Source: Borrelia hermsii DAH (GTDB lineage Bacteria; Spirochaetota; Spirochaetia; Borreliales; Borreliaceae). From it: DNA of 64,000 nucleotides. Below are positions 1 through 64,000 of this stretch, piece after piece; position 1 is the first letter of the stretch, and each line of letters starts with the position of its first letter. Below the pieces are notes generated by a model that was given only the letters and a program-made list of their open reading frames with translations, made no database searches and was not told the origin of the DNA. The DNA lies in contig NZ_CP073136.1 of assembly GCF_023035675.1 (NCBI RefSeq), positions 248,001 to 312,000 of the forward strand. The letters are read 5' to 3'. The position numbers and the translations under genes were made by a program.

Positions 1-440
1 CACCTCATTGGGATCCTTATGCCAGAGGAATGATTATTGGACTTACAAGAAGCTCAACAAAAGAACATATTACAAGAGCGGCTCTTGAAAGCATTGCATT
101 GCAAAGCTTTGATGTACTAACCGAAATGCAAAACTCTATTCAAGAATTTGAAATAAAGGAATTAAGAGTTGATGGGGGAGCTAGTAAAAATAATCTACTT
201 ATGCAATTCCAAGCTGATATTTTACAGTGCAATGTTGTAAGGCCCAAAATCACAGAAACGACCGCTCTTGGTTCTGCCTATCTAGCAGGACTTGCTGTTG
301 GATATTGGGAAAGTGCTGAAGAGATTACAAGTCTTTGGAAATCAGATAAAATATTTGAACCTTCAATGGAAAAAAGTAAAAGAGAAGATTTAATCTATAA
401 TTGGAATAAAGCTATTAAGAGGGCAAAAGCTTGGATTTAA
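1..440 (+). CDS. glpK: Glycerol kinase, C-terminal part (5' end outside window)
   Basis: Glycerol kinase phosphorylates glycerol to glycerol-3-phosphate in the cytoplasm. Only the last ~145 residues are present. The reading frame is open from the first base, and the peptide before the first in-frame Met (PHWDPYARG) continues into GMIIGLTR, the conserved FGGY-kinase block near the second ATP-binding region. Further on, [19 protein letters not shown] is the FGGY C-terminal signature, and the [16 protein letters not shown] segment is also typical of GlpK. The ATG at 30 is internal and is not the start. It heads the row glpK-glpT-glpQ-glpD on the same strand; about 104 bases, AT-rich and without a clear terminator, separate it from glpT, so read-through is likely. 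Family assignment is firm. Confidence 0.96.
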
Positions 441-544
441 TAACTTCCATTACTAATATTTCAAATATCCAAAGACTAATATTTCTTAAGCTATACACTT
501 AATATATAAAATTAAAATTTGGTAAATACATGGAGTATTCAATT

Positions 545-1915
545 ATGAAAAAATTATTCAATTTTCTAAAACCAGCACCTCATATAAAGAGAGTACACAA
601 AGAATTAGAAGAATCATTATATAAAAAATATAGATTTCAAATATTTATGTCAATATTTATAGGATATGCTGGATTTTATTTAACGAGAAAAATCTTTGCA
701 TTTGCTATGCCAGCTCTTGAAAAAGACGGTTTTAGCAAAGGGCAATTAGGAACAATTTTATCTGGGGTTTCAATTGCATATGGATTTTCTAAATTTATTA
801 TGGGAAACGTCTCAGATCGAAGTAATCCCAGGTATTTCTTAGCGCTAGGGCTATTTCTAACAGCAATAATTACCATTATATTTGGATTATTCCCGTGGAA
901 ATCAATTGAAAGCACCATAATTGCAGCAATATTAATGTTCATTCTAATGTTTGTAAATGGATGGGTTCAAGGCATGGGATGGCCTGCGTGTGGACGAACT
1001 ATGGTTCACTGGTGGTCAAGAAAAGAAAGAGGACTAACTGTTGCCACATGGAATTTATCTCACAATATAGGAGGGGGAGCAGCTGGAATAATATCCTCTT
1101 GGGCTCTGTTTTATTTTAAGGAATGGCAAGCTATACTTTATGTACCAACAGGACTAGTAATAGGAATTGCAATATTTGTTTTGCTTGCACTAAGGGATAC
1201 ACCTCAATCTGTAGGATTACCACCAATTGAAGAATATAAAAATGATTATCCTGATAACTATACAGAAAAGGCAGAAGAAGAACTTAATACAAAAGATATA
1301 TTTGTAAAATATGTCCTTAACAATAATCTGCTATGGTATATAGCTATTGCTAATGCATTTATATATTTTGTAAGATACGGGGTCCTAGATTGGGCACCAT
1401 CATACCTCTTGCAAGTAAAACACTTTTCCATAAAAAACTCAGGATGGGCATATTCACTTTATGAATTTTCAGCTATTCCTGGAACAATAGCTTGCGGATG
1501 GATATCTGATAAAATTTTTAAAGGAAGAAGATCGGAGACTGGAATAATTTTCATAACCGCCACTCTTATTGCAATAATTATATATTGGCAATTACCAGAA
1601 AATAATCCAACACTCACAACTGTTATCTTGGCAATAATAGGATTCCTAATCTACGGCCCTGTTATGCTTATTGGTCTTCATGCTCTTGATCTTGCACCAA
1701 AAAAAGCTGCAGGAACTGCTGCAGGGTTTACAGGATTATTTGGATACATAGGGGGTTCTGTTACTGCTAGTGCCATTACAGGAATTGTATTGCAACACTT
1801 TAATTGGGACGTCTACTTCTATCTATTAATAACTGCATGCATATTTGCAATAATATTTATGAGTTTAACATTAAAGAAAGAGAAAAAAATTAATGACACT
1901 AATAAACTACAATAG
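545..1915 (+). CDS. glpT: Glycerol-3-phosphate:phosphate antiporter GlpT (MFS, OPA family)
   Basis: This inner-membrane transporter imports glycerol-3-phosphate in exchange for phosphate. About 456 residues with the hydrophobic pattern of 12 membrane segments. It carries blocks known from enterobacterial GlpT: LKPAPH near the N-terminus, GYAGFYLTRK in TM1, SIAYGFSKFIMG followed by SDRSNPR, QGMGWPACGRTMVHWWS, DTPQSVGLPPIEEYKNDYP in the central loop and APKKAAGTAAGFTGLFGY near the end. I prefer the ATG at 545 because GGAG (532-535) sits 9 bases upstream; an in-frame ATG at 530 has no such site. It is followed after 88 bases by glpQ, giving the same glpT-glpQ order as the E. coli glpTQ operon. 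Lyme borreliae have a different short gene here, as I recall. The strong similarity to bacterial GlpT outside spirochetes is compatible with horizontal gain or with loss in the Lyme lineage. Confidence 0.96.
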   Translation: MKKLFNFLKPAPHIKRVHKELEESLYKKYRFQIFMSIFIGYAGFYLTRKIFAFAMPALEKDGFSKGQLGTILSGVSIAYGFSKFIMGNVSDRSNPRYFLALGLFLTAIITIIFGLFPWKSIESTIIAAILMFILMFVNGWVQGMGWPACGRTMVHWWSRKERGLTVATWNLSHNIGGGAAGIISSWALFYFKEWQAILYVPTGLVIGIAIFVLLALRDTPQSVGLPPIEEYKNDYPDNYTEKAEEELNTKDIFVKYVLNNNLLWYIAIANAFIYFVRYGVLDWAPSYLLQVKHFSIKNSGWAYSLYEFSAIPGTIACGWISDKIFKGRRSETGIIFITATLIAIIIYWQLPENNPTLTTVILAIIGFLIYGPVMLIGLHALDLAPKKAAGTAAGFTGLFGYIGGSVTASAITGIVLQHFNWDVYFYLLITACIFAIIFMSLTLKKEKKINDTNKLQ

Positions 1916-2003
1916 TAATTATTACAATAGGCATTATATAAAAATAAAAGGTTAATAAATTATGTTATATAATATAATAATCATAAGTATGAGAGGTTAA
2001 ATA

Positions 2004-3026
2004 ATGAAATCAATTAAAGCAAAATCATTAATATTTATAATTAACATTTTTCTCACAATTTCCTGTCAGGGCGAAAAAATGAGTCAAAACCAAAAATCAC
2101 CATTAGTTATAGCTCACAGAGGTGCCAGCGGATATCTTCCAGAACATACCTTAGAAGCTAAAGCATACGCTTATGCCTTAGGAGCTGACTACCTAGAACA
2201 AGACATTGTTTTAACAAAGGATAATATTCCTGTTATAATGCACGATCCAGAACTTGATACAACAACAAACGTTGCAAAACTATTTCCCGAAAGAGCTAGA
2301 GAAAACGGAAGGTATTATTCTGTTGATTTCACACTAGATGAACTTAAATCATTAAGCCTTAGTGAAAGATTTGATCCGGCAAGCAGAAACCCAATATATC
2401 CTAACCGTTTCCCCCTAAATGAACATGATTTTAAAATTCCAACTTTAGAAGAAGAAATACAATTTATACAAGGATTAAATAAAAGCACAGGTAGGAATGT
2501 TGGAATTTATCCTGAGATTAAAAAACCATTATGGCATAAACAACAAGGTAAAGACATATCTAAAATTGTAATAGAAATTTTAAATAAATACGGATATAAA
2601 TCAAAAGAAGACAAAATTTATCTTCAAACATTCGATTTTGACGAATTAAAGAGAATAAGGGAAGAACTTGGATATCAAGGAAAATTAATAATGCTTGTTG
2701 GTGAGAATGACTGGGATGAAGCACCAACAGACTATGAATATATCAAATCAGAAGAAGGTATGGCAGAAGTTGCAAAATATTCTGATGGAATTGGACCTTG
2801 GATACCCCAAATTATAATTGAAGGCAAAATAACAGATCTTACAAGTTTAGCACATAAACATAATATGGAGGTTCATCCTTACACATTTAGAATTGACGCA
2901 TTGCCTTCATATGTAAAAGATGCAGATGAACTATTAGATTTATTATTCAACAAAGCAAAAGTAGATGGTATATTTACAGACTTTACTGATACAGTAGTGA
3001 ATTTCATCACAAAAATAAAACCATAG
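2004..3026 (+). CDS. glpQ: Glycerophosphodiester phosphodiesterase GlpQ, lipoprotein
   Basis: GlpQ hydrolyses glycerophosphodiesters (for example glycerophosphocholine) to glycerol-3-phosphate and an alcohol. 340 residues. A signal peptide ends in a lipobox-like LTIS-C (Cys21), so a lipid-anchored periplasmic or surface protein is expected. The GDPD core is intact: AHRGASGYLPEHT places the catalytic His-Arg at 38-39, followed by the metal ligands Glu65 and Asp67 and the HD pair at 80-81 (MHDPELD). The ATG at 2004 is preceded by GAGAGG. GlpQ is the classical serodiagnostic antigen of relapsing-fever Borrelia and B. miyamotoi and is absent from Lyme borreliae, so this gene is the best taxonomic marker in the window. 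It sits between glpT and glpD, which fits import and oxidation of its product. Confidence 0.97.
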   Translation: MKSIKAKSLIFIINIFLTISCQGEKMSQNQKSPLVIAHRGASGYLPEHTLEAKAYAYALGADYLEQDIVLTKDNIPVIMHDPELDTTTNVAKLFPERARENGRYYSVDFTLDELKSLSLSERFDPASRNPIYPNRFPLNEHDFKIPTLEEEIQFIQGLNKSTGRNVGIYPEIKKPLWHKQQGKDISKIVIEILNKYGYKSKEDKIYLQTFDFDELKRIREELGYQGKLIMLVGENDWDEAPTDYEYIKSEEGMAEVAKYSDGIGPWIPQIIIEGKITDLTSLAHKHNMEVHPYTFRIDALPSYVKDADELLDLLFNKAKVDGIFTDFTDTVVNFITKIKP

Positions 3027-3053
3027 CCTTAATAAGGAGAATATTTAACTCTT

Positions 3054-4616
3054 ATGAGTAAAAATGGAAAAGAAGAATTAAAAAACATTGATAATCAAGC
3101 TTTTGATTTAATCATAGTTGGCGGAGGAGCAACTGGTCTTAGTATTGGAATAGATTCAATTACAAGAGGATACAAAACTTTACTCATTGACAAATTTGAC
3201 TATGCAAAAGGCACCTCCTCTAGATCAACTAAGTTAATACATGGAGGAGTAAGATATTTAGCCCAATTTAATTTATCTTTAGTAAAAGAGGCCCTACATG
3301 AGAAAGCGTTATTTGAAAAAAATGCACCTCACCTAGTTAGTAAACGTGCATTTATTACCCCCATATACAACCTCTTAAGCATACCCTACTACTATTTTGG
3401 ACTAAGTTGGTACCATAACCTTCTTGGAAAGTACAAAAAGTCTAAATATAAAACAAAGCTACTATCAAAATCCAAAACAATAGAGAAAATGCCAAATATC
3501 AAAACCAAAGGCCTTAAATGTTCTGTTTTATACTATGACAATTCATTTGATGATGCTAGGATGGCGATAAGCATGCTTAGAACTTTTACTGAAAAAGGGG
3601 GGATTGCGTTTAATTATACGGAACTTACAGGTTTTACTAAAAGAAACGGCAAAATATCTGGTGCTATTATTAAAGATACTATTAATGGTGAACAAGTCAT
3701 TATTAATAGTAAATGCATAATAAATGCAACAGGAATATTCGCAGACGAGCTCAGAAAATTAGATGATACTAATGCAACTAATATTATAAAACCTTCCCAA
3801 GGAACACATTTAATAATTAAAAAAGACAAACTACGTACCAAGTACGCAATGCTTATGCCTACGACAAGCGATAAGAGAGTCTTATTTTCTATACCTTGGT
3901 ATGATGGTATTATTTGCGGAAGTACAGATATTTCAATAGATAAAATTGAGGAAGAACCCAAAAGACTAGAGAGCGAAATTGAATTCATAATAAAAAATAT
4001 GAATAATTACTTAGATATTAAAATAACAAAAAATGATATTCTAAGTGTTTACACAGGAATTAGACCCTTAATAATAGATCCCAAGAAAGAACAAAATACC
4101 TCAAAAATATCAAGAAACGAGAAAATATTTGTATCAGACTCAAATCTCATTACAATTGCTGGAGGGAAATATACTACTTGCAGAAAGATGGCTGAAAAAG
4201 TTATACAAAAAGCAATAGACGCAAAATTAATACCTGATTCAATTCCCAAAACAGAAAATTTAAAGCTGCACGGGTATATAGAAAGGGAAGAAGCACTTAA
4301 AATCCCTGAACACTTTAGAGTTTATGGGAGTGATTTTAAATATCTAAGTCAAATGAAAGACTTTAATAACAAGATTCACACCGATTTGCCATTAACTGAA
4401 GCTCAAATAACTTTTGCCATTGAATTTGAACAAGCAAAAACTATTGAAGACATTTTATCAAGAAGAACAAGATCTCTACTTCTCAATGCAAAAGCCACAA
4501 TTGAAGCTACACCAAAGGTAGCTGAGATTATGATGCACAAACTTGGCAAATCTGAAAAATGGAAGAACGAACAAATAAAAAGCTTTAAAGAAGTAGCAAC
4601 AAAATATTTAGCTTAA
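3054..4616 (+). CDS. glpD: Glycerol-3-phosphate dehydrogenase (FAD-dependent, aerobic type)
   Basis: It oxidises glycerol-3-phosphate to dihydroxyacetone phosphate, linking the operon to glycolysis. 520 residues. The N-terminal dinucleotide fold has GGGATG at residues 23-28, followed by the GlpD signature TSSRSTKLIHGGVRYL. The middle holds the substrate-binding block with DGIICGSTD, and the FAD-contacting segment ITIAGGKYTTCRKMAE lies in the C-terminal half; the final helical domain is present. An AAGGAG site precedes the ATG. In Borrelia this enzyme is known to matter for glycerol use in the tick. It is the last gene of the glp row and is followed by a hairpin terminator that overlaps its stop codon. 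Confidence 0.97.
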   Translation: MSKNGKEELKNIDNQAFDLIIVGGGATGLSIGIDSITRGYKTLLIDKFDYAKGTSSRSTKLIHGGVRYLAQFNLSLVKEALHEKALFEKNAPHLVSKRAFITPIYNLLSIPYYYFGLSWYHNLLGKYKKSKYKTKLLSKSKTIEKMPNIKTKGLKCSVLYYDNSFDDARMAISMLRTFTEKGGIAFNYTELTGFTKRNGKISGAIIKDTINGEQVIINSKCIINATGIFADELRKLDDTNATNIIKPSQGTHLIIKKDKLRTKYAMLMPTTSDKRVLFSIPWYDGIICGSTDISIDKIEEEPKRLESEIEFIIKNMNNYLDIKITKNDILSVYTGIRPLIIDPKKEQNTSKISRNEKIFVSDSNLITIAGGKYTTCRKMAEKVIQKAIDAKLIPDSIPKTENLKLHGYIEREEALKIPEHFRVYGSDFKYLSQMKDFNNKIHTDLPLTEAQITFAIEFEQAKTIEDILSRRTRSLLLNAKATIEATPKVAEIMMHKLGKSEKWKNEQIKSFKEVATKYLA

Positions 4617-4650
4617 TAAATGGGGGGTAATAAATCCTCCTTATTTTTAT
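4615..4650 (+). terminator. Rho-independent terminator of the glp operon
   Basis: A stem of AATAA plus six G residues (4622-4627) pairs across a 7-base loop with TCCTCC (4635-4640, two G-U pairs) and TTATT, followed by a T-rich tract. It lies between the convergent glpD and yaaR genes. The reverse strand could also use the hairpin, though its U-tract is weaker. Confidence 0.65.
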
Positions 4651-4705
4651 AGTATTAAGTGGATTAAATCTATTATTGCATAGAAAGATAAACACAAACT
4701 TGGTC

Positions 4706-5200
4706 TCACCTAAGCAAATTTACAAGCAATCCTTGAATTTCCTCAAGGCTACTTAAAAGCTTAATCTGAGAAACTTGATTCTGCAAAACAGAATAAGCAA
4801 GTTTATCAAGCTTTTCATTAATAATTCTAATAATGCGATATTTAGGTCTCCTTAGCTCTCCATTATTACCTCCCTTTTGTTCTTTAAGAGAGATAGAAAA
4901 TGATAAAATAATAGATAAAAATTCTCCTATAGTTTTTTTATAAAAAATTACATTCTGACGAGAGGGTTCACTTAATAATTTTTCACCGACATCATTAATC
5001 TTATCTAACATATCTTTAACTAAGTCAATATTAAATTCACCATTTTCAAGAACAATAAAATGTTTATCTTCCCTTACAAGTTCAGATTTAAATATCGCAG
5101 AAAAAATATTTGTTCTATTGGCATTAGTCTTTTTCTTGGCAGCCTTATAGTCCTTTGAATCAAGATTTAAAGCTCCTGCAACTAAATTATTAATCTTCAT
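4706..5200 (-). CDS. YaaR/DUF327 family protein
   Basis: A 164-residue soluble protein of unknown biochemical role. The family resemblance is clear in the C-terminal two thirds: a GEKLLSEPSRQNVIFYKKTIGEFL segment (a short run followed by the YKK...F block), an RPKYRIIRIINEKLDKL segment, and the ending EEIQGLLVNLLR, which match the usual GE..L, YK..V..FL, IV..ID.KL..L and EIQGLLVD pattern of YaaR proteins. No signal peptide or membrane segment. Its start overlaps the end of the bactofilin gene by 11 bases, so the two are translationally coupled and belong with the upstream M23 peptidase gene. A role in cell envelope or shape is inferred from this position only. Confidence 0.8.
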   Translation of the reverse strand: MKINNLVAGALNLDSKDYKAAKKKTNANRTNIFSAIFKSELVREDKHFIVLENGEFNIDLVKDMLDKINDVGEKLLSEPSRQNVIFYKKTIGEFLSIILSFSISLKEQKGGNNGELRRPKYRIIRIINEKLDKLAYSVLQNQVSQIKLLSSLEEIQGLLVNLLR

Positions 5201-5741
5201 CTATCTTGCTCATATCATTAAATAAGTACTTATTATTCTCATCTATGCGATCATCCTTCACTGCTTCGTCGCATTTCATTCCCTTATTCACTTCAATTAA
5301 AATATCTTCATCAACCTTATAAGAATCTGTATAAATCAACACATCTTTTTTAGAAAAACTAAGACTTCCAATACCAATATTCATATACCCATCAATAATT
5401 GCGCCTTCTTCAACTTCAATTGACTTACATGAAATATTGCCAATAATGCATCCTGACTGAAAAACCTTAATTTTATTGCTAGCATGCACATTTCCAAGAA
5501 CTATTCCAGAAACAACAACCTCATTTGCATTAATATTTGACTTAATTCGTCCCGTCTCACCAATTATAACCCTTTTGGTAGAATTAATAGTACCTAAAAA
5601 ATCACCATCAATCCGAATAAAATTATTTGAAATTAGTTCTCCTTTAAAAAAATCACCTTTCCCAACAATTGTTTTTACCTCAGCAAAAAGTAAAGATGAT
5701 GAAATTTTCTTATCCCTTTTAATACTCAATAGATTTAACAT
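5190..5741 (-). CDS. Bactofilin-family cytoskeletal protein
   Basis: Bactofilins polymerise into filaments that scaffold peptidoglycan enzymes. The 183-residue protein has a short basic N-terminal tail, a central run of about 100 residues with the regular six-residue beta-helix rhythm (TIVGKGDFFKGELIS, FIRIDGDFLGTI, VIIGETGRIKSNI, EVVVSGIVLGNV, KIKVFQSGCIIGNI, IEVEEGAIIDGYMNIG) and an acidic C-terminal tail. This is the bactofilin/DUF583 pattern. The ATG follows the stop codon of the upstream M23 gene directly (TAAATG), so the two are coupled. Pairing of bactofilin with an M23 endopeptidase is a known arrangement in curved or helical bacteria such as Helicobacter pylori (CcmA with Csd proteins). 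Corresponds, from memory, to BB_0245. Confidence 0.93.
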   Translation of the reverse strand: MLNLLSIKRDKKISSSLLFAEVKTIVGKGDFFKGELISNNFIRIDGDFLGTINSTKRVIIGETGRIKSNINANEVVVSGIVLGNVHASNKIKVFQSGCIIGNISCKSIEVEEGAIIDGYMNIGIGSLSFSKKDVLIYTDSYKVDEDILIEVNKGMKCDEAVKDDRIDENNKYLFNDMSKIDED

Positions 5742-6767
5742 TTACCTTGAAGCCCCCGTTGCCAAATTTAAATACATATCAGGATTTACAACTTGAGATC
5801 CTATGCGAACCTCATAGTGAAGATGTGGACCTGTTGAATATCCTGTTTGACCAAGAAACCCAATCACTTGCCCCTTTCTAACATAAGAACCCTTGGAGAT
5901 GTTTAAGCGAGACATATGCGCATAAAGAGTCGAAAGGCCATATTTATGCTTAATTTGCACAAAGTTGCCATAACCTGTTACCTGATAACTAGCTCTAACG
6001 ACTTCACCATCAGCAGCTGCCACAATAGCCGTTCCAATTCTCACTCCTGCAAGATCTATACCTTTATGAATATACCATTGTCTGGTAAAAGGCTCAACAG
6101 CTGGACCAAAATGCAAAGAAACAACACCGTCTCCTTTAATAACAGGCCAAAGCGAAGGGATATCATTTAATAATTTATTTTGAGAATGAATTAATTTAAC
6201 TATACTCTTAAGGGGAGAAATTGATCCTTCTATTGTATTCTTAACATTTTTAAGATCATTTAATTCTTTAAGTGAATTGGCTTCCAACATCTGCAAATCA
6301 AGAAAATCCGCAAGATCTCCATCCAATTTATCCCGATTTAAATTAATATTACTCTCCTTTATTTTTAAGGAGGTGCTAAGTTCATTTAAAACCTTAGAAA
6401 AATTACTAGCAACAGAATTAATTTCTACAACCGTATTCCTAAAATCCTCAATCTCAGATTCAGCAAGTGCATAACTTTTTTCAGTAGATTTAACAATAGA
6501 TTTAAGAGTAACATAATTAACAGCAAGCAAAACAAATCCTATGAAAATCAAAATAAAAAATACAAAAAATAAAAATAGAGTTAAGAAAGAAATCTTTATA
6601 TTCCTAACATTCCCTTTAACATGAGGAATAATCATAAAGCTAACATTTTGCCTGAAAAAAGAGTAAATATTACTTAAAAATTTAAGAAAGGAACTAAAAA
6701 TCGCAAAAAAGATCTTATCTACTTTTTTTAAAAGCGATAGTATTTTAAATCCTCTTCTGTCTCTCAT
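5742..6767 (-). CDS. Membrane-anchored M23 peptidoglycan endopeptidase
   Basis: A predicted zinc metallopeptidase cutting peptidoglycan cross-links in the periplasm. About 341 residues: a basic cytoplasmic N-terminus, one membrane segment (roughly residues 60-85), a coiled-coil stretch and a C-terminal LytM/M23 domain. Zn-site motifs are complete: HKGIDLAG (HxxxD), a YAHMS block and GPHLHYEV (HxH). I chose the start at 6767 (MRDRRGF) because AGGGG lies six bases upstream; ATGs at 6770 and 6788 are also in frame. First gene of the M23-bactofilin-YaaR operon. The 229-base region upstream, shared with divergent rdgB, is AT-rich with several TATAAT-like boxes but no clear full promoter. Confidence 0.93.
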   Translation of the reverse strand: MRDRRGFKILSLLKKVDKIFFAIFSSFLKFLSNIYSFFRQNVSFMIIPHVKGNVRNIKISFLTLFLFFVFFILIFIGFVLLAVNYVTLKSIVKSTEKSYALAESEIEDFRNTVVEINSVASNFSKVLNELSTSLKIKESNINLNRDKLDGDLADFLDLQMLEANSLKELNDLKNVKNTIEGSISPLKSIVKLIHSQNKLLNDIPSLWPVIKGDGVVSLHFGPAVEPFTRQWYIHKGIDLAGVRIGTAIVAAADGEVVRASYQVTGYGNFVQIKHKYGLSTLYAHMSRLNISKGSYVRKGQVIGFLGQTGYSTGPHLHYEVRIGSQVVNPDMYLNLATGASR

Positions 6768-6996
6768 CATAAACCCCTCACCACACATTAACTAATCAAC
6801 AGAGGTATTAAATATTAAAACCTATTTAAAAGCAGCCATAAGTGTTGATTTAATGATTTTACTATTTAATACCAAATAAAACCAAATTTTAACATCTATT
6901 TTCTATATAATCATTATCTACATTAAGTCATAATTAATCTCTACAAATGCAATAGAAATATCAAAAATACACATAAATGATTTATTATTATATACA

Positions 6997-7596
6997 ATGA
7001 AAACATTATTCTTTGCAACTACTAATATAAATAAAATAAACGAAGTAAAACAAATTTTAGATATACCCAACATAAAAATAGAAATTCCTAAAAATTTTGA
7101 TGTAAAAGAGACGGGTAAAACTTTTAAAGAAAATTCCTTAATAAAAGCAAAAGCTTTATTTGAATCTTTAGGTAGAAAACACCCTGTTTTTAGTGAAGAT
7201 TCTGGATTATGCATAGAGGCTTTAAATCTGGAACCTGGAATTTATTCTAAAAGATATGATCAATATAAATTAGGAAAGAAACTAGGCACTAAGGAAAAAA
7301 ATCATTTTATTATAGACTTAATGAAAGATAAGGAAAATAGGGCGGCCTATTTCATATGTATAGTTAGTCATATCGCCAAAGATGGGACAATAACAAATTT
7401 CGAAGGCATATTCAACGGAACAATTGCTTTGGACATTGATTGTTGTAAAAAAAATGGATTTGGATATGACCCAATATTTTTAACTACAAACAATAAAAGA
7501 CTAAGTGAATTAAATCTCGAAGAAAAAAATAAAATATCCCATAGAGGCATAGCATTTACTAAATTTAAAAAATTTTTAATGCAATCTTTAGATTAA
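6997..7596 (+). CDS. rdgB: dITP/XTP pyrophosphatase (RdgB/HAM1)
   Basis: It hydrolyses non-canonical purine nucleoside triphosphates (ITP, dITP, XTP) to monophosphates, cleaning the nucleotide pool. 199 residues, the normal family length. Family motifs are [11 protein letters not shown] at the N-terminus (TxNxxK), [20 protein letters not shown], and the C-terminal GFGYDPIF and SHRGIAF. The protein begins exactly at the first beta strand, so the ATG at 6997 is secure, yet no Shine-Dalgarno sequence precedes it. A TATTAT box (6983-6988) ends only 8 bases upstream, so a leaderless transcript is possible. Confidence 0.95.
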
Positions 7597-7655
7597 TACT
7601 AGAAAACCGAATTTAAAGAGACATCATAAATCAAGTTTTCAATTCAATTGTAAAA

Positions 7656-7685
7656 TTGCACGTAAAGATTTAAAATAATTATTAT
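7656..7685 (+). promoter_or_regulatory. Putative sigma-70 promoter for pepF
   Basis: TTGCAC (7656-7661), an 18-base spacer and TATTAT (7680-7685) lie about 48 bases before the pepF GTG start. The rest of the rdgB-pepF gap is AT-rich without other clear signals. In DNA this AT-rich such matches can occur by chance. Confidence 0.4.
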
Positions 7686-7733
7686 TCATAATAATAATAA
7701 TTAGTGTCATATTAAATTCAAGGAGAAAGTTTA

Positions 7734-9503
7734 GTGATAGAGAGAAGCAAAATCAATGAAAATGACAAGTGGGACTTATCTTCTCTGTTTAAAAACAATG
7801 AAGAATATAGAGAAACGGTCAAAAAAATAAAATTAAAACTTCAAGACTTCAAAAAATATGAAAAACTAGAATTTGATCTAAACATTTTTAAGCAAGCATT
7901 AAATGATTACTATGAAATTGAAGAAGAGCTTGAGAGAACAGTATATTACACACACATTCAACTAGAAACAGATGTAAGCAATCAAACCTCAAACGAACTT
8001 CGCACAATTAATGTTAATTTAGAAACAGAAGCATCAAATGCCACTTCATTTTTTATTCCAAAAATTTTAAAAACAGATACAAAACAAGTAAGAGAATGGC
8101 TTAAGGACATAGAACTTAAAGATAAAAAAATAGCTATTGAAAAAATCTTAAGAGAAAAAGAACATATCTTAAGCGAAGATGAAGAGAAAATACTAGCAAA
8201 CTATACATCTCTTTATTCATCTTATAATGATATATTCTCTGTATTAACAAATGCTGACATGGATTTTGGAGAAATTGATGGTAAGTCATTAAGTAACGCC
8301 ACTTACAATCTATTTCTTCAAAATGAAAATCAAGAAATACGAAGAAAAGCTTTCTTAAAATTTTATCAAGAATATAAAAAACATGAAAATACATTAGCCA
8401 ACACCTTAATTGCCGATATGAATAAAAATAAATTTTTGGCAAAAACAAGAAAATTTGAAGATACTATTTCAATGAAACTTTTCCAAAACAATATTGATAA
8501 GAAGGTTTACACAAACTTAATTGAAACGGTTAACGAAAATTTATCTGTACTTCATGAATATTACGAATTTAGGAAAAGCATACTTAACCAAGAATATCTT
8601 AATCACTATGATGTTTATGTTCCTTTAACAAAAGACATTAAATTCAAAAATTCTTTTAAAGAAGCTTGTGATCAAATTTTAAAATCACTAGAAATACTAG
8701 GAAATGAATATACTGAAGTACTCAGAAAAGGACTCTTAGAAGAACGTTGGGTTGACAAATATGAAAATAAAGGCAAAAGAGCAGGGGCTTTTAGTGCAGG
8801 ATCATACAATGGAAAACCTTATATACTAATGAATTACAAAGATGAATCAATAAGAGATATGTTCACCCTGGCTCATGAGGCAGGACACTCCATGCATTCC
8901 TACTTTAGTATCAAGAATAATCCATTTCCGCAATATCAATATTCTATTTTTGAAGCAGAAATAGCATCCACAGTAAATGAGCAAATACTTGCAGAATATT
9001 TACTAAAGAATGAAAATGATATCGAAAAAATAAAATACATTAAACTAAACCAAATCGATGACTTACTTGCGACATTTTTCAGGCAAACAATGTTTGCCGA
9101 ATTTGAATATATCATTCATGGCATGATCAATAAAGATCAGCCAGTGGTAAAAGAAACAATCAAGACAACCTATTTAAATTTACTCAAAAAATATTTTGGC
9201 CCAAGTCTTAAGTTTGATGAAAACAGTTCACTAGAATGTCTTAGAGTTCCTCATTTCTACTCGCCATTTTACGTATATCAATACGCAACAGGAATCACAG
9301 CTGCTCTTTTAATATATAAAAACATAAAAGATAATAAAAAAGATGCCACTAAAGATTACATAGAATTTTTAAAAACAGGGGGCTCAAAATATCCCTTGGA
9401 ATCTTTAAAAGTTACTGGTGTCGACTTAAGTTTAAAATCAACAATAAAAAATACAATTAACATCTTTAAAGAACGTCTTGAGGATGTAAAAAAACTATTT
9501 TAA
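7734..9503 (+). CDS. pepF: Oligoendopeptidase F (M3 family)
   Basis: A cytoplasmic zinc metallopeptidase that degrades oligopeptides, useful in an organism that imports peptides for amino acids. 589 residues, typical for PepF. The zinc site HEAGH is at about residues 381-385 (LAHEAGHSMHSYF), with the downstream metal ligand region FEAEIASTVNE. The C-terminal segment with YVYQYATG is also characteristic. The start is a GTG at 7734 with AAGGAG at 7720-7725. Followed closely by pcs (14 bases) and dedA, so the three likely share a transcript. Confidence 0.95.
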   Translation: MIERSKINENDKWDLSSLFKNNEEYRETVKKIKLKLQDFKKYEKLEFDLNIFKQALNDYYEIEEELERTVYYTHIQLETDVSNQTSNELRTINVNLETEASNATSFFIPKILKTDTKQVREWLKDIELKDKKIAIEKILREKEHILSEDEEKILANYTSLYSSYNDIFSVLTNADMDFGEIDGKSLSNATYNLFLQNENQEIRRKAFLKFYQEYKKHENTLANTLIADMNKNKFLAKTRKFEDTISMKLFQNNIDKKVYTNLIETVNENLSVLHEYYEFRKSILNQEYLNHYDVYVPLTKDIKFKNSFKEACDQILKSLEILGNEYTEVLRKGLLEERWVDKYENKGKRAGAFSAGSYNGKPYILMNYKDESIRDMFTLAHEAGHSMHSYFSIKNNPFPQYQYSIFEAEIASTVNEQILAEYLLKNENDIEKIKYIKLNQIDDLLATFFRQTMFAEFEYIIHGMINKDQPVVKETIKTTYLNLLKKYFGPSLKFDENSSLECLRVPHFYSPFYVYQYATGITAALLIYKNIKDNKKDATKDYIEFLKTGGSKYPLESLKVTGVDLSLKSTIKNTINIFKERLEDVKKLF

Positions 9504-9517
9504 TAAAGGAGTAAACC

Positions 9518-10222
9518 TTGGGGAAATTAAATCTTATTTTAGCCTGGTCAGTGCATATTTTAACAGCTTCCGGACTAATAATTGGTCTTTACTCAATAAT
9601 CTCCATAATGAACACAGATTATAATCTCTTATTAAAGCTCACAATCCTTGGACTTTTAATTGATGGAATTGATGGCACACTGGCAAGAAAATTAAAGATA
9701 AAAGAAGTAATACCAACAATAAATGGAGAACTCCTTGATAATATTGTAGACTATATAAACTATACATTTATTCCCACAATATTTTTTTATTGTGGGAATT
9801 TCATAAAAGATGAATATAAAACAATAACTTGTATTGGAATTTTATTGGCATCAGCATATCAATTTTCAAGATTAGATGCAAAAACTAGTGATGATTACTT
9901 TAGAGGTTTTCCATCTTTATGGAATTTTCTAATAATCTTTAACATAATATTTAAATTAAACCAAACCACAAATCTTAGCATAATATTATTATGTATCGCA
10001 TTCAGTTTTGCACCAATTAAATTCATCTATCCTTCAAAAACAAAAGAACTTAAATATATAACACTTCCTGCAACAGTAATAACCGCCCTATCAGTAATAC
10101 TTATAACATTTGCAAGACTGCCAGAGACCTATTTAAAGATAGGCAAAACACTAATAATTCTTTACTGTTTATACCTAATTCTAATGAGCACATATTTAAC
10201 TTACAAGACAAGAAAAAAATAA
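9518..10222 (+). CDS. pcs: Phosphatidylcholine synthase (CDP-alcohol phosphatidyltransferase)
   Basis: Condenses choline with CDP-diacylglycerol to make phosphatidylcholine, a major membrane lipid in Borrelia, by the one-step bacterial pathway. 234 residues, six to eight membrane segments. The catalytic motif is complete: D52-G53-x2-A56-R57, then G70-x3-D74-x3-D78. The spacing between AR and G is 12 residues rather than the 8 of the general CDP-alcohol transferase motif; together with the flanking KIKEVIP sequence this is the form seen in Pcs enzymes. Starts at TTG 9518 preceded by AAAGGAG. Choline would come from the host, possibly including choline released by GlpQ encoded in this window. 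Confidence 0.93.
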   Translation: MGKLNLILAWSVHILTASGLIIGLYSIISIMNTDYNLLLKLTILGLLIDGIDGTLARKLKIKEVIPTINGELLDNIVDYINYTFIPTIFFYCGNFIKDEYKTITCIGILLASAYQFSRLDAKTSDDYFRGFPSLWNFLIIFNIIFKLNQTTNLSIILLCIAFSFAPIKFIYPSKTKELKYITLPATVITALSVILITFARLPETYLKIGKTLIILYCLYLILMSTYLTYKTRKK

Positions 10223-10231
10223 CGAGGCATT

Positions 10232-10840
10232 ATGCATATCATACTAGAATTTATAGATCTCAATATAAACTATTCGCCAATTGTATTTTTTGGACTACTT
10301 ATCCTTGCAGGTTTTAACATTCCAATTTCTGAAGATGCAATAGTGATAATGGGAGGCATACTTTCTAGTCGAAAAAATGAGTATACAATCTTAATATTCC
10401 TAGGAATTTTCTGGGGCGCCTATATTGGAGATGTAATTTCATTTTATATAGGTAGATTCTTAGCTAATAAATTACTTAAACAAAAAACACAAACAAATAA
10501 ACTAATCGATAAGATGAATTACTACTATAAACGCTATGGAAATTTAACTTTATTATTTGGAAGATTTATCCCATTTGGAGTTAGAAACGCAATATTTATA
10601 TCAGCAGGAATGGGAAACATGCGTATTAGCAACTTTCTTATAACTGACTTTTTTGCAGCCATGATATCAATTACAACTTACTTCACATTAAGTTTTAAAA
10701 TAGGTGAATCGTTTAAAATAATATTTCCCAAAATCAGGCTAATATTACTAATAACACTTATCATAATCACAATACTAATTTTAATAAGTTACATTATAAG
10801 AAAGAAAAAAATTCAAAAAGTTGACAAACTTTTTGAATAG
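10232..10840 (+). CDS. DedA-family membrane protein
   Basis: An inner-membrane protein of the DedA/SNARE-associated superfamily, some members of which act in lipid carrier flipping and membrane homeostasis. 202 residues with about five hydrophobic segments. Family features are the N-terminal PISEDAIVIMGG, GAYIGDVISFYIGR and FGRFIPFGVRNAIFISAG, which contain the conserved acidic and FxRxxPxxR residues. A GAGG site precedes the ATG, nine bases after pcs. Its last 30 bases contain a perfect inverted repeat and a near-consensus promoter for the following tRNA gene. The substrate of this member is not known. Confidence 0.9.
   Translation: MHIILEFIDLNINYSPIVFFGLLILAGFNIPISEDAIVIMGGILSSRKNEYTILIFLGIFWGAYIGDVISFYIGRFLANKLLKQKTQTNKLIDKMNYYYKRYGNLTLLFGRFIPFGVRNAIFISAGMGNMRISNFLITDFFAAMISITTYFTLSFKIGESFKIIFPKIRLILLITLIIITILILISYIIRKKKIQKVDKLFE
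10811..10838 (+). repeat. Perfect 10-bp inverted repeat at the end of dedA
   Basis: ATTCAAAAAG (10811-10820), loop TTGACAAA and CTTTTTGAAT (10829-10838) form a perfect hairpin ending at the dedA stop codon. It has no U-tract, so it is a weak terminator by itself. The loop holds the -35 box of the tRNA promoter. Confidence 0.6.
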
Positions 10841-10850
10841 CAAATATAAT
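10821..10850 (+). promoter_or_regulatory. Near-consensus sigma-70 promoter of tRNA-Leu
   Basis: TTGACA (10821-10826), an 18-base spacer and TATAAT (10845-10850) match both consensus hexamers exactly. The expected transcription start is at or just before the mature tRNA 5' end (10859). The -35 box lies inside the dedA reading frame. Confidence 0.8.
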
Positions 10851-10858
10851 GTATATGC

Positions 10859-10943
10859 GCTGTGGTGGTGGAAGTGGTATACACGCTAGCTTGAGGGGCT
10901 AGTGGGCGGTAAGCCCATGCTGGTTCAAGTCCAGTCCACAGCA
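10859..10943 (+). tRNA. tRNA-Leu (anticodon GAG)
   Basis: An 85-base class II tRNA. The acceptor stem pairs GCTGTGG (10859-10865) with CCACAGC (10936-10942), discriminator A at 10943. The anticodon stem CTAGC/GCTAG (10886-10890 with 10898-10902) closes a TTGAGGG loop with anticodon GAG at 10893-10895, reading CUC and CUU. A long variable arm (about 10903-10917, with GGGC pairing GCCC) and a T-arm with GGTTCAAGTCC are visible. CCA is not encoded. It sits directly upstream of leuS, the synthetase that charges it. Confidence 0.96.
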
Positions 10944-10956
10944 TACTTTAAGGTAA

Positions 10957-10982
10957 AATTTAACATTACAAAATGTTAAGTT
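10957..10982 (+). repeat. Inverted repeat after tRNA-Leu, possible terminator or leader hairpin
   Basis: An 11-bp stem with one G-U pair (10957-10967 with 10972-10982) closes an ACAA loop. It is AT-rich and lacks a strong T-run. It could stop or process the tRNA transcript or lie in the leuS leader. The remaining 95 bases before leuS show only a TATTATAA -10-like box near 11041. Confidence 0.4.
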
Positions 10983-11077
10983 AATAACAATATAAATATT
11001 AATTTACTTTTCAATGAAGTAACTATGAATATAAAAATGCTATTATAAACCTTAAACAATTATTTGCTGAGGGACAG

Positions 11078-13606
11078 ATGTCTGAATATAATTTCACTAA
11101 GATAGAAAAAAAATGGCAGGATTATTGGGATAAACACAAAACATACAAAGTTAATGAAGATCCAAATATTCCTAAAGAAAAACGAATTTACATTCTTGAT
11201 ATGTTTCCCTACCCTTCAGCTAATGGACTCCATGTTGGGCATCCTGAAGGTTATACAGCAACTGACATATTAACAAGATATAAACTCTTAAATGGATTTA
11301 ATGTACTTCACCCAATAGGATTTGATAGTTTTGGATTGCCTGCAGAAAATTACGCAATACAAACAGGAGAGCATCCAAAAAAAATAACAGAAAAAAATAT
11401 TAAAAAATTTAAAGAACAAATTAAAGCATTAGGATTTGCCTATGATTGGGATAGAGAAATCAGAACCCACGATGAAAATTACTACAAATGGACACAATGG
11501 ATTTTCCTAAAATTATATAAAAAAGGTTTAGCTTACACAAAAGAAATGCCCGTATGGTACTGCCCTGACCTTGGAACAGTACTCTCAAATGAAGAAGTGA
11601 TACAAACACCTGATGGACCTAGATCTGAGCGGGGATTTCACAAAGTAAAAAGAAAACCTTTAAGACAATGGATACTCAAAATCACAGAATATGCAGAAAG
11701 ACTAATTAAAGATCTCGAAGAGATAGATTGGCCTGAATCTGTTAAAGAAATGCAAAAAAATTGGATTGGAAAGTCAACAGGCGCCGAGATCGAATTTTCA
11801 GTAAAGGCAAGTAAAGAAAAGATAAAAGTGTTTACAACAAGACCAGACACAATTTTTGGAGTAACATATTTAGTGCTTGCACCAGAGCATAGCATAGTAG
11901 ATAAAATTACAAAAGATGAATTTAAACCTATGATCGTAGAGTATAGAGAAAGAGAAACTCTTAAAAGCGATCTTGAAAGAACTTCTCTTGAAAAAGATAA
12001 AACGGGAGTATTTACAGGCGCATATGCTATTAATCCAATAACTGGAGAAGAAATACCAATCTGGATAGGCAGCTATATACTTGGAACCTACGGCACTGGA
12101 GCTGTAATGAGTGTCCCAGCACATGATGCTAGAGATTTTGAATTTGCAAAAAAATATAATCTACCAATCAAACAAGTAGTCTCTCAAACAGGAAACAATG
12201 AAATACTAACACAACCATTTACTGAAAATGGCATTTCAATTAATACCCCTGAAGAATTTAATAATCTTAAAACTGATGAAATCAAAGAAAGAGTAATTAA
12301 ATGGCTTACTGAAAACAAGAAGGGTCAAAAAAAGGTTAATTATAAACTTAGAGATTGGATTTTTTCAAGACAAAGATATTGGGGAGAACCCATTCCTATT
12401 ATACTTGATGATGATTTAAATGAAATACCACTAGAAGAAGATGAATTACCTCTAAGGCTTCCAGAAATAGAAAATTATAAACCATCAGGTACAGGCGAAT
12501 CTCCTCTATCAAGAATCCAAGATTGGGTCAATATTAAACGTAATGGAAAAACATATAAAAGAGAAACGAACACAATGCCTCAATGGGCAGGTTCCTGCTG
12601 GTATTACATACGTTACCTTGATCCAAATAATGACAATGAATTTGCAAGTAAAGAAAAAATTAATTACTGGATGCCAGTTGATCTTTATATTGGAGGTGCT
12701 GAGCACTCGGTATTACACTTACTATATGCAAGATTTTGGCATAAAGTTCTTTATGATTTAGGATATGTCAATACAAAAGAACCCTTTAAAAAACTAATAA
12801 ATCAGGGAATGATAACATCATTTGCATATCAAGACGAAAATGGTATTTTAATTCCCAATGACGAGGTTGAAAAGAAAGATAATAAGTTTTTTTCCAAAAA
12901 AAATAATAAGGAACTCAAACAAATAGTTGCAAAAATGTCAAAATCACTCAAAAATATAATAAATCCAGACGATATTATTAAAGAATACGGTGCAGATTCA
13001 ATGAGAATCTACGAAATGTTCATGGGCCCTTTAACTGATTCAAAACCTTGGAATACACAAGGACTAATTGGAATTTTTAGATTCTTAAACAAAATATGGA
13101 CTATTAAGAACAAAGAACTAACAAAAGAATCAGCATCAAAAGAAATAATATCTGAACTTCACAAAACAATCAAAAAAGTAACAGAAGACATAGAAAATTT
13201 AAATTTTAATACTGCAATTTCATCATTGATGATATTTATAAATGAACTTTTAAAACATGATAAAAATTACTTAGAAATCTTCAAGCCTCTAACCATTATC
13301 CTTTCACCATTTGCGCCTCATCTAGGAGAAGAATTATGGGAATATATGGGAGAAACCCCCAGCATATTCAAAAGTGCAAAGTGGCCAGAATACGATCCAA
13401 ATCTAATTATTGATAATACAAGAGAGATTGTACTGCAAATTAATGGCAAAATAAAAGATAAAATTATCTTAAACAAAGGCACAAATGAGGAAGCTCTTAA
13501 AAGTATTGCACTTAAAAATCACAAAATCATGCAAAATATACAAAATAAACAAATAATAAAGATCATTACGGTCAAAGATAAGCTTATAAATATAGTAACA
13601 AGATAA
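11078..13606 (+). CDS. leuS: Leucyl-tRNA synthetase
   Basis: Charges tRNA-Leu with leucine; class I synthetase. 842 residues, the normal bacterial length. The HIGH-type motif is [10 protein letters not shown] at about residues 48-57 (after FPYPSAN). The CP1 editing domain contains [19 protein letters not shown], and the [17 protein letters not shown] block of the editing site follows. The KMSKS motif is exact (AKMSKSLKN, roughly residues 617-625). The C-terminal anticodon-binding domain ends normally. An AGGGA site precedes the ATG. It lies behind the tRNA-Leu gene and is followed after 10 bases by the RND-type transporter gene. Confidence 0.98.
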
Positions 13607-13616
13607 CGAGGCAAAA

Positions 13617-15902
13617 ATGGATTTGGAAACCTTAAGCATTAAATACAGAGTTTTTATATTAATAATATTCACATTAATAACAATTTTTTTAGGATTTTTC
13701 TTAAAAAACATAGAATTCGATTCAAACATTTTAAAACTTCTCCCAAAGAGCGAAAAAAATGAAGAAACAATAGACATAGACAACAACAATTCGCTCTTAT
13801 CAACAATAGTAATGTTTAAAGATAAAAAAAATATTTTTAATAAAGAAACTTTTGGAAAAATTAATAAAGTAGCAAATGATATAGCCAAGATACTAAAAGT
13901 AAAACCCAACTCTGTTACAAGTATATTCACTTACTTTCCACAATTCAAAAAAGATGTATACACAGATGAAGATATGATTGAAATAAGAAATAAAGTCAAT
14001 TCAACATCATTTATAAAAAAAATATTCATCAATGATGATGAAACCTTAATATACTTTATAGTAATATCAACAGCAGATGACAAAGCAAACTTTAGCCGAA
14101 ATTTAAAGAGTGAACTTGAAGCAATGGAAGCTACAATTAAAAGTTATGAAACTGATGATCTTAAACTTTACTTAACAGGAGATCTTGTAATAAGGGAAAA
14201 AATACTTAATTACATGGCTGATGACTTTAAATTATTAGGTCCGTTTGCTACTCTTGTAGTAATCCTATCACTCTATCTTATTGTAAAAAATATACTAGGA
14301 GCAATAATCCCTGTACTAATTGCAATATTTGCACTAACTTGGACTTTTGGAATTAAAAGCCTTGTTATGTCTCCAATTACTGTTCCAGAAACCACAATGA
14401 TAGTTCTCCTTATTTCGATTGGATGTGCTAATGGTGTACATATAATAAATGGAATATTAAAGAGAATAAAAAATGAACCTTACACTGAAAAAACAATAAT
14501 AACTACAATTAAAACCCTCAGAACACCAATAATTTTAACTTCTCTTACAACAGCTTTCGGGTTTTTATCATTAATAACCTCATCAATTCAAGCATACAGA
14601 ACAATGGGAATTTTTATGTCAATAGGAGTCATTATTGCAATGCTTATGTCCCTATTAGTACTGCCTGGAATACTAGTTAAAATACCATTTAAACATAAAA
14701 ATAACGATAATAAAAACGCAAAAAATGCTTTCCTTGAAAAACTTTCTCTAATAAACCAAACAGTTACAAAATGGATATTAAATAACAAATATCTCTCATC
14801 TACTATGACTCTAATTATTTTATTAAGCTCAATTGTAGGTCTTTTCAACATAGAAATTAACTTTGACGAAAAAGATTATTTTAAAGAAAATACAAGCGTC
14901 AAGCAAACACTTAATTTAATGCAAAGAGAAATAGGGGGAACGTCTATTATCAAAATTGAAATTAATGGTACTCCTGGTGAATTCAAAAATGAAAAAAATA
15001 TGAAAAATTTGGATTTAATTACAGATGAGCTTGACAAATTTACTGATAAAACACAATCCAGTTCAATAAACGGCGTCATAAGACTTATGAATTTTAAATT
15101 CAAAAAAGAAAATCCAAAAGAATATAGACTGCCTGAGAATCAAGCCGTCTTAAACAAACTAATACTCTTAATCAGTAGAAGCAATTCTATTAAGAACATG
15201 ACCAAGATGTATATTAATGATGATTGGTCTCAGATATCAATAATCATAAGAACTGATCAAAATTCAACTGAAGAAATTAAAAATTTTGCCAACTATGCAA
15301 GTAATTTGATTGAAAAATATATGCCAGGACATAAATATCAATTTTCAGGGGCTCATGACAAAATATTAATAGCTAAAACCATGGTGACAGAACAAATTAC
15401 AAATATTATTACAACACTAAGTGCAATAACAATATTGCTAATGTTATTCTTCAAATCCATGAAAATAGGAATAATAATTGTGATTCCAGTGGCATGGTCA
15501 GTATTTTTAAATTTTGCAGTAATGAAGCTTTTCGGAATAACACTAAATCCCGCAACAGCAACAATTGCATCAGTTAGTATGGGTATAGGAGTAGACTACT
15601 CCATTCATTTCTTTAATGCATTCATATTAAATTATCAAACAACTAAGGATTACAAAAAGGCTTTAATTGAATCAATTCCTGATGTGTTTAATGGAATATT
15701 TGCAAATTCAATATCAGTAGGGATAGGATTCTTAACATTAATATTTTCTACTTATAAAATAATTGCAACACTTGGCGCAATCATAGCCTTTACAATGTTA
15801 ACAACATCTCTTGCATCATTAACACTGCTTCCATTACTAATTTACCTATTTAAACCCACAATTAAAATACGAAAGATAATAAAGGCAAAAATTACAGAAT
15901 GA
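13617..15902 (+). CDS. RND-superfamily (MMPL-type) membrane transporter
   Basis: A predicted inner-membrane exporter of lipids or other hydrophobic compounds; substrate unknown. 761 residues organised as two homologous halves. Each half has one membrane helix, a large periplasmic loop and a cluster of about five helices, giving roughly 12 segments. The second half carries the MMPL motif MGIGVDYSIHFFNAF with the acidic residue in the helix. The equivalent place in the first half reads SIGCANGVHIINGI and lacks the Asp. GAGG precedes the ATG, 10 bases after leuS, so the gene may be cotranscribed with it. It ends before a hairpin shared with convergent lon. Confidence 0.88.
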   Translation: MDLETLSIKYRVFILIIFTLITIFLGFFLKNIEFDSNILKLLPKSEKNEETIDIDNNNSLLSTIVMFKDKKNIFNKETFGKINKVANDIAKILKVKPNSVTSIFTYFPQFKKDVYTDEDMIEIRNKVNSTSFIKKIFINDDETLIYFIVISTADDKANFSRNLKSELEAMEATIKSYETDDLKLYLTGDLVIREKILNYMADDFKLLGPFATLVVILSLYLIVKNILGAIIPVLIAIFALTWTFGIKSLVMSPITVPETTMIVLLISIGCANGVHIINGILKRIKNEPYTEKTIITTIKTLRTPIILTSLTTAFGFLSLITSSIQAYRTMGIFMSIGVIIAMLMSLLVLPGILVKIPFKHKNNDNKNAKNAFLEKLSLINQTVTKWILNNKYLSSTMTLIILLSSIVGLFNIEINFDEKDYFKENTSVKQTLNLMQREIGGTSIIKIEINGTPGEFKNEKNMKNLDLITDELDKFTDKTQSSSINGVIRLMNFKFKKENPKEYRLPENQAVLNKLILLISRSNSIKNMTKMYINDDWSQISIIIRTDQNSTEEIKNFANYASNLIEKYMPGHKYQFSGAHDKILIAKTMVTEQITNIITTLSAITILLMLFFKSMKIGIIIVIPVAWSVFLNFAVMKLFGITLNPATATIASVSMGIGVDYSIHFFNAFILNYQTTKDYKKALIESIPDVFNGIFANSISVGIGFLTLIFSTYKIIATLGAIIAFTMLTTSLASLTLLPLLIYLFKPTIKIRKIIKAKITE

Positions 15903-15946
15903 AATATGAAATAATAATATGATCAAAAAATAGTCAAACCTAAGAT

Positions 15947-15970
15947 AAAATCTAAAAACCTTTAGATTTT
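15947..15970. terminator. Bidirectional terminator between the RND gene and lon
   Basis: AAAATCTAAA (15947-15956) and TTTAGATTTT (15961-15970) form a perfect 10-bp stem around an AACC loop. The A- and T-rich arms supply a U-tract in either direction. Its right arm reaches into the lon stop codon (15969-15971). Confidence 0.7.
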
Positions 15971-18416
15971 AAAATAATAATTTAATAACTTCTCTCATAT
16001 TATCTACAAGATGAAAATTTATGCCACTCTTGATGTTAATAGGAATGTCATCAAGATCCACTTTATTTGATTTAGGAATAATAATATGCCCAACCCCACT
16101 TCGTTTAGCAGCAATTATTTTTGCTCTCAATCCCCCAATAGCCATTACATTGCCTGTTAATGATAACTCTCCAGTCATAGCCAAATGAGGTCTTACCGTT
16201 TTATTAAGAGCTAGAGATATAAAAGCACTAGCAATAGTAATCCCAGCTGAAGGTCCATCTTTTGGTGTAGCTCCTTCTGGAATATGCAAATGAATCATAT
16301 ATTTTTCAAAAAAAGACTTGTTTACCTTAAGCTCATTACTAATACTGTTCACATAAGTAAACGCGATATTTGCAGATTCCTTCATAACATCTCCAAGTCT
16401 ACCTGTCAACTTAATACCAGGGGACTTAGACTCAGTTTTTACAGTTTCAATTACCAAAGTCGACCCACCATAATTAGTCCACGCAAGACCCATTACCATA
16501 CCTGGTGACATGACTTTATGCAAAAATTCTTCTTTTCTAAATACAGGAATACCAATATATTCTTCCAAATTTTCCTTAGAAATTTGATATGCCTTAACAG
16601 ACTTATCTTCAATAAGTTTTCTTGCAATTTTGCGAACAATTTGCTTTAAATACTTCTCAAAATTCCTAAGTCCATTATCTCTGGCATATTCCCTAGCGAT
16701 TTGAACAAGAGCTGAGCCTTGAAATTTTAAAGAATCCTTATTAACACCATTTTCCTTTAAGACCTTTGGTATTAAATATTTTCTTGCTATCTCTATTTTC
16801 TCATCATCAACATATCCTGAAAGCTGAATTACTTCCATTCTATTTAATAAAGGTGTAGGTATTGTCTCAAGAGAATTAGCTGTCAAAATAAAAAACACAT
16901 TAGAAATATCAAAAGGCAAATCAAGATAATGATCTCTAAAATTAATATTCTGCTCGGGATCTAAAACCTCAAGGAGAGCTGAGAATGGATCTCCATAATT
17001 AGATGCTGAAACCTTATCAATTTCGTCTATTAAAAAAACGGGAGAGTTTGTCTTTGTAATTCTTAGTCCTTGAATAATTTTTCCAGGCAATGCTCCAACA
17101 TAAGTTCTTCTATGTCCCTTAATTTCTGATTCATCCCTCATGCCACCCACAGAAAACCTAAAAAATTTAGTTTTAAGAACCTCAGCAACAGCTGTTCCTA
17201 TTGAAGTTTTACCAACCCCAGGAGGTCCAACTAAAAGCATAATAGCTCCTTTTTGAGATTTTCTTAATTTAAGAACAGAAATATATTCAATAATTCTATC
17301 TTTAACTTCTCTCATGCCATAATGCGTTTTATCTAAAATCTTTTCTGCCCTTTGCAAATTAAACCCATCAAAATTAACTTTTGATTCTCCCCAAGGAAGG
17401 TTTGTAATAAGTTCAAGGTAATTTCTAACCACAATATATTCAGATGAATGTTTTTCAAGAAATGAAAATTTTTCAAGTTCCCTCTCCACTGCTTCTAAAG
17501 CCTCTCCCTTTAATGCTAAAGCATTAATTTTGCCTTTAAGTTTTAAAAATTCACTACTCTTTTCATCACCAACACCAAGTTCAGCCTTAATAGCTTTAAG
17601 TTGTTCCTTTAAAAAGAATTCTTTTTGTTGTTTTTCTAACTTTTCCTGAATACCTTTAGCAATTTTATTTTGAATCTCAATTAAATTTAATTCTTCATAA
17701 ATCAACTCCAAGACCTTTTTAAGCCTATCCTTAACGCTTAAAGTCTCAAGCACTTCCTGATGAGCATCTTTTGAAGATGCGATCATTCCTGCAACAACAT
17801 CACACAATCTACCCTTATCTTCAATGTTCACCATGTTTAACTGAAATTCGGGCATCTTTCTATGTGAGAATATTTCTTTGGTTCTAAGCAAAATGCTGCT
17901 ATAAATTGCCTTTGACTGAACATCATCCTTTTTAATCGGAATCTGCTTTAAATAATCAACTTCAATTATCGGAAAATCTTCATTAAGAACAACCTTAACA
18001 AACCTAACTCTATCAATAGTTGAAACAAAAATATTATATCCACCATCAGGAAGATTAATTTTTTTCACTATTTTAGCAGTAATACCAACGGAATAAATAT
18101 CCTTCTTATGATTGATAATCAATTTATCATTCTTACTGCCTGCCTTTTCTAAAAATTTATCACGCAATACAAATAAGGAGATAATACCATTGCCTTTAAT
18201 CACATAATCAACAGCCTTCATATCAATATCAGAGACTATAACAATTGGAATAAACATACCTGGAAATACAGGATGCGATGGCACTGCAATTAAAGGCACT
18301 CTCACGGGTTTGTCAAAATGCGGTAAAATGCCTCCAGATTTTTTCGAACGCTTCTTTCCCTTAGAAACAGTATCTTTTACTTCCTCCATAGAATATTCAA
18401 TCTCCTTACGCTTCAT
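15969..18416 (-). CDS. lon: ATP-dependent protease Lon
   Basis: A cytoplasmic hexameric protease degrading misfolded and regulatory proteins. 815 residues with the three Lon parts: the N-terminal substrate domain (about 40-240, beginning VRVPLIAVPSHPVFPGM), the AAA+ domain with Walker A GPPGVGKTS and Walker B VFLIDEIDK, and the C-terminal protease domain with catalytic Ser in KDGPSAGITIA and Lys in GGLRAKIIAAKR. B. burgdorferi has two Lon proteases; by position this is Lon-1 (BB_0253). The start MKRKEIEYSMEEV has a long charged N-terminal extension. The 68-base gap to the divergent RecO-like gene contains TATAAT-type boxes on both strands. Confidence 0.97.
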   Translation of the reverse strand: MKRKEIEYSMEEVKDTVSKGKKRSKKSGGILPHFDKPVRVPLIAVPSHPVFPGMFIPIVIVSDIDMKAVDYVIKGNGIISLFVLRDKFLEKAGSKNDKLIINHKKDIYSVGITAKIVKKINLPDGGYNIFVSTIDRVRFVKVVLNEDFPIIEVDYLKQIPIKKDDVQSKAIYSSILLRTKEIFSHRKMPEFQLNMVNIEDKGRLCDVVAGMIASSKDAHQEVLETLSVKDRLKKVLELIYEELNLIEIQNKIAKGIQEKLEKQQKEFFLKEQLKAIKAELGVGDEKSSEFLKLKGKINALALKGEALEAVERELEKFSFLEKHSSEYIVVRNYLELITNLPWGESKVNFDGFNLQRAEKILDKTHYGMREVKDRIIEYISVLKLRKSQKGAIMLLVGPPGVGKTSIGTAVAEVLKTKFFRFSVGGMRDESEIKGHRRTYVGALPGKIIQGLRITKTNSPVFLIDEIDKVSASNYGDPFSALLEVLDPEQNINFRDHYLDLPFDISNVFFILTANSLETIPTPLLNRMEVIQLSGYVDDEKIEIARKYLIPKVLKENGVNKDSLKFQGSALVQIAREYARDNGLRNFEKYLKQIVRKIARKLIEDKSVKAYQISKENLEEYIGIPVFRKEEFLHKVMSPGMVMGLAWTNYGGSTLVIETVKTESKSPGIKLTGRLGDVMKESANIAFTYVNSISNELKVNKSFFEKYMIHLHIPEGATPKDGPSAGITIASAFISLALNKTVRPHLAMTGELSLTGNVMAIGGLRAKIIAAKRSGVGHIIIPKSNKVDLDDIPINIKSGINFHLVDNMREVIKLLF

Positions 18417-18484
18417 TATAACAAAAGAAAATTTTTATGAGAATTCATTTAATAATGAATTTTTTTATTATACAATAATGTATA

Positions 18485-19171
18485 ATGCGGTTTAATAAAG
18501 TCAATGCAATCATAACAAATCTATATCACAAAAAAAATTATTCCCTATTAAACCTATTTCATCCAAAAGGAATCATTCACACAATAATTTATAATTCTAC
18601 TATAAAAAAATTTAAATCCAACATCAATAACTTAGTAAGAGCCAACTTCGAAATAGTAAAAGAAAATAATTTATGCAAAATCATAGAAGTCAATGATGAA
18701 AAATTTATTATTCAAGATTTAATCCACGAAAAATTAACAATCATTCATCTTTGGGTCAAGCTTATTAATTTAAGCTTTGATGATGGGGAATGCTTTAAGC
18801 TATTTACCGAAGCTACAGAGGCACTAAACATATCAAGCTTAGAAAAAGCACATTTAATTGACTTGCAATACAAGATAAGATTTCTAATAATAAAAGGATT
18901 TTTATACTTATCAAAGTTATGTTTTAAATGTAATAAACAAATAGATAAGTATTATTACTATGATATCCATATTAACGGATTTAATTGTATAAACTGCACC
19001 AATAATAAAAATAACTACATTAACACAGGAAGTTTTAAATACTTAGAATATACAACTCAAAAGAACATAAATGCAACATTAAATATAAATTTAACTAGTA
19101 AGTCAAAAGAACTTATTAAAGTTATGATCAAAAATAAGATCAATACAGAATTTGAACAAACATTACTCTAA
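18485..19171 (+). CDS. Divergent RecO-like DNA repair protein (zinc-finger)
   Basis: 228 residues. The first ~75 residues follow the RecO OB-fold pattern (AIITNLYHKKNYSLLNLF then GIIHTIIYN). A helical region follows (about 78-145), then a four-Cys site: Cys146, Cys149, Cys168 and Cys171 (LCFKC and FNCINC). This order and total length match bacterial RecO, which anneals DNA and helps load RecA with RecR. Borrelia is usually described as lacking RecF, RecO and RecR, so this would be an overlooked member. Identity is inferred from layout and motif, not from a search. No Shine-Dalgarno sequence precedes the ATG. It is followed after 22 bases by recJ, which acts in the same pathway in other bacteria. 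It could instead be an unrelated zinc-binding protein. Confidence 0.65.
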   Translation: MRFNKVNAIITNLYHKKNYSLLNLFHPKGIIHTIIYNSTIKKFKSNINNLVRANFEIVKENNLCKIIEVNDEKFIIQDLIHEKLTIIHLWVKLINLSFDDGECFKLFTEATEALNISSLEKAHLIDLQYKIRFLIIKGFLYLSKLCFKCNKQIDKYYYYDIHINGFNCINCTNNKNNYINTGSFKYLEYTTQKNINATLNINLTSKSKELIKVMIKNKINTEFEQTLL

Positions 19172-19193
19172 ATAAAGCAAACTGGAATAAAAC

Positions 19194-21308
19194 ATGAAAA
19201 TTTGGAAAAAAAAAGAAATTGATATCCCAAAAGAAAATGTAGTCAATATCGCAAAAAAATATAACATTAGCCTTCTTGAAGCAACACTACTACTTAGAAG
19301 AGAAATTAAAGAAGAAGATTTTCTATTTTTTATTGAAAGTAGTGTAAATTTAATGCACAATCCATTTTTATTAAAAAACATAGACAAATTCACTTATAGA
19401 ATGAATGAAGCTATTGCGGAGAAGGAAAATGTATTAATATTTGGAGATAAGGATGCTGACGGTATCACAGCTACAATCATAATGTATGAAACTCTTAAAG
19501 ATTTTGGAATAAATGTAACCTATAAGATACCCTCCAATGGGGAATTTTACGGTCTTACAAAAGAGATCATTGATAAGGCATTTGAAGATAAAATCTCAAT
19601 AATAATTACTGTTGATTGTGGAATTTCCAATATTGAAGAAGCAAACTATGCAAGATCAAAAAACATAGAAGTAATAATTACAGATCATCATCTTCCAAAC
19701 AAAGAAATTGACATAGAAAATATCATTATTGATCCTCATTTAAAAGGAGATCCCTCTCCATTTAAAGAAATAGCTGGATGTTACGTAAGTTTTAAAGCAT
19801 GTCTTGCATTATACCTATCCACTACCAATCTTTATAATAAAAACATGGTATTTTTATTTCTAGAAAGATTAAATAATAACATTACACTTCATGCAATAGA
19901 AATAAACAACTACATGTTTAAAAAGTACATCGCCCTCGAAAGCAATAATGACTTGCAAATCAATATTAATAAGCTAGAAGAATTCTCAAAAAGTAAATAC
20001 GTAATTGTATTTAATAAAAATGAACAAAATCAACTCCTAAATGAGTTCTTTAATTATAAAATAGATATCGAAACAATTGATATTAGTGAAAATTTTGTAA
20101 AAAAATATCCTAAATTTGCCAAAAAAACACTAAAAGAACTAATGCAAATTACCAAATATTGTAAATATAGAAAAACTGATACTAAAGAAAAACTATATTA
20201 CGTATTTTACAACATAATATTTGAAGTAAATAAAGATTTACTAAAAAACTGTCTTAAAAGACTTAAATTTGTCGCAATAGGAACCATTGCTGATAATATG
20301 CCAATTATTAATGAAAATCGAATAGTTGTAAAAGAAGGACTTAAAGAAATCGCACTAAGAGAAAACATATCCATTAATTACCTATTAAAAGAAGTTAATA
20401 TACTAACAAAACCAATCATCACTTCAACAGATATTGCATTTAAAGTCGCTCCAATATTAAATTCAACAGGCAGACTTGAGAAAGCAGATATTACAATTCA
20501 ATTTTTATTAGCCGAAGATACTAATCAGATAGAAAATAAGTTTAAAGAAATCAAAAACATAAATACTTTAAGAAAACGCAAGGAAGAAGCATCTTGGATT
20601 GCACATGATGAGAATACCATTTTCAAAAATGATAAATTCATAGTATGTTACGACAAACAAACTCCAAAAGGAATTAGTTCTCGAATGGCAACAAGACTTT
20701 CCGCTTATTATCAAAAAGTTGCCGTTTTCCTAACAAAACAAGAAAATATCATTAAAGGCTCCATAAGATCAAACAATAAAGTAAATTCAAAAGAATTAAT
20801 TTCAATGATACCAAGTCATTTAATAATAAATTCTGGGGGACACAAAGCTGCTGCTGGATTTACACTCTATGAGGCTGTATTAAATGAATTCATAAAAGAA
20901 CTTGAAAACGCTCTTGACAAAATAGAATACAAAGAAATACATGAAGATTCAATACTAATCGATGCAATTATACCTAAAGACTTCAATAAGAGAGAACTTT
21001 TAAAAATAATAGACTTATTTGAACCTTACGGACATGGTTTTAGAGAATTTATTCTAATGATGGAAGATATATACATTCAAGATCTAAGAACAATTGACAA
21101 AAATGGAACTTCAAAACATATAAGCATGAAAATCAAAAATAATAAAGATTATTATAGGGCTATTTACTTTAATGGCACTCAAAAAATCCAAGAACTTGGT
21201 ATTAAAGATGGCCAAAATATAGACATAATATTCACAGTTGGTGAAGACCTTTACAATCAAAACGACAAAATTTTAAAAATTATTGATATCAAAAAGAGAA
21301 AAAATTAG
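19194..21308 (+). CDS. recJ: Single-strand DNA exonuclease RecJ
   Basis: A 5'-3' single-strand exonuclease for recombination and mismatch or base-excision repair. 704 residues. The DHH-family motifs are present: GDKDADGITATIIMYETL (motif I), TVDCGISN (motif II), ITDHHLPN (motif III) and DPHL shortly after. The DHHA1 domain contains GGHKAAAGFTL, and the C-terminal OB-fold region follows (about 570-700). An insert of about 120 residues rich in Asn, Lys and Ile separates the DHH core from the later AFKVAPILNSTGRLEKAD block, making it longer than E. coli RecJ (577). Last base of its stop codon is the first base of the next gene's GTG. Confidence 0.95.
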   Translation: MKIWKKKEIDIPKENVVNIAKKYNISLLEATLLLRREIKEEDFLFFIESSVNLMHNPFLLKNIDKFTYRMNEAIAEKENVLIFGDKDADGITATIIMYETLKDFGINVTYKIPSNGEFYGLTKEIIDKAFEDKISIIITVDCGISNIEEANYARSKNIEVIITDHHLPNKEIDIENIIIDPHLKGDPSPFKEIAGCYVSFKACLALYLSTTNLYNKNMVFLFLERLNNNITLHAIEINNYMFKKYIALESNNDLQININKLEEFSKSKYVIVFNKNEQNQLLNEFFNYKIDIETIDISENFVKKYPKFAKKTLKELMQITKYCKYRKTDTKEKLYYVFYNIIFEVNKDLLKNCLKRLKFVAIGTIADNMPIINENRIVVKEGLKEIALRENISINYLLKEVNILTKPIITSTDIAFKVAPILNSTGRLEKADITIQFLLAEDTNQIENKFKEIKNINTLRKRKEEASWIAHDENTIFKNDKFIVCYDKQTPKGISSRMATRLSAYYQKVAVFLTKQENIIKGSIRSNNKVNSKELISMIPSHLIINSGGHKAAAGFTLYEAVLNEFIKELENALDKIEYKEIHEDSILIDAIIPKDFNKRELLKIIDLFEPYGHGFREFILMMEDIYIQDLRTIDKNGTSKHISMKIKNNKDYYRAIYFNGTQKIQELGIKDGQNIDIIFTVGEDLYNQNDKILKIIDIKKRKN

Positions 21309-22246
21309 TGCTTAATATTAAAAGCCTTTTATTTATATTGATAACAGGATTATTTAAGATAAATGCAGTAAATAATGATATCATAAAAATTTACTATAAA
21401 AAAGAAGCTTTTCAGGGAGAAAATATCTACTTTGCAAGCACCAAAAATTTCAAAAAATTGTCTCTTTTAGGTACAAATCAAAAACCTATTTTAAGTGCTT
21501 CCCCTTTCAAATTCAACGTAGGAAAAAGAGAATATCATATAGCCATAATAGGAGTCACACCAATGATCAAAGAAGGAAAAAAGAAAATCAAAATAGAATT
21601 TGCAAATAAAGAATACATAAAGGAAATAGAGATAAAAAAATTTGCATTTAAAAAAACAACAGTCAAACTTAACAAAACAAAATCCAAACTTATTAAAAGT
21701 CAACAATCACCTAAAGCAAAAGAACAAGCTCTCACGTTATGGAACATAATTGGCAATATAGGAGATACAACAATTTACCACTACGATACATTGGTTCATC
21801 CAATAAAAGATCAATATAAAATAACTAGTCCTTATGGGGACCAAAGAATTTATATGCAAGACAATAAAAAAATATCAAACCATAAAATGCATAATGGAAA
21901 AGATTATGCTCCACTTAAAAGAGAAAAAACACCTATTTTCGCAGCTGGTAGAGGGAAAGTAGTATTTGCAAGAAATAGAGAAATTACTGGTAAGACCGTA
22001 ATTATCCAACATTTACCAGGGGTATTTACAATTTATTTACATCTCTCAAAATTTGGAGTTAAAGAGCACAAAATAGTAAATACAGGAGAATATATTGGTC
22101 ATGTTGGCAACACAGGAATTTCAACAGGACCCCACCTACATTTCGAAGTCAGAATCAATGGCGTTGCAGTAAATCCAGATTTTTTCTTAGAACAAATGCT
22201 TATTGACAAAAATCAAATAATCAATAACACTAAAAGGATAGAGTAA
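21308..22246 (+). CDS. Secreted M23-family peptidase
   Basis: A predicted periplasmic peptidoglycan endopeptidase. 312 residues: an N-terminal hydrophobic signal segment, a beta-rich middle domain (about 25-115) and a C-terminal LytM domain. Zinc ligands are complete: MHNGKDYAP (HxxxD), IYLHLS and GPHLHFEVRING (HxH). The GTG start overlaps the recJ stop (TAGTG), so translation is coupled, although the functions look unrelated. Followed after 18 bases by rpsU. One of three M23 proteins in this window. Confidence 0.9.
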   Translation: MLNIKSLLFILITGLFKINAVNNDIIKIYYKKEAFQGENIYFASTKNFKKLSLLGTNQKPILSASPFKFNVGKREYHIAIIGVTPMIKEGKKKIKIEFANKEYIKEIEIKKFAFKKTTVKLNKTKSKLIKSQQSPKAKEQALTLWNIIGNIGDTTIYHYDTLVHPIKDQYKITSPYGDQRIYMQDNKKISNHKMHNGKDYAPLKREKTPIFAAGRGKVVFARNREITGKTVIIQHLPGVFTIYLHLSKFGVKEHKIVNTGEYIGHVGNTGISTGPHLHFEVRINGVAVNPDFFLEQMLIDKNQIINNTKRIE

Positions 22247-22250
22247 AAAT

Positions 22251-22260
22251 AAGGAGGTGA
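22251..22260 (+). promoter_or_regulatory. Strong ribosome binding site for rpsU
   Basis: AAGGAGGTGA, an unusually complete match to the 16S rRNA tail. GGAGG ends 7 bases before a TTG start codon (22265), which decides the rpsU start despite the weak initiator. Confidence 0.85.
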
Positions 22261-22264
22261 TTTT

Positions 22265-22474
22265 TTGGTAACTGTCAATGTTGACAAAAATGAAGGACTA
22301 GAAAAAGCATTAAAACGTTTCAAACGAATGATTGAAAAAGAAGCAATAATTAGAGAATGGAAAAGAAGAGAATATTACGAAAAACCATCCACCATTCGCG
22401 TCAAAAAAGAAAAAGCATTCAAAAGAAAACAAGCAAAAAAAGTAAGAAAGCTAAAACAAAAAATCGGAAAATAA
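22265..22474 (+). CDS. rpsU: 30S ribosomal protein S21
   Basis: Small-subunit protein S21, involved in mRNA binding during initiation. 69 residues, highly basic, with the family pattern [18 protein letters not shown] at the N-terminus and a Lys/Arg-rich tail. TTG start at 22265 chosen from the ideal Shine-Dalgarno sequence. It lies downstream of recJ and the M23 gene and is followed by a terminator. Confidence 0.96.
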
Positions 22475-22480
22475 TAAAAT

Positions 22481-22507
22481 AGGGATATTCATATTGAATG
22501 TCCTTTT
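22481..22507. terminator. Bidirectional terminator between rpsU and ftsK
   Basis: AGGGATATTC (22481-22490) pairs with GAATGTCC and following T residues (22496-22505) around an ATATT loop. TTTTT follows on the plus strand and a T-rich stretch on the minus strand. Confidence 0.75.
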
Positions 22508-22512
22508 TAATA

Positions 22513-24855
22513 TTAAATAAAAACATCTCGGGGTTTTGAACCATTTACAGGACCTATATATCCCATTTCTTCCATTAGCTCAATAATCCGTGCAGCCCTA
22601 TTATATCCTATCTTTAATCGTCTTTGCAGATAAGACGCAGATGCTTTTTTAGTAGAGCGAACAATTTCAATAGCTTCCTCAAACATGGGCTCATCTGAAG
22701 GATTTAAAACCACAGTATCAGCTGCAACAGCACTATCAATAAATATCTCATCATCAATATAATTCGGGGTACCAAATTTTTTGACTTCCCCAACTAATCT
22801 GTAAACTTCTTTTTCATTCAAAAATCCACCTTGAATTCTTTGGGGAAAAGGTGTAGTAGGGCTAACATAAAGCATATCTCCTTTTCCTAAAAGTTTCTCA
22901 GCACCTGATGCCCCAAGAATTATCCTTGAATCCATAGAACTAGCAACCATAAAAGAAATCCTTGAGGGAAAATTAGCCTTTATTACTCCCGTAATAACAT
23001 CAACTGATGGCCTTTGAGTAGCAAGAACTAAATGCATTCCAACGGCTCTAGCCATAGCCGCAAGCCTAGAAATCAAATTTTCTAAATCTTTTCTTGCAGA
23101 AAGGATCAAATCTGCGAATTCATCAATAATGATTACCAAATAAGGTAATGGCGCTTCATTTAACCCCTCTTCCAGTATTTTTTTATTATAAGCATTAATA
23201 TCTCTAACAAGAAAATTATCAAGAAGAACATATCTTCTCTCCATCTCATCAAGACACCAACGAAGGGCTTCCAAGGCTCTATTTACATCAGTAATAACTG
23301 GGGTTAACAAATGTGGAATATCATTAAAAAGCTTAAGCTCAACCACTTTGGGATCTATTAATACAAGTTTGACATCATCTGGTGATTTTGAAAAAATAAT
23401 TGAAGCAATTAGTGAATTCACACAAACCGACTTCCCAGCACCAGTAGCACCTGCTATTAAAAGATGGGGAGCGGTAATAAGGTCAAAAACAACATTACTG
23501 CCATTAATTTCTTTACCAAGCGCAAAAGGTACCTTAAAATCATTTTGAAATTCTTTACTATTTATTATTTCTGAGATCAAAATAAATTTTCGTCTTTTAT
23601 TAGGAATTTCAATCCCAACAGCTTCTTTACCAGGTATTGGCGCAATAATCCTAACCCGAACTGCTGCAAGTCTTAAGGCTATATTATCAGATATAGAAGT
23701 TATTCTTGAAAGCTTAATACCTTTATCAGGACGAACAGCATACATTGTAACAACAGGTCCTTTAATAACATCAATAAGCTTGGCATTAATATTAAATTCT
23801 CTAAAAGTTTCTTGTAAAATCATCGATTGCCTTTGAATTTCTTTCTCATATTCAATATCTTCAGCTTCACTTGTAGGTTCTCTTTGATCAAAAACAGAAA
23901 TATCTATTAAATACTTACCAATATCCTTATCTACTAATAAGTCTCCACCATTACTCTTGGCAATATTATTTATTATTCCTTTATGTCTTATATCACTAGC
24001 CTTAATTTTCCCACCAGATACTAACTTATTATCCTCAAATTCTGTTAACACTTTATACTTAGAATCATCTTCAATATTTAAATCACACTGAGACTCTTTA
24101 AAAGATTGCTCTTCTGATAATTTTTCATCTCTCACCTTTGACTTACCAAAAATAGTTTTATCTAAATCAACATCTAAAGGCTTATTGGGCTTTCTCAAAA
24201 AGGCTTTAAAAGACCATAAAGCCTGATACTCTTCATCATTAATAATATTATCTTCCCGATCAGAAGTCTTATTTGTATCTAAATTACCATCACAATCTTT
24301 ATAAACTTTAATATTTTTTTTAATTTTTAGAGTACTTAAAAACGGAAAACAGGCAAACACACTTTCAAACAAGATTTTAAATTTAAATACTATAAAATGG
24401 AAAGTATTTAAAATAAAGCTAGTATCTTTAAAAAAGACATAGTTTAAGTAAATCCAAACAATAAGTTCCAAAACTAAGATAAGAAAAACAAAAAAATTAC
24501 CAAGCATAATCCCAAAATTACTTAAAAACCAATTAATAAAATTAGAACCCTCAAGCTTAGAATTAATTTTTAACCAAAATGTTAAAGTAAAAAATAAAAT
24601 AACCGTATAATTCCAATTAAATATAAATCTCTTGCTAAGCATATTGGTGCGATAAACATACCAATTTACAAGCGGATAAAGTATCAGATAAAATGACAAA
24701 AAAGAAAAAGTATTTAGAAGCATATGACCTATGAGATTAAAAACAAAAAATATGAATATATTTCCTACAGGAGTTAATGCCACAAAAAGCGAGAATGATA
24801 TAACACCCAACATAAAAAAAAATAAAAACTGAAAATAATGATAAAAATTTTTCAT
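22513..24855 (-). CDS. ftsK: DNA translocase FtsK/SpoIIIE
   Basis: A septum-located motor that pumps chromosomal DNA during division. 780 residues: about four N-terminal membrane segments (residues 1-165), an acidic linker (about 165-330), the alpha and beta motor domains with Walker A AGATGAGKSV and Walker B VIIIDEFADLI, the RPSVDVITG motif, and a C-terminal gamma winged helix (SASYLQRRLKIGYNRAARI). The linker is shorter than in E. coli. Part of a minus-strand group with uppP (12-base gap), the lytic transglycosylase and the acidic membrane protein. The gamma domain normally reads polar KOPS sites near dif; this chromosome is linear, see findings. Confidence 0.96.
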   Translation of the reverse strand: MKNFYHYFQFLFFFMLGVISFSLFVALTPVGNIFIFFVFNLIGHMLLNTFSFLSFYLILYPLVNWYVYRTNMLSKRFIFNWNYTVILFFTLTFWLKINSKLEGSNFINWFLSNFGIMLGNFFVFLILVLELIVWIYLNYVFFKDTSFILNTFHFIVFKFKILFESVFACFPFLSTLKIKKNIKVYKDCDGNLDTNKTSDREDNIINDEEYQALWSFKAFLRKPNKPLDVDLDKTIFGKSKVRDEKLSEEQSFKESQCDLNIEDDSKYKVLTEFEDNKLVSGGKIKASDIRHKGIINNIAKSNGGDLLVDKDIGKYLIDISVFDQREPTSEAEDIEYEKEIQRQSMILQETFREFNINAKLIDVIKGPVVTMYAVRPDKGIKLSRITSISDNIALRLAAVRVRIIAPIPGKEAVGIEIPNKRRKFILISEIINSKEFQNDFKVPFALGKEINGSNVVFDLITAPHLLIAGATGAGKSVCVNSLIASIIFSKSPDDVKLVLIDPKVVELKLFNDIPHLLTPVITDVNRALEALRWCLDEMERRYVLLDNFLVRDINAYNKKILEEGLNEAPLPYLVIIIDEFADLILSARKDLENLISRLAAMARAVGMHLVLATQRPSVDVITGVIKANFPSRISFMVASSMDSRIILGASGAEKLLGKGDMLYVSPTTPFPQRIQGGFLNEKEVYRLVGEVKKFGTPNYIDDEIFIDSAVAADTVVLNPSDEPMFEEAIEIVRSTKKASASYLQRRLKIGYNRAARIIELMEEMGYIGPVNGSKPRDVFI

Positions 24856-24867
24856 ACTCTATTAAAA

Positions 24868-25662
24868 TCAAAAAAGGAAATAAACTAAGCTTACAAGTAT
24901 AATTAAATAAACCGAAAAATAATAAAGTTTACTATCTTGAAGCATTTTAACAAATAAACTAATTGAAAATAATCCAACCAGAAAAGCAATAATTGCCCCC
25001 AGATTTATCTCAAAAATACTAAAAAGCATATCTGATTCAAATAACTCCTTATACTTTAAAAGTAAACTTCCAAAAACAATAGGAATCAAAGATAAAAATG
25101 AAATCTCAAATGACTCTGACCTGCTAAACCCAAGCAAAACTGAAGCAAAAATTGTAATTCCTGAACGAGAAATACCCGGCATAGCTCCAATTCCCTGCAT
25201 AGTCCCAATCAAACACCCCGCAAGCAAGATATTCCTTTTCAAATCAAAAATTACAATCCTAGATTCAAGTAAAAACAATAAAATACTTGTCACAATAAAA
25301 TTAATTAAAACCAAATTAAGAGTAAATAATCCCTTAAACATTTCTATAAAAATTCCAATAAATGCTGTAATAATAGTGATTATTAATATGAGTAATATTA
25401 ATCTTAATTTGGCAAAATCACATTCAGTAGTTTTTCCTAAAACAAATTTTACTAAGACTGCCACAAGTTCTAATATACGCCTGCAATAATAAATCATTAC
25501 AACTAAAACAGTTGCAAGGTGCAAATAAATATCAAATACTATTGGGAGATCAATATGCATAAACTTTTTTAAAAGCAATAAATGCCCTGAACTAGATATG
25601 GGCAAAAATTCAGCAATTCCTTGAATAAAGCCTAAAATCACAACTCTTAAAACATTTTCCAT
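24868..25662 (-). CDS. uppP: Undecaprenyl-diphosphatase UppP (BacA)
   Basis: Removes phosphate from undecaprenyl diphosphate to recycle the lipid carrier for peptidoglycan. 264 residues and about eight membrane segments. Both family motifs are present: [16 protein letters not shown] near the N-terminus and [12 protein letters not shown] in the middle, which contain the catalytic Glu and Arg/Ser residues. It lies 15 bases after the transglycosylase gene and just before ftsK, a cell-wall setting that fits its role. Confidence 0.95.
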
Positions 25663-25677
25663 CTAGTTATCAACAAC

Positions 25678-27822
25678 CTAAAAACTCTTGGGAAATTTAC
25701 CCATAATATACTCTATGATAAAATCCATTCCCCTATTCTCATATAAAGCATCATACAACACGCAGTAAACCAATATTTTCTTAATATAATTCCTAGTTTG
25801 CCCAAAAGGAATTGCTTCAATAAAAAGCTCCTTGGGTAAATGTCCATAATCCTTCTCCCATTTTCGCACATTTCCAATTCCACCATTATAAGATGCAAGA
25901 GCTTTATATACCTCTCCTAGCATTTTTATCCTTTTATTTAAATAATAAGTTCCTATAATAACATTATCTTTTGGTTGTTTCAAATCATAATCATAATATT
26001 TAATCTCTCTAGAAACATCAATTGATGTTAAAGGCATAATTTGCATAAGTCCAATAGCACCAGGTTTAGATACAGCATCTCTTTTAAAACTACTCTCAGC
26101 CTTTATTAAAGAAAACACAAGACTAGACTCAAGTCCTCTCCTCTTTGACCAATACTTAATTAAAGCACTATACAAATACGGATAGATACGCTTATAATCA
26201 TCTCTACTTAAAGCCGAATTCTCCTGTCTTACAAGATAATTAATAGCAAGTGTAGATTCATAATAATACTCATGCTTCACAAGTTCATCATAAAGATTAC
26301 GATAAAAATTAGGAGAAAATCTATAACCATTCTTAAAATCATTAGCAACAAAAGCACTAACATAAGAATGCAAATTAAATTTCAAAAACCCCTCTAAAAA
26401 ACTTTCATAATCAGAATGATCATACTGAATATCTAAAGCATTTTCAAAATAATCATTAATATTTTGATCCAATAAATATTTGCTCATAAATGAGGAATAA
26501 GAGGTCCGATTATACTTAATAGAAGAATATAAAAGTTCACTGTACTCATCTCTTGATTTAGGAGAAATCAATTTATGATATATAAGCCTTGCATTAATAA
26601 AGGAAAGTCTAGATAAAACAGAACCATCAATTACATCTTTACCATTACGATAGAGTGCATATAAATTATCATAATCCTCAAGTTGCACAGCTTCTAAGAT
26701 ATACCGATCTAATGCCCTAATAAAACCAAGATCGCTCTTATCTTTGCTTGTATAAAATCTAGCTATGTTTTCTGAAAAATAATTTCTTGTATTTTCAAGA
26801 AATACTAAATTGCTAAAAATTTCATTAAGCATTTCTAATCTATAAGGTTCATTTTCAAGAGAAGTATTTTCTAAATATTTAACTATGGTAAGAAAACCTA
26901 CGTCCTTTTTTAATCTTAAATTTATAAGCCCTAAATAATAATCCTTATAAATACTATTTAAATTACTAAAAAAAGATAATGCCTTGCTAATATAACCTGA
27001 ATCCAGAAAAGCCTTATAAACATCATTTAAAAATACAAAGTTATCATAATATTTCTTAAAATCATCATTTAATATATTGATTGCACCTTTTAAATCTCCA
27101 TTAGCTACCAAAGCTTTAAATTTAATAAGATTTAAAAAACTTGGATTTAAAAGACTGGATCTCTCTTCAAGAACAAGATAATCATGAGCCCTTACATGTA
27201 AATATTCTGCTGGAAGCTCTTCAAATAATTTCCTGAAATACACCAATGATGAATTAATATCAGAAGCGTTAAAATAAAGAACCGCCTTAAATAAAAGGTT
27301 TTCATTCTCTTGAGACTGTACAAAATCCATCTTTTCCAGTTTATTTAAAACTAAAAGAGCCTCATCATTCTTTTTTTGCCAATAAAGACTTTTAAAATAT
27401 CCTAATATAATAAATTTATTATTATCATATCTTTTGTAAAGCTTACGCCCAATAAGTTCAGCCTCAGGGTATTCCCTTCTAGCATTATAATATTCAAGAA
27501 GCTTAACACCAGCAAATTGAGATGCAATATCATTACTACTCTTTATTGCCTTATGCATATATTCTCTAAACTTTTCATCATATCCTATTTTTTTAAAAAG
27601 ATAGGCAACATACACATAAGAATTTGAATCTATGCCAAAATAGTCATCGAAACTTTGTCCCAAATAGTCAAAATTCCATAACCAACTCAGATGATTTAAA
27701 TCAAAATCATTCACATTCCTTTTAACTATATTGTTACTTAAAGATTCTTTTCCAAAAGAACAAGAAAATAAACTTAACAAGAACAAACAAACAATTTGCT
27801 TAAACATAATTATTTTTTTCAC
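25678..27822 (-). CDS. Soluble lytic transglycosylase-like lipoprotein
   Basis: Predicted to cleave peptidoglycan glycan strands with 1,6-anhydro product formation. The C-terminal SLT domain has catalytic Glu in IKAESSFKRDAVS, then GAIGLMQIMP and ALASYNGGIGNVRKW. The first ~520 residues form helical repeats like the ring of Slt70. I start at GTG 27822 (reading MKKIIMFKQIV), which gives a signal peptide with lipobox LFSC. ATG 27807 is an alternative giving MFKQIV and the same lipobox; neither has a good Shine-Dalgarno sequence. The start overlaps the end of the upstream gene, so coupled translation is likely. Confidence 0.88.
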   Translation of the reverse strand: MKKIIMFKQIVCLFLLSLFSCSFGKESLSNNIVKRNVNDFDLNHLSWLWNFDYLGQSFDDYFGIDSNSYVYVAYLFKKIGYDEKFREYMHKAIKSSNDIASQFAGVKLLEYYNARREYPEAELIGRKLYKRYDNNKFIILGYFKSLYWQKKNDEALLVLNKLEKMDFVQSQENENLLFKAVLYFNASDINSSLVYFRKLFEELPAEYLHVRAHDYLVLEERSSLLNPSFLNLIKFKALVANGDLKGAINILNDDFKKYYDNFVFLNDVYKAFLDSGYISKALSFFSNLNSIYKDYYLGLINLRLKKDVGFLTIVKYLENTSLENEPYRLEMLNEIFSNLVFLENTRNYFSENIARFYTSKDKSDLGFIRALDRYILEAVQLEDYDNLYALYRNGKDVIDGSVLSRLSFINARLIYHKLISPKSRDEYSELLYSSIKYNRTSYSSFMSKYLLDQNINDYFENALDIQYDHSDYESFLEGFLKFNLHSYVSAFVANDFKNGYRFSPNFYRNLYDELVKHEYYYESTLAINYLVRQENSALSRDDYKRIYPYLYSALIKYWSKRRGLESSLVFSLIKAESSFKRDAVSKPGAIGLMQIMPLTSIDVSREIKYYDYDLKQPKDNVIIGTYYLNKRIKMLGEVYKALASYNGGIGNVRKWEKDYGHLPKELFIEAIPFGQTRNYIKKILVYCVLYDALYENRGMDFIIEYIMGKFPKSF

Positions 27823-28996
27823 ATTTAGTAATTTTTTCTTCCTTATAAAAAGAATAATAAGAAATTGCAAAATTTCTAGGATTTAATACTTTAGAAAAAA
27901 TCAAAAATAATGAAAAGAATATCAAAAGAAATAAAGAAATAAGACTTAAATAAAGCATAGAAGTTTGAATAAGGCCTTCTTCTGAATCCACATCTAATCG
28001 ACTCTCTTCAAAATCTGTAGCAAAATTTTCATCACTCAAATCCAAAACAACATCACTAAATTCGCTCTCATTCAATTCCTTATCAATATCTGTAATAATA
28101 TCGTCAATATTCCAATCATCAGAATAAGACTCTTGCGAAGCATTAACATTAATATCACCAAAATTAGTGTTATCATCTTCAACTAATTTCACATTATTAG
28201 TATCAAAACTATCAGAAACAACACTCGCATCACTAATATCAACAGGAATATTATTTAAATCGGAAACATCTTGACTAACAGTATCCTTATCACTAAGGAC
28301 ATGCTCAATTCCATTCCCTTCGTCAATATTATTCTCAAACTTATCCTTTGTAAGCTCAAAATCAAAATTCTCTAAATTAAGATTAGACTCAGAATTTAAA
28401 TTTTCACTTACCAATATATCATTATCTAAACTTAAAGAATCTGATAACAAATTTAAATTATTCTCATTACTGGAAAGCTTCTCGTTTGTAAACAAAGACT
28501 GGGGATCAAATAAACTATCAACATTATCTAAGCCAACATCTAGAGAGCCATCTTGTTCAACAACACTTCCAAATTCTTCGGCGAATCCCTCTTCATGCTT
28601 TGCCTCACTAAACCTAATGGGCAAATCATTCGACTTAGCATCCTCCAAACTAATTTCTCCTGAGCCTACAGCAAGATTAATCAAGCTTAAATCAAACTTA
28701 GATTTATTTGTAATGCCATCACACTCACCATAAACATAAAGCATCATAGAATCTATTTTAAAATAAACATTTATATTAGAACTCTCTTTTCTAAGATTAT
28801 CTAAGAAAAAAGACCCAATAATAACAGGATTAGAAAAATCTTCATACTTACTAATATAAAGATCCAATTTCACATTAGTTTCATCTGCAAGCTTACCCAA
28901 TACTACTCTCTTAACAGTAGTATCATCCAAACTTAAAATCGAAAAATATTCATCATTAGAAAGCCTTATGGCTAAAAAACCTTTCAAGAATTCCAA
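27800..28996 (-). CDS. Acidic membrane protein of unknown function
   Basis: About 398 residues, no family recognised. The first ~130 residues are compact and mixed; the middle (about 140-345) is strongly acidic and rich in Ser, Asn and Asp with repeated short motifs such as DDNTN, DISD and LSDEN. One membrane segment lies near the C-terminus (YLSLISLFLLIFFSLFLIF), followed by a short Lys-rich tail. The start is a TTG (28996, or 28987 with better spacing from AAAGG). It overlaps the transglycosylase gene, so both probably act together at the envelope. The 187-base region upstream, shared with the divergent TPR gene, is AT-rich with several -10-like boxes. Confidence 0.75.
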   Translation of the reverse strand: MEFLKGFLAIRLSNDEYFSILSLDDTTVKRVVLGKLADETNVKLDLYISKYEDFSNPVIIGSFFLDNLRKESSNINVYFKIDSMMLYVYGECDGITNKSKFDLSLINLAVGSGEISLEDAKSNDLPIRFSEAKHEEGFAEEFGSVVEQDGSLDVGLDNVDSLFDPQSLFTNEKLSSNENNLNLLSDSLSLDNDILVSENLNSESNLNLENFDFELTKDKFENNIDEGNGIEHVLSDKDTVSQDVSDLNNIPVDISDASVVSDSFDTNNVKLVEDDNTNFGDINVNASQESYSDDWNIDDIITDIDKELNESEFSDVVLDLSDENFATDFEESRLDVDSEEGLIQTSMLYLSLISLFLLIFFSLFLIFSKVLNPRNFAISYYSFYKEEKITKCEKNNYV

Positions 28997-29183
28997 CCTT
29001 TTTGTTCTTTTGCAAAAACAAATTCATATATTCATATATAATTAACTATAACAATAATATAATATAATTAATATTATATTCAACTTGTAAGTAAGCTTTT
29101 AGGTAAAAGAAAAAATACCCAAAGGCTATGCATTACTTGTTTTATATGATATTACTAAATATGATTTTTTAGGAGAAGTTAGG

Positions 29184-30566
29184 GTGTTACCATTATTTAT
29201 AATACTGTCCTCAATTGCAATATCTGCTGTGGTATTTTTATTCTTTAAAATTGCAATATCAAATAGCAAAACAAGAAAAAAAGGTAGACATAACAAAACA
29301 TTAAACAAAACAAAAAAAATAACAGAACAAGCTGCAAATATGTTAAAAACAAACCCAAATGACATAAGTGCTTTGCAAACTCTAAACGATTATTATTATT
29401 CCAATAAAGACTTTGAAAACGGAATTAAATATGCAAGAAAATTATGCCAACTTGCAGAAGAAAATCCTATAAATCAAGAAATAGACTCTTTTAAGGCTTT
29501 CTTAAGTTATGGTTTTTATAATCTTGAGAGAAATTTTAATGCAGAAGCATTAGAATTTCTTAAAAAAGCATATGTCATAAAAAAAAATGATATGGATGTG
29601 AATTACTATCTTGGAATAGCTTTCCTACGAAATGCACATTACAAAGAAGCACTCCATTATCTTACAAAGATATATAAATGTGATAAAAATAATAAAGATG
29701 CTTTAAAATACATAGGAATAACTCTCTTTTATACAGGCAACTATACTAAAGCTGTTGGAATATTTAGTGGTATAAGCAAATATATACAAAATGATATAAA
29801 TGCTCTATTAGCATATGCCCAATCCCTATCTCAATTAAATCAAGACCATCTTGCACTTGATATTGCAAACAAAATCAAAAATAAAGATGGAATGATATAT
29901 GAAGCTCTCCTAATTGAATCTGATATTAATTCAAAAAATAACAACTTAGCAAAACTAGAAGATAACGTTAGAGAAATGATGAAAGTCAAACCTGATTTAC
30001 CTACAAAAATATTTCTTAAACTCTTTTACAAACTAGGAGAACTATACATAGAATGTGAGAACTACAAAAAAGCAACCGAGGCGTTTACTCAAGTTGAAAG
30101 AATTGACCCACACTATCAAAAAATAGCTGAAAAACTAGAATTTAGTAAAAGACTAAATGAAAACTTAGCATTAAGAATATATCTTAAAAGTCCAAAAGAA
30201 AAGTTTGATAATCTAGCCAGTGCAATTATCCTTAAAATCTATAAAAATAAGTTCCAAGTAAGAGATAAAAAGATAAATGAAATAACCTCACAATTTATAG
30301 ACATGAATTTCCAACTATCAAATAATCAATGGGAAGAAAATCTAATAGTCCGATTTGTCAGAACAGAACAAAAAAATTTTGGTGAATTATTTTTAAAAGA
30401 CTTTATTTCAAAAACTAAAGAGAGCAAATTAAAAGGACTCTGTATTGCACCAGCCATATTTTCTGAGAAAGCCAAACAAATCATTGAAGGTAGGTTAATT
30501 GACCTTGTAGAAGGAAAAAAATTAATACAAATACTTAAAACATTGGATATATCAAAGTATATATAG
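29184..30566 (+). CDS. TPR-repeat membrane protein
   Basis: 460 residues. One N-terminal membrane segment (residues 1-25) is followed by a basic stretch and then TPR units visible as repeated helix pairs (for example around residues 60-90, 115-150, 152-185 and 290-320 with A.EAL.FL.KAY, A.YKEAL.YL.KIY and Y.KA.EAF.QVE patterns). The C-terminal ~130 residues form a different region without recognised family. TPR proteins bind partner proteins; no partner can be named. GTG start with AGGAGA at 29171-29176. It converges on the LysM-M23 gene with only three bases between the stop codons. Confidence 0.8.
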   Translation: MLPLFIILSSIAISAVVFLFFKIAISNSKTRKKGRHNKTLNKTKKITEQAANMLKTNPNDISALQTLNDYYYSNKDFENGIKYARKLCQLAEENPINQEIDSFKAFLSYGFYNLERNFNAEALEFLKKAYVIKKNDMDVNYYLGIAFLRNAHYKEALHYLTKIYKCDKNNKDALKYIGITLFYTGNYTKAVGIFSGISKYIQNDINALLAYAQSLSQLNQDHLALDIANKIKNKDGMIYEALLIESDINSKNNNLAKLEDNVREMMKVKPDLPTKIFLKLFYKLGELYIECENYKKATEAFTQVERIDPHYQKIAEKLEFSKRLNENLALRIYLKSPKEKFDNLASAIILKIYKNKFQVRDKKINEITSQFIDMNFQLSNNQWEENLIVRFVRTEQKNFGELFLKDFISKTKESKLKGLCIAPAIFSEKAKQIIEGRLIDLVEGKKLIQILKTLDISKYI

Positions 30567-30569
30567 CCA

Positions 30570-31823
30570 CTATCTGAGGTATTTCATAGGATTCCCTGTT
30601 TTTCCATCTTTAAAAATGGTGAAATGTAAATGATTGCCCGTACTATACCCTGTACTTCCCATACGTCCTATTATTTGTCCTCTTGAAACCCTTTGTCCAA
30701 CTTTAACTGCAAAAGAACCTAAATGGGCATAAAGGGTTTGAAAACCATTATTATGAGAGATAACAATATACTTCCCATATCCTCCAACACTAAATCCAAC
30801 TGTTACCACAATACCCTCTTTTGTTGCAAAAATAGGTGTATTAGCTGCATTTGCAATATCGATCCCATTGTGAAAACTAATAGTCTTAGTAAAAGGATCA
30901 GGACGGTAACCATAACCTGATGTAATAATTCCTTGGGTTGGAAATAAGAAAGTCTCTCCTAAAGCATTTCTAAGTAACTCCTTAGACATTTTTCCCCCTG
31001 GAATAAATAACTTTTGCCCTAAATAAAGAACTTCATTATCAAGATTATTAGCATCAAGGATGTCTACTTTGGGAATCTTATATTTGTTTGCAATTGATGA
31101 GAGGGAATCATTTTTCTCAACAGTATAAAGAACTCCTTTCATATTAGGCACATTAATAACAAAATTGGGCCTAATGCTCCTCACATCTTTAATATTATTA
31201 TAAGAAATTAAAGTCTCACTCGTTATGCTATACCTGGCTGCGATATGAGAGAGTGTCTCTCCCGGCTTAATCTTATGCTCAACTACCTTTAAAACAAAAG
31301 GTTTCCTTACAGTTGCCTCATAATTATTTGTATCTACTCCAAATAAATGATTATTGATCTGAGTCAAATCTTGATCGCTATAGTATAAAAAAGTATCAAT
31401 AAAATAATCTTTGGGAAAACTTAACTTACTTAGAAAAATATACGAACCATAATACGAAAAAATATTCAAATAAAAAATTAATACTAAAACAAAAATTATC
31501 GCATTAAACTTAAAAATAAAACTATAAGTTAGCTTGACATCATAAGCATTAATCATTGAAAGTCGAATCTTCTTATAAGAAGATCGGTACTTAGAATCAT
31601 CAATTCCTACCATCCTACTAACTAAAGTTAAAAATAATAATTTAATTACATCAAAAAGCTTCTTTGGAATATTTATAAAACGAAAAAAATTATTCCGTTT
31701 CCGTCTACGGAAATTACGATTATTACCAAAATCTCTCAATTCAAAATCACCTTTAATTGCCCTATCAAATAAAAAATTTCTGTTTCTTTTTAATATATTC
31801 TGGTCCTTTTTTGGTATAATCAT
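30570..31823 (-). CDS. LysM-M23 peptidoglycan endopeptidase
   Basis: 417 residues. A basic N-terminal cytoplasmic part, one membrane segment (about 108-128), two LysM peptidoglycan-binding domains (around 180-225 with GETLSHIAARYSI and 232-275 with NDSLSSIANKYKIP) and an M23 domain. Zinc ligands are complete: FHNGIDIAN (HxxxD), LYAHLGSF and GNHLHFTIF (HxH). It resembles NlpD/EnvC-like proteins, which in other bacteria act or regulate at the septum. The ATG at 31823 has AAGG upstream, but the best promoter -10 box ends only about 10 bases before it. Monocistronic by position. Confidence 0.93.
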   Translation of the reverse strand: MIIPKKDQNILKRNRNFLFDRAIKGDFELRDFGNNRNFRRRKRNNFFRFINIPKKLFDVIKLLFLTLVSRMVGIDDSKYRSSYKKIRLSMINAYDVKLTYSFIFKFNAIIFVLVLIFYLNIFSYYGSYIFLSKLSFPKDYFIDTFLYYSDQDLTQINNHLFGVDTNNYEATVRKPFVLKVVEHKIKPGETLSHIAARYSITSETLISYNNIKDVRSIRPNFVINVPNMKGVLYTVEKNDSLSSIANKYKIPKVDILDANNLDNEVLYLGQKLFIPGGKMSKELLRNALGETFLFPTQGIITSGYGYRPDPFTKTISFHNGIDIANAANTPIFATKEGIVVTVGFSVGGYGKYIVISHNNGFQTLYAHLGSFAVKVGQRVSRGQIIGRMGSTGYSTGNHLHFTIFKDGKTGNPMKYLR

Positions 31824-31833
31824 GATATGCCTT

Positions 31834-31861
31834 ATTATACAATATACACTAGAAATTTCAA
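31834..31861 (-). promoter_or_regulatory. Putative sigma-70 promoter for the LysM-M23 gene
   Basis: On the minus strand TTGAAA (31861-31856), a 16-base spacer and TATAAT (31839-31834). The start of transcription would fall within a few bases of the ATG at 31823. Confidence 0.55.
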
Positions 31862-31897
31862 TTTCTTAAAAAGTCTCAAGTGGATATTTTTTAAGAA

Positions 31898-32401
31898 ATG
31901 ATCAAATTCCATAAACAAGTATTAATACCCATTTTACTAGCTTCAATAGTAATGATAGCAATCATTAAAATATCTCTGTCTTTTCATTTAGTCAAAGGTT
32001 CTTCAATGTTACCAATAATTTTAGAAAAACATTGGATCATAAATAATAAACTAGCTTATGGACTTAGACTAAAGAATAGGGAAACATACATCATATTATG
32101 GGGCACACCCAAAAAAAACGAAATGGTACTTATTAAAGACCCTATAACAAAAAAAACATCTGTTAAAAAAATTTTTGCCATTCCAGGAGAAAAATTTACA
32201 AAGTTAAACAAAAATGTAATATCCATACATAATTTAACCTTTAATATAAATAAAGAACATCTAAAAAAATTAGAAAGTATATATATCCCAAAGGGTTATT
32301 ACCTAGTAATAGGAGAGAATAGACAAGTCTCCCTTGATTCAAGAGAATACGGGTTTATCAATATCAATGACATTATTGGAAAAATAATATACTGCCTGTA
32401 A
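31898..32401 (+). CDS. lepB: Signal peptidase I
   Basis: Cleaves signal peptides from exported proteins at the inner membrane. 167 residues, short for the family and close to a minimal catalytic core. One N-terminal membrane anchor (about 9-31), the nucleophile Ser36 in VKGSSMLP and the general base Lys90 in TSVKKIFAIPGE, then GYYLVIGENRQVSLDSREYGF (split by a turn), the box with the conserved SxDSR. Lacks the large domain II insert of E. coli LepB. B. burgdorferi carries several signal peptidase I genes; this is the one at BB_0263. No strong Shine-Dalgarno sequence before the ATG. Confidence 0.92.
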   Translation: MIKFHKQVLIPILLASIVMIAIIKISLSFHLVKGSSMLPIILEKHWIINNKLAYGLRLKNRETYIILWGTPKKNEMVLIKDPITKKTSVKKIFAIPGEKFTKLNKNVISIHNLTFNINKEHLKKLESIYIPKGYYLVIGENRQVSLDSREYGFININDIIGKIIYCL

Positions 32402-32418
32402 ACCCTCAAATAATAAAA

Positions 32419-32440
32419 ATTAATATTTCTCAATATTAAT
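32419..32440 (-). terminator. Terminator at the end of the large flagellar block
   Basis: A perfect 9-bp stem, ATTAATATT and AATATTAAT around a TCTC loop. On the minus strand it is followed by TTTTATTATT, so it suits the transcript ending after the short dnaK-like gene. It may also stop lepB weakly. Confidence 0.65.
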
Positions 32441-32452
32441 CTAAATAAATGC

Positions 32453-33961
32453 TTAAAGCAATTCCATTTTCTCTTCTAACTCATCACTCGAGCTAATATC
32501 TTCTAACAAAGCAAGAACACCTTCTCTTTGAAGATTACTATCAAAAGAAGCACTTGTCATTCTTATTTCAACTGACTTAGACGCATTAGTATCTAAATCT
32601 TTTGCAGAAATGCTTAAAATACCACTCTCATCCAAATTAAAAAGTATTTCTATCTTCGGAACACCCTTTAAAGCCTTTTGTATATTGCTAAAGAAAAATC
32701 TACCTATGGAATAATTTAAAGATGCCTTCTTATACTCACCTTGAAGCACATGTACCTCAATCTCTTCCTGATAATCATTAGTTGTTGTAAATATTTTTCG
32801 CTCACTAACAGGCAATAAAGTATTTCTCTTAATTAACGTAAAAAATCCATCATTATAAGTCTCAATACCAAGAGAATAAGGCGTTACATCTTTAAAATCA
32901 ATAAGAGCACTATTATTTGAAAGACTAAAAGCCTGAATAGCCGCTCCATTTGCAACAACCTCATCTTGATTTAAAGAATCTAAAACCTCAATTTCAGGAA
33001 AAACTTCTCTCAATCCCTCTTTAACTAAAGGAATTCTAGTTGAACCTCCTGAGAGTATTATTTTTGAAATACTCTCAAGCTCAACACCTGCATCGGCAAT
33101 ACATTCATTTGTAAGATTAATAGTTTTCTCTATAAATTCCTTAATCATAGAATTAAAATCATCTCTTTTAAGTTTATAATTCAAATGCTTGCCATCAAGA
33201 AAAGGCAATACAATACCAACTTCATCCACAATAGATAAATTCTTTTTAGCCTCTTCAATTCTGTCTCTTATTTGCTCAAGAAGAACAATATCACCTAAAT
33301 TAATATCAGGATATTCTTCTTTAAAATGCATTAAAACATGCTTTTCTATGATTTCATTAAAATTATTGCCACCAAGCTTCTTCTCACCCTTAACTGCAAG
33401 AACAGTATAAGTATCATTTTGTTTTTCTAAAAGAGTAACATCAAAAGTTCCACCACCAAGGTCATAGACAAGAAATAATCCATCTATTTGTTTTTCAAAA
33501 GCATAAGACAAAGCGGCTGCTGTTGGTTCATTAAGTATTGCCCGACATTTCAATCCTGCAAGACTTGCAGCTTCTACCACACCTCTTCTTTGAATTTCAG
33601 AAAAATAGGCAGGAACAGTTATTACAACATCATTCACTTCTGTCCCTAAAAACTTTTCAGCATTCATCTTCACATTTAAGAGTAAATAAGACGCAATATC
33701 CTCAGCTCTATATGTATTGTCACCCACTTCATAAGTAACTTCAGTGCCTATATCAACTTTAAAATTATAAAAAGTCTTATCTGGATTTACTAATATCTGA
33801 TGTCTAGCAATACTACCAACAACAACACCAGAATCTGTAAAAGATACAATAGAAGGTGTCATTCGCTCACCCCTATCATTTAATATCACCCTAGAATTAG
33901 AATCAAAATAAGACGCTACAGTATTTGTAGTTCCAAGATCTATGCCTATCCATTTTTCCAT
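32453..33961 (-). CDS. Short DnaK/Hsp70-like protein (lid missing)
   Basis: An Hsp70-type ATPase, 502 residues. The nucleotide-binding domain is intact: IGIDLGTTNT at the N-terminus, FLVYDLGGGTFDVTLL (phosphate 2) and KIILSGGSTRIPLV (adenosine). The beta substrate-binding domain follows (about 370-480, starting VTPYSLGIET). The helical lid is almost absent, so the protein is roughly 130 residues shorter than DnaK and has no EEVD-like tail. It is distinct from the main DnaK with DnaJ/GrpE partners. ATG at 33961 shares one base with the stop of the upstream gene (TGATG), with AGGGG before it. Last gene of the flagellar block; a client in flagellar assembly is possible but unproven. Confidence 0.92.
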   Translation of the reverse strand: MEKWIGIDLGTTNTVASYFDSNSRVILNDRGERMTPSIVSFTDSGVVVGSIARHQILVNPDKTFYNFKVDIGTEVTYEVGDNTYRAEDIASYLLLNVKMNAEKFLGTEVNDVVITVPAYFSEIQRRGVVEAASLAGLKCRAILNEPTAAALSYAFEKQIDGLFLVYDLGGGTFDVTLLEKQNDTYTVLAVKGEKKLGGNNFNEIIEKHVLMHFKEEYPDINLGDIVLLEQIRDRIEEAKKNLSIVDEVGIVLPFLDGKHLNYKLKRDDFNSMIKEFIEKTINLTNECIADAGVELESISKIILSGGSTRIPLVKEGLREVFPEIEVLDSLNQDEVVANGAAIQAFSLSNNSALIDFKDVTPYSLGIETYNDGFFTLIKRNTLLPVSERKIFTTTNDYQEEIEVHVLQGEYKKASLNYSIGRFFFSNIQKALKGVPKIEILFNLDESGILSISAKDLDTNASKSVEIRMTSASFDSNLQREGVLALLEDISSSDELEEKMELL

Positions 33962-34458
33962 CAACTACCCCTATGAATTGAAACAATTAATTCAATTTCA
34001 CCCAAATCCAATTTCAATTTTTTAGCAATAACTTCTAAAGACATTCCTTGCTCATAAAGCGAAATAACTTGCTGGCGAATATTATATCCTTCCTTGATTA
34101 TATTCTTCTCAATAGTAGGTATTGAATAATCTAAATTACTCTTATAAGCACTACTATCACCTTTCATGCCAAAATTATTATTTCCCATTGAAATTGAATG
34201 GGCATTAAATCCTAATAGCCTTTGATCAAGTATTTCTATCCTCTCATCAACTTCCTTAATAATCCTATTTAAGCTCTCAATCTTTATCTCAATGATATTT
34301 ATATTCCTATCAGTGGCTTGATTAATCTCAATAATAGTTTTATCCACCTCGCTCCTAAATTTCCTAAGTATGCTATTAGATTTCATTTGTAAACTAATAT
34401 AAACATGAAAATATATAAAAATAAATATAATTAAAATAAAACAAAAAACAACAAACAT
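33961..34458 (-). CDS. Small membrane-anchored coiled-coil protein with C-terminal HTH-like region
   Basis: 165 residues, family not recognised. One N-terminal membrane segment (about 1-22), a coiled coil (about 35-80 with regular I/L heptads), a linker, then a C-terminal helix-turn-helix-like stretch (IRQQVISLYEQGMSLEVIAKKLKLDLGEIELIV, here described as two helices with the turn at EQGMS). Similar small proteins accompany flagellar genes in other spirochetes. It lies between a 103-residue protein and the dnaK-like gene, with a one-base overlap with the latter. Confidence 0.75.
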   Translation of the reverse strand: MFVVFCFILIIFIFIYFHVYISLQMKSNSILRKFRSEVDKTIIEINQATDRNINIIEIKIESLNRIIKEVDERIEILDQRLLGFNAHSISMGNNNFGMKGDSSAYKSNLDYSIPTIEKNIIKEGYNIRQQVISLYEQGMSLEVIAKKLKLDLGEIELIVSIHRGS

Positions 34459-34479
34459 ACAGAATGTCCTATACTAAAA

Positions 34480-34791
34480 CTATCGCTCAATATCAACTTT
34501 TCTTCCAATTTTTGGATCGTGCAAATCAATATCATCTATACCAGATAAATCTCTCTTGGCAGTCTCAACCTTTGATATTGTAATAAAATTGAGCTTACTA
34601 TCTGTGCTCTCATCAGTCGGATATATGCTATTTATTTCAGAATCAACATGATAACTCTTATTTTGATTTGAACTTAAATTTTTATTTTCTCTTATTCGTC
34701 TCTTCCTTAAATCTTCATTTAAAATTTCACTAACCTTAAAAGCACCTTGAGTGATTATCTTCACAATCTCAGATGAATTATTAATATCCAT
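34480..34791 (-). CDS. Small hydrophilic protein of unknown function
   Basis: 103 residues, charged and low in hydrophobics. No domain recognised; no signal or membrane segment. The middle (35-70) is likely disordered. It ends 21 bases before the coiled-coil protein gene and starts 24 bases after fapA, in the flagellar block. The even spacing and ATG support a real gene. Function cannot be assigned. Confidence 0.65.
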   Translation of the reverse strand: MDINNSSEIVKIITQGAFKVSEILNEDLRKRRIRENKNLSSNQNKSYHVDSEINSIYPTDESTDSKLNFITISKVETAKRDLSGIDDIDLHDPKIGRKVDIER

Positions 34792-34815
34792 AAAGCTACT
34801 CCTATAATTTGTAAC

Positions 34816-36714
34816 CTATTTAGATTCAAAAGGAACATAAGCTACCATTTTAATAATATTGTCATCCTCTACAAAGGTGATATTATGATAATCTCTTGGA
34901 AGCTCATAATAAGCATCTTTAATATGCAACTTAACCCCAGCATAAGTTATATACTCAACAAAAATCTTACCATCAGTCTTACTATCTTCAAGCGCCCTCT
35001 GTAAACTTTCCTGCTTATCTTTTACCATCTTTATTTCCAAAATTAAGATATCTCTCTCATTAATAAGCTCATTACAACTATCAATCTTCAAAGATTTCTC
35101 AGCTTTATCAACAGTAAGTTGAATGTTCTTCTTTAAGGCAGAAATATCTTTTGTTAAAACTTCCAACCGTTTCTCAATCTTTACAAGATATTCAGCAAAT
35201 CCAGATAGCAAAGCTTTTATTTCAGGATCATACCCAACCCAAATAAAAGTCTCAGCATTACCCTCAGATCCAATAGAATATGCTCGAATCTCTTCTCTTG
35301 CATGAACATCAGAACCAACTATCTTAGATTTCTTTCCAATGCATAGCACTTTCTTCGTACAAGAAACAAAAGAATTGACAATTCCCCTTATAACTTCAAT
35401 ATTACCTTCACATCGTACATTAACATTTTCTAAAAACTTGGACTTAATAAACTGCTTTGCATAAATCTCTGAACCACCCTTTCCATTAACTCCACTGCGA
35501 AGAACCATAGATCCATCTGTGCTTAAATTACATCTACCAACAAGTCCATTAACTTCTATTCCACCCTTAGCCATAATATTATATCCATCTAAAACACTTC
35601 CCCTAACAAGCACCATACCATTATTTACTATATTCCCAGTACCAGGTCCAACATCACCCTCAACAATATAAACATCATGCACAGAAACAACACCATTTGA
35701 AATAGATATATATCCATCACATCCTGCAATAATCTTATTCCCTTCCATTAAAGTATTCTCTCCCAAAATCAAATCCAAATCTCGACCATTCTCTGCTTTT
35801 AATATTTTCCCAAAAACAGTATATCCATCAATACCTTCTGATAAGGGAATAATTTCTGCAAGTTCATCTCCTTGATTAACATTTCTAAGCTCATTATCTA
35901 CATCACCATACTCGCATGAATACCTACTCTTAGCAATAAAATTAATATAAGCATCTTTTCCCTTAACAGGATTTGCTCCCTTTGCCATCTCAACTGGTTC
36001 ACCATAAAACGGATAATCTACAAAATCTCTTATCTTATCCTTAAGAACTGCTCGATCTGATACTCCATATTTTTTAAGAATATTATAAATATCTTTTTCT
36101 AAAACTTCAGCACCAAAAGGCCCAGGGACAGTAAATTCAATAGTTACTGACATTGAATCTTCTGATATATGAACCATCATAGTTACACTCTCAGCAAGAT
36201 CGGCCTTAAAAGCAGATACTTGTTCATACTTACCATCAGCATTCTCAACTACCGATCTAATAAAATCTTTATCTAAATCCTTGATGTTACTATAGGATGC
36301 AAATTTATCCATTACATCTTTAAGCTTAACAACACTCCCATCTCCCTGAGCAGGAGTAACTTTTAAGAATACTCCCTTGGCAGTTCTCCTTATAAAAAAT
36401 CTCCCATCAAGAGACGTAACTTCTTCAGATCCATCTTGTGAAGTTAAAGCATCAGTAACACCAAACTTTGAATAAGAATTCCTATAAGCAACTATTTTCC
36501 ATTTTCTCTTACCATATCCAAATAGTCCATTATTTCCGCGTACCAAAACCTCATAAGCCAAGTCTTTATAAGGAACTGAGAGTTCTAAAGAAGCATCATT
36601 TAAAGCCTCTTCAAGGGTATCTGCTTCCACCTCTATCAAACTAACACTATTCTCTTTTTCTAGATAATGCTTAATTTTATTCCTCAAATCGGTAAAATCG
36701 CTAATGTCAGCCAT
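34816..36714 (-). CDS. FapA/DUF342 family protein with Jag-like N-terminus
   Basis: 632 residues. Residues ~20-80 resemble the Jag N-terminal domain (VEADTLEEALNDAS, then GNNGLFGYGKRKWKIVAY). The central and C-terminal parts match FapA/DUF342, with beta-helix repeats at about 330-470 (NIVNNGMVLVRGSVLDGYNI, split; GGIEVNGLVGRC; IEVIRGIVNSFVSC) and a coiled coil at about 505-565. FapA-type proteins help flagellar assembly or placement in Vibrio. The gene sits two bases after the small membrane protein gene and downstream of flhF-flhG, a setting shared with other spirochetes, so a role in polar flagellar control is plausible. Confidence 0.82.
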   Translation of the reverse strand: MADISDFTDLRNKIKHYLEKENSVSLIEVEADTLEEALNDASLELSVPYKDLAYEVLVRGNNGLFGYGKRKWKIVAYRNSYSKFGVTDALTSQDGSEEVTSLDGRFFIRRTAKGVFLKVTPAQGDGSVVKLKDVMDKFASYSNIKDLDKDFIRSVVENADGKYEQVSAFKADLAESVTMMVHISEDSMSVTIEFTVPGPFGAEVLEKDIYNILKKYGVSDRAVLKDKIRDFVDYPFYGEPVEMAKGANPVKGKDAYINFIAKSRYSCEYGDVDNELRNVNQGDELAEIIPLSEGIDGYTVFGKILKAENGRDLDLILGENTLMEGNKIIAGCDGYISISNGVVSVHDVYIVEGDVGPGTGNIVNNGMVLVRGSVLDGYNIMAKGGIEVNGLVGRCNLSTDGSMVLRSGVNGKGGSEIYAKQFIKSKFLENVNVRCEGNIEVIRGIVNSFVSCTKKVLCIGKKSKIVGSDVHAREEIRAYSIGSEGNAETFIWVGYDPEIKALLSGFAEYLVKIEKRLEVLTKDISALKKNIQLTVDKAEKSLKIDSCNELINERDILILEIKMVKDKQESLQRALEDSKTDGKIFVEYITYAGVKLHIKDAYYELPRDYHNITFVEDDNIIKMVAYVPFESK

Positions 36715-36716
36715 AA

Positions 36717-37208
36717 TTATTCCTTTTTATTAATCAAAGTTTTAATAGCCTCAGCAACAATTTTTGGATCAGTCCTCTCAACATATGAAATCTGATCTAA
36801 TAATTTTTTATTAAATTCAATATCAAATTTACTCTCTCTAGCATCTTCATCATATTCACTAAATTTTTCCATACGATCATAATTATCATTATCAATATTC
36901 TTATTCTCATTAAGAGGAATATTTTTAGGAGCAAGGTTCATGTTATCTGATTCGGGCTTACAGTGTCTATTCTCATTAACCTCATCAGTATCATCACTCA
37001 AGATATCATCTTTAAATAGATCATACAAATACTTTTTATATACAAACTCAAGCAAAAGCCCAACACAGAAAAAAAATATAAACTGAAAAAACGCTCTAAA
37101 TAATACTGTAATAAAAGGCACACGAGCAAAAATGCCAAGCATCACCGCAAGAATAAATGCAAATACACCAAATAATAAAACATACTTATTGATCTTATTA
37201 AACAACAT
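36717..37208 (-). CDS. Small membrane protein (position of the reported Borrelia Hfq, BB_0268)
   Basis: 163 residues. Two hydrophobic segments at the N-terminus (about 9-29 and 33-56) are followed by an acidic linker and a C-terminal stretch ending DPKIVAEAIKTLINKKE. By position it corresponds to BB_0268, which has been reported as an atypical Hfq in B. burgdorferi; I recall this from the literature and cannot verify it here. No Sm1 or Sm2 motif of standard Hfq is visible to me. It lies between flhG and fapA, five and two bases from its neighbours, so it is part of the flagellar operon. Function remains open. Confidence 0.7.
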   Translation of the reverse strand: MLFNKINKYVLLFGVFAFILAVMLGIFARVPFITVLFRAFFQFIFFFCVGLLLEFVYKKYLYDLFKDDILSDDTDEVNENRHCKPESDNMNLAPKNIPLNENKNIDNDNYDRMEKFSEYDEDARESKFDIEFNKKLLDQISYVERTDPKIVAEAIKTLINKKE

Positions 37209-37213
37209 ATCAC

Positions 37214-38104
37214 CTATTCCATGCCAAAAAATTTAGATATAAAACCTATTACACCTCTTCTTCTTTTATTATCAAGAGTAATCTCTTCAAGAGCAGCTAC
37301 AATAGAATCAAGACAATAACTAGCCTTACTATTAGGATTTAATAAAATAAAAGGCCTTTGTTTAAAAACAGAATTCCTAATATTCTGGTCTTCATAAACA
37401 TAGCCCAAATAATCAATATTTAAATTTAAAAACTGACTTGATATATCAATGACCTTTTTAGCCACTACTTTTCCCTCACTTACATTAGCCACCCTATTGA
37501 CAACCAGTCTTAAATTTTTTAAATTTTCCATTTTATGAGATAAAACCTTGATTATGCCATAAGCATCGGTTATAGAAGTAGGTTCTGGCGTTGTAATAAT
37601 AACTACGTCATCACTAGAAAACAAAAAAGAAATAACCTGTCTTGAGATTCCAGCACTGGTATCTATTATAACTATATCATATTCATAAACTTTTAATAAC
37701 TCCTTTATAAACTGATTCATCTCGGCCTCTGATAAATCTAAAAGTTCTGTCGTCCCAGAAGCACCAGCTAAGAGATCAATATTATATTCCGTTTTTGTTA
37801 TTACATCCTTAATACCTCGGCCTTGCATAATCATATGATAAATACTGTACTTTGGAATGACTCCAAGCAAAATATTGATGTTAGCCATACCAATATCTGC
37901 ATCAAAAACCAAAACTTTCTTACCAAGGCTTGCATACTTAAGAGCAAGGCCCACGGCAATATTACTTTTGCCAACTCCACCTTTGCCACTAGTAACGGCA
38001 ATAAATCTTGTCCTATTATTTTGAATTTTATCATCAATAACAAAACTAGCCCTATTATTCAATCTCATAATATCACGTAAACTTTGAGCCTGATCTTCCA
38101 TCAT
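37214..38104 (-). CDS. flhG: Flagellar number regulator FlhG (MinD-like ATPase)
   Basis: A ParA/MinD-type ATPase that works with FlhF to set flagellar number and position. 296 residues. The deviant Walker A is GKGGVGKSN (about residues 40-48), followed by [18 protein letters not shown] (switch I region, MinD-type) and [13 protein letters not shown] (switch II). The N-terminus carries a [10 protein letters not shown] segment like the FlhF-activating DQAxxLR motif of FlhG. The C-terminal basic amphipathic tail ([15 protein letters not shown]) suits membrane binding. Nine bases after flhF. Confidence 0.93.
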
Positions 38105-38113
38105 ACATTATCC

Positions 38114-39280
38114 TTAATAATAAGATTTGCTTTTTAGCCTTCGAATAAATTCAACATCATCACTTATCCTATATCCATTTATTTTCTTGATAAAGGTAAG
38201 CGGTTCTGCAATACTAATATTATGAGGAACAATTTGCCCATCAGTAATATAAGAAACTTCCTTTCTCATTTCATGAATTAAACTTATTAAATTGCCAACA
38301 CATGTTGTTTCATCCAGTTTCGTAAAAATCACGGTCTTATAGCTAAAGGGAGAAAATTGATGAAATATTTCTTTAATATCTGCCGTCTTTGTAGTAGAGC
38401 TCACGGCCAAGTGAAATTCAGCATCTCGACCACAAGCATTAAGAAGTTCCTTCATCTCAGCAAGTTTCATAAAATCCTTAGGACTCTTACCAATTGTATC
38501 AATCAGGACAAGATCAAAATCCTTTGACTGCGTAATTTCTTCTTTTAAATCCTTAAAAGATTCAATTGCCTTAACAGGAATCCCCATAATATCACCATAT
38601 GTTTGAATTTGTTTCTTAGCTCCTATACGATAGTTATCAATGGTAATAATCTTAATATTTAAACTCTTATCATCACTATTAATTCCATAAATTGCTGCTA
38701 ATTTTGCAATAGTGGTAGTTTTTCCAACACCTGTTGGTCCAACTAAAATAAAAATTCTTTTTTTAAGATTATCAATAAGAGGTCCTGAACATTTAATAGT
38801 CTTAGCAATGTATATTATAACACTATCTTTAATTTTATCATAATCATCAAGATCTGATAAACTAAACTCTTTTTTAATAAAATTATTAATATCTTTAATG
38901 TAACTCTCAGAAAAATCATTACTACGTAAAATGTCTTCTATTTTTAAAATTGTTGGATGATTAACTTCTTCCTTTTTATGTGCAAGCTCGTTCTTAAGAG
39001 ATTTAACCTCCTTAATTACATCCTCAATTGAAGAGCTTTCTTCTTTTTTAATGCTTTGAAGAATTTTACGCTTCTCCTCTTCAATATTTATTTGCTGCTG
39101 TCCAATGTCATATCTAACATAACCTGACACTTCAATCCAATCCCTACTAAATAAGCCAAATATTCCCCCATGAGCTATTGTCTTATAAGTCATAACTCTA
39201 GCATTCTTTCCATATTTCCTCTTAACGGTTTCTATGACTTCATTATAGGTCGGACCTCTTTCTGTAAAATACTGTACCAT
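38114..39280 (-). CDS. flhF: Flagellar biosynthesis GTPase FlhF
   Basis: SRP-family GTPase that places flagella at cell poles, matching the subpolar flagella of Borrelia. About 388 residues: an N-terminal basic B domain (MVQYFTERGPTYNEVI), an N domain and a G domain with P-loop GPTGVGKTTTIAKLA, G3 LVLIDTIGKS and G4 TKLDE. I prefer ATG 39280, four bases after the flhA stop, over the TTG at 39295. FlhF is directly followed by flhG, its regulator. Confidence 0.94.
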   Translation of the reverse strand: MVQYFTERGPTYNEVIETVKRKYGKNARVMTYKTIAHGGIFGLFSRDWIEVSGYVRYDIGQQQINIEEEKRKILQSIKKEESSSIEDVIKEVKSLKNELAHKKEEVNHPTILKIEDILRSNDFSESYIKDINNFIKKEFSLSDLDDYDKIKDSVIIYIAKTIKCSGPLIDNLKKRIFILVGPTGVGKTTTIAKLAAIYGINSDDKSLNIKIITIDNYRIGAKKQIQTYGDIMGIPVKAIESFKDLKEEITQSKDFDLVLIDTIGKSPKDFMKLAEMKELLNACGRDAEFHLAVSSTTKTADIKEIFHQFSPFSYKTVIFTKLDETTCVGNLISLIHEMRKEVSYITDGQIVPHNISIAEPLTFIKKINGYRISDDVEFIRRLKSKSYY

Positions 39281-39284
39281 AATA

Positions 39285-41375
39285 CTACTCTTCAACCTCT
39301 ACTATTTTAAGCACATTAACTTTAACATTTTTAGGAACCTCTAGAACAGATATAACAACAATATCTGGAAGCTCTCTACTGGTTAAGACCCTTATTACAG
39401 GCCGTGCGGATTCACTAGATAGTATAACAGGATAATATCCTTGTGATTGAACCTCATTTACAAGCCTAAAAAGTTCATAAATAAATTTAGTCTTCAAACT
39501 TGGCTCAAGAGAACTTACAAGATCATTATTAGCTTCAAATCGTGAATCAATTATTTTCTGCTCAAATTCTGGATTTATTGTGATCACATTAAGTTCTAAA
39601 TTAGAATCTAAATATCCACTAACTATTTGCCTTCCAATTGCCTGCCTACACTTTTCAATTAAAAAGAATATATCTTTAGTGATACTTGTAAAGTCTGCTA
39701 TCGTTTCAAAAATTGTAACTAAATTACGTATTGAAACCTGCTCTCTTAAGAGACCTTGTAACACCCTTTGAATCTCTCCTACTGAAAAATCCTTTAAAAC
39801 TTCTTCAACAATAGCCCCATAATCTTTTTTAAAAATATCAAGAATATTTTGAACATCTTGACGCGTCAAAATCTCACAAGCATGCCTCTTAATAAGTTCA
39901 GTCATATGAGTAGCAATAATTGAAGGAGGATCAACTACAGTATAACCCAATTTTTCAGCAACTTCCCTCCCATCATCATTTACCCAAAGAGATGGAAGTC
40001 CAAATGAAGGATCTTTTGTAAGATCTCCTTCAATACCAGAATCAGCACCCACATTGATAACTAAAAACTTACCCAACTTAATCTCTCCATGTCCAATCTC
40101 TACTCCCCTAAGCTTAAATGAATACTCATTTGGTTCAAGTCGCATGTTATCCACTATTCTAATCTTAGGCACAACTATTCCAAATTCAAGAGCAACCTCA
40201 CGGCGTATTTTTACAATACGATCAAGAAGCTCTGAGGTCTTTGAATCATCAACTATTGGCACAAGATTATACCCAATCTCTAAAGACAATGGATCTAGCG
40301 GAACTACAGGAGCGATTTCCTTATCTGCATAACTTAATATTTGCTCTTCTGCTTTTTGTTTCTCAGCAAGTTCCCTGCTTCTAATTAAGTTAGAAAGTGA
40401 ATAAGCCAAAAATGCTATCAACAAACTCAAAAGAATGAGTATTAATGTAGGGAATCCTGGAAGAAATGCCAAAAATAACAAAAATCCAGATACAATCCAA
40501 TAAATTCCTGAATAGGAAGTAAATTGTTCAATAATCTCTCCTCCAAAACTATTCTTTGATATAGATCTAGTAACAATAAGCCCTGTTGCTGTTGAGATTA
40601 ATAGTGATGGAAGCTGGGAGACAAGTCCATCTCCAACAGTTAAAGACACATAATTATTAACAGCATCGCTAAAAGTAAGCCCTTGAAGAGTAACCCCTAT
40701 TATAAGTCCCCCAAGAATATTTATAAGCGTTATTAAAAAGCCAACCTTTACATTGCCTGAAACAAATTTAGAAGCACCATCCATAGCGCCATAAAAATTT
40801 ACTTCAGCTTGCAGGTCATTTTTCTGCCTTGTGGCTTCCTCTTCTGTTAAATTTCCAGAACTATAGGCAGAATCAATAGCCATCTGCTTTCCAGGAAGAG
40901 CATCAAGAGCAAAACGAGCAGCCACCTCAGCAACTCTTGTAGCACCCTTAGTGATAACAATAAATTGAACTGCAATTATAATAAGAAATATTATAAACCC
41001 AACAAAAAGACCTTGAGTTCCAGAACCTCCAACAACAAATGTTCCAAAGGCCCTTATCATTTGACCATCGAAACTTATTCCTTTTATCAAAATTAATCTA
41101 GTCGAAGAAATATTTAAAACAAGACCAAAAATAGTCATAACAAGTAAAAGTGTTGGGAAAACTGAAAAATCAAGTGAACGCTTGGAATAAAGAACAATAA
41201 GAATAATTAAAAGACTTACTACCAAATTAACCGCAATCAAAGCATCCAAAATAAACGCAGGAAGTGGTAAAATAAAACTAGCAACAACAAGTATTAAGCC
41301 AACCGAAACTATCAAATCCGCTTTATTATTAAGTCCAAAATATCCTAATACAGAATTTTTTCTTGCATCCAACAA
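39285..41375 (-). CDS. flhA: Flagellar export gate protein FlhA
   Basis: The largest membrane protein of the flagellar type III export gate. 696 residues: about eight N-terminal membrane segments (20-330) with the conserved FHIPEP-type cytoplasmic loop (RFALDALPGKQMAIDS and EEEATRQKNDLQAE), then a C-terminal cytoplasmic ring domain (about 345-690) that docks export substrates. TTG start at 41375 with GAGG upstream. Nine bases after flhB and four before flhF. Confidence 0.96.
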   Translation of the reverse strand: MLDARKNSVLGYFGLNNKADLIVSVGLILVVASFILPLPAFILDALIAVNLVVSLLIILIVLYSKRSLDFSVFPTLLLVMTIFGLVLNISSTRLILIKGISFDGQMIRAFGTFVVGGSGTQGLFVGFIIFLIIIAVQFIVITKGATRVAEVAARFALDALPGKQMAIDSAYSSGNLTEEEATRQKNDLQAEVNFYGAMDGASKFVSGNVKVGFLITLINILGGLIIGVTLQGLTFSDAVNNYVSLTVGDGLVSQLPSLLISTATGLIVTRSISKNSFGGEIIEQFTSYSGIYWIVSGFLLFLAFLPGFPTLILILLSLLIAFLAYSLSNLIRSRELAEKQKAEEQILSYADKEIAPVVPLDPLSLEIGYNLVPIVDDSKTSELLDRIVKIRREVALEFGIVVPKIRIVDNMRLEPNEYSFKLRGVEIGHGEIKLGKFLVINVGADSGIEGDLTKDPSFGLPSLWVNDDGREVAEKLGYTVVDPPSIIATHMTELIKRHACEILTRQDVQNILDIFKKDYGAIVEEVLKDFSVGEIQRVLQGLLREQVSIRNLVTIFETIADFTSITKDIFFLIEKCRQAIGRQIVSGYLDSNLELNVITINPEFEQKIIDSRFEANNDLVSSLEPSLKTKFIYELFRLVNEVQSQGYYPVILSSESARPVIRVLTSRELPDIVVISVLEVPKNVKVNVLKIVEVEE

Positions 41376-41383
41376 CTTAACCT

Positions 41384-42505
41384 CTAATTAAATTTTTTAG
41401 CAATAGAATATACTTTCACAAGAATCTTAGAAACAATTTCCCAATATTCCCTTGGAATTTCCTCATTAACATCAACATTAGCATAAAGCTCCCTTGCAAG
41501 CGGTTTATTTTCCATCACAGGAATATTATTTTCTCTTGCAATTTGTTTAATTACAAATGCAATTTCATCTTGCCCCTTTGCAAGTACCTTCGGTGCTAAC
41601 ATAGTATTACTATCCCACTTAATAGCAACAGCAAAATGTTCTGGATTCGTAATTACCACATCCGCTTGAGGAACTGTTACCCTTAAATTAGTATTTAAAA
41701 TCTCTCGCATTCGCTCCCGCATTCTAGAACGAAGCAGCGGATCTCCTTCCATTTCCTTTCGCTCTTGTTTTACCTCTTCTTTAGTCATTTTCAAATTTTC
41801 AATGTAACGGGTTCTTTGAAAGAGATAATCCAGTATACTAATACCCATCAATACTATTATTGAAAAAAAACATATTCTGTAAGCAAGACTTAATATAACA
41901 GAAATACCATCTTCAAGACTATACTCAGACATTCTTGAGATTTTACCTATATTACTTTTTAGCATAATATAATATATAAGAGATATTATAGCAATTTTTG
42001 ATAAACTTTTAAACAAATTGAAAAAAGCATCAAATGAACCAAAAGAGTTTTTAATCCATTTTGAAAAATTTGGATTTACCCTATCCCACCTGGGAACTAC
42101 AGGTTTAAAGGTTATCAAAAAACCAACTTGAATAACATTAATTAAAAAACTAACTATAAATGATATTAAAAGAAATACAATCATATATCCAAACATCGGC
42201 TTAATATATGAAAAACTCAATGCATAAATACTAACTGACATTATTTCTGGAAGCTTGCCAGCTTGCCATCTAAAAACATTCATTAATTCTTGAGCAAAAT
42301 AAGATAACATAAAAAAAAATACAGCAAATAATATGAAAAGAGTAACTGCTGAATTAATTTCAGTTGATTTTAATACTTGTCCATCTTCTCTTGCTTTCTG
42401 TTTCTTCTGTTCAGTAGGAAGCTCAGTTCTCCCCTCATCTTCTGAGGCAAAAAAATTAAGAGGTATATACCAATTTTTACTTAAAAATTCATTTCTAGCA
42501 TTCAT
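41384..42505 (-). CDS. flhB: Flagellar export switch protein FlhB (NPEH variant)
   Basis: Controls the switch of export specificity from rod/hook to filament proteins through self-cleavage. 373 residues: an N-terminal ERTELPTEQKKQKAREDGQV-like block (here EGRTELPTEQ, then KKQKAREDG), four membrane segments (about 50-235) and a cytoplasmic domain. The cleavage motif reads N287-P288-E289-H290 in place of the usual NPTH; the codons at 41636-41647 are unambiguous. Start and fliR stop overlap by four bases (ATGA). Confidence 0.95.
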   Translation of the reverse strand: MNARNEFLSKNWYIPLNFFASEDEGRTELPTEQKKQKAREDGQVLKSTEINSAVTLFILFAVFFFMLSYFAQELMNVFRWQAGKLPEIMSVSIYALSFSYIKPMFGYMIVFLLISFIVSFLINVIQVGFLITFKPVVPRWDRVNPNFSKWIKNSFGSFDAFFNLFKSLSKIAIISLIYYIMLKSNIGKISRMSEYSLEDGISVILSLAYRICFFSIIVLMGISILDYLFQRTRYIENLKMTKEEVKQERKEMEGDPLLRSRMRERMREILNTNLRVTVPQADVVITNPEHFAVAIKWDSNTMLAPKVLAKGQDEIAFVIKQIARENNIPVMENKPLARELYANVDVNEEIPREYWEIVSKILVKVYSIAKKFN

Positions 42506-43290
42506 TCTAGGGTCTCAGAAAATAAATTTAAAGCATTCCTCATAGATTCTAAGGCAAGTTCAATTACTCTCTTAATAGACATTACCAAACTTGGAAAACA
42601 AATATATAAAACAATTAATCCTAATCCCAATGAAACTGCAAAACTAATCATTAATAAATTAATCTGAGGAGAAGTCTTTGAAAGTATACCTAAAATCAGA
42701 TATAAAAGTAAAAGTACTCCCAAGATTGGAAGAGACATTACTAAAGCCTTTTCAAAAAGAACAGCAAAAGAATAAAATATCAACTTAATAAATTCATAAT
42801 TTCTTATATTAACCATATTTTCGACTCTAACATTCAAAACAGAATCATGCACTCCAATCATAAAAAAACGCAATAAAAAATTATTTGATAAAAACAAAAG
42901 CAAAAAAAGATAAGTAAATATTTGAGATATTACTAAATTATCCTCTTCTGCAAAAACATCAAAAATATTTGCATAAGCAAGTCCCATCTGATTTGAGAAA
43001 AAAAACCCAAGTAAATGAAACACACTAAAAATTATGCTTACAAAAAAAGCCTGAATAAGGCCTAAAACAGCTTCTCCTGCTAATATCAATGCAAATGCAA
43101 TTAAATTATCTAAAGGATAAACAACATTTATTTTATCTACAACAATAATAGACAAAATAAATGCAAAGAAAAAATTTAAATAACCCATCTTTATAGTTGC
43201 AAAAAAAGGTGAAAATCTTAAAAAAAGAAAAATCCTAACAAATACAGGCAAGACCACAAAAGATTTTAAAACCAAATCATTCATATTCAT
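42502..43290 (-). CDS. fliR: Flagellar export protein FliR
   Basis: Core component of the export pore with FliP and FliQ. 262 residues, about six membrane segments, with the family blocks RIFLFLRFSPFFAT near the N-terminus and LPILGVLLLLYLILGILSK in the second half. Standard length. Gene order fliP-fliQ-fliR-flhB-flhA is conserved across bacteria. ATG at 43290, with an ATG two codons later also possible. Confidence 0.94.
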   Translation of the reverse strand: MNMNDLVLKSFVVLPVFVRIFLFLRFSPFFATIKMGYLNFFFAFILSIIVVDKINVVYPLDNLIAFALILAGEAVLGLIQAFFVSIIFSVFHLLGFFFSNQMGLAYANIFDVFAEEDNLVISQIFTYLFLLLFLSNNFLLRFFMIGVHDSVLNVRVENMVNIRNYEFIKLIFYSFAVLFEKALVMSLPILGVLLLLYLILGILSKTSPQINLLMISFAVSLGLGLIVLYICFPSLVMSIKRVIELALESMRNALNLFSETLE

Positions 43291-43305
43291 ACTTTAATCC
43301 ATACA

Positions 43306-43569
43306 TTACATATTTTGGATTTGACTAAAAACAATAAAAGCAAATTGCATAAGCTTTTTTAAAATCCAAGGACCAAATATAACAAGAGTTAAAAGTATTA
43401 TAATAATCTTGGGAATAAAACTAAGTGTTTGATCCTGGATCGACGTAACAGCTTGGAAAATCGAAACTAAAAGGCCAACAATAAGAGCCATAATCAACAT
43501 TGGTGCTGAGAGAATAATAATATTCTCAACAGCAATCCTAATGAGATAAATAATTTGTCCCGTTGTCAC
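43306..43569 (-). CDS. fliQ: Flagellar export protein FliQ
   Basis: A two-helix pore component of the export apparatus, 87 residues. Family blocks are AVENIIILSAPMLIMALIVGLLVSIFQA and the SIQDQTLSFIPKI loop, here both present, followed by the second helix ending in LVIFGPWILKKLM. It lies eight bases after fliP and 15 before fliR. Confidence 0.95.
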   Translation of the reverse strand: MTTGQIIYLIRIAVENIIILSAPMLIMALIVGLLVSIFQAVTSIQDQTLSFIPKIIIILLTLVIFGPWILKKLMQFAFIVFSQIQNM

Positions 43570-43577
43570 TTAAATCC

Positions 43578-44342
43578 TCACATAAAACTTTTCACAAGCC
43601 CACTAGTAATCAAAGTCCAACCATCTACCATTACAAAAAGAATAAGTTTAAATGGTAAGGATATCATTACAGGTGGCAACATTATCATTCCCATTGCCAT
43701 TAAAACTGCAGCTACAATAATATCTATCACTATGAACGGTAAAAATATCAAAATACCCATTTTAAAAGCAACTTTCAGCTCGTGCAAAACAAAAGATGCA
43801 ATAAGAACATGGGTCGGAACTTCACTAAAATTTTTAGGCCTGGAATAATTACTAATACTCATAAATAATTTAATCTCTTCATGTTTACTATTAGACATCT
43901 GCTTATACATAAAATTTCTAAGTGGAGCAATGCCTCTATCATAAAATTCATTAAAACTTATTTTCGAATCCTTAAGGGGCAGATATGCATCTTTGTATAT
44001 TATGTTAAAAGTTGGCCACATAGTAAAAAGAGTTAAAAACAAAGCTAATCCCATTATTACCTGATTGGGTGGCGATTGTTGAAGTGATAATGCCCTTCTA
44101 ATAAAATCTAATACTATTGCTATCCTTAAAAAAGAAGTCATTAAGACCAAGAAAGCTGGAGAGAGAGTTATTACAGTTAATATGAGTAAAAGCTGCAGAG
44201 GAAAAACTATTCCACCGCCAACAGAATTTACAAGATCAACAAACGGAAAATTTAGACCAGTAGTAGGTTGCAAAGACTTAGTTTGAGCAAATGCCAAATT
44301 TATAACTCCAAGAAATAAGAAAAGACTCAATTTTTTACCCAA
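43578..44342 (-). CDS. fliP: Flagellar export protein FliP
   Basis: Pore-forming component of the export gate. 254 residues with an N-terminal cleavable signal peptide (LFLFLGVINLAFA) and four membrane segments. Family blocks: LTVITLSPAFLVLMTSFLRI, PPNQVIMGLALFLTLFTMWP and the C-terminal GMIMLPPVMISLPFKL. Immediately downstream of fliO. Confidence 0.96.
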   Translation of the reverse strand: MGKKLSLFLFLGVINLAFAQTKSLQPTTGLNFPFVDLVNSVGGGIVFPLQLLLILTVITLSPAFLVLMTSFLRIAIVLDFIRRALSLQQSPPNQVIMGLALFLTLFTMWPTFNIIYKDAYLPLKDSKISFNEFYDRGIAPLRNFMYKQMSNSKHEEIKLFMSISNYSRPKNFSEVPTHVLIASFVLHELKVAFKMGILIFLPFIVIDIIVAAVLMAMGMIMLPPVMISLPFKLILFVMVDGWTLITSGLVKSFM

Positions 44343-44351
44343 ATTTAACCT

Positions 44352-44993
44352 CTAGAACTTTTTCAACCTATCCTGCTTACTTTTTAAAGAAGTCTCAATA
44401 TCATTCTCTACCTCTGCAAACTCAGTCTCATCAAGGGATGGCTCATTTTTTTGATCCTTACGCAATATTTTATCAAAAATTGCCTTGAATGAACTTACAT
44501 TACTATGACTCTTAGCCTTATCAAACTCAAATTCCCAATTATCTAGCTCTTCACCCCGTTTAATCTCTCTTAACAAAATAGAAGAATTACTTGATACTAA
44601 AAATACATAAATGTTACCTAGTATATTAATAACCCTTAAAGAATTTTTATTATCTATTTCATAAAAAGCAAGCTCTCTTATCAGCTCTGATTTATCATCA
44701 TTTCTGATTTTCTTATGATTTAGGAGCATTTTCTTCAATAAAAAGATACAAACAAGAAAGGCAAGAAAAAACAAAAATATAGTAACTAAATCGGAAACAT
44801 TGAGAAGAGATATATTTTGTATATCTTTATTATTTAAATCAGCTTTATTATCCTCAAATATCGGCAAATTAACTTCACTCTCTAAGCTAGAAGTAGATAC
44901 ATCTTCAACTTCATTTTTCTGTGCAAATAAACTTTTAGAAATCAATATAAAAAAAATTAAAAATACAAACTTAAATAAAGTTAACCTACTCAT
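44352..44993 (-). CDS. fliO: Flagellar biosynthesis protein FliO (called FliZ in older Borrelia annotation)
   Basis: A small membrane protein that assists FliP assembly. 213 residues: signal-like N-terminus (about 8-24), an acidic periplasmic stretch, one membrane segment (about 67-86, [21 protein letters not shown] region) and a cytoplasmic domain with the FliO-type pattern ([19 protein letters not shown]). Sequence is poorly conserved, so the call relies on its place between fliN and fliP and on topology. Its start overlaps fliN by eight bases. Confidence 0.87.
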
Positions 44994-45330
44994 TTTTAAT
45001 TTTAATTATTTCGGTAATTCTAACACCAAAATTCTCATCAATTACAACAACTTCTCCTTTAGCTACCACTTTACCATTTACCAAAATATCTACAGGTTCA
45101 CCAGCAAGTTTATCAAGTGTAATAATCGTTCCCTCAGACATTCCAAGTATATCTTTTATTTTGCGCTCAGTCCTACCAAGTTCAACAGTAACTTGCATAG
45201 AAACATCCATCAAAAGACCTAAATTACTAGGATCAACACCTTCAGGTAAGGTATCAATTAAATCAGGAAGCTTAACGCCTTTGATCTCAGGCTTTTCTTC
45301 ACCAACATCATTCTTATCATCTGCAGCCAT
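44986..45330 (-). CDS. fliN: Flagellar motor switch protein FliN
   Basis: C-ring component that binds CheY and helps torque switching. 114 residues. The SpoA domain occupies the C-terminal 80 residues: [40 protein letters not shown] and [14 protein letters not shown] (given as separate short blocks). The N-terminal part is charged and likely flexible. 50 bases separate it from fliM, the largest gap in this part of the block. Confidence 0.95.
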
Positions 45331-45380
45331 TAATTTACCTCTTCATTAAACTTATTAACATATTTAAAATTTTCAAACTA

Positions 45381-46439
45381 CTATTCAATCTCTTCTGTAA
45401 GTTCCTTTAACAAATCAAAATCTTCTACCTCACCAACTTTTTCTGTAATCTGAACTGAAATCTTACTCCCAACAAGACCCATTCTACATTTAAATTTTTG
45501 TTTAGTTCCTACCTTTAAGATCAAATCTTTATCTATTGGAGAATCTTCAAGATTAATCACATCTCCTTTCTCTAAGGATAATATTTCTCTTACCTTTAAT
45601 TTAACCTCTCCAATTTCAGCCACTAAAAGCATATCTGTATTCTCAAGCTTTTCCCTAAGTACATCAAGATTCTCACTAGTAGTGCCAACACCAATTAAAG
45701 AATGCCAATATCTTGTTGAAAGCTTAGACACAATAGGCTCTATTGTAATATAAGGCAAACAAAAATTCATAAGCCCTTCAACTTTACCTATCTTAACTTC
45801 AAGAGTTACTAAAATAACCATTTCTGTGGGGGGAACTATCTGAGCAAATTGCGGATTAACCTCTATATGCCCAAAACGAGGCCTAAGATCGACTACCTGA
45901 GACCATGCTTCTCTCATGTTAGAAAGTATACGGATAATAACACTTTCCATTACAGATTGCTCTATTTCTGTTAAATCTCTGCTCTTATCCTTAATAGTAT
46001 CCCCATCTCCTCCAAAAAGTCTATCAACTATTGCAAACGCAATGGTTGGATCAACTTCAAATATAGCAGAACCTTTAAGAGGATCCATGTTAATTATTGC
46101 TAAAGTAGTAGGGTTTGGAATAGATCTAATAAACTCTTCATAAGTCAACTGATCAACTGAAGCTACATGTACATGAACCATCTTCCTTAAAAGTGCTGAG
46201 AGTGAAGTTGTAGTATACCTTGCAAATGCTTCATGAAAACTTGATACTGTTCTTACTTGTTCTTTTGAGAATTTATCTGGTCTTTTAAAATCATAAACTT
46301 TAACTTTCTGTTTCTTGCCCATAGAGCTAGATATGACATTAGAGAGTGAATCATCTGATGATAAATTATCAGATGAATTAATAGACTCTAAAAGACTGTC
46401 TATATCATCTTGTGACAATGATCCCGGATTACCTGCCAT
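45381..46439 (-). CDS. fliM: Flagellar motor switch protein FliM
   Basis: Middle C-ring protein that receives CheY-P and contacts FliG. 352 residues. An N-terminal LSQDDIDSLLESI segment is the CheY-binding peptide. The CheC-like middle domain spans about 60-240 (with LFGGDGD and EVNPQFAQIVPPTE). The C-terminal SpoA domain covers about 265-335 (GEVKLKVREILSLEKGDVI). Nineteen bases after fliL. Confidence 0.96.
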   Translation of the reverse strand: MAGNPGSLSQDDIDSLLESINSSDNLSSDDSLSNVISSSMGKKQKVKVYDFKRPDKFSKEQVRTVSSFHEAFARYTTTSLSALLRKMVHVHVASVDQLTYEEFIRSIPNPTTLAIINMDPLKGSAIFEVDPTIAFAIVDRLFGGDGDTIKDKSRDLTEIEQSVMESVIIRILSNMREAWSQVVDLRPRFGHIEVNPQFAQIVPPTEMVILVTLEVKIGKVEGLMNFCLPYITIEPIVSKLSTRYWHSLIGVGTTSENLDVLREKLENTDMLLVAEIGEVKLKVREILSLEKGDVINLEDSPIDKDLILKVGTKQKFKCRMGLVGSKISVQITEKVGEVEDFDLLKELTEEIE

Positions 46440-46458
46440 TCAAAATTCCTTTTAAAAA

Positions 46459-46992
46459 TCACATATCAAAAATATCAATTTGCGTTAATGCTATTTCTTT
46501 AATCTCACCATTTCTAAGAATACTATTAATTCTAGCTTTAATCTCTGCTTTAATCTGACTTTCGTTCTTTATCTCTTGTCCTGTTCTTTGACTAAAATAT
46601 TCTCTAATAATATCTTTTAACCGTACTTTCTGTCTTCCAAGCTCACTTAAAATATTTACATTATTCTCAGCATAACCTAACGCAAGTTTTATAACGAAAG
46701 TCTTTGGGGGAGTATCTTGAGTAGTACCCCTAATTTCATCTATACTTTCATACCATATAAGCATAGGGGGCTTCCCCAAATATTCATTAGAAAAAATTGG
46801 AAAATTATTAGGTGCTCCACTCTGACTTACTACCATCTTAGAAACAAAATAAGAAACTATTATCATGATCACAACAGTAAATAATCCTATTGCTAATATT
46901 TGCAAAATTTTTATTATAACATCAGGTAGCAGTCCAATTCTTTTATCATCAGCACCGCCTACATCAATACTACCATCATCTTTCTCAGACAT
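46459..46992 (-). CDS. fliL: Flagellar basal body protein FliL
   Basis: A stator-associated membrane protein; in Borrelia it shapes periplasmic flagellar orientation and motor assembly. 177 residues: a short acidic cytoplasmic N-terminus, one membrane segment (about 27-50) and a periplasmic stomatin-like domain (about 75-177, with KTFVIKLALGYAENN and LRNGEIKEIALTQIDIF). 42 bases after motB. Confidence 0.94.
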   Translation of the reverse strand: MSEKDDGSIDVGGADDKRIGLLPDVIIKILQILAIGLFTVVIMIIVSYFVSKMVVSQSGAPNNFPIFSNEYLGKPPMLIWYESIDEIRGTTQDTPPKTFVIKLALGYAENNVNILSELGRQKVRLKDIIREYFSQRTGQEIKNESQIKAEIKARINSILRNGEIKEIALTQIDIFDM

Positions 46993-47034
46993 ATTTACCT
47001 CCTATAAATTTCTTCTTTCATTGCTAAAACATTA

Positions 47035-47823
47035 TTACTCATTAATACCTTTAGCAGAACTCAAAGAAGCATCACTAGTAATCAAAATATCTATTCTTCT
47101 ATTATAAGCTCTGCCTTCAGGAGTATCATCTGTAGCAACTGGCTTACTTCCTGCAAATCCAGATACTTCAAATTTACTCTCAATACTTTGTATTTTAGAC
47201 TGATCGGTGTAATTCAAAATCTGCTCTAACATGTTTACTGCTCTTGCAGATGAAAGCTCCCAATTACTTTTCCAAATTCCATTTATATTAACATCAACAT
47301 TATCTGTATGTCCTTCAATTTTAAAATTATAGCTTTGATTATCCAAAAACCCAATAAAAGAAGCTATCTTTTGTATAGTTTCCCTATTATCATCAAGCTT
47401 AACCTCAGCACTAGCTGAATCAAAAAAAGCATCTGCTAAGAGAGATACAACAACACCCCGTTCATGCTCTCTCACAATAACCTTATTAGACTGAATCTTT
47501 TCAACAAACTCAATAATAGACTTATTTTTAGACACCTGAGAAGCTTGCTTATTCTTCTCAGTAGAGGGCAAAGACATAAAACTATTACTCAAATAAGAAA
47601 GCTTATTAACATCTAAGGTCTTCCCGCCCTTAAAAAATCCTGAACCTGTAAATGAAGCTGACATTATCTTTAATACATTCTCTTTGAGAATAATATCATT
47701 TAATGAAAACATAGTAACAAAAAAAACAAGTAACAAAGTTACCATGTCTCCATAGGTCAACATATAATCAGGAGCACCTTCTTCACACTTTGAACGCTTC
47801 TTCCTAACTCTCAATGCCATCAT
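47035..47823 (-). CDS. motB: Flagellar stator protein MotB
   Basis: Anchors the stator to peptidoglycan and carries the ion-binding residue. 262 residues: a basic N-terminus, one membrane segment with the ion-binding Asp26 (in YMLTYGDMVTLLLVFF), a plug region and a C-terminal OmpA-like domain (about 125-255, with FKIEGHTDNVDVN and AYNRRIDILI). Start overlaps the motA stop by four bases (ATGA), coupling the two partners. Confidence 0.96.
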   Translation of the reverse strand: MMALRVRKKRSKCEEGAPDYMLTYGDMVTLLLVFFVTMFSLNDIILKENVLKIMSASFTGSGFFKGGKTLDVNKLSYLSNSFMSLPSTEKNKQASQVSKNKSIIEFVEKIQSNKVIVREHERGVVVSLLADAFFDSASAEVKLDDNRETIQKIASFIGFLDNQSYNFKIEGHTDNVDVNINGIWKSNWELSSARAVNMLEQILNYTDQSKIQSIESKFEVSGFAGSKPVATDDTPEGRAYNRRIDILITSDASLSSAKGINE

Positions 47824-48605
47824 TCACCCCCAAGAATACCGCTTCCAAGCTGACTCCTATCTTTAGGAGTTAAAAATGTTACCAATTTTTGTTCTAAAAT
47901 TCTAGGATTATCCCCTGCCTGAATTGATAAAATTCCCTCAACTATCATCGTCCTAACTGACGCTTCCTCAAGATCTATAGACTCTAATTTAATTTGAATA
48001 GGAAACAACATTAAATTAGCCATTATTGTACCATAAAGAGTTGTAATAAGAGCAACAGCCATAGAAGAACCAAGTGCTGATCTGTCTTCTAAATTCCCAA
48101 GAAGAGCTATAAGCCCAATAAGTGTACCTGTCATTCCAAAAGCGGGCGCAAGCTTTGCCCAAGTTCCAAAAAGATCAGCACCAATCTTATGTCTCTCTTG
48201 CATTTGATCAAGTTCAAGATAAAGCATAGTTCTAATTATCTCAGGATCAGTACCATCAACGACAAGTCTCATTCCAGACTTAAAAAAGGGATCATTGATT
48301 TGTTCAAGTTCATCATCAAGAGATAAAAGTCCTTCTTTCCTAGCTTTCTCTGAAAGTTCCACTAAGGTCTTTATAATAGGAACCCTACCAAAAGAACTTT
48401 TTTTGAAGAAAAATCCTAGATATATAGGAATTTTCTTAACAGTGGGAATTTCTGAGGAAGCTACAAGTGCAGAAAAAGAACCAACAACCGTAATAAACAC
48501 AGAACTTAAATCCCAAAAAACCCCTAATCCTGTAGGAGTAAATGCCATAGAAATTAAAATAGCACCAAATCCAACTCCCCAGCCAATTATACTAGCCAAA
48601 TTCAT
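47820..48605 (-). CDS. motA: Flagellar stator protein MotA
   Basis: Forms the ion channel of the motor with MotB and pushes on FliG. 261 residues, four membrane segments (about 5-22, 30-50, 155-173 and 180-205) and the cytoplasmic loop between TM2 and TM3 with DGTDPEIIRTMLYLELDQM. The block TWAKLAPAFGMTGTLIGLIALL and the Pro-containing TM3 and TM4 are typical. Overlaps both flbD and motB by four bases. Confidence 0.96.
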   Translation of the reverse strand: MNLASIIGWGVGFGAILISMAFTPTGLGVFWDLSSVFITVVGSFSALVASSEIPTVKKIPIYLGFFFKKSSFGRVPIIKTLVELSEKARKEGLLSLDDELEQINDPFFKSGMRLVVDGTDPEIIRTMLYLELDQMQERHKIGADLFGTWAKLAPAFGMTGTLIGLIALLGNLEDRSALGSSMAVALITTLYGTIMANLMLFPIQIKLESIDLEEASVRTMIVEGILSIQAGDNPRILEQKLVTFLTPKDRSQLGSGILGGE

Positions 48606-48823
48606 AGCCCAACTCCCTTATTCTCTTGTGTAATTCTGTCTAACAAAGCAATATCTCTCCTATACATCTTGATTCTATCTACTACCTCTACTACACTTTC
48701 TCTTACAACTAACCTCTTACCATTAACAAGAAGAATTGTAGTATCAGGATTAGTCTCAATACTCTCAATATGACAAGGATTTAAATAATACCCATCGCCA
48801 TTAAGTTTAGTTACATAAATCAT
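48602..48823 (-). CDS. flbD: FlbD/SwrD-family small flagellar protein
   Basis: 73 residues, the usual length for this family, which in Bacillus (SwrD) increases motor torque. Features are MIYVTKLNG at the start, NPCHIESIE, PDTTILLVNGKRLVV and a final helix. Between flgE and motA, overlapping motA by four bases, which fits a role with the stator. Confidence 0.9.
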   Translation of the reverse strand: MIYVTKLNGDGYYLNPCHIESIETNPDTTILLVNGKRLVVRESVVEVVDRIKMYRRDIALLDRITQENKGVGL

Positions 48824-48839
48824 AAACTAAAACAAAAAA

Positions 48840-50168
48840 TCAACTCTTAAGCCTTACAAGCTCTTGCAATAACTGATCCGAAGTGGTTATAGTCTTAGCA
48901 TTAGCCTGAAAACCTCTTTGAGTAACTATCATGTCTGTAAACTGTTCAGCAAGATCAACATTAGCCATTTCCAAAACTCCTGCTCTAATAGTACCAAGTC
49001 CTGCAAAACCGGTCTCACCTATCCTAGCCTGACCTGAATTACTTGTTTCGCTAAAATTAGTATCACCTGCTTTTGCAAGTCCCCCAGGATTAACAAATGA
49101 GGCAAGTGCAATCTTTCCTATATCTCGTCTAATGCCATTTGAATAAACTCCTGTTATTACACCATTTTGATCAATTTCATAATTTTCCATATATCCCATA
49201 CCATATCCATCCTGAACAATAGCCTTTGTAGTACTGGCATCAGCAAATTGAGTAATTGAATCAGTATAACTACCAACATTTCCAAGTCTAAGATTAACAG
49301 TTTGCTGTTCACCAACTTCTCCAGCATTAGCATTAACAACATCAAAAGTTATAGGAAATTCAAGTAAATCACCTACCTGACCTGCCTGACCATTTAACGA
49401 AAGCAATGCTCCCTCATTATTAAAGCCCATTGTAAAATTGGAATTTGCCTCACCATTTACTAAAACGGTAGCATTCCATGTATTAGGAGTAGTTGCATCC
49501 TTTACAACCCTAAGTTCAACAACACTAGTATTTCCAAAACTATCGTAAATAGTCTTATTGACAACCCAAGTACCACGGGCAATATCCACTTCACTTGCAC
49601 CTTCTTCAACTATAGGCAATCTCTTATCAAGATTACAGGCAAAAGTAATGTATTCAGTAGACTTAGCACCTTCTTTATCTCCAATAGGAATAACTAAATC
49701 CTCAACATCTGCAGATGTATTAATAACCTGTTCTCCCCCAATAGACTTTGCCATCCAGCCTTGGATTTTCATGCCATTTGCAGGATTTACAAGGCGACGA
49801 TCAGAATCAACATCAAATGCACCAGCTCTTGTATAAAAAGAATTATTACCATCTCTTAAGATAAAAAAACCATTACCACTAATTCCAAGATCAGAAGCTT
49901 TCTGAGTGCTTTGAAATGATCCTTGAGTATGAATAGTATCAATAGTAGCAACGCTCATTCCAAGACCAACCTGCTTTGGATTAACACCGCCACGCCCATC
50001 AGTAGGACGAGATGCCCCAGAAATACTCTGAGAAATCATGTCCTGAAAATTAACTCTTCCTTTCTTAAACCCAATAGTATTAACATTTGCAATGTTATTA
50101 CCAACAACATCCATTCTTGTTTGATGATTCTGAAGACCAGAAACACCAGAATATAAAGATCTCATCAT
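48840..50168 (-). CDS. flgE: Flagellar hook protein FlgE (lysinoalanine cross-link type)
   Basis: Builds the hook. 442 residues. The N-terminal rod-like motif is MRSLYSGVSGLQNHQTRMD and NNIANVNTIGFKKGR; the C-terminal motif is MANVDLAEQFTDMIVTQRGFQANAKTI (split), ending in DQLLQELVRLK. Residues Lys165, Cys178 and Asn179 (FACNLDK) occupy the places used in Treponema denticola FlgE for the self-catalysed Lys-Cys lysinoalanine cross-link. Two Met codons at the start; either is possible. Four bases after flgD. Confidence 0.97.
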   Translation of the reverse strand: MMRSLYSGVSGLQNHQTRMDVVGNNIANVNTIGFKKGRVNFQDMISQSISGASRPTDGRGGVNPKQVGLGMSVATIDTIHTQGSFQSTQKASDLGISGNGFFILRDGNNSFYTRAGAFDVDSDRRLVNPANGMKIQGWMAKSIGGEQVINTSADVEDLVIPIGDKEGAKSTEYITFACNLDKRLPIVEEGASEVDIARGTWVVNKTIYDSFGNTSVVELRVVKDATTPNTWNATVLVNGEANSNFTMGFNNEGALLSLNGQAGQVGDLLEFPITFDVVNANAGEVGEQQTVNLRLGNVGSYTDSITQFADASTTKAIVQDGYGMGYMENYEIDQNGVITGVYSNGIRRDIGKIALASFVNPGGLAKAGDTNFSETSNSGQARIGETGFAGLGTIRAGVLEMANVDLAEQFTDMIVTQRGFQANAKTITTSDQLLQELVRLKS

Positions 50169-50172
50169 ATAG

Positions 50173-50607
50173 CTATTCCTCCAATCCTACTGACAAAATA
50201 TTATTATAAACATAGTACTTTCCATCAATCATAATTTGTGGAACTACTCCGGTTTTAATATTCGTAACTTTACCTTTAATAATCTCTCCATCAGTATGCT
50301 CAAATTCAACTATTTTGCCCAATAAATCCAAATCCTTATTTGCGCCAAGGGCAGATGAAAGACTTTCAAAAGATTTACTCATATTTGTCATTTGTTCAAG
50401 TGCTGAAAATTGTGCCATTTGAGCAATAAATTCTTTATCTTTCATTGGATCTGTAGGATCTTGATATTTAAGTTGAGTAATAAGCAGTTTTAAAAAATCA
50501 TCCCGACCAAGATTGCTTCCCTTAACACCTCTTTGTACCTTAGAGTTAGAAATATCCTTAACTCGGCCTATACTGACTAAATTGTCCATCTTATCAATTA
50601 TGCTCAT
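50173..50607 (-). CDS. flgD: Flagellar hook capping protein FlgD
   Basis: Caps the growing hook so that FlgE subunits assemble. 144 residues, shorter than enteric FlgD (231) and close to the N-terminal domain plus a small tail. Conserved block: LGRDDFLKLLITQLKYQDP, then DPMKDKEFIAQMAQFSALEQMTNM (split). Twelve bases after fliK. Confidence 0.94.
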   Translation of the reverse strand: MSIIDKMDNLVSIGRVKDISNSKVQRGVKGSNLGRDDFLKLLITQLKYQDPTDPMKDKEFIAQMAQFSALEQMTNMSKSFESLSSALGANKDLDLLGKIVEFEHTDGEIIKGKVTNIKTGVVPQIMIDGKYYVYNNILSVGLEE

Positions 50608-50619
50608 CCATCCTCCACT

Positions 50620-51789
50620 TTAAACAATAAAATTAATACTTTTTTCTAAATCACCAGAAATCTCAATATCATCCTCAACCTTAAAAATCTCGCTCTTATT
50701 TAAAGAAACTTCTTGTCTATTAACATCATCCTCAAAATTACCAGAAAAAAATCCAGAACCACTGCCCGCAAGAGAAAGATGTAAACTAGTATTAAAACCA
50801 TTATCATCTAACATTTTACTGATTGAATACATATTTTGCTCAAAAAGAGTTCTAACATTATGATTGTCAACTATTATCTTCCCTAATAAATTATTATTAG
50901 AATCAAGATTTAAATTAATCCTTATACTACCAAGCCTTTTAGGTTTTAAAATCAACCTAATTTCTCCTGTATCATTCGATTTTAACACAATTTTGGCTTT
51001 ATTCACAATGTTATGATTAACTTTTAAATTCCATTCTGACATTAAATTATCAGCAATTTGACTGACAAAAGATTCTTTAACATGCTTTGTATTAGAACTA
51101 GAGAGATCGTCTATAAATTCCGAAAATCCATTAAAAGTTTCTTTAAGGCCATATCTACCAACATAATTCTCACCAGCAATTAACCTGAACTTAGAACCTG
51201 AATTAAGGAATTCCTTAACACTATTATTTTTCTTAAAATTTTTAACATCAATATTAATAACATTTTTTTCCCTATCTCTCTTTACAAGATTTAAATCTCT
51301 ATGACTAGAATCAACATCAATACCTAAAATATCGAAATTAAAAAGAGAAGTTACACTGCCAAACAAAATGTTAAGGTCAGATAAAACCTTCTCAATATTT
51401 TTAAATATTTTTGTCTTATCAATAAGCTCAGACTCAAAAGACAAACTTTCATTTAAAACTTTCAAACTTTGAAAATCAAATACATTATCCACCCTTTTTA
51501 TTAAAGATTTTAAATCAGATATGAAACCATTATCACTAAGTTTTTCAAAAGCAAAAGGCTGTCTTAAAGAAAGATCCTTAAAGTTCTTGTTTATAAGGCC
51601 ATTACTTTTTAAGAATTTTATAAATTCTAGTATTGACTCCCTAAACTTAGACAGATTTTGAATTTCTGAGGAAATCAAATTTGAAAAAACACCCTTCTTA
51701 GATTGACTTAAAACACCGCCTACATTTACAAAATTGAAATCCTTATTTAAGCTTGGCAAATTAGCAATAACCTTACTTAAATTACTCAT
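50620..51789 (-). CDS. fliK: Flagellar hook-length control protein FliK (FlbC)
   Basis: Measures hook length and triggers the FlhB export switch. 389 residues. The N-terminal two thirds are variable and hydrophilic; the C-terminal Flg_hook domain lies at about 270-350 (ELRLILKP-like segment IRLILKPKRLGSIRINLNL, then LFEQNMYSISKMLDDNGFN). It is followed by flgD and flgE, the hook cap and hook genes. Low overall conservation, but domain and context agree. Confidence 0.87.
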   Translation of the reverse strand: MSNLSKVIANLPSLNKDFNFVNVGGVLSQSKKGVFSNLISSEIQNLSKFRESILEFIKFLKSNGLINKNFKDLSLRQPFAFEKLSDNGFISDLKSLIKRVDNVFDFQSLKVLNESLSFESELIDKTKIFKNIEKVLSDLNILFGSVTSLFNFDILGIDVDSSHRDLNLVKRDREKNVINIDVKNFKKNNSVKEFLNSGSKFRLIAGENYVGRYGLKETFNGFSEFIDDLSSSNTKHVKESFVSQIADNLMSEWNLKVNHNIVNKAKIVLKSNDTGEIRLILKPKRLGSIRINLNLDSNNNLLGKIIVDNHNVRTLFEQNMYSISKMLDDNGFNTSLHLSLAGSGSGFFSGNFEDDVNRQEVSLNKSEIFKVEDDIEISGDLEKSINFIV

Positions 51790-51792
51790 ACA

Positions 51793-52407
51793 TCACTCCA
51801 ATGAACTAACAGACATTTTTCTAATCAATACAGCGGCCTTCTTAGAATCCATAAGAGACAACCAATAAGGAACAATAGATGCCCGTCCCTCTTTTTTAGC
51901 AATATCTTCCACCTTACGCATATAAGATATTGCAATCTCATCATTAAGTTCTTCAAGCCTCTTAACAGCATCCTCTGGTGGCATATTAATCAAATATAGA
52001 GCAGCCTGTGCAAAATTTGCATCTTCATCTTTATATTTATTGACAATATCATTAACTACCTTCTGTTTCGAATCTAAATCTTTTTGCTTTTGATTAAGTT
52101 CGGCTTCCAATTTGTTTAAACTATCTTCTCGTTTTTTTAATTCTTCTCTCAATTTTTCAACTTGCTGACTCTTAATATAAATAGCCTCTTTTTCCTTTAT
52201 CATTCTAATCTCATCAAGACTAATATGTGTATACTCAAGCGGCCGATCATCTTCCTTAAAAAGTAAAACCCTGATATACGCAGGCAAATAATCTCTAGTC
52301 TTATATATGCCAAATAAATCAATCAAAAAAAATGAAAGCCCTAAGAAAAAAATAACCAAAAATAGCCACAAAAAAAATCTAAGCAAAAATGACAAGCAAC
52401 TATTCAT
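51793..52407 (-). CDS. flbB: FlbB, MotE-like collar protein
   Basis: 204 residues: one N-terminal membrane segment (about 8-31), a long coiled coil (about 75-120 with regular Leu and Lys/Glu heptads) and a C-terminal MgtE_N/MotE-like helical domain (about 130-200, PPEDAVKRLEELND and DSKKAAVLIRKMS). In B. burgdorferi FlbB is known as the base of the spirochete-specific periplasmic collar of the motor. Overlaps fliJ by eight bases. Confidence 0.9.
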   Translation of the reverse strand: MNSCLSFLLRFFLWLFLVIFFLGLSFFLIDLFGIYKTRDYLPAYIRVLLFKEDDRPLEYTHISLDEIRMIKEKEAIYIKSQQVEKLREELKKREDSLNKLEAELNQKQKDLDSKQKVVNDIVNKYKDEDANFAQAALYLINMPPEDAVKRLEELNDEIAISYMRKVEDIAKKEGRASIVPYWLSLMDSKKAAVLIRKMSVSSLE

Positions 52408-52831
52408 TATTAGTTCCTAATTTTTTACAAATTTTATAATTAACATACTCATCCAAAACTAAGCTTTCGCTTTTTACGTTTTCTTTAATTATAGTATTAT
52501 TTAAAGTTTTTATTAATATGTCAACCTTTTTTTCTACTACATATTTCTTTAAATAAATATCATGATATTTATTATACTCATGCTTAAGTTTTGCAAGCTT
52601 TTTCAATTCTTTCTCTTTCCTACAAGTCAAATAATCCAAATAATTTCCTTTTAAAAAAATATTTGTATTGTTTAATTTGTTTAAGGTTTTGGAATTTCCT
52701 TTTAAAAATTCTTCTATTTTTGAAATTTCATTATTTATATTCATTAAATCGTTTTCGCTAGACTTCCTATCATAAGTTCTAACGCTCATTATTTTTTCAA
52801 ATTTTTTTTTCTTAAAAATTAAATCATTCAA
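52400..52831 (-). CDS. fliJ: FliJ-like flagellar export chaperone (FlbA)
   Basis: 143 residues, Lys- and Asn-rich and almost entirely helical, with coiled-coil heptads across about 20-120. This matches FliJ, which forms the central stalk of the FliI ATPase ring. No specific motif; the call depends on size, coiled coil and position directly after fliI, with which it overlaps by four bases. Confidence 0.8.
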   Translation of the reverse strand: MNDLIFKKKKFEKIMSVRTYDRKSSENDLMNINNEISKIEEFLKGNSKTLNKLNNTNIFLKGNYLDYLTCRKEKELKKLAKLKHEYNKYHDIYLKKYVVEKKVDILIKTLNNTIIKENVKSESLVLDEYVNYKICKKLGTNNE

Positions 52832-54138
52832 GCTAATATCTCTCTCATTTCATTATCCAAATTTTCAAAATCAAATTCTTCTTGCATCCCTTGAGACAAA
52901 AAATCAATAATTTTTGGATATTTTGCAATTGCCAAATCAACTTCCTTATTAGAACCTTTCATATAAATTCCCGTCTTAATTAAATCTTCATAATTTTTAT
53001 AAATTGATAACAAATTCCTAATTTTAGATATTAATTTCTGTTTTTCAAAATTTACTATTCTATGCAGAGATCTTGATGTTGAACTTAAAATATTTACCGA
53101 AGGATAAATACCTCTATCAGATAAATCTCTATCCAAAATAATATGTCCATCCAAAACAGCTTTCATATTATCAGCTATTGGTTCTGTAAAATCATCACTC
53201 TCAACAAGCACAGTATAAAACCCTGTAATACTGCCCTTACCATTAAGTCCCAAACGCTCAAGCAAAATAGGAATTTCTACAAAAACAGAAGGAGGATATC
53301 CTTTAGTAGCAGGCAGCTCTCCCATAGAAAGGCTAATTTCCCTTTTAGCATTTGCAAATCTCGTAATTGAATCAAATAGCAACATAACATCCATACCACG
53401 ATCTCTAAAGTGTTCAGCTATTAATGTTGCAGTATAAGCACCTTTATATCTTGAAATAGGAGATTCATCAGAAGTCGACACAATCAAAACACTTTTCTTA
53501 AAGCATTCTTCTCCAAGATCATACTCGATAAACTCATTAAGCTCACGGCCTCTCTCGCCAATAAATGCAATAACATTAACATCTGCCTTAGAATTTTTAG
53601 CAATCATACCAAGCAAAGTAGATTTACCAACACCAGCTCCTGAGAAAATACCCACACGTTGCCCCTTTGCAACTGGTAAAAACCCATCAAGAACTCTAAC
53701 CCCAGTAACTATTTGCTTAGAAAAAATACCTCTTTTTAAAGGATTAATACTACTAAAACTTAATTCCTTATAATGATTGCCAAGAAACTGACCCTTATTA
53801 TCAATAGGCCTACCAAGAGAATCAATTACCCTTCCTAGCAATTCATCGCTAAGATTAATTTGAGGCTTTTTATTTAAGGAATAAACTTTATCGCCAACCT
53901 CAATTCCATCAAATCCTTCATAAGCCATAAGGCTAACAAAACATCCATTAAAACCTAAAACTTCAGCATATATTTTCTTACCACTTACCTGCTGGATGAA
54001 ACATAAATCACCAATACCACATTTTGGACCCACACTCTCTATTAAAAGTCCCTTGATCTTTCTTACTCTGCCAACAAGAGATATAGTCTCAACACCATCC
54101 AATATTTTTGAATAACCCTCAAAAAAGTTGTCCATCAA
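52828..54138 (-). CDS. fliI: Flagellum-specific ATPase FliI
   Basis: Cytoplasmic ATPase driving entry of export substrates. 436 residues. Walker A is GAGVGKSTLLGM (about residues 166-177), followed by GERGRELNEFIE, Walker B VMLLFDSITRFANAKRE (DSITR) and the SMGELPATKGYPPSVF signature. Like the F1 beta-subunit but specific for type III export. The start is MMDNFFEGY, 13 bases after fliH. Confidence 0.97.
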   Translation of the reverse strand: MMDNFFEGYSKILDGVETISLVGRVRKIKGLLIESVGPKCGIGDLCFIQQVSGKKIYAEVLGFNGCFVSLMAYEGFDGIEVGDKVYSLNKKPQINLSDELLGRVIDSLGRPIDNKGQFLGNHYKELSFSSINPLKRGIFSKQIVTGVRVLDGFLPVAKGQRVGIFSGAGVGKSTLLGMIAKNSKADVNVIAFIGERGRELNEFIEYDLGEECFKKSVLIVSTSDESPISRYKGAYTATLIAEHFRDRGMDVMLLFDSITRFANAKREISLSMGELPATKGYPPSVFVEIPILLERLGLNGKGSITGFYTVLVESDDFTEPIADNMKAVLDGHIILDRDLSDRGIYPSVNILSSTSRSLHRIVNFEKQKLISKIRNLLSIYKNYEDLIKTGIYMKGSNKEVDLAIAKYPKIIDFLSQGMQEEFDFENLDNEMREILA

Positions 54139-54151
54139 TATTCCTTAATCA

Positions 54152-55078
54152 CTAGAATATAGAAGAAAAATTCTTAAATTTCTCCTCTATTCTATCAAGT
54201 TGAGATGAAATGCGTGCATCTATTTCCCCAAAATCAGTCTCAATAACACATCCGCCCTTTCCTATATTAACATCTTCAACAACTTCCAAATTTTCTATAA
54301 AATCAAATTTAGAAATGAACTCTTGCTTCTGATGACTCACAACATCCATATCATCAAGATTAACACGAATAATAATATTTGTCTTACTTTTTATCTTCTT
54401 TAAAGCCTCATTTACATTTTCTATGACAACGCCTTTTTGAGAATCTATAATCTTTTTAACCACCTTGACTGCAATCTGCATCACAAGATTCATTATGTGT
54501 TCTCCTGAAGACTCAAAGATTTCCTTTCTCTTTGCAACCAAAGCAGATATCATGCTATTTAACTTTCCTAATACTTTATCAAAATCTTCACATCCCTTTT
54601 TAAACCCTGCATCATACCCTTCATTTCTTCCCCTTGCAATTTCTGCCTCAAGTTCTCTTTTTAATCTCTCTTCATGTTCCTTCACGACTTTTTCAATTAT
54701 TAACTTAGATTCAAGCTCAACTGCCCCTTTTTTGTCCTCAGCCTCTTTTTGCAAAGCCTCAGCTCTCTCATTAGCTAAACTTACTATCTTATTAGCTTGT
54801 TCTTTGGCTTCTTCAAGAAGCTTGGAAAATTCAGCATCCCTTTCTTTTTTAGCAAGCTCATGTCCATGTTCAATTTCCTCTTGAAGTTTTGCCTTTTGAT
54901 TCATTAAGTCTTCAAGTTCATTGCGAAGCTTAATGCTACAATTATCTATATCGGAGATCTCATGTTCTTTTTTCTTAATTTCCAATGATTTTAAAATAGG
55001 ATTTGTAATCTCAACAAGATCTAACTTTACTGCATTTACAACTTCTTTTGATTTATATAAAACCTTAGGCAAATACAA
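54152..55078 (-). CDS. fliH: Flagellar assembly protein FliH
   Basis: Stator-like partner of FliI that links the ATPase to the C-ring. 308 residues: an N-terminal segment, a long charged coiled coil (about 40-160, rich in Glu, Lys and Ala) with a glycine-containing stretch (EIARGRNEGYDAGFKKGCEDF), and a C-terminal FliH domain (about 180-300, with VVIETDFGEIDARISSQ-type ending). FliH defines the tilted spokes of the Borrelia motor. Nine bases after fliG. Confidence 0.93.
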   Translation of the reverse strand: MYLPKVLYKSKEVVNAVKLDLVEITNPILKSLEIKKKEHEISDIDNCSIKLRNELEDLMNQKAKLQEEIEHGHELAKKERDAEFSKLLEEAKEQANKIVSLANERAEALQKEAEDKKGAVELESKLIIEKVVKEHEERLKRELEAEIARGRNEGYDAGFKKGCEDFDKVLGKLNSMISALVAKRKEIFESSGEHIMNLVMQIAVKVVKKIIDSQKGVVIENVNEALKKIKSKTNIIIRVNLDDMDVVSHQKQEFISKFDFIENLEVVEDVNIGKGGCVIETDFGEIDARISSQLDRIEEKFKNFSSIF

Positions 55079-55086
55079 CTCCTTTA

Positions 55087-56121
55087 TTAGATAAGCACAT
55101 CTTCTTCACCACCCCTAGAGATTACTATTTCACCCTGCTCTTCTAACTTCCTAATAAGAGAAACAATTTTTTGCTGAGCTTCCTCAACGTCCTTACGTCT
55201 AGTAGGTCCCAAAAATTCCATATCCTCTTTAAGCATGCCAGCAGCTCTCTTAGACATGTTTTTAAAAATCTTTTCTTGAACAGGTATATCAACTGACTTT
55301 AAAGCCTTTGCTAATTCCTGCCCATCTATTTCTCTTAAAATTCTCTGTATTGATTTATCATCAAGAAGAACAATATCTTCAAATACAAACATTTTCTTTT
55401 TAATTTCCTCTGCAAGCTCAGGATCTTCTTCTTCAAGAGATTCAATAATAAATTTCTCTGTCTTTCGATCGGCCATGTTAATTATTTCAACAACATTATC
55501 AACTCCTCCAGCTGAAGTATAATCCTCTGAAGATAGAGAAGCTAATTTTTTTTCAAGCACTCTCTCAACTTCTCTTACCACTTCAGGCGAAGTTCTATCC
55601 ATCAATGCAATTCTTCTTGCAACATTAGTCTGAATTTCAGTAGGAAGACTAGAGAGAATAAATGAAGCCTTTTGAGGATCAAGATATGAGAGTATTAAAG
55701 CAATTGTTTGTGGATGTTCTTGTTGAATAAAATTTAAAATATTAGCAGGATCTGCTCTTCTAACGAATTCAAAAGGCCTTGATTGCAAAGCAGAACCTAA
55801 ATTATTAATAATGTCTACTGCCTTCTGAGTACCAAGAGATTTCTCAAGAAGCTCCCTAGCATAATCTATGCCACCCTTTTGAATAAACTCTTGAGCCATC
55901 ATCAACTCTTTAAACTCCAAGAGAACACTATCTTTAAGCTCAGAAGTAACAACATCAAGCCTTGCTATTTCAAAGGTTAAAGACTCTATCTCCTCTTGAG
56001 ATAAATACTTAAATATTCTAGATGAAACGTCAGAACCTATTGAAACTAATAAAATAGCTGCCTTTTGTTTCCCCGTTAAAGCAGAAACACCGAATATCTC
56101 TTTTTCCTTTTGCTCTTCCAT
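55087..56121 (-). CDS. fliG: Flagellar motor switch protein FliG
   Basis: Rotor protein that contacts MotA and generates torque. 344 residues. N-terminal domain (about 10-110, with ALTGKQKAAILLVSIG), middle domain with the EHPQTIALILSYL (EHPQ) motif at about 135 and the C-terminal torque domain (about 195-330) with FVFEDIVLLDDKSIQRILREID. Borrelia carries two FliG proteins; by position this is FliG2, the functional rotor copy in flgB operon annotation. Confidence 0.96.
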   Translation of the reverse strand: MEEQKEKEIFGVSALTGKQKAAILLVSIGSDVSSRIFKYLSQEEIESLTFEIARLDVVTSELKDSVLLEFKELMMAQEFIQKGGIDYARELLEKSLGTQKAVDIINNLGSALQSRPFEFVRRADPANILNFIQQEHPQTIALILSYLDPQKASFILSSLPTEIQTNVARRIALMDRTSPEVVREVERVLEKKLASLSSEDYTSAGGVDNVVEIINMADRKTEKFIIESLEEEDPELAEEIKKKMFVFEDIVLLDDKSIQRILREIDGQELAKALKSVDIPVQEKIFKNMSKRAAGMLKEDMEFLGPTRRKDVEEAQQKIVSLIRKLEEQGEIVISRGGEEDVLI

Positions 56122-56136
56122 ATAACTTATTACCCT

Positions 56137-57843
56137 TTATACATTCTTCACAATCCATGTTCTAATAAGCTTAGCAACATCTTCTGGTTTCTCCCTAGCC
56201 AAAAGTTCAGCATTACTTTGAAGCTCATCCTCTTCTCTAAGTCCACCAACAACATCATCAACACCAATATCATCGCTATCCATTAACGCCTGCTGGCGTC
56301 TTAAATGTGCTTGCCTTGCAAACTCTTCTTCTCTAAGACGTCTTTTCCTCTCAAGTTCTCTAGACACAATGAAAAATATTGTAAATATTAATATCAAAAA
56401 TGCAAATATCAAACTTACTGCAAAAACAACAAAATTAAATTTCTCACTTGCGAAATAAGCTTCATCTATTTTTCTAAATTCATTTACTCGATCAAAGGCA
56501 ATATTCCTAACGGTAATTGAATCGCCCCTCTCTGGCTTATACTCAAAAGAACTCTGCAAAACATCTGTAATGTTTTTTAAAGCTTCATCAGAAATAGGCT
56601 TATATTCCCTCTTACGCATACCATTTTCTATAACAAACTTCCCAGACTCATCATAAACAAAATCCCAAACACCATCTATAAAGATACCAAGAGAAATCCC
56701 TGCAACTCTAGCAGGTTCCTTCTCGCTTAAGGATTTCTTCTCATTAAGAGCAACATTCTTTATCTCTTTAAATTCATTTGACTTACCGATAATATCACTT
56801 AAATCTCGGTACTCAGGCGGAGTGTTACCCTCCTGACCAGGAGGTCCCCATGGACTATAGCCTTGTCCTTCATACTCTCTTTTATGTACTTGGGAAGAAA
56901 TTAATGTAGAATCACTAACTTTTCTTGTATTATAAGAAACTTTTGGATCCTGTGGTTCAATCTCAATAGGAGCATACTCTTTAGATTCCGTGGTTTGACG
57001 AGAAGTATCAAGTGTCACATTAACTCTTGCAATCATAAATCTACCAACAGACAAAACCTTACTTAAAGCGGAATCGATTTCATCTTTAAGCATAGATTCA
57101 TATTTTAATTTAAGTTTTCTTTCCTTTTCAGCTAAATCAATCCTATCAATGCCATCTACGTTAGAAAAATCATTCAAAATAGTCCCTTTATTATCAACAA
57201 TAGCAATATTATCTGATTCAAGACCCTCAATAGCATATTGAATCAGCTTAACAAGCCCTTCCACCTTTTTACGATTAGTTACAATATCAGAACCGGGCTT
57301 AGGAGTAATTCTAACAGAAGCTTTAACTGCTTCTTGTGATTCTTTAAAAAGAGCCTTCTCGGGCATAACAAGATTAATACTAACAGCATCAACATCATCA
57401 AGAGCAACAATATGCTGCTCAACAGCTCTTGTAATTGATCTTCTAAGATTAACATTTCTCTCAAAATCTGTAATAGTCCACCTATCAATATCAAAAAGAG
57501 ACCAAGGATCCATATGCACAGGAACAAGCTCTTCTCTTACAAGAATTGCTCTCATTTTTTTCGACGTATTTTCATCACTCAAATAAATTTTTCCATCAAC
57601 AGTAATAGTATATCCAACATTTTCTCTATCAAGTCTTTGTACTATTTTATCTAACAAGTACTGGTCCTTAATGCCAACACCAAAAAGAGCAATACCTTGT
57701 TTTCTAGTAGAAAATCCTACTAAAAAAATAAGTGCTAGAATTATAAATAAAAAAATAACACCGAAAGCCACTCTTTGAACAATACTGGCTTTTTTAAAAC
57801 TTTTATTTACTGATGCAAAAAACTTAGTAATAAAATTGTTCAA
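56137..57843 (-). CDS. fliF: Flagellar MS-ring protein FliF
   Basis: Builds the MS ring in the inner membrane, the first basal-body structure. 568 residues: TM1 (about 25-47), the YscJ/FliF ring-building domain (about 50-225), the second periplasmic domain to about 440, TM2 (about 455-478, FNFVVFAVSLIFAFLILIF) and a C-terminal tail (about 535-568, ending EDVAKLIRTWIVKNV) that binds FliG. Cotranscribed with fliG, 15 bases apart. Confidence 0.96.
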   Translation of the reverse strand: MNNFITKFFASVNKSFKKASIVQRVAFGVIFLFIILALIFLVGFSTRKQGIALFGVGIKDQYLLDKIVQRLDRENVGYTITVDGKIYLSDENTSKKMRAILVREELVPVHMDPWSLFDIDRWTITDFERNVNLRRSITRAVEQHIVALDDVDAVSINLVMPEKALFKESQEAVKASVRITPKPGSDIVTNRKKVEGLVKLIQYAIEGLESDNIAIVDNKGTILNDFSNVDGIDRIDLAEKERKLKLKYESMLKDEIDSALSKVLSVGRFMIARVNVTLDTSRQTTESKEYAPIEIEPQDPKVSYNTRKVSDSTLISSQVHKREYEGQGYSPWGPPGQEGNTPPEYRDLSDIIGKSNEFKEIKNVALNEKKSLSEKEPARVAGISLGIFIDGVWDFVYDESGKFVIENGMRKREYKPISDEALKNITDVLQSSFEYKPERGDSITVRNIAFDRVNEFRKIDEAYFASEKFNFVVFAVSLIFAFLILIFTIFFIVSRELERKRRLREEEFARQAHLRRQQALMDSDDIGVDDVVGGLREEDELQSNAELLAREKPEDVAKLIRTWIVKNV

Positions 57844-57856
57844 ACTGTATAGCTCC

Positions 57857-58186
57857 TTAGCGAATATTAATTATATCTTGATAAGCCTTTATGCTTTTCT
57901 CAACAATAGCTTTTGTAATACTCAAATTCATATTAGCTTTAGACATTGATATTACAATATCATGCACATCGATATCATTTGGCTTTAAAATAGCTTGCTG
58001 AGACATTTTAGACACATCTAATTGGCTATTATTCACATCAGACATTAAATTAAAGAACAAGTCTTTAAAAGTTTTATCCTTTTCTTCACGCTTAACATCA
58101 AAACCAGAAGAACTCCTACCAAAATGCAAAGGATTTTTACGAATTAAATAAACATCATTATCTGTAAAAAAAGAATCTACTCTCAT
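57857..58186 (-). CDS. fliE: Flagellar hook-basal body protein FliE
   Basis: Connects the MS ring to the rod. 109 residues. The C-terminal half matches FliE: FKDLFFNLMSDVNNSQ, then KPNDIDVHDIVISMSKANMNLSI and KAYQDIINIR at the end. Lies between flgC and fliF, the usual flgB-flgC-fliE-fliF order. Confidence 0.94.
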   Translation of the reverse strand: MRVDSFFTDNDVYLIRKNPLHFGRSSSGFDVKREEKDKTFKDLFFNLMSDVNNSQLDVSKMSQQAILKPNDIDVHDIVISMSKANMNLSITKAIVEKSIKAYQDIINIR

Positions 58187-58201
58187 CTCCTACAAGCCCC
58201 C

Positions 58202-58660
58202 TTAATTCTGCAGTATTGATAATGCACTCCTAAACATTGATTTGCTACTATTAATGACAGTAGAATTTGCTTCATAAGCACGAGAAGCAGAAATCATATC
58301 CACCATCTCTTCAACTGCATTCACATTAGGAAATTCCACATAACCCTTTAACTCGCCAGACCTTATTGCATCAGGATGCGTTGGATCATACTTTAGCTTT
58401 AAAGGGGACTTGTCTTTCTCAATACTAGCAACCCTTACGCCCTGACCAACTCCATTATCAAGATCATCAGGAACAAAAGGCCCCTTCCAATATGGACTTA
58501 CAACCCTTGGGGCAAAAATTACCCTTTGCCTTCTATAAGAGCCCCCTTCAGAAGTTCTAGTAGTCTCCACATTTGCAATATTATTTGCAATAACATCCAA
58601 TCTTAATCTTTGAGCGGTTAAACCCGTTGAAGCAGTATTAATACTTGAAAACAATCCCAT
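58202..58660 (-). CDS. flgC: Flagellar rod protein FlgC
   Basis: Proximal rod subunit. 152 residues. Rod/hook N-terminal motif INTASTGLTAQRLRLDVIANNIANVET (two short blocks), the FlgC block HPDAIRSGELKGYVEFPNVN and the C-terminal MISASRAYEANSTVIN motif. Normal length. 25 bases after flgB. Confidence 0.96.
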   Translation of the reverse strand: MGLFSSINTASTGLTAQRLRLDVIANNIANVETTRTSEGGSYRRQRVIFAPRVVSPYWKGPFVPDDLDNGVGQGVRVASIEKDKSPLKLKYDPTHPDAIRSGELKGYVEFPNVNAVEEMVDMISASRAYEANSTVINSSKSMFRSALSILQN

Positions 58661-58685
58661 ATATAATATTCCTTGAGGTTATAAC

Positions 58686-59093
58686 TTATTTTATTACAAT
58701 ATTTACACTTTTAAAATGATGGGCTTGAATATTTGTAAACAAGCTATAAATCATTTGATTCTGAATCAGATTTTTCATCTCAGAATCAATATCAACATTA
58801 TTACCATCATTCTTAAGAATAGAGAGATAATCAAGCATCCTACTAGGCTTAACATCTAAATACCCCAACTCTTTAAAGCCATTTAAATGCTTATCATTGC
58901 CCCTTATCAAAGATAAATTGCTTGCTCTTTCATTTAAAATTGCTCGTTCAAGCTCAGCCTCAAAAGTGACTTTGCTTCTCTTAAAATTTGGAGTATCTAC
59001 ATTTGCAATATTATCAGCTATCACACTTTGTCTCAAGCTAAGAACATCCAAATACCTATGTGCTAAATCGACTGACATCTCAAAAATATTCAA
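58686..59093 (-). CDS. flgB: Flagellar rod protein FlgB
   Basis: Proximal rod subunit and first flagellar gene of the block (the flgB operon of Borrelia). 135 residues with the rod motif LRQSVIADNIANVDTPNFKR and a C-terminal helix. TTG start at 59093 with GAGGGTG upstream gives MNIFEMSVDLAH; an ATG five codons later has no Shine-Dalgarno sequence. A sigma-70 promoter has been reported for this operon in B. burgdorferi; here the 33-base gap to hslU has a TATAAT box but no convincing -35. Confidence 0.94.
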   Translation of the reverse strand: MNIFEMSVDLAHRYLDVLSLRQSVIADNIANVDTPNFKRSKVTFEAELERAILNERASNLSLIRGNDKHLNGFKELGYLDVKPSRMLDYLSILKNDGNNVDIDSEMKNLIQNQMIYSLFTNIQAHHFKSVNIVIK

Positions 59094-59126
59094 GTTAACA
59101 CCCTCTATATCACAAATTGCTTTTTA

Positions 59127-60482
59127 CTATATTATATAATAATTTAAATCTTTTTGTTCGTTAATTTTTACTTTTTCATTAACATAGTCCAAGTTTATTT
59201 CAATTTTCTTTAACTTACTACCGGGTGCTTCAAAAAAAAGATCGGCAAGAATCTTCTCCATAACTCCATGCAACCTTCTAGCGCCAAGATTCTCTCCCTC
59301 AAAATTCATATTAAAGGCAAGCTCAGCAATTCTATCAATTGCCTCTTCACTAAACGTTAAAGTCAAATTATAAACCTTAAACATCTCAATGTATTGTTTT
59401 ATTAAAGAATTCTTAGTATGCTTTAAAATATTTTTGAAATCACCCACACTCAAACTCTTAAGCTCAACCTTAATTGGAAACCTACCCTGAAGCTCTGGTA
59501 TTAAATCAGATGGCTTTGATAAATTAAAAGCACCTGCAGCAATGAATAAAATATGAGAAGTATCAATGATTCCATATCTTGTATTAACCTTAGACCCTTC
59601 AACAATTGGCAAAATATCTCTTTGAACACCTTCTCTAGATACATCATTTCCGGTTCTATTTTTAGTAACTATCTTATCGATCTCATCGATAAAAACAATT
59701 CCCATATTCTCAACTCTCAATTTAGCAATCTCTACAATATTTTCATGATCAACTAACTTTTCAAGTTCCTCAGATATAATTATCTCCCTTGCTTTTTTTA
59801 TTTTTAATTCCTTTCTTTTCTTCCTATCAAATATATTATTAATCAATCCTCCAATACTCATATCAATCTCTTCAAAATTACTACCAGAAAATATTTCTAT
59901 AGTAGAAACGGGCATTTTGCCTGAAACATAAACATCAATAAGACTGTCATCAATATCCCCATTTCTCAATTGCTTCCTAAATTTATCTCTTAATTTTTCA
60001 CGAACTTTGTTCTCTTCATCACTTGCATTATTATTCTCAGAATTCTCAGAAGCTTTTAAAAGTTTGTCAATTATTCTCTCCTCAGCCCGCTTGCTTGCCT
60101 CTTCGCGAACAGAATCGTACATCTCTTCCCTTACCATATTAACTGCAATACTCATTAAATCACGAATCATAGATTCAACATCACGACCTACATAACCTAC
60201 CTCGGTATATTTAGTAGCTTCAACTTTAATAAAAGGGGCCTTAATAAATTTTGAAAGCCTTCTTGCAATCTCAGTTTTACCAACCCCAGTTGAACCAACC
60301 ATAATAATGTTTTTAGGCATAACATCATCTCTTATTTCCTTGGGAAGCTTAGATCTTATATATCTATTAACAAGAGCAATCGAAACCAACTTTTTAGCCT
60401 CAACTTGTCCTATTATATACTTATCTAATTCTGCAACAATCTCTTTAGGCACTATATTTTGATTTTCAATCTTACCCATCAA
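59127..60482 (-). CDS. hslU: ATP-dependent protease ATPase subunit HslU (ClpY)
   Basis: AAA+ unfoldase that feeds the HslV peptidase. 451 residues. Walker A is GSTGVGKT at residues 63-70, preceded by PKNIIMV; the Walker B region is MGIVFIDEIDKI; the intermediate I domain spans about 110-240 and is charged; sensor motifs and LGARRLHGVMEKIL occur near the C-terminus. The last residues ELNYYII-like (DLNYYII) take the place of the HslV-docking tail. Overlaps hslV by four bases. Confidence 0.97.
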   Translation of the reverse strand: MMGKIENQNIVPKEIVAELDKYIIGQVEAKKLVSIALVNRYIRSKLPKEIRDDVMPKNIIMVGSTGVGKTEIARRLSKFIKAPFIKVEATKYTEVGYVGRDVESMIRDLMSIAVNMVREEMYDSVREEASKRAEERIIDKLLKASENSENNNASDEENKVREKLRDKFRKQLRNGDIDDSLIDVYVSGKMPVSTIEIFSGSNFEEIDMSIGGLINNIFDRKKRKELKIKKAREIIISEELEKLVDHENIVEIAKLRVENMGIVFIDEIDKIVTKNRTGNDVSREGVQRDILPIVEGSKVNTRYGIIDTSHILFIAAGAFNLSKPSDLIPELQGRFPIKVELKSLSVGDFKNILKHTKNSLIKQYIEMFKVYNLTLTFSEEAIDRIAELAFNMNFEGENLGARRLHGVMEKILADLFFEAPGSKLKKIEINLDYVNEKVKINEQKDLNYYII

Positions 60483-61021
60483 CTAATCTCCTCAAGCACA
60501 ATATTTGAATTTGTATATATACAAACTTTTGCTGCCACCTTTAAAGACTTAAAAGCAATATCAGCAGCACTTAATTTTTTATTTTCCATATAAGCAAGCG
60601 CCGCTGAATATGCATAATTTCCCCCACTACCAATTGAAATTACATCTTCTTCAGGTTCAACAACATCTCCAGTACCTGAAATTAATAAAATATTCTCAGA
60701 ATCAGCCACAAGCATCATTGCCTCAAGTTTATGAAGTATCTTGTCAGATCTCCAATCTTTTGCAAGCTCCACAGCGGCTCTTTTAATATCAATAATTCCA
60801 TCTTCTCTAGCTTTAACCTTTTCTTCAAACTTCTCAAAAAGAGTAATAGCATCAGAAGTTGAACCTGCAAATCCTGCTAAAATCCTTCCATTAACTAACT
60901 TTCTTATTTTCACAGCATTGGATTTTAAAACAGTATATCCAAAAGTTACCTGCCCATCTGCTGCTACTGCAGTTTTTCCTCCCCTTCTTATTGCAATAAC
61001 TGTAGTTCCTTTAAAACTCAT
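60479..61021 (-). CDS. hslV: ATP-dependent protease subunit HslV (ClpQ)
   Basis: Proteasome-like threonine peptidase forming a double hexamer with HslU. 180 residues. The catalytic Thr is probably Thr6, exposed after removal of a five-residue propeptide (MSFKG before TTVIAIRRGGKTAVAADGQVT, short block). GSGGNYAYSAALAYM and the GFAGSTSDAITLFEKFE block are family signatures. Nine bases after dprA. Confidence 0.97.
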   Translation of the reverse strand: MSFKGTTVIAIRRGGKTAVAADGQVTFGYTVLKSNAVKIRKLVNGRILAGFAGSTSDAITLFEKFEEKVKAREDGIIDIKRAAVELAKDWRSDKILHKLEAMMLVADSENILLISGTGDVVEPEEDVISIGSGGNYAYSAALAYMENKKLSAADIAFKSLKVAAKVCIYTNSNIVLEEIS

Positions 61022-61030
61022 GATGTCCCC

Positions 61031-61975
61031 CTATTTAGATATTTCATTTAGCAACTCATTAATAAGCATACTCGATGTATCTTTGCCTACACAACAGGCT
61101 TCTAAGTCATCACTAATTTCAGGCTCATTATACTGAACATTTAATATCTTATAAAGATCTGATACCGATTTTATCTCTTGGGCTCCAGAATCATATAAAG
61201 TCCTAGAACCATCACCAGAATAATCAATATTATAAACATAAATATCAAGACCCAAATCAAGTCCAAGCTCAGCAGTAATTAAAGCTCCTGATTTTTTTGG
61301 CGCACAAGTGATAAAAACAACGTCTGAAAGACCAGCTACTATTCTATTCCTCTTTGCAAAAAAATAACTCTGTATATTCTCATAAGGCAAAGTCTCAGTA
61401 AGAACGCCTCCACCATTTTCTAAAAGACGAGTAACATATTTTCTATTTTGCTTTGGATAAATATTATCAATATCTGTTGCAATAACTGCATATGTTCTTT
61501 TTTTCTCATTAATTGCACCAAGATGTGCTGCAATATCAGCTCCTATTGCAAATCCAGATATTACTTCCACATGATTCTTAGCAAGATGCGATGATAACTC
61601 TTTAATCTTACCTATCAAAGGTATACTGATTTTTCTTGAACCAACAACAGCCCAAGACAAAGAATTAGAATCTGGAAGATTGCCCTTATAATAAATAGCA
61701 AACGGGGGATCATAGATCCTTTTAAGCTTTAAAGGATAATCCTTAGATCCAAGAAGCACAACCTTTGCACCTGTTCTATTAATAATTTCTTGTTGTAACT
61801 CTATTAATTTAATATCTGGAAGCTTATGAGTTTTCCTAAAATACCTAGATAAATAATTAGAAATATCTCTTAAACTTAACTTACAAAGCTCACTTAAATC
61901 AAAGTCATTAAAAATCCTAAGTTTTTCTTCACCTTTTAAAAACTTTAAATTATCAACATAAAGCAATTTGAACAT
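61031..61975 (-). CDS. dprA: DNA processing protein DprA (Smf)
   Basis: Binds single-stranded DNA and loads RecA, best known in natural transformation. 314 residues. The Rossmann fold core shows WAVVGSRKIS (GSR), VISGFAIGADIAAHLGAI (G-x-A-x-G-x-D), the NIYPKQNRKYV and YENIQSYFFAKRNRIVAGLSD blocks (FxxRNRIIAGLS). A winged-helix end is not obvious, and the N-terminal part is short. Borrelia is not known to be competent, so a recombination or repair role is more likely. Located between the TPR lipoprotein and hslV genes with 5- and 9-base gaps. Confidence 0.93.
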   Translation of the reverse strand: MFKLLYVDNLKFLKGEEKLRIFNDFDLSELCKLSLRDISNYLSRYFRKTHKLPDIKLIELQQEIINRTGAKVVLLGSKDYPLKLKRIYDPPFAIYYKGNLPDSNSLSWAVVGSRKISIPLIGKIKELSSHLAKNHVEVISGFAIGADIAAHLGAINEKKRTYAVIATDIDNIYPKQNRKYVTRLLENGGGVLTETLPYENIQSYFFAKRNRIVAGLSDVVFITCAPKKSGALITAELGLDLGLDIYVYNIDYSGDGSRTLYDSGAQEIKSVSDLYKILNVQYNEPEISDDLEACCVGKDTSSMLINELLNEISK

Positions 61976-61980
61976 AAAAA

Positions 61981-62670
61981 CTACTTAAAATCATTCATTA
62001 TTCTATCAACTCCCTCTATTTGCTCTTGAGTTGAAGCTTTATCCTTTGCCTTTTTATAAAACAACAAAGCATTATTAAAATCACCAAGAGAATAATAGTT
62101 TGCACCCCTCAACATAAAAAACTCAAAATAATTCTCTCCCATAGACTCAAGCCTACTTAAATATCCCTTAGCTTCTAACTGTTTATCAAGATCATAAACA
62201 TACATAGTAGAGAGAGCAAAAATAGCTTCCTTAAAATCATCTTTAATGGAGATTGATTTTAAAAAAGAATTCTCAGCAAGAATGAAATATTCTTTGATTT
62301 TGTCTCTGGCTTTCATCCCCTTAGCTAAACTATAAGAAGAAACCCCTATATAAAAATGAGATAAATAATTATCTATGCCATGTTCTAAATTTTTATTAAA
62401 ATACTCAATAGCAGGTCCATATTGACCAAGCTTAATAAATTCAAGTCCAATCAAACTAAAAAATCTAGCCTTTTTATCAATGGAATTTACTATTTTTAAA
62501 ATATTTTGCTCTTCTTTATCAATAAATTCTTTATAAACTTCAATTTTTTCTAACGAACCACCACCTGCTAGCTCTATTTCTCTTATTCTAAGTCCAAGAT
62601 TTACTTTTTCCTTAGATTCATCTCCACAAGATATAACCAAAAACAAAAATATTGACACCCATCTTTTCAT
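61981..62670 (-). CDS. TPR-containing lipoprotein
   Basis: 229 residues. A signal peptide with lipobox LVISC (Cys15) predicts an envelope lipoprotein. TPR-like helix pairs are visible at about 50-110 and 175-215 (for example GQYGPAIEYFNKNLEHG and GDFNNALLFYKKAKDKA). It follows ftsZ with no gap (TGAATG), so it is translated from the division transcript. A role in division or envelope assembly is inferred from position; TPR lipoproteins such as NlpI are known to bind peptidoglycan enzymes in other bacteria. Confidence 0.82.
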   Translation of the reverse strand: MKRWVSIFLFLVISCGDESKEKVNLGLRIREIELAGGGSLEKIEVYKEFIDKEEQNILKIVNSIDKKARFFSLIGLEFIKLGQYGPAIEYFNKNLEHGIDNYLSHFYIGVSSYSLAKGMKARDKIKEYFILAENSFLKSISIKDDFKEAIFALSTMYVYDLDKQLEAKGYLSRLESMGENYFEFFMLRGANYYSLGDFNNALLFYKKAKDKASTQEQIEGVDRIMNDFK

Positions 62671-63867
62671 TCAATTGTCGCTATTTTTTTTATTTAAATT
62701 TCTAAGAAATGTGGGAACATCAATATCATCTTCAAAATAATTAACGTTTTTTGACTTCGCTATAAAATTATCATTAGCCCCATAAACACCCCCCGAAGCA
62801 TCCTGACTGCCTGACATCAAGCTATCAAATTCTTTTGAACTTAAAGTATTATTTTCAACAGCAACAGATAAATCTTTCTGCTTTTTAGAAGAAAAACCAG
62901 TAGCAACAACTGTAACATAAATCTCATCATCAAGGTTTGAGTTAATTGCATGCCCATATATTACGGTAGCTTCATCATCAACACTAGCAGTAATTATTCC
63001 CATAATCTCTTCAAGCTCAAGCAAAGAAAAGTCCTCACCCCCGGTTATATTAACAAGAAGACCTTTAGACCCTTCTATTCTAACCTCTTCAAGCAAAGGA
63101 TTACTAATAGCAGAAGTAGCCGCATCAACAGCCCTATTCTCGCCCTTGCCATAACCAATACCCATTAAAGCATCGCCTTGTCCTTGCATAATACTCTTAA
63201 CATCAGCAAAATCAATGTTAACTTCGCCGTGTTCAATAATAAGACCTGCGATTCCCTGCACACCCATCCTTAAAACATCATCAGCCCTCTTAAAGGCATC
63301 CTTAATTGTAGTTCGCTTATCAACAACAGTTAAAAGTTTTTGATTTGGAATAATGATTAAAGTATCAACAGATTTTCTTAAATTATTTATTCCCTGTTCA
63401 GCAAGTCGCATCTTTTTAGGACCTTCAAATTTAAAAGGCTTAGTAACAACTCCAACAGTTAAAATTCCAAGTTCTTTTGCCACTTGAGCAATAACAGGCG
63501 CAGCTCCTGTTCCAGTCCCTCCACCCATCCCAGCAGTAATAAACACCATATCAGCACCTGCTAGATGATTTTTAATAATATCAATATCTTCTTCTGCCGC
63601 AGCTTGCCCAATCTCAGGCCTCCCACCAGCTCCAAGACCCGCAGTAACCTTGGCGCCAAGAGCAATCTTTATTGGCGCAATAGAAGTTTGAAGAGCTTGA
63701 AGATCAGTATTTGCTACAATAAATTCAACATCTCTTACTCCATATTCAATCATACGATTAACAGCGTTGCTACCGCCACCGCCTGCACCAATTACTTTAA
63801 GAACCGTAGGATTTGTAGCAGAATCAAACCTTTTTGAATGACTATCAATAATATTATAATCTTTCAT
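62671..63867 (-). CDS. ftsZ: Cell division protein FtsZ
   Basis: Tubulin-like GTPase forming the division ring. 398 residues. [11 protein letters not shown] in the N-terminal nucleotide site, the tubulin signature [11 protein letters not shown], and the T7 loop region with [11 protein letters not shown]. The C-terminal tail ends [12 protein letters not shown], the peptide that binds FtsA and other partners. I start at 63867 (MKDYNIID) because GGAGGAAG lies four bases upstream; a longer frame to 63912 lacks support. Twenty bases after ftsA. Confidence 0.97.
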
Positions 63868-63887
63868 TAAACTTCCTCCATGACTGG

Positions 63888-64000
63888 TCAAAACCACTCC
63901 TTCAAAAACCAACCTTTCAATTTTGAAGATATTTTACTTTGTCTCTTAGATTTATTATTTCCTTTCTTTAATTTATTGAATTTTTGCTGTTCATGCTTAT
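63888..64000 (-). CDS. ftsA: FtsA, C-terminal end (partial)
   Basis: Only the last ~36 codons are inside the window. The peptide is Lys/Asn/Gln-rich and ends [11 protein letters not shown], an amphipathic helix like the FtsA membrane-targeting sequence that tethers FtsZ to the membrane. The stop codon (63888-63890) is 20 bases before ftsZ, the standard ftsA-ftsZ order. The assignment rests on this tail and the position. Confidence 0.85.

What the first reader, a model, noticed from the sequence alone, without database searches (positions are those of the whole stretch)
18485..19171. Divergent RecO-like gene next to recJ in a genus described as lacking RecFOR
The 228-residue protein has the length, OB-fold-like N-terminus, helical middle and four-Cys site (Cys146, 149, 168, 171) in the order expected for RecO. 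It is followed by recJ, a partner in the RecFOR pathway. B. burgdorferi is commonly described as having RecBCD-type but not RecFOR-type functions. If real, Borrelia may have a RecO without RecF or RecR, which bears on RecA loading during antigenic-variation recombination.
Basis: inference. Interest (0 to 1): 0.7.

Follow-up and report, generated by a model that had tools for sequence, protein, structure and literature searches.

The report
Hidden RecO completes relapsing-fever RecFOR
This gene is a strongly diverged but genuine RecO, a DNA-repair helper protein reported as missing from all Borrelia; with it, the relapsing-fever Borrelia examined have a complete RecFOR repair set, while the Lyme-group genomes examined have none of the three genes and seem to keep a short remnant of RecO.

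Summary

The window is from a relapsing-fever-group Borrelia, not B. burgdorferi. Its genome has recR (dnaX-ybaB-recR) and recF (dnaA-dnaN-recF), as do all 18 genomes of its genus searched. The 18 genomes searched of the sister genus (Borreliella, Lyme group) lack all three; their lon-recJ gap (201-255 bp, against about 777) keeps a likely relic of the first 28 codons or so of recO.

[quoted passage not shown] Some databases already auto-name a few orthologues RecO. Known family, new member. The complete set in one Borrelia group and its absence in the other makes the RecA-mediator question in Borrelia testable.

The parts
18485..19171 (+). recO: diverged 228-aa RecO
   Evidence: ORF; spirochaete RecO HMM without Borrelia rows scores it 80.7 bits; AlphaFold2 model pLDDT 81.3, pTM 0.82 with RecO as the only strong PDB matches
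18500..18688 (+). N-terminal beta-barrel (OB-fold) segment, residues 6-68
   Evidence: strands 6-16, 19-26, 29-35, 51-60, 63-68 in the model; ten-residue mean pLDDT only 56-80 here; OB proteins align to residues 1 to about 100
18920..18997 (+). Cys4 zinc-site segment, Cys146-Cys171
   Evidence: C146, C149 and C168 invariant and C171 at least 90% in a 73-row RecO alignment; metal binding not tested
18417..18484 (.). lon-recO spacer, alignable to the start of the lon-recJ gap in Lyme-group genomes
   Evidence: nhmmer hits run from the lon end through the spacer into the recO start, with large composition-bias terms
19194..21308 (+). recJ, 22 nt downstream on the same strand
   Evidence: Pfam DHH, DHHA1, RecJ_OB; present in 36 of 36 family genomes
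15969..18416 (-). lon, the divergent upstream neighbour and syntenic marker
   Evidence: ORF (name recognised from its sequence); relatives of it lie divergent to recO in 30 of 50 outgroup recO loci

Best explanation
The gene is the spirochaetal recO in its ancestral place (lon<-recO->recJ), diverged beyond the reach of standard models. With RecR and RecF from the same chromosome it completes a RecFOR recombination-mediator set. Most likely mechanism: the OB fold and helical domain bind single-stranded DNA and dock on the SSB C-terminal tail (EDIPF, present here); RecO joins RecR, opens SSB-coated DNA at gaps (RecF, and RecJ resection, help) and loads RecA; RecO alone can anneal SSB-coated strands. 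The Lyme-group ancestor lost recO, recR and recF. Shown here: homology, predicted fold, gene order, co-occurrence, purifying selection, absence in the 18 Lyme-group genomes searched. Inferred from characterised RecOs: zinc binding, RecR and SSB binding, annealing, RecA loading, any role in antigenic variation. Inferred from distribution and gene order: loss rather than gain, and its timing.
Against: P0001 alone hits no RecO family in Pfam, NCBIfam or PDB by sequence; its best Pfam hit, CBM39 at E 0.016, is below cut-off. RecO_C is hit by 7 of 14 orthologues at E <= 1 (best 1.8e-7); of three rescanned at E <= 0.01, one is over the cut-off, one under it, one has no hit. TIGR00613 misses all 8 same-genus genomes listed. 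Database searches seeded by Borrelia sequences alone found only Borrelia. The 14-row model failed (pLDDT 43); the good model used an alignment with 59 outside RecO rows, so it is not independent of the homology result, and its OB part is only moderately confident. I found no biochemistry on it in the searches made.
Confidence: 0.93

Rival explanations
1. It is RecO by descent but works chiefly as a single-strand annealing protein, largely apart from RecF and RecR.
For: RecO of E. coli and of mycobacteria anneals SSB-coated strands (as cited in PMC7861564, passages read). Strong sequence divergence could mean partial loss of partner interfaces.
Against: recO, recR and recF are retained together in 18 of 18 genomes and absent together in 18 of 18, which points to a shared role.
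Confidence: 0.15
2. A non-RecO zinc-binding OB-fold protein that converged on RecO-like features.
For: No standard sequence model recognises the window's protein on its own.
Against: Full-length profile match, RecO-only strong PDB matches, all four cysteines in register and conserved lon/recJ neighbours.
Confidence: 0.02
3. recO, recR and recF were gained by the relapsing-fever lineage by horizontal transfer rather than lost in the Lyme lineage.
For: Lescot et al. 2008 report that 16 of the relapsing-fever-specific genes have best homologues outside spirochaetes (PMC2525819, passages). I built no trees of RecR or RecF.
Against: All three sit in gene orders that look ancestral: lon-recO-recJ, dnaX-ybaB-recR and dnaA-dnaN-recF (that these are common bacterial orders is read for the first of the two in PMC9610160, passages, and recalled for the second). 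The Lyme lon-recJ gap keeps a likely recO relic.
Confidence: 0.05
4. A decaying RecO with little remaining function.
For: Great divergence; a second copy that lacks its 5' part exists in B. recurrentis beside an uninterrupted one.
Against: A 228-codon frame in 18 of 18 genomes and dN/dS 0.07-0.22 in the 123 pairs counted; all 14 orthologues aligned keep the four cysteines.
Confidence: 0.04

Closest known systems
Deinococcus radiodurans RecO (DR0819; PDB 1u5k, 1w3s; RecOR complexes 2v1c, 4jcv)
   Different: About 12% structural identity; 228 against 244 aa; not recognised from the single sequence
RecO of other spirochaetes
   Same: Same gene order lon<-recO->recJ; 25% identity in the hhalign alignment
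   Different: Pairwise 12-25% identity to 16 outgroup rows. Three of these 16 (L115, L120, L124) lack the full set of four cysteines that Borrelia keeps
Escherichia coli RecO with SSB C-terminus (PDB 3q8d)
   Different: SSB binding by the Borrelia protein is untested
Borrelia telomere resolvase ResT
   Same: Works like RecO in one respect: it anneals SSB-coated ssDNA (PMC7861564 passages)
   Different: An unrelated enzyme family (recalled); a possible stand-in for RecO in the Lyme group (inference)

Membership tests
RecO | Full-length sequence homology to known RecO | tested here: met
   Spirochaete RecO HMM built without Borrelia rows: 14 of 14 at 73-90 bits; hhalign probability 98.9. P0001 alone fails Pfam and NCBIfam
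RecO | N-terminal OB fold plus RecO-type helical domain | tested here: met
RecO | Four-cysteine zinc site (common, not universal, in RecO) | tested here: met
   C146, C149, C168 invariant, C171 at least 90% in 73 rows; metal binding itself not testable
RecO | Conserved spirochaete gene neighbourhood | tested here: met
   45 of 50 outgroup recO loci have lon and/or recJ in the same orientation beside recO
RecO | ssDNA annealing, RecR binding, SSB binding | not testable with these tools
   Needs purified protein; only the SSB tail EDIPF was read
RecFOR pathway | RecR in the same genome | tested here: met
   TIGR00615 210.9 bits, cut-off 162.55; RecR HhH, zinc finger and Toprim domains
RecFOR pathway | RecF in the same genome | tested here: met
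   TIGR00611 292.3 bits, cut-off 172; SMC_N domain; next to dnaN
RecFOR pathway | The proteins act together to load RecA on SSB-coated ssDNA | not testable with these tools
   Inferred from characterised systems

The most novel reading that the evidence does not exclude
Relapsing-fever Borrelia have a complete, working RecFOR mediator pathway, and the Lyme ancestor lost all three proteins. That loss made RecA largely idle and moved antigen-gene conversion in the Lyme group to a RecA-independent route (RuvAB, perhaps ResT annealing), whereas relapsing-fever species still use a RecFOR/RecA route. One loss would then explain why recA mutants of B. burgdorferi show so few phenotypes.
Probability: 0.25. 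Interest if true: 0.8.

Novelty: new member of a known kind. Interest (0 to 1): 0.55.

Why it matters
[quoted passage not shown] With RecO found, one Borrelia group has the full mediator set and the other, in the genomes searched, none. B. burgdorferi RecA cannot displace its own SSB, and its authors posit a non-canonical mediator (PMC5663514, passages); vlsE switching there does not need RecA (PMC2779866, passages). The two groups now form a natural comparison for what RecFOR does in Borrelia, testable by deletion in a relapsing-fever laboratory strain and with purified proteins.

Tried and rejected
Single-sequence searches with P0001 gave no RecO. Database searches seeded by Borrelia alone stayed within Borrelia. 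The first structure (14 rows) was useless (pLDDT 43) and was not searched. PF02565 on the own genome found nothing. Weak RecR hits in the Lyme group (12 of 18 genomes, E 0.06-0.17) are short stretches inside ORFs of 863-870 codons and were rejected as RecR. Weak RecF hits in the Lyme group (18 of 18 genomes, best E 1.6e-6, all far below the cut-off) cover short N-terminal stretches of other ORFs and were rejected. The first paper search was uninformative because 'reco' matched other words.

The recO relic in the Lyme gap is weak by local nhmmer: 17 of 18 loci gave a hit, best 2.5 bits, and 2 of 3600 pooled dinucleotide shuffles scored higher (3.0, 2.7). At most 1 of 200 shuffles did as well as the real sequence in 12 of 18 loci, but 2, 4, 7, 28 and 33 of 200 in L135, L080, L076, L069 and L140, and L073 gave no hit. 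The stronger-looking scores (40-61 bits) include the lon end and spacer and carry bias terms of similar size. A protein-profile search of 108 translated frames of the gaps gave at best E 0.0012. The case for the relic is the fixed diagonal: consensus 50 of 81 nt, other offsets at most 39, 0 of 100,000 shuffles; each locus 46-53 of 81. The 18 loci are related and not independent; for L072 I set the start by hand. I saw no clear relic of recR or recF in the shortened gaps, but did not test this statistically. No trees were built. In one search four split-frame fragments from two outgroup loci (L095, L132) were dropped, leaving 48 of 52 rows. The 20 loci were picked by me to include divergent RecOs; flanks of 1.5-2 kb or contig ends limit the synteny counts, and in some loci the neighbour lies several hundred bases away. 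For the final structure 59 of the 64 new proteins were used. In one search, 30 of 153 pairs fell outside the dS limits and were dropped.

Full report
WHAT IS THERE. The ORF at 18485-19171 (+) encodes 228 residues with cysteines at 146, 149, 168 and 171. lon is divergent upstream (15969-18416) and recJ starts 22 nt downstream (19194-21308). The window is G000:C1:248001-312000 of a 1.5-Mb genome. The 13 other homologues found carry names of relapsing-fever Borrelia and relatives such as turcica and tachyglossi, and some sources already call a few of them RecO or 'RecO C-terminal domain-containing'. The genome is therefore taken as a relapsing-fever-group Borrelia, not B. burgdorferi.

GENE ORDER. 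Of 50 outgroup spirochaete recO loci, 19 have both a divergent lon and a downstream co-oriented recJ, 15 recJ only, 11 lon only and 5 neither, within the short flanks held. The window's order therefore looks ancestral, which is independent evidence for orthology.

PARTNERS. RecR is in this genome at C1:489620-490186, 210.9 bits against a cut-off of 162.55, in dnaX-ybaB-recR-ndk, with HhH, zinc-finger and Toprim domains. RecF is at C1:463769-464755, 292.3 bits against 172, in dnaA-dnaN-recF. Names of the flanking genes are my recognition of their sequences. Over the family, recO, recR and recF are each found in 18 of 18 genomes of this genus (own genome included) and in 0 of 18 of the sister genus (for recR and recF, over the curated cut-off; weak sub-cut-off hits are told under Tried and rejected). 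Contig lengths name 8 of the 18 sister-genus genomes, all Borreliella (yangtzensis, americana, finlandensis, japonica, lusitaniae, bissettiae, turdi, tanukii); the other 10 share the genus label, and B. burgdorferi itself was not identified by name. RecJ is in 36 of 36. RecN has a match at E <= 1e-20 in 17 of 18 and 0 of 18, but only 4 pass the cut-off, one is stop-interrupted and two are partial.

LOSS IN THE LYME GROUP. By tblastn placement the lon-recJ gap is 776-778 bp in 18 of 18 loci of this genus and 201-255 bp in 18 of 18 Borreliella loci. The Lyme gap aligns to the lon-recO spacer and on into the recO start. On the fixed diagonal after the start codon the consensuses agree at 50 of 81 nt; no other offset exceeds 39; 0 of 100,000 base shuffles and 0 of 100,000 codon shuffles reach 50; a protein-level score is reached by 4 of 100,000; single loci agree at 46-53 of 81. 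Local nhmmer on single loci is weak and fails in some, so I call the relic likely, not proven. In six chromosomes of the sister genus tblastn finds no recF and the dnaN-DUF721 gap is 83-96 bp; in the four of these six where ndk was covered there is no recR and the ybaB-ndk gap is 137-170 bp, against 791 in the window's genome. Loss in the Lyme ancestor is the simplest reading.

MECHANISM. Shown: homology, predicted fold, gene order, co-occurrence, purifying selection (median dN/dS 0.14, range 0.07-0.22, 123 of 153 pairs), and an SSB tail EDIPF in all 30 best-scoring SSBs read, 18 Lyme-group and 12 of this genus. Inferred from characterised RecOs: RecO docks on SSB, pairs with RecR, and with RecF at gap edges and RecJ resection exchanges SSB for RecA; RecO alone anneals SSB-coated strands.

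LITERATURE. Lescot et al. 2008 (PMC2525819; [quoted passage not shown] PMC7327063 (passage) reports RecF and RecR in relapsing-fever species, tachyglossi, turcica and A-FGy1 and their absence in Lyme species. PMC2779866 (passages): B. burgdorferi lacks recO, recR and recQ. PMC5663514 (passages): its RecA cannot displace SSB and needs a mediator. PMC7861564 (passages): ResT anneals SSB-coated DNA. PMC2780311 and PMC9610160 were also seen in passages. In the library searches for Borrelia or relapsing fever with RecO, RecFOR, RecF or RecN I saw no title or abstract start that reports a Borrelia RecO. Of the 19 papers holding both 'Borrelia' and 'RecO' I looked into 4; most subscription journals are not held.

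VERDICT. It is a new member of a known family, valuable because it completes a pathway described as broken and sharpens a contrast between two pathogen groups.

Noticed in passing
L156 and L164 (Borrelia recurrentis A1, NC_011244.1:275928-290816): A duplication whose left end lies inside recO: from there on the two stretches match at 99.7% over at least 5.6 kb, so recJ is nearly whole in both. The second recO copy lacks its 5' part; about 170 codons stay open, and the 7 TAA that one search counted probably fall in the unrelated stretch before them. An assembly artefact is not excluded.
   Followed up: partly
G000, G002, G003, G004, G005, G007, G009, G017: 8 of 18 genomes of this genus have further SSB-like genes on other contigs (up to 14 besides the best one), while 18 of 18 sister-genus genomes have only one at this threshold. 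Assembly completeness may affect the count.
   Followed up: no
G002, G003, G004, G005 recN: RecN looks broken in one genome (3 stops), matches only partly in two and not at this threshold in one, while 14 of 18 keep a near full-length match.
   Followed up: no
window 18481-18487: The recO start codon overlaps the sequence TATAATG, which resembles a -10 promoter box; the true start or transcript start may need checking.
   Followed up: no
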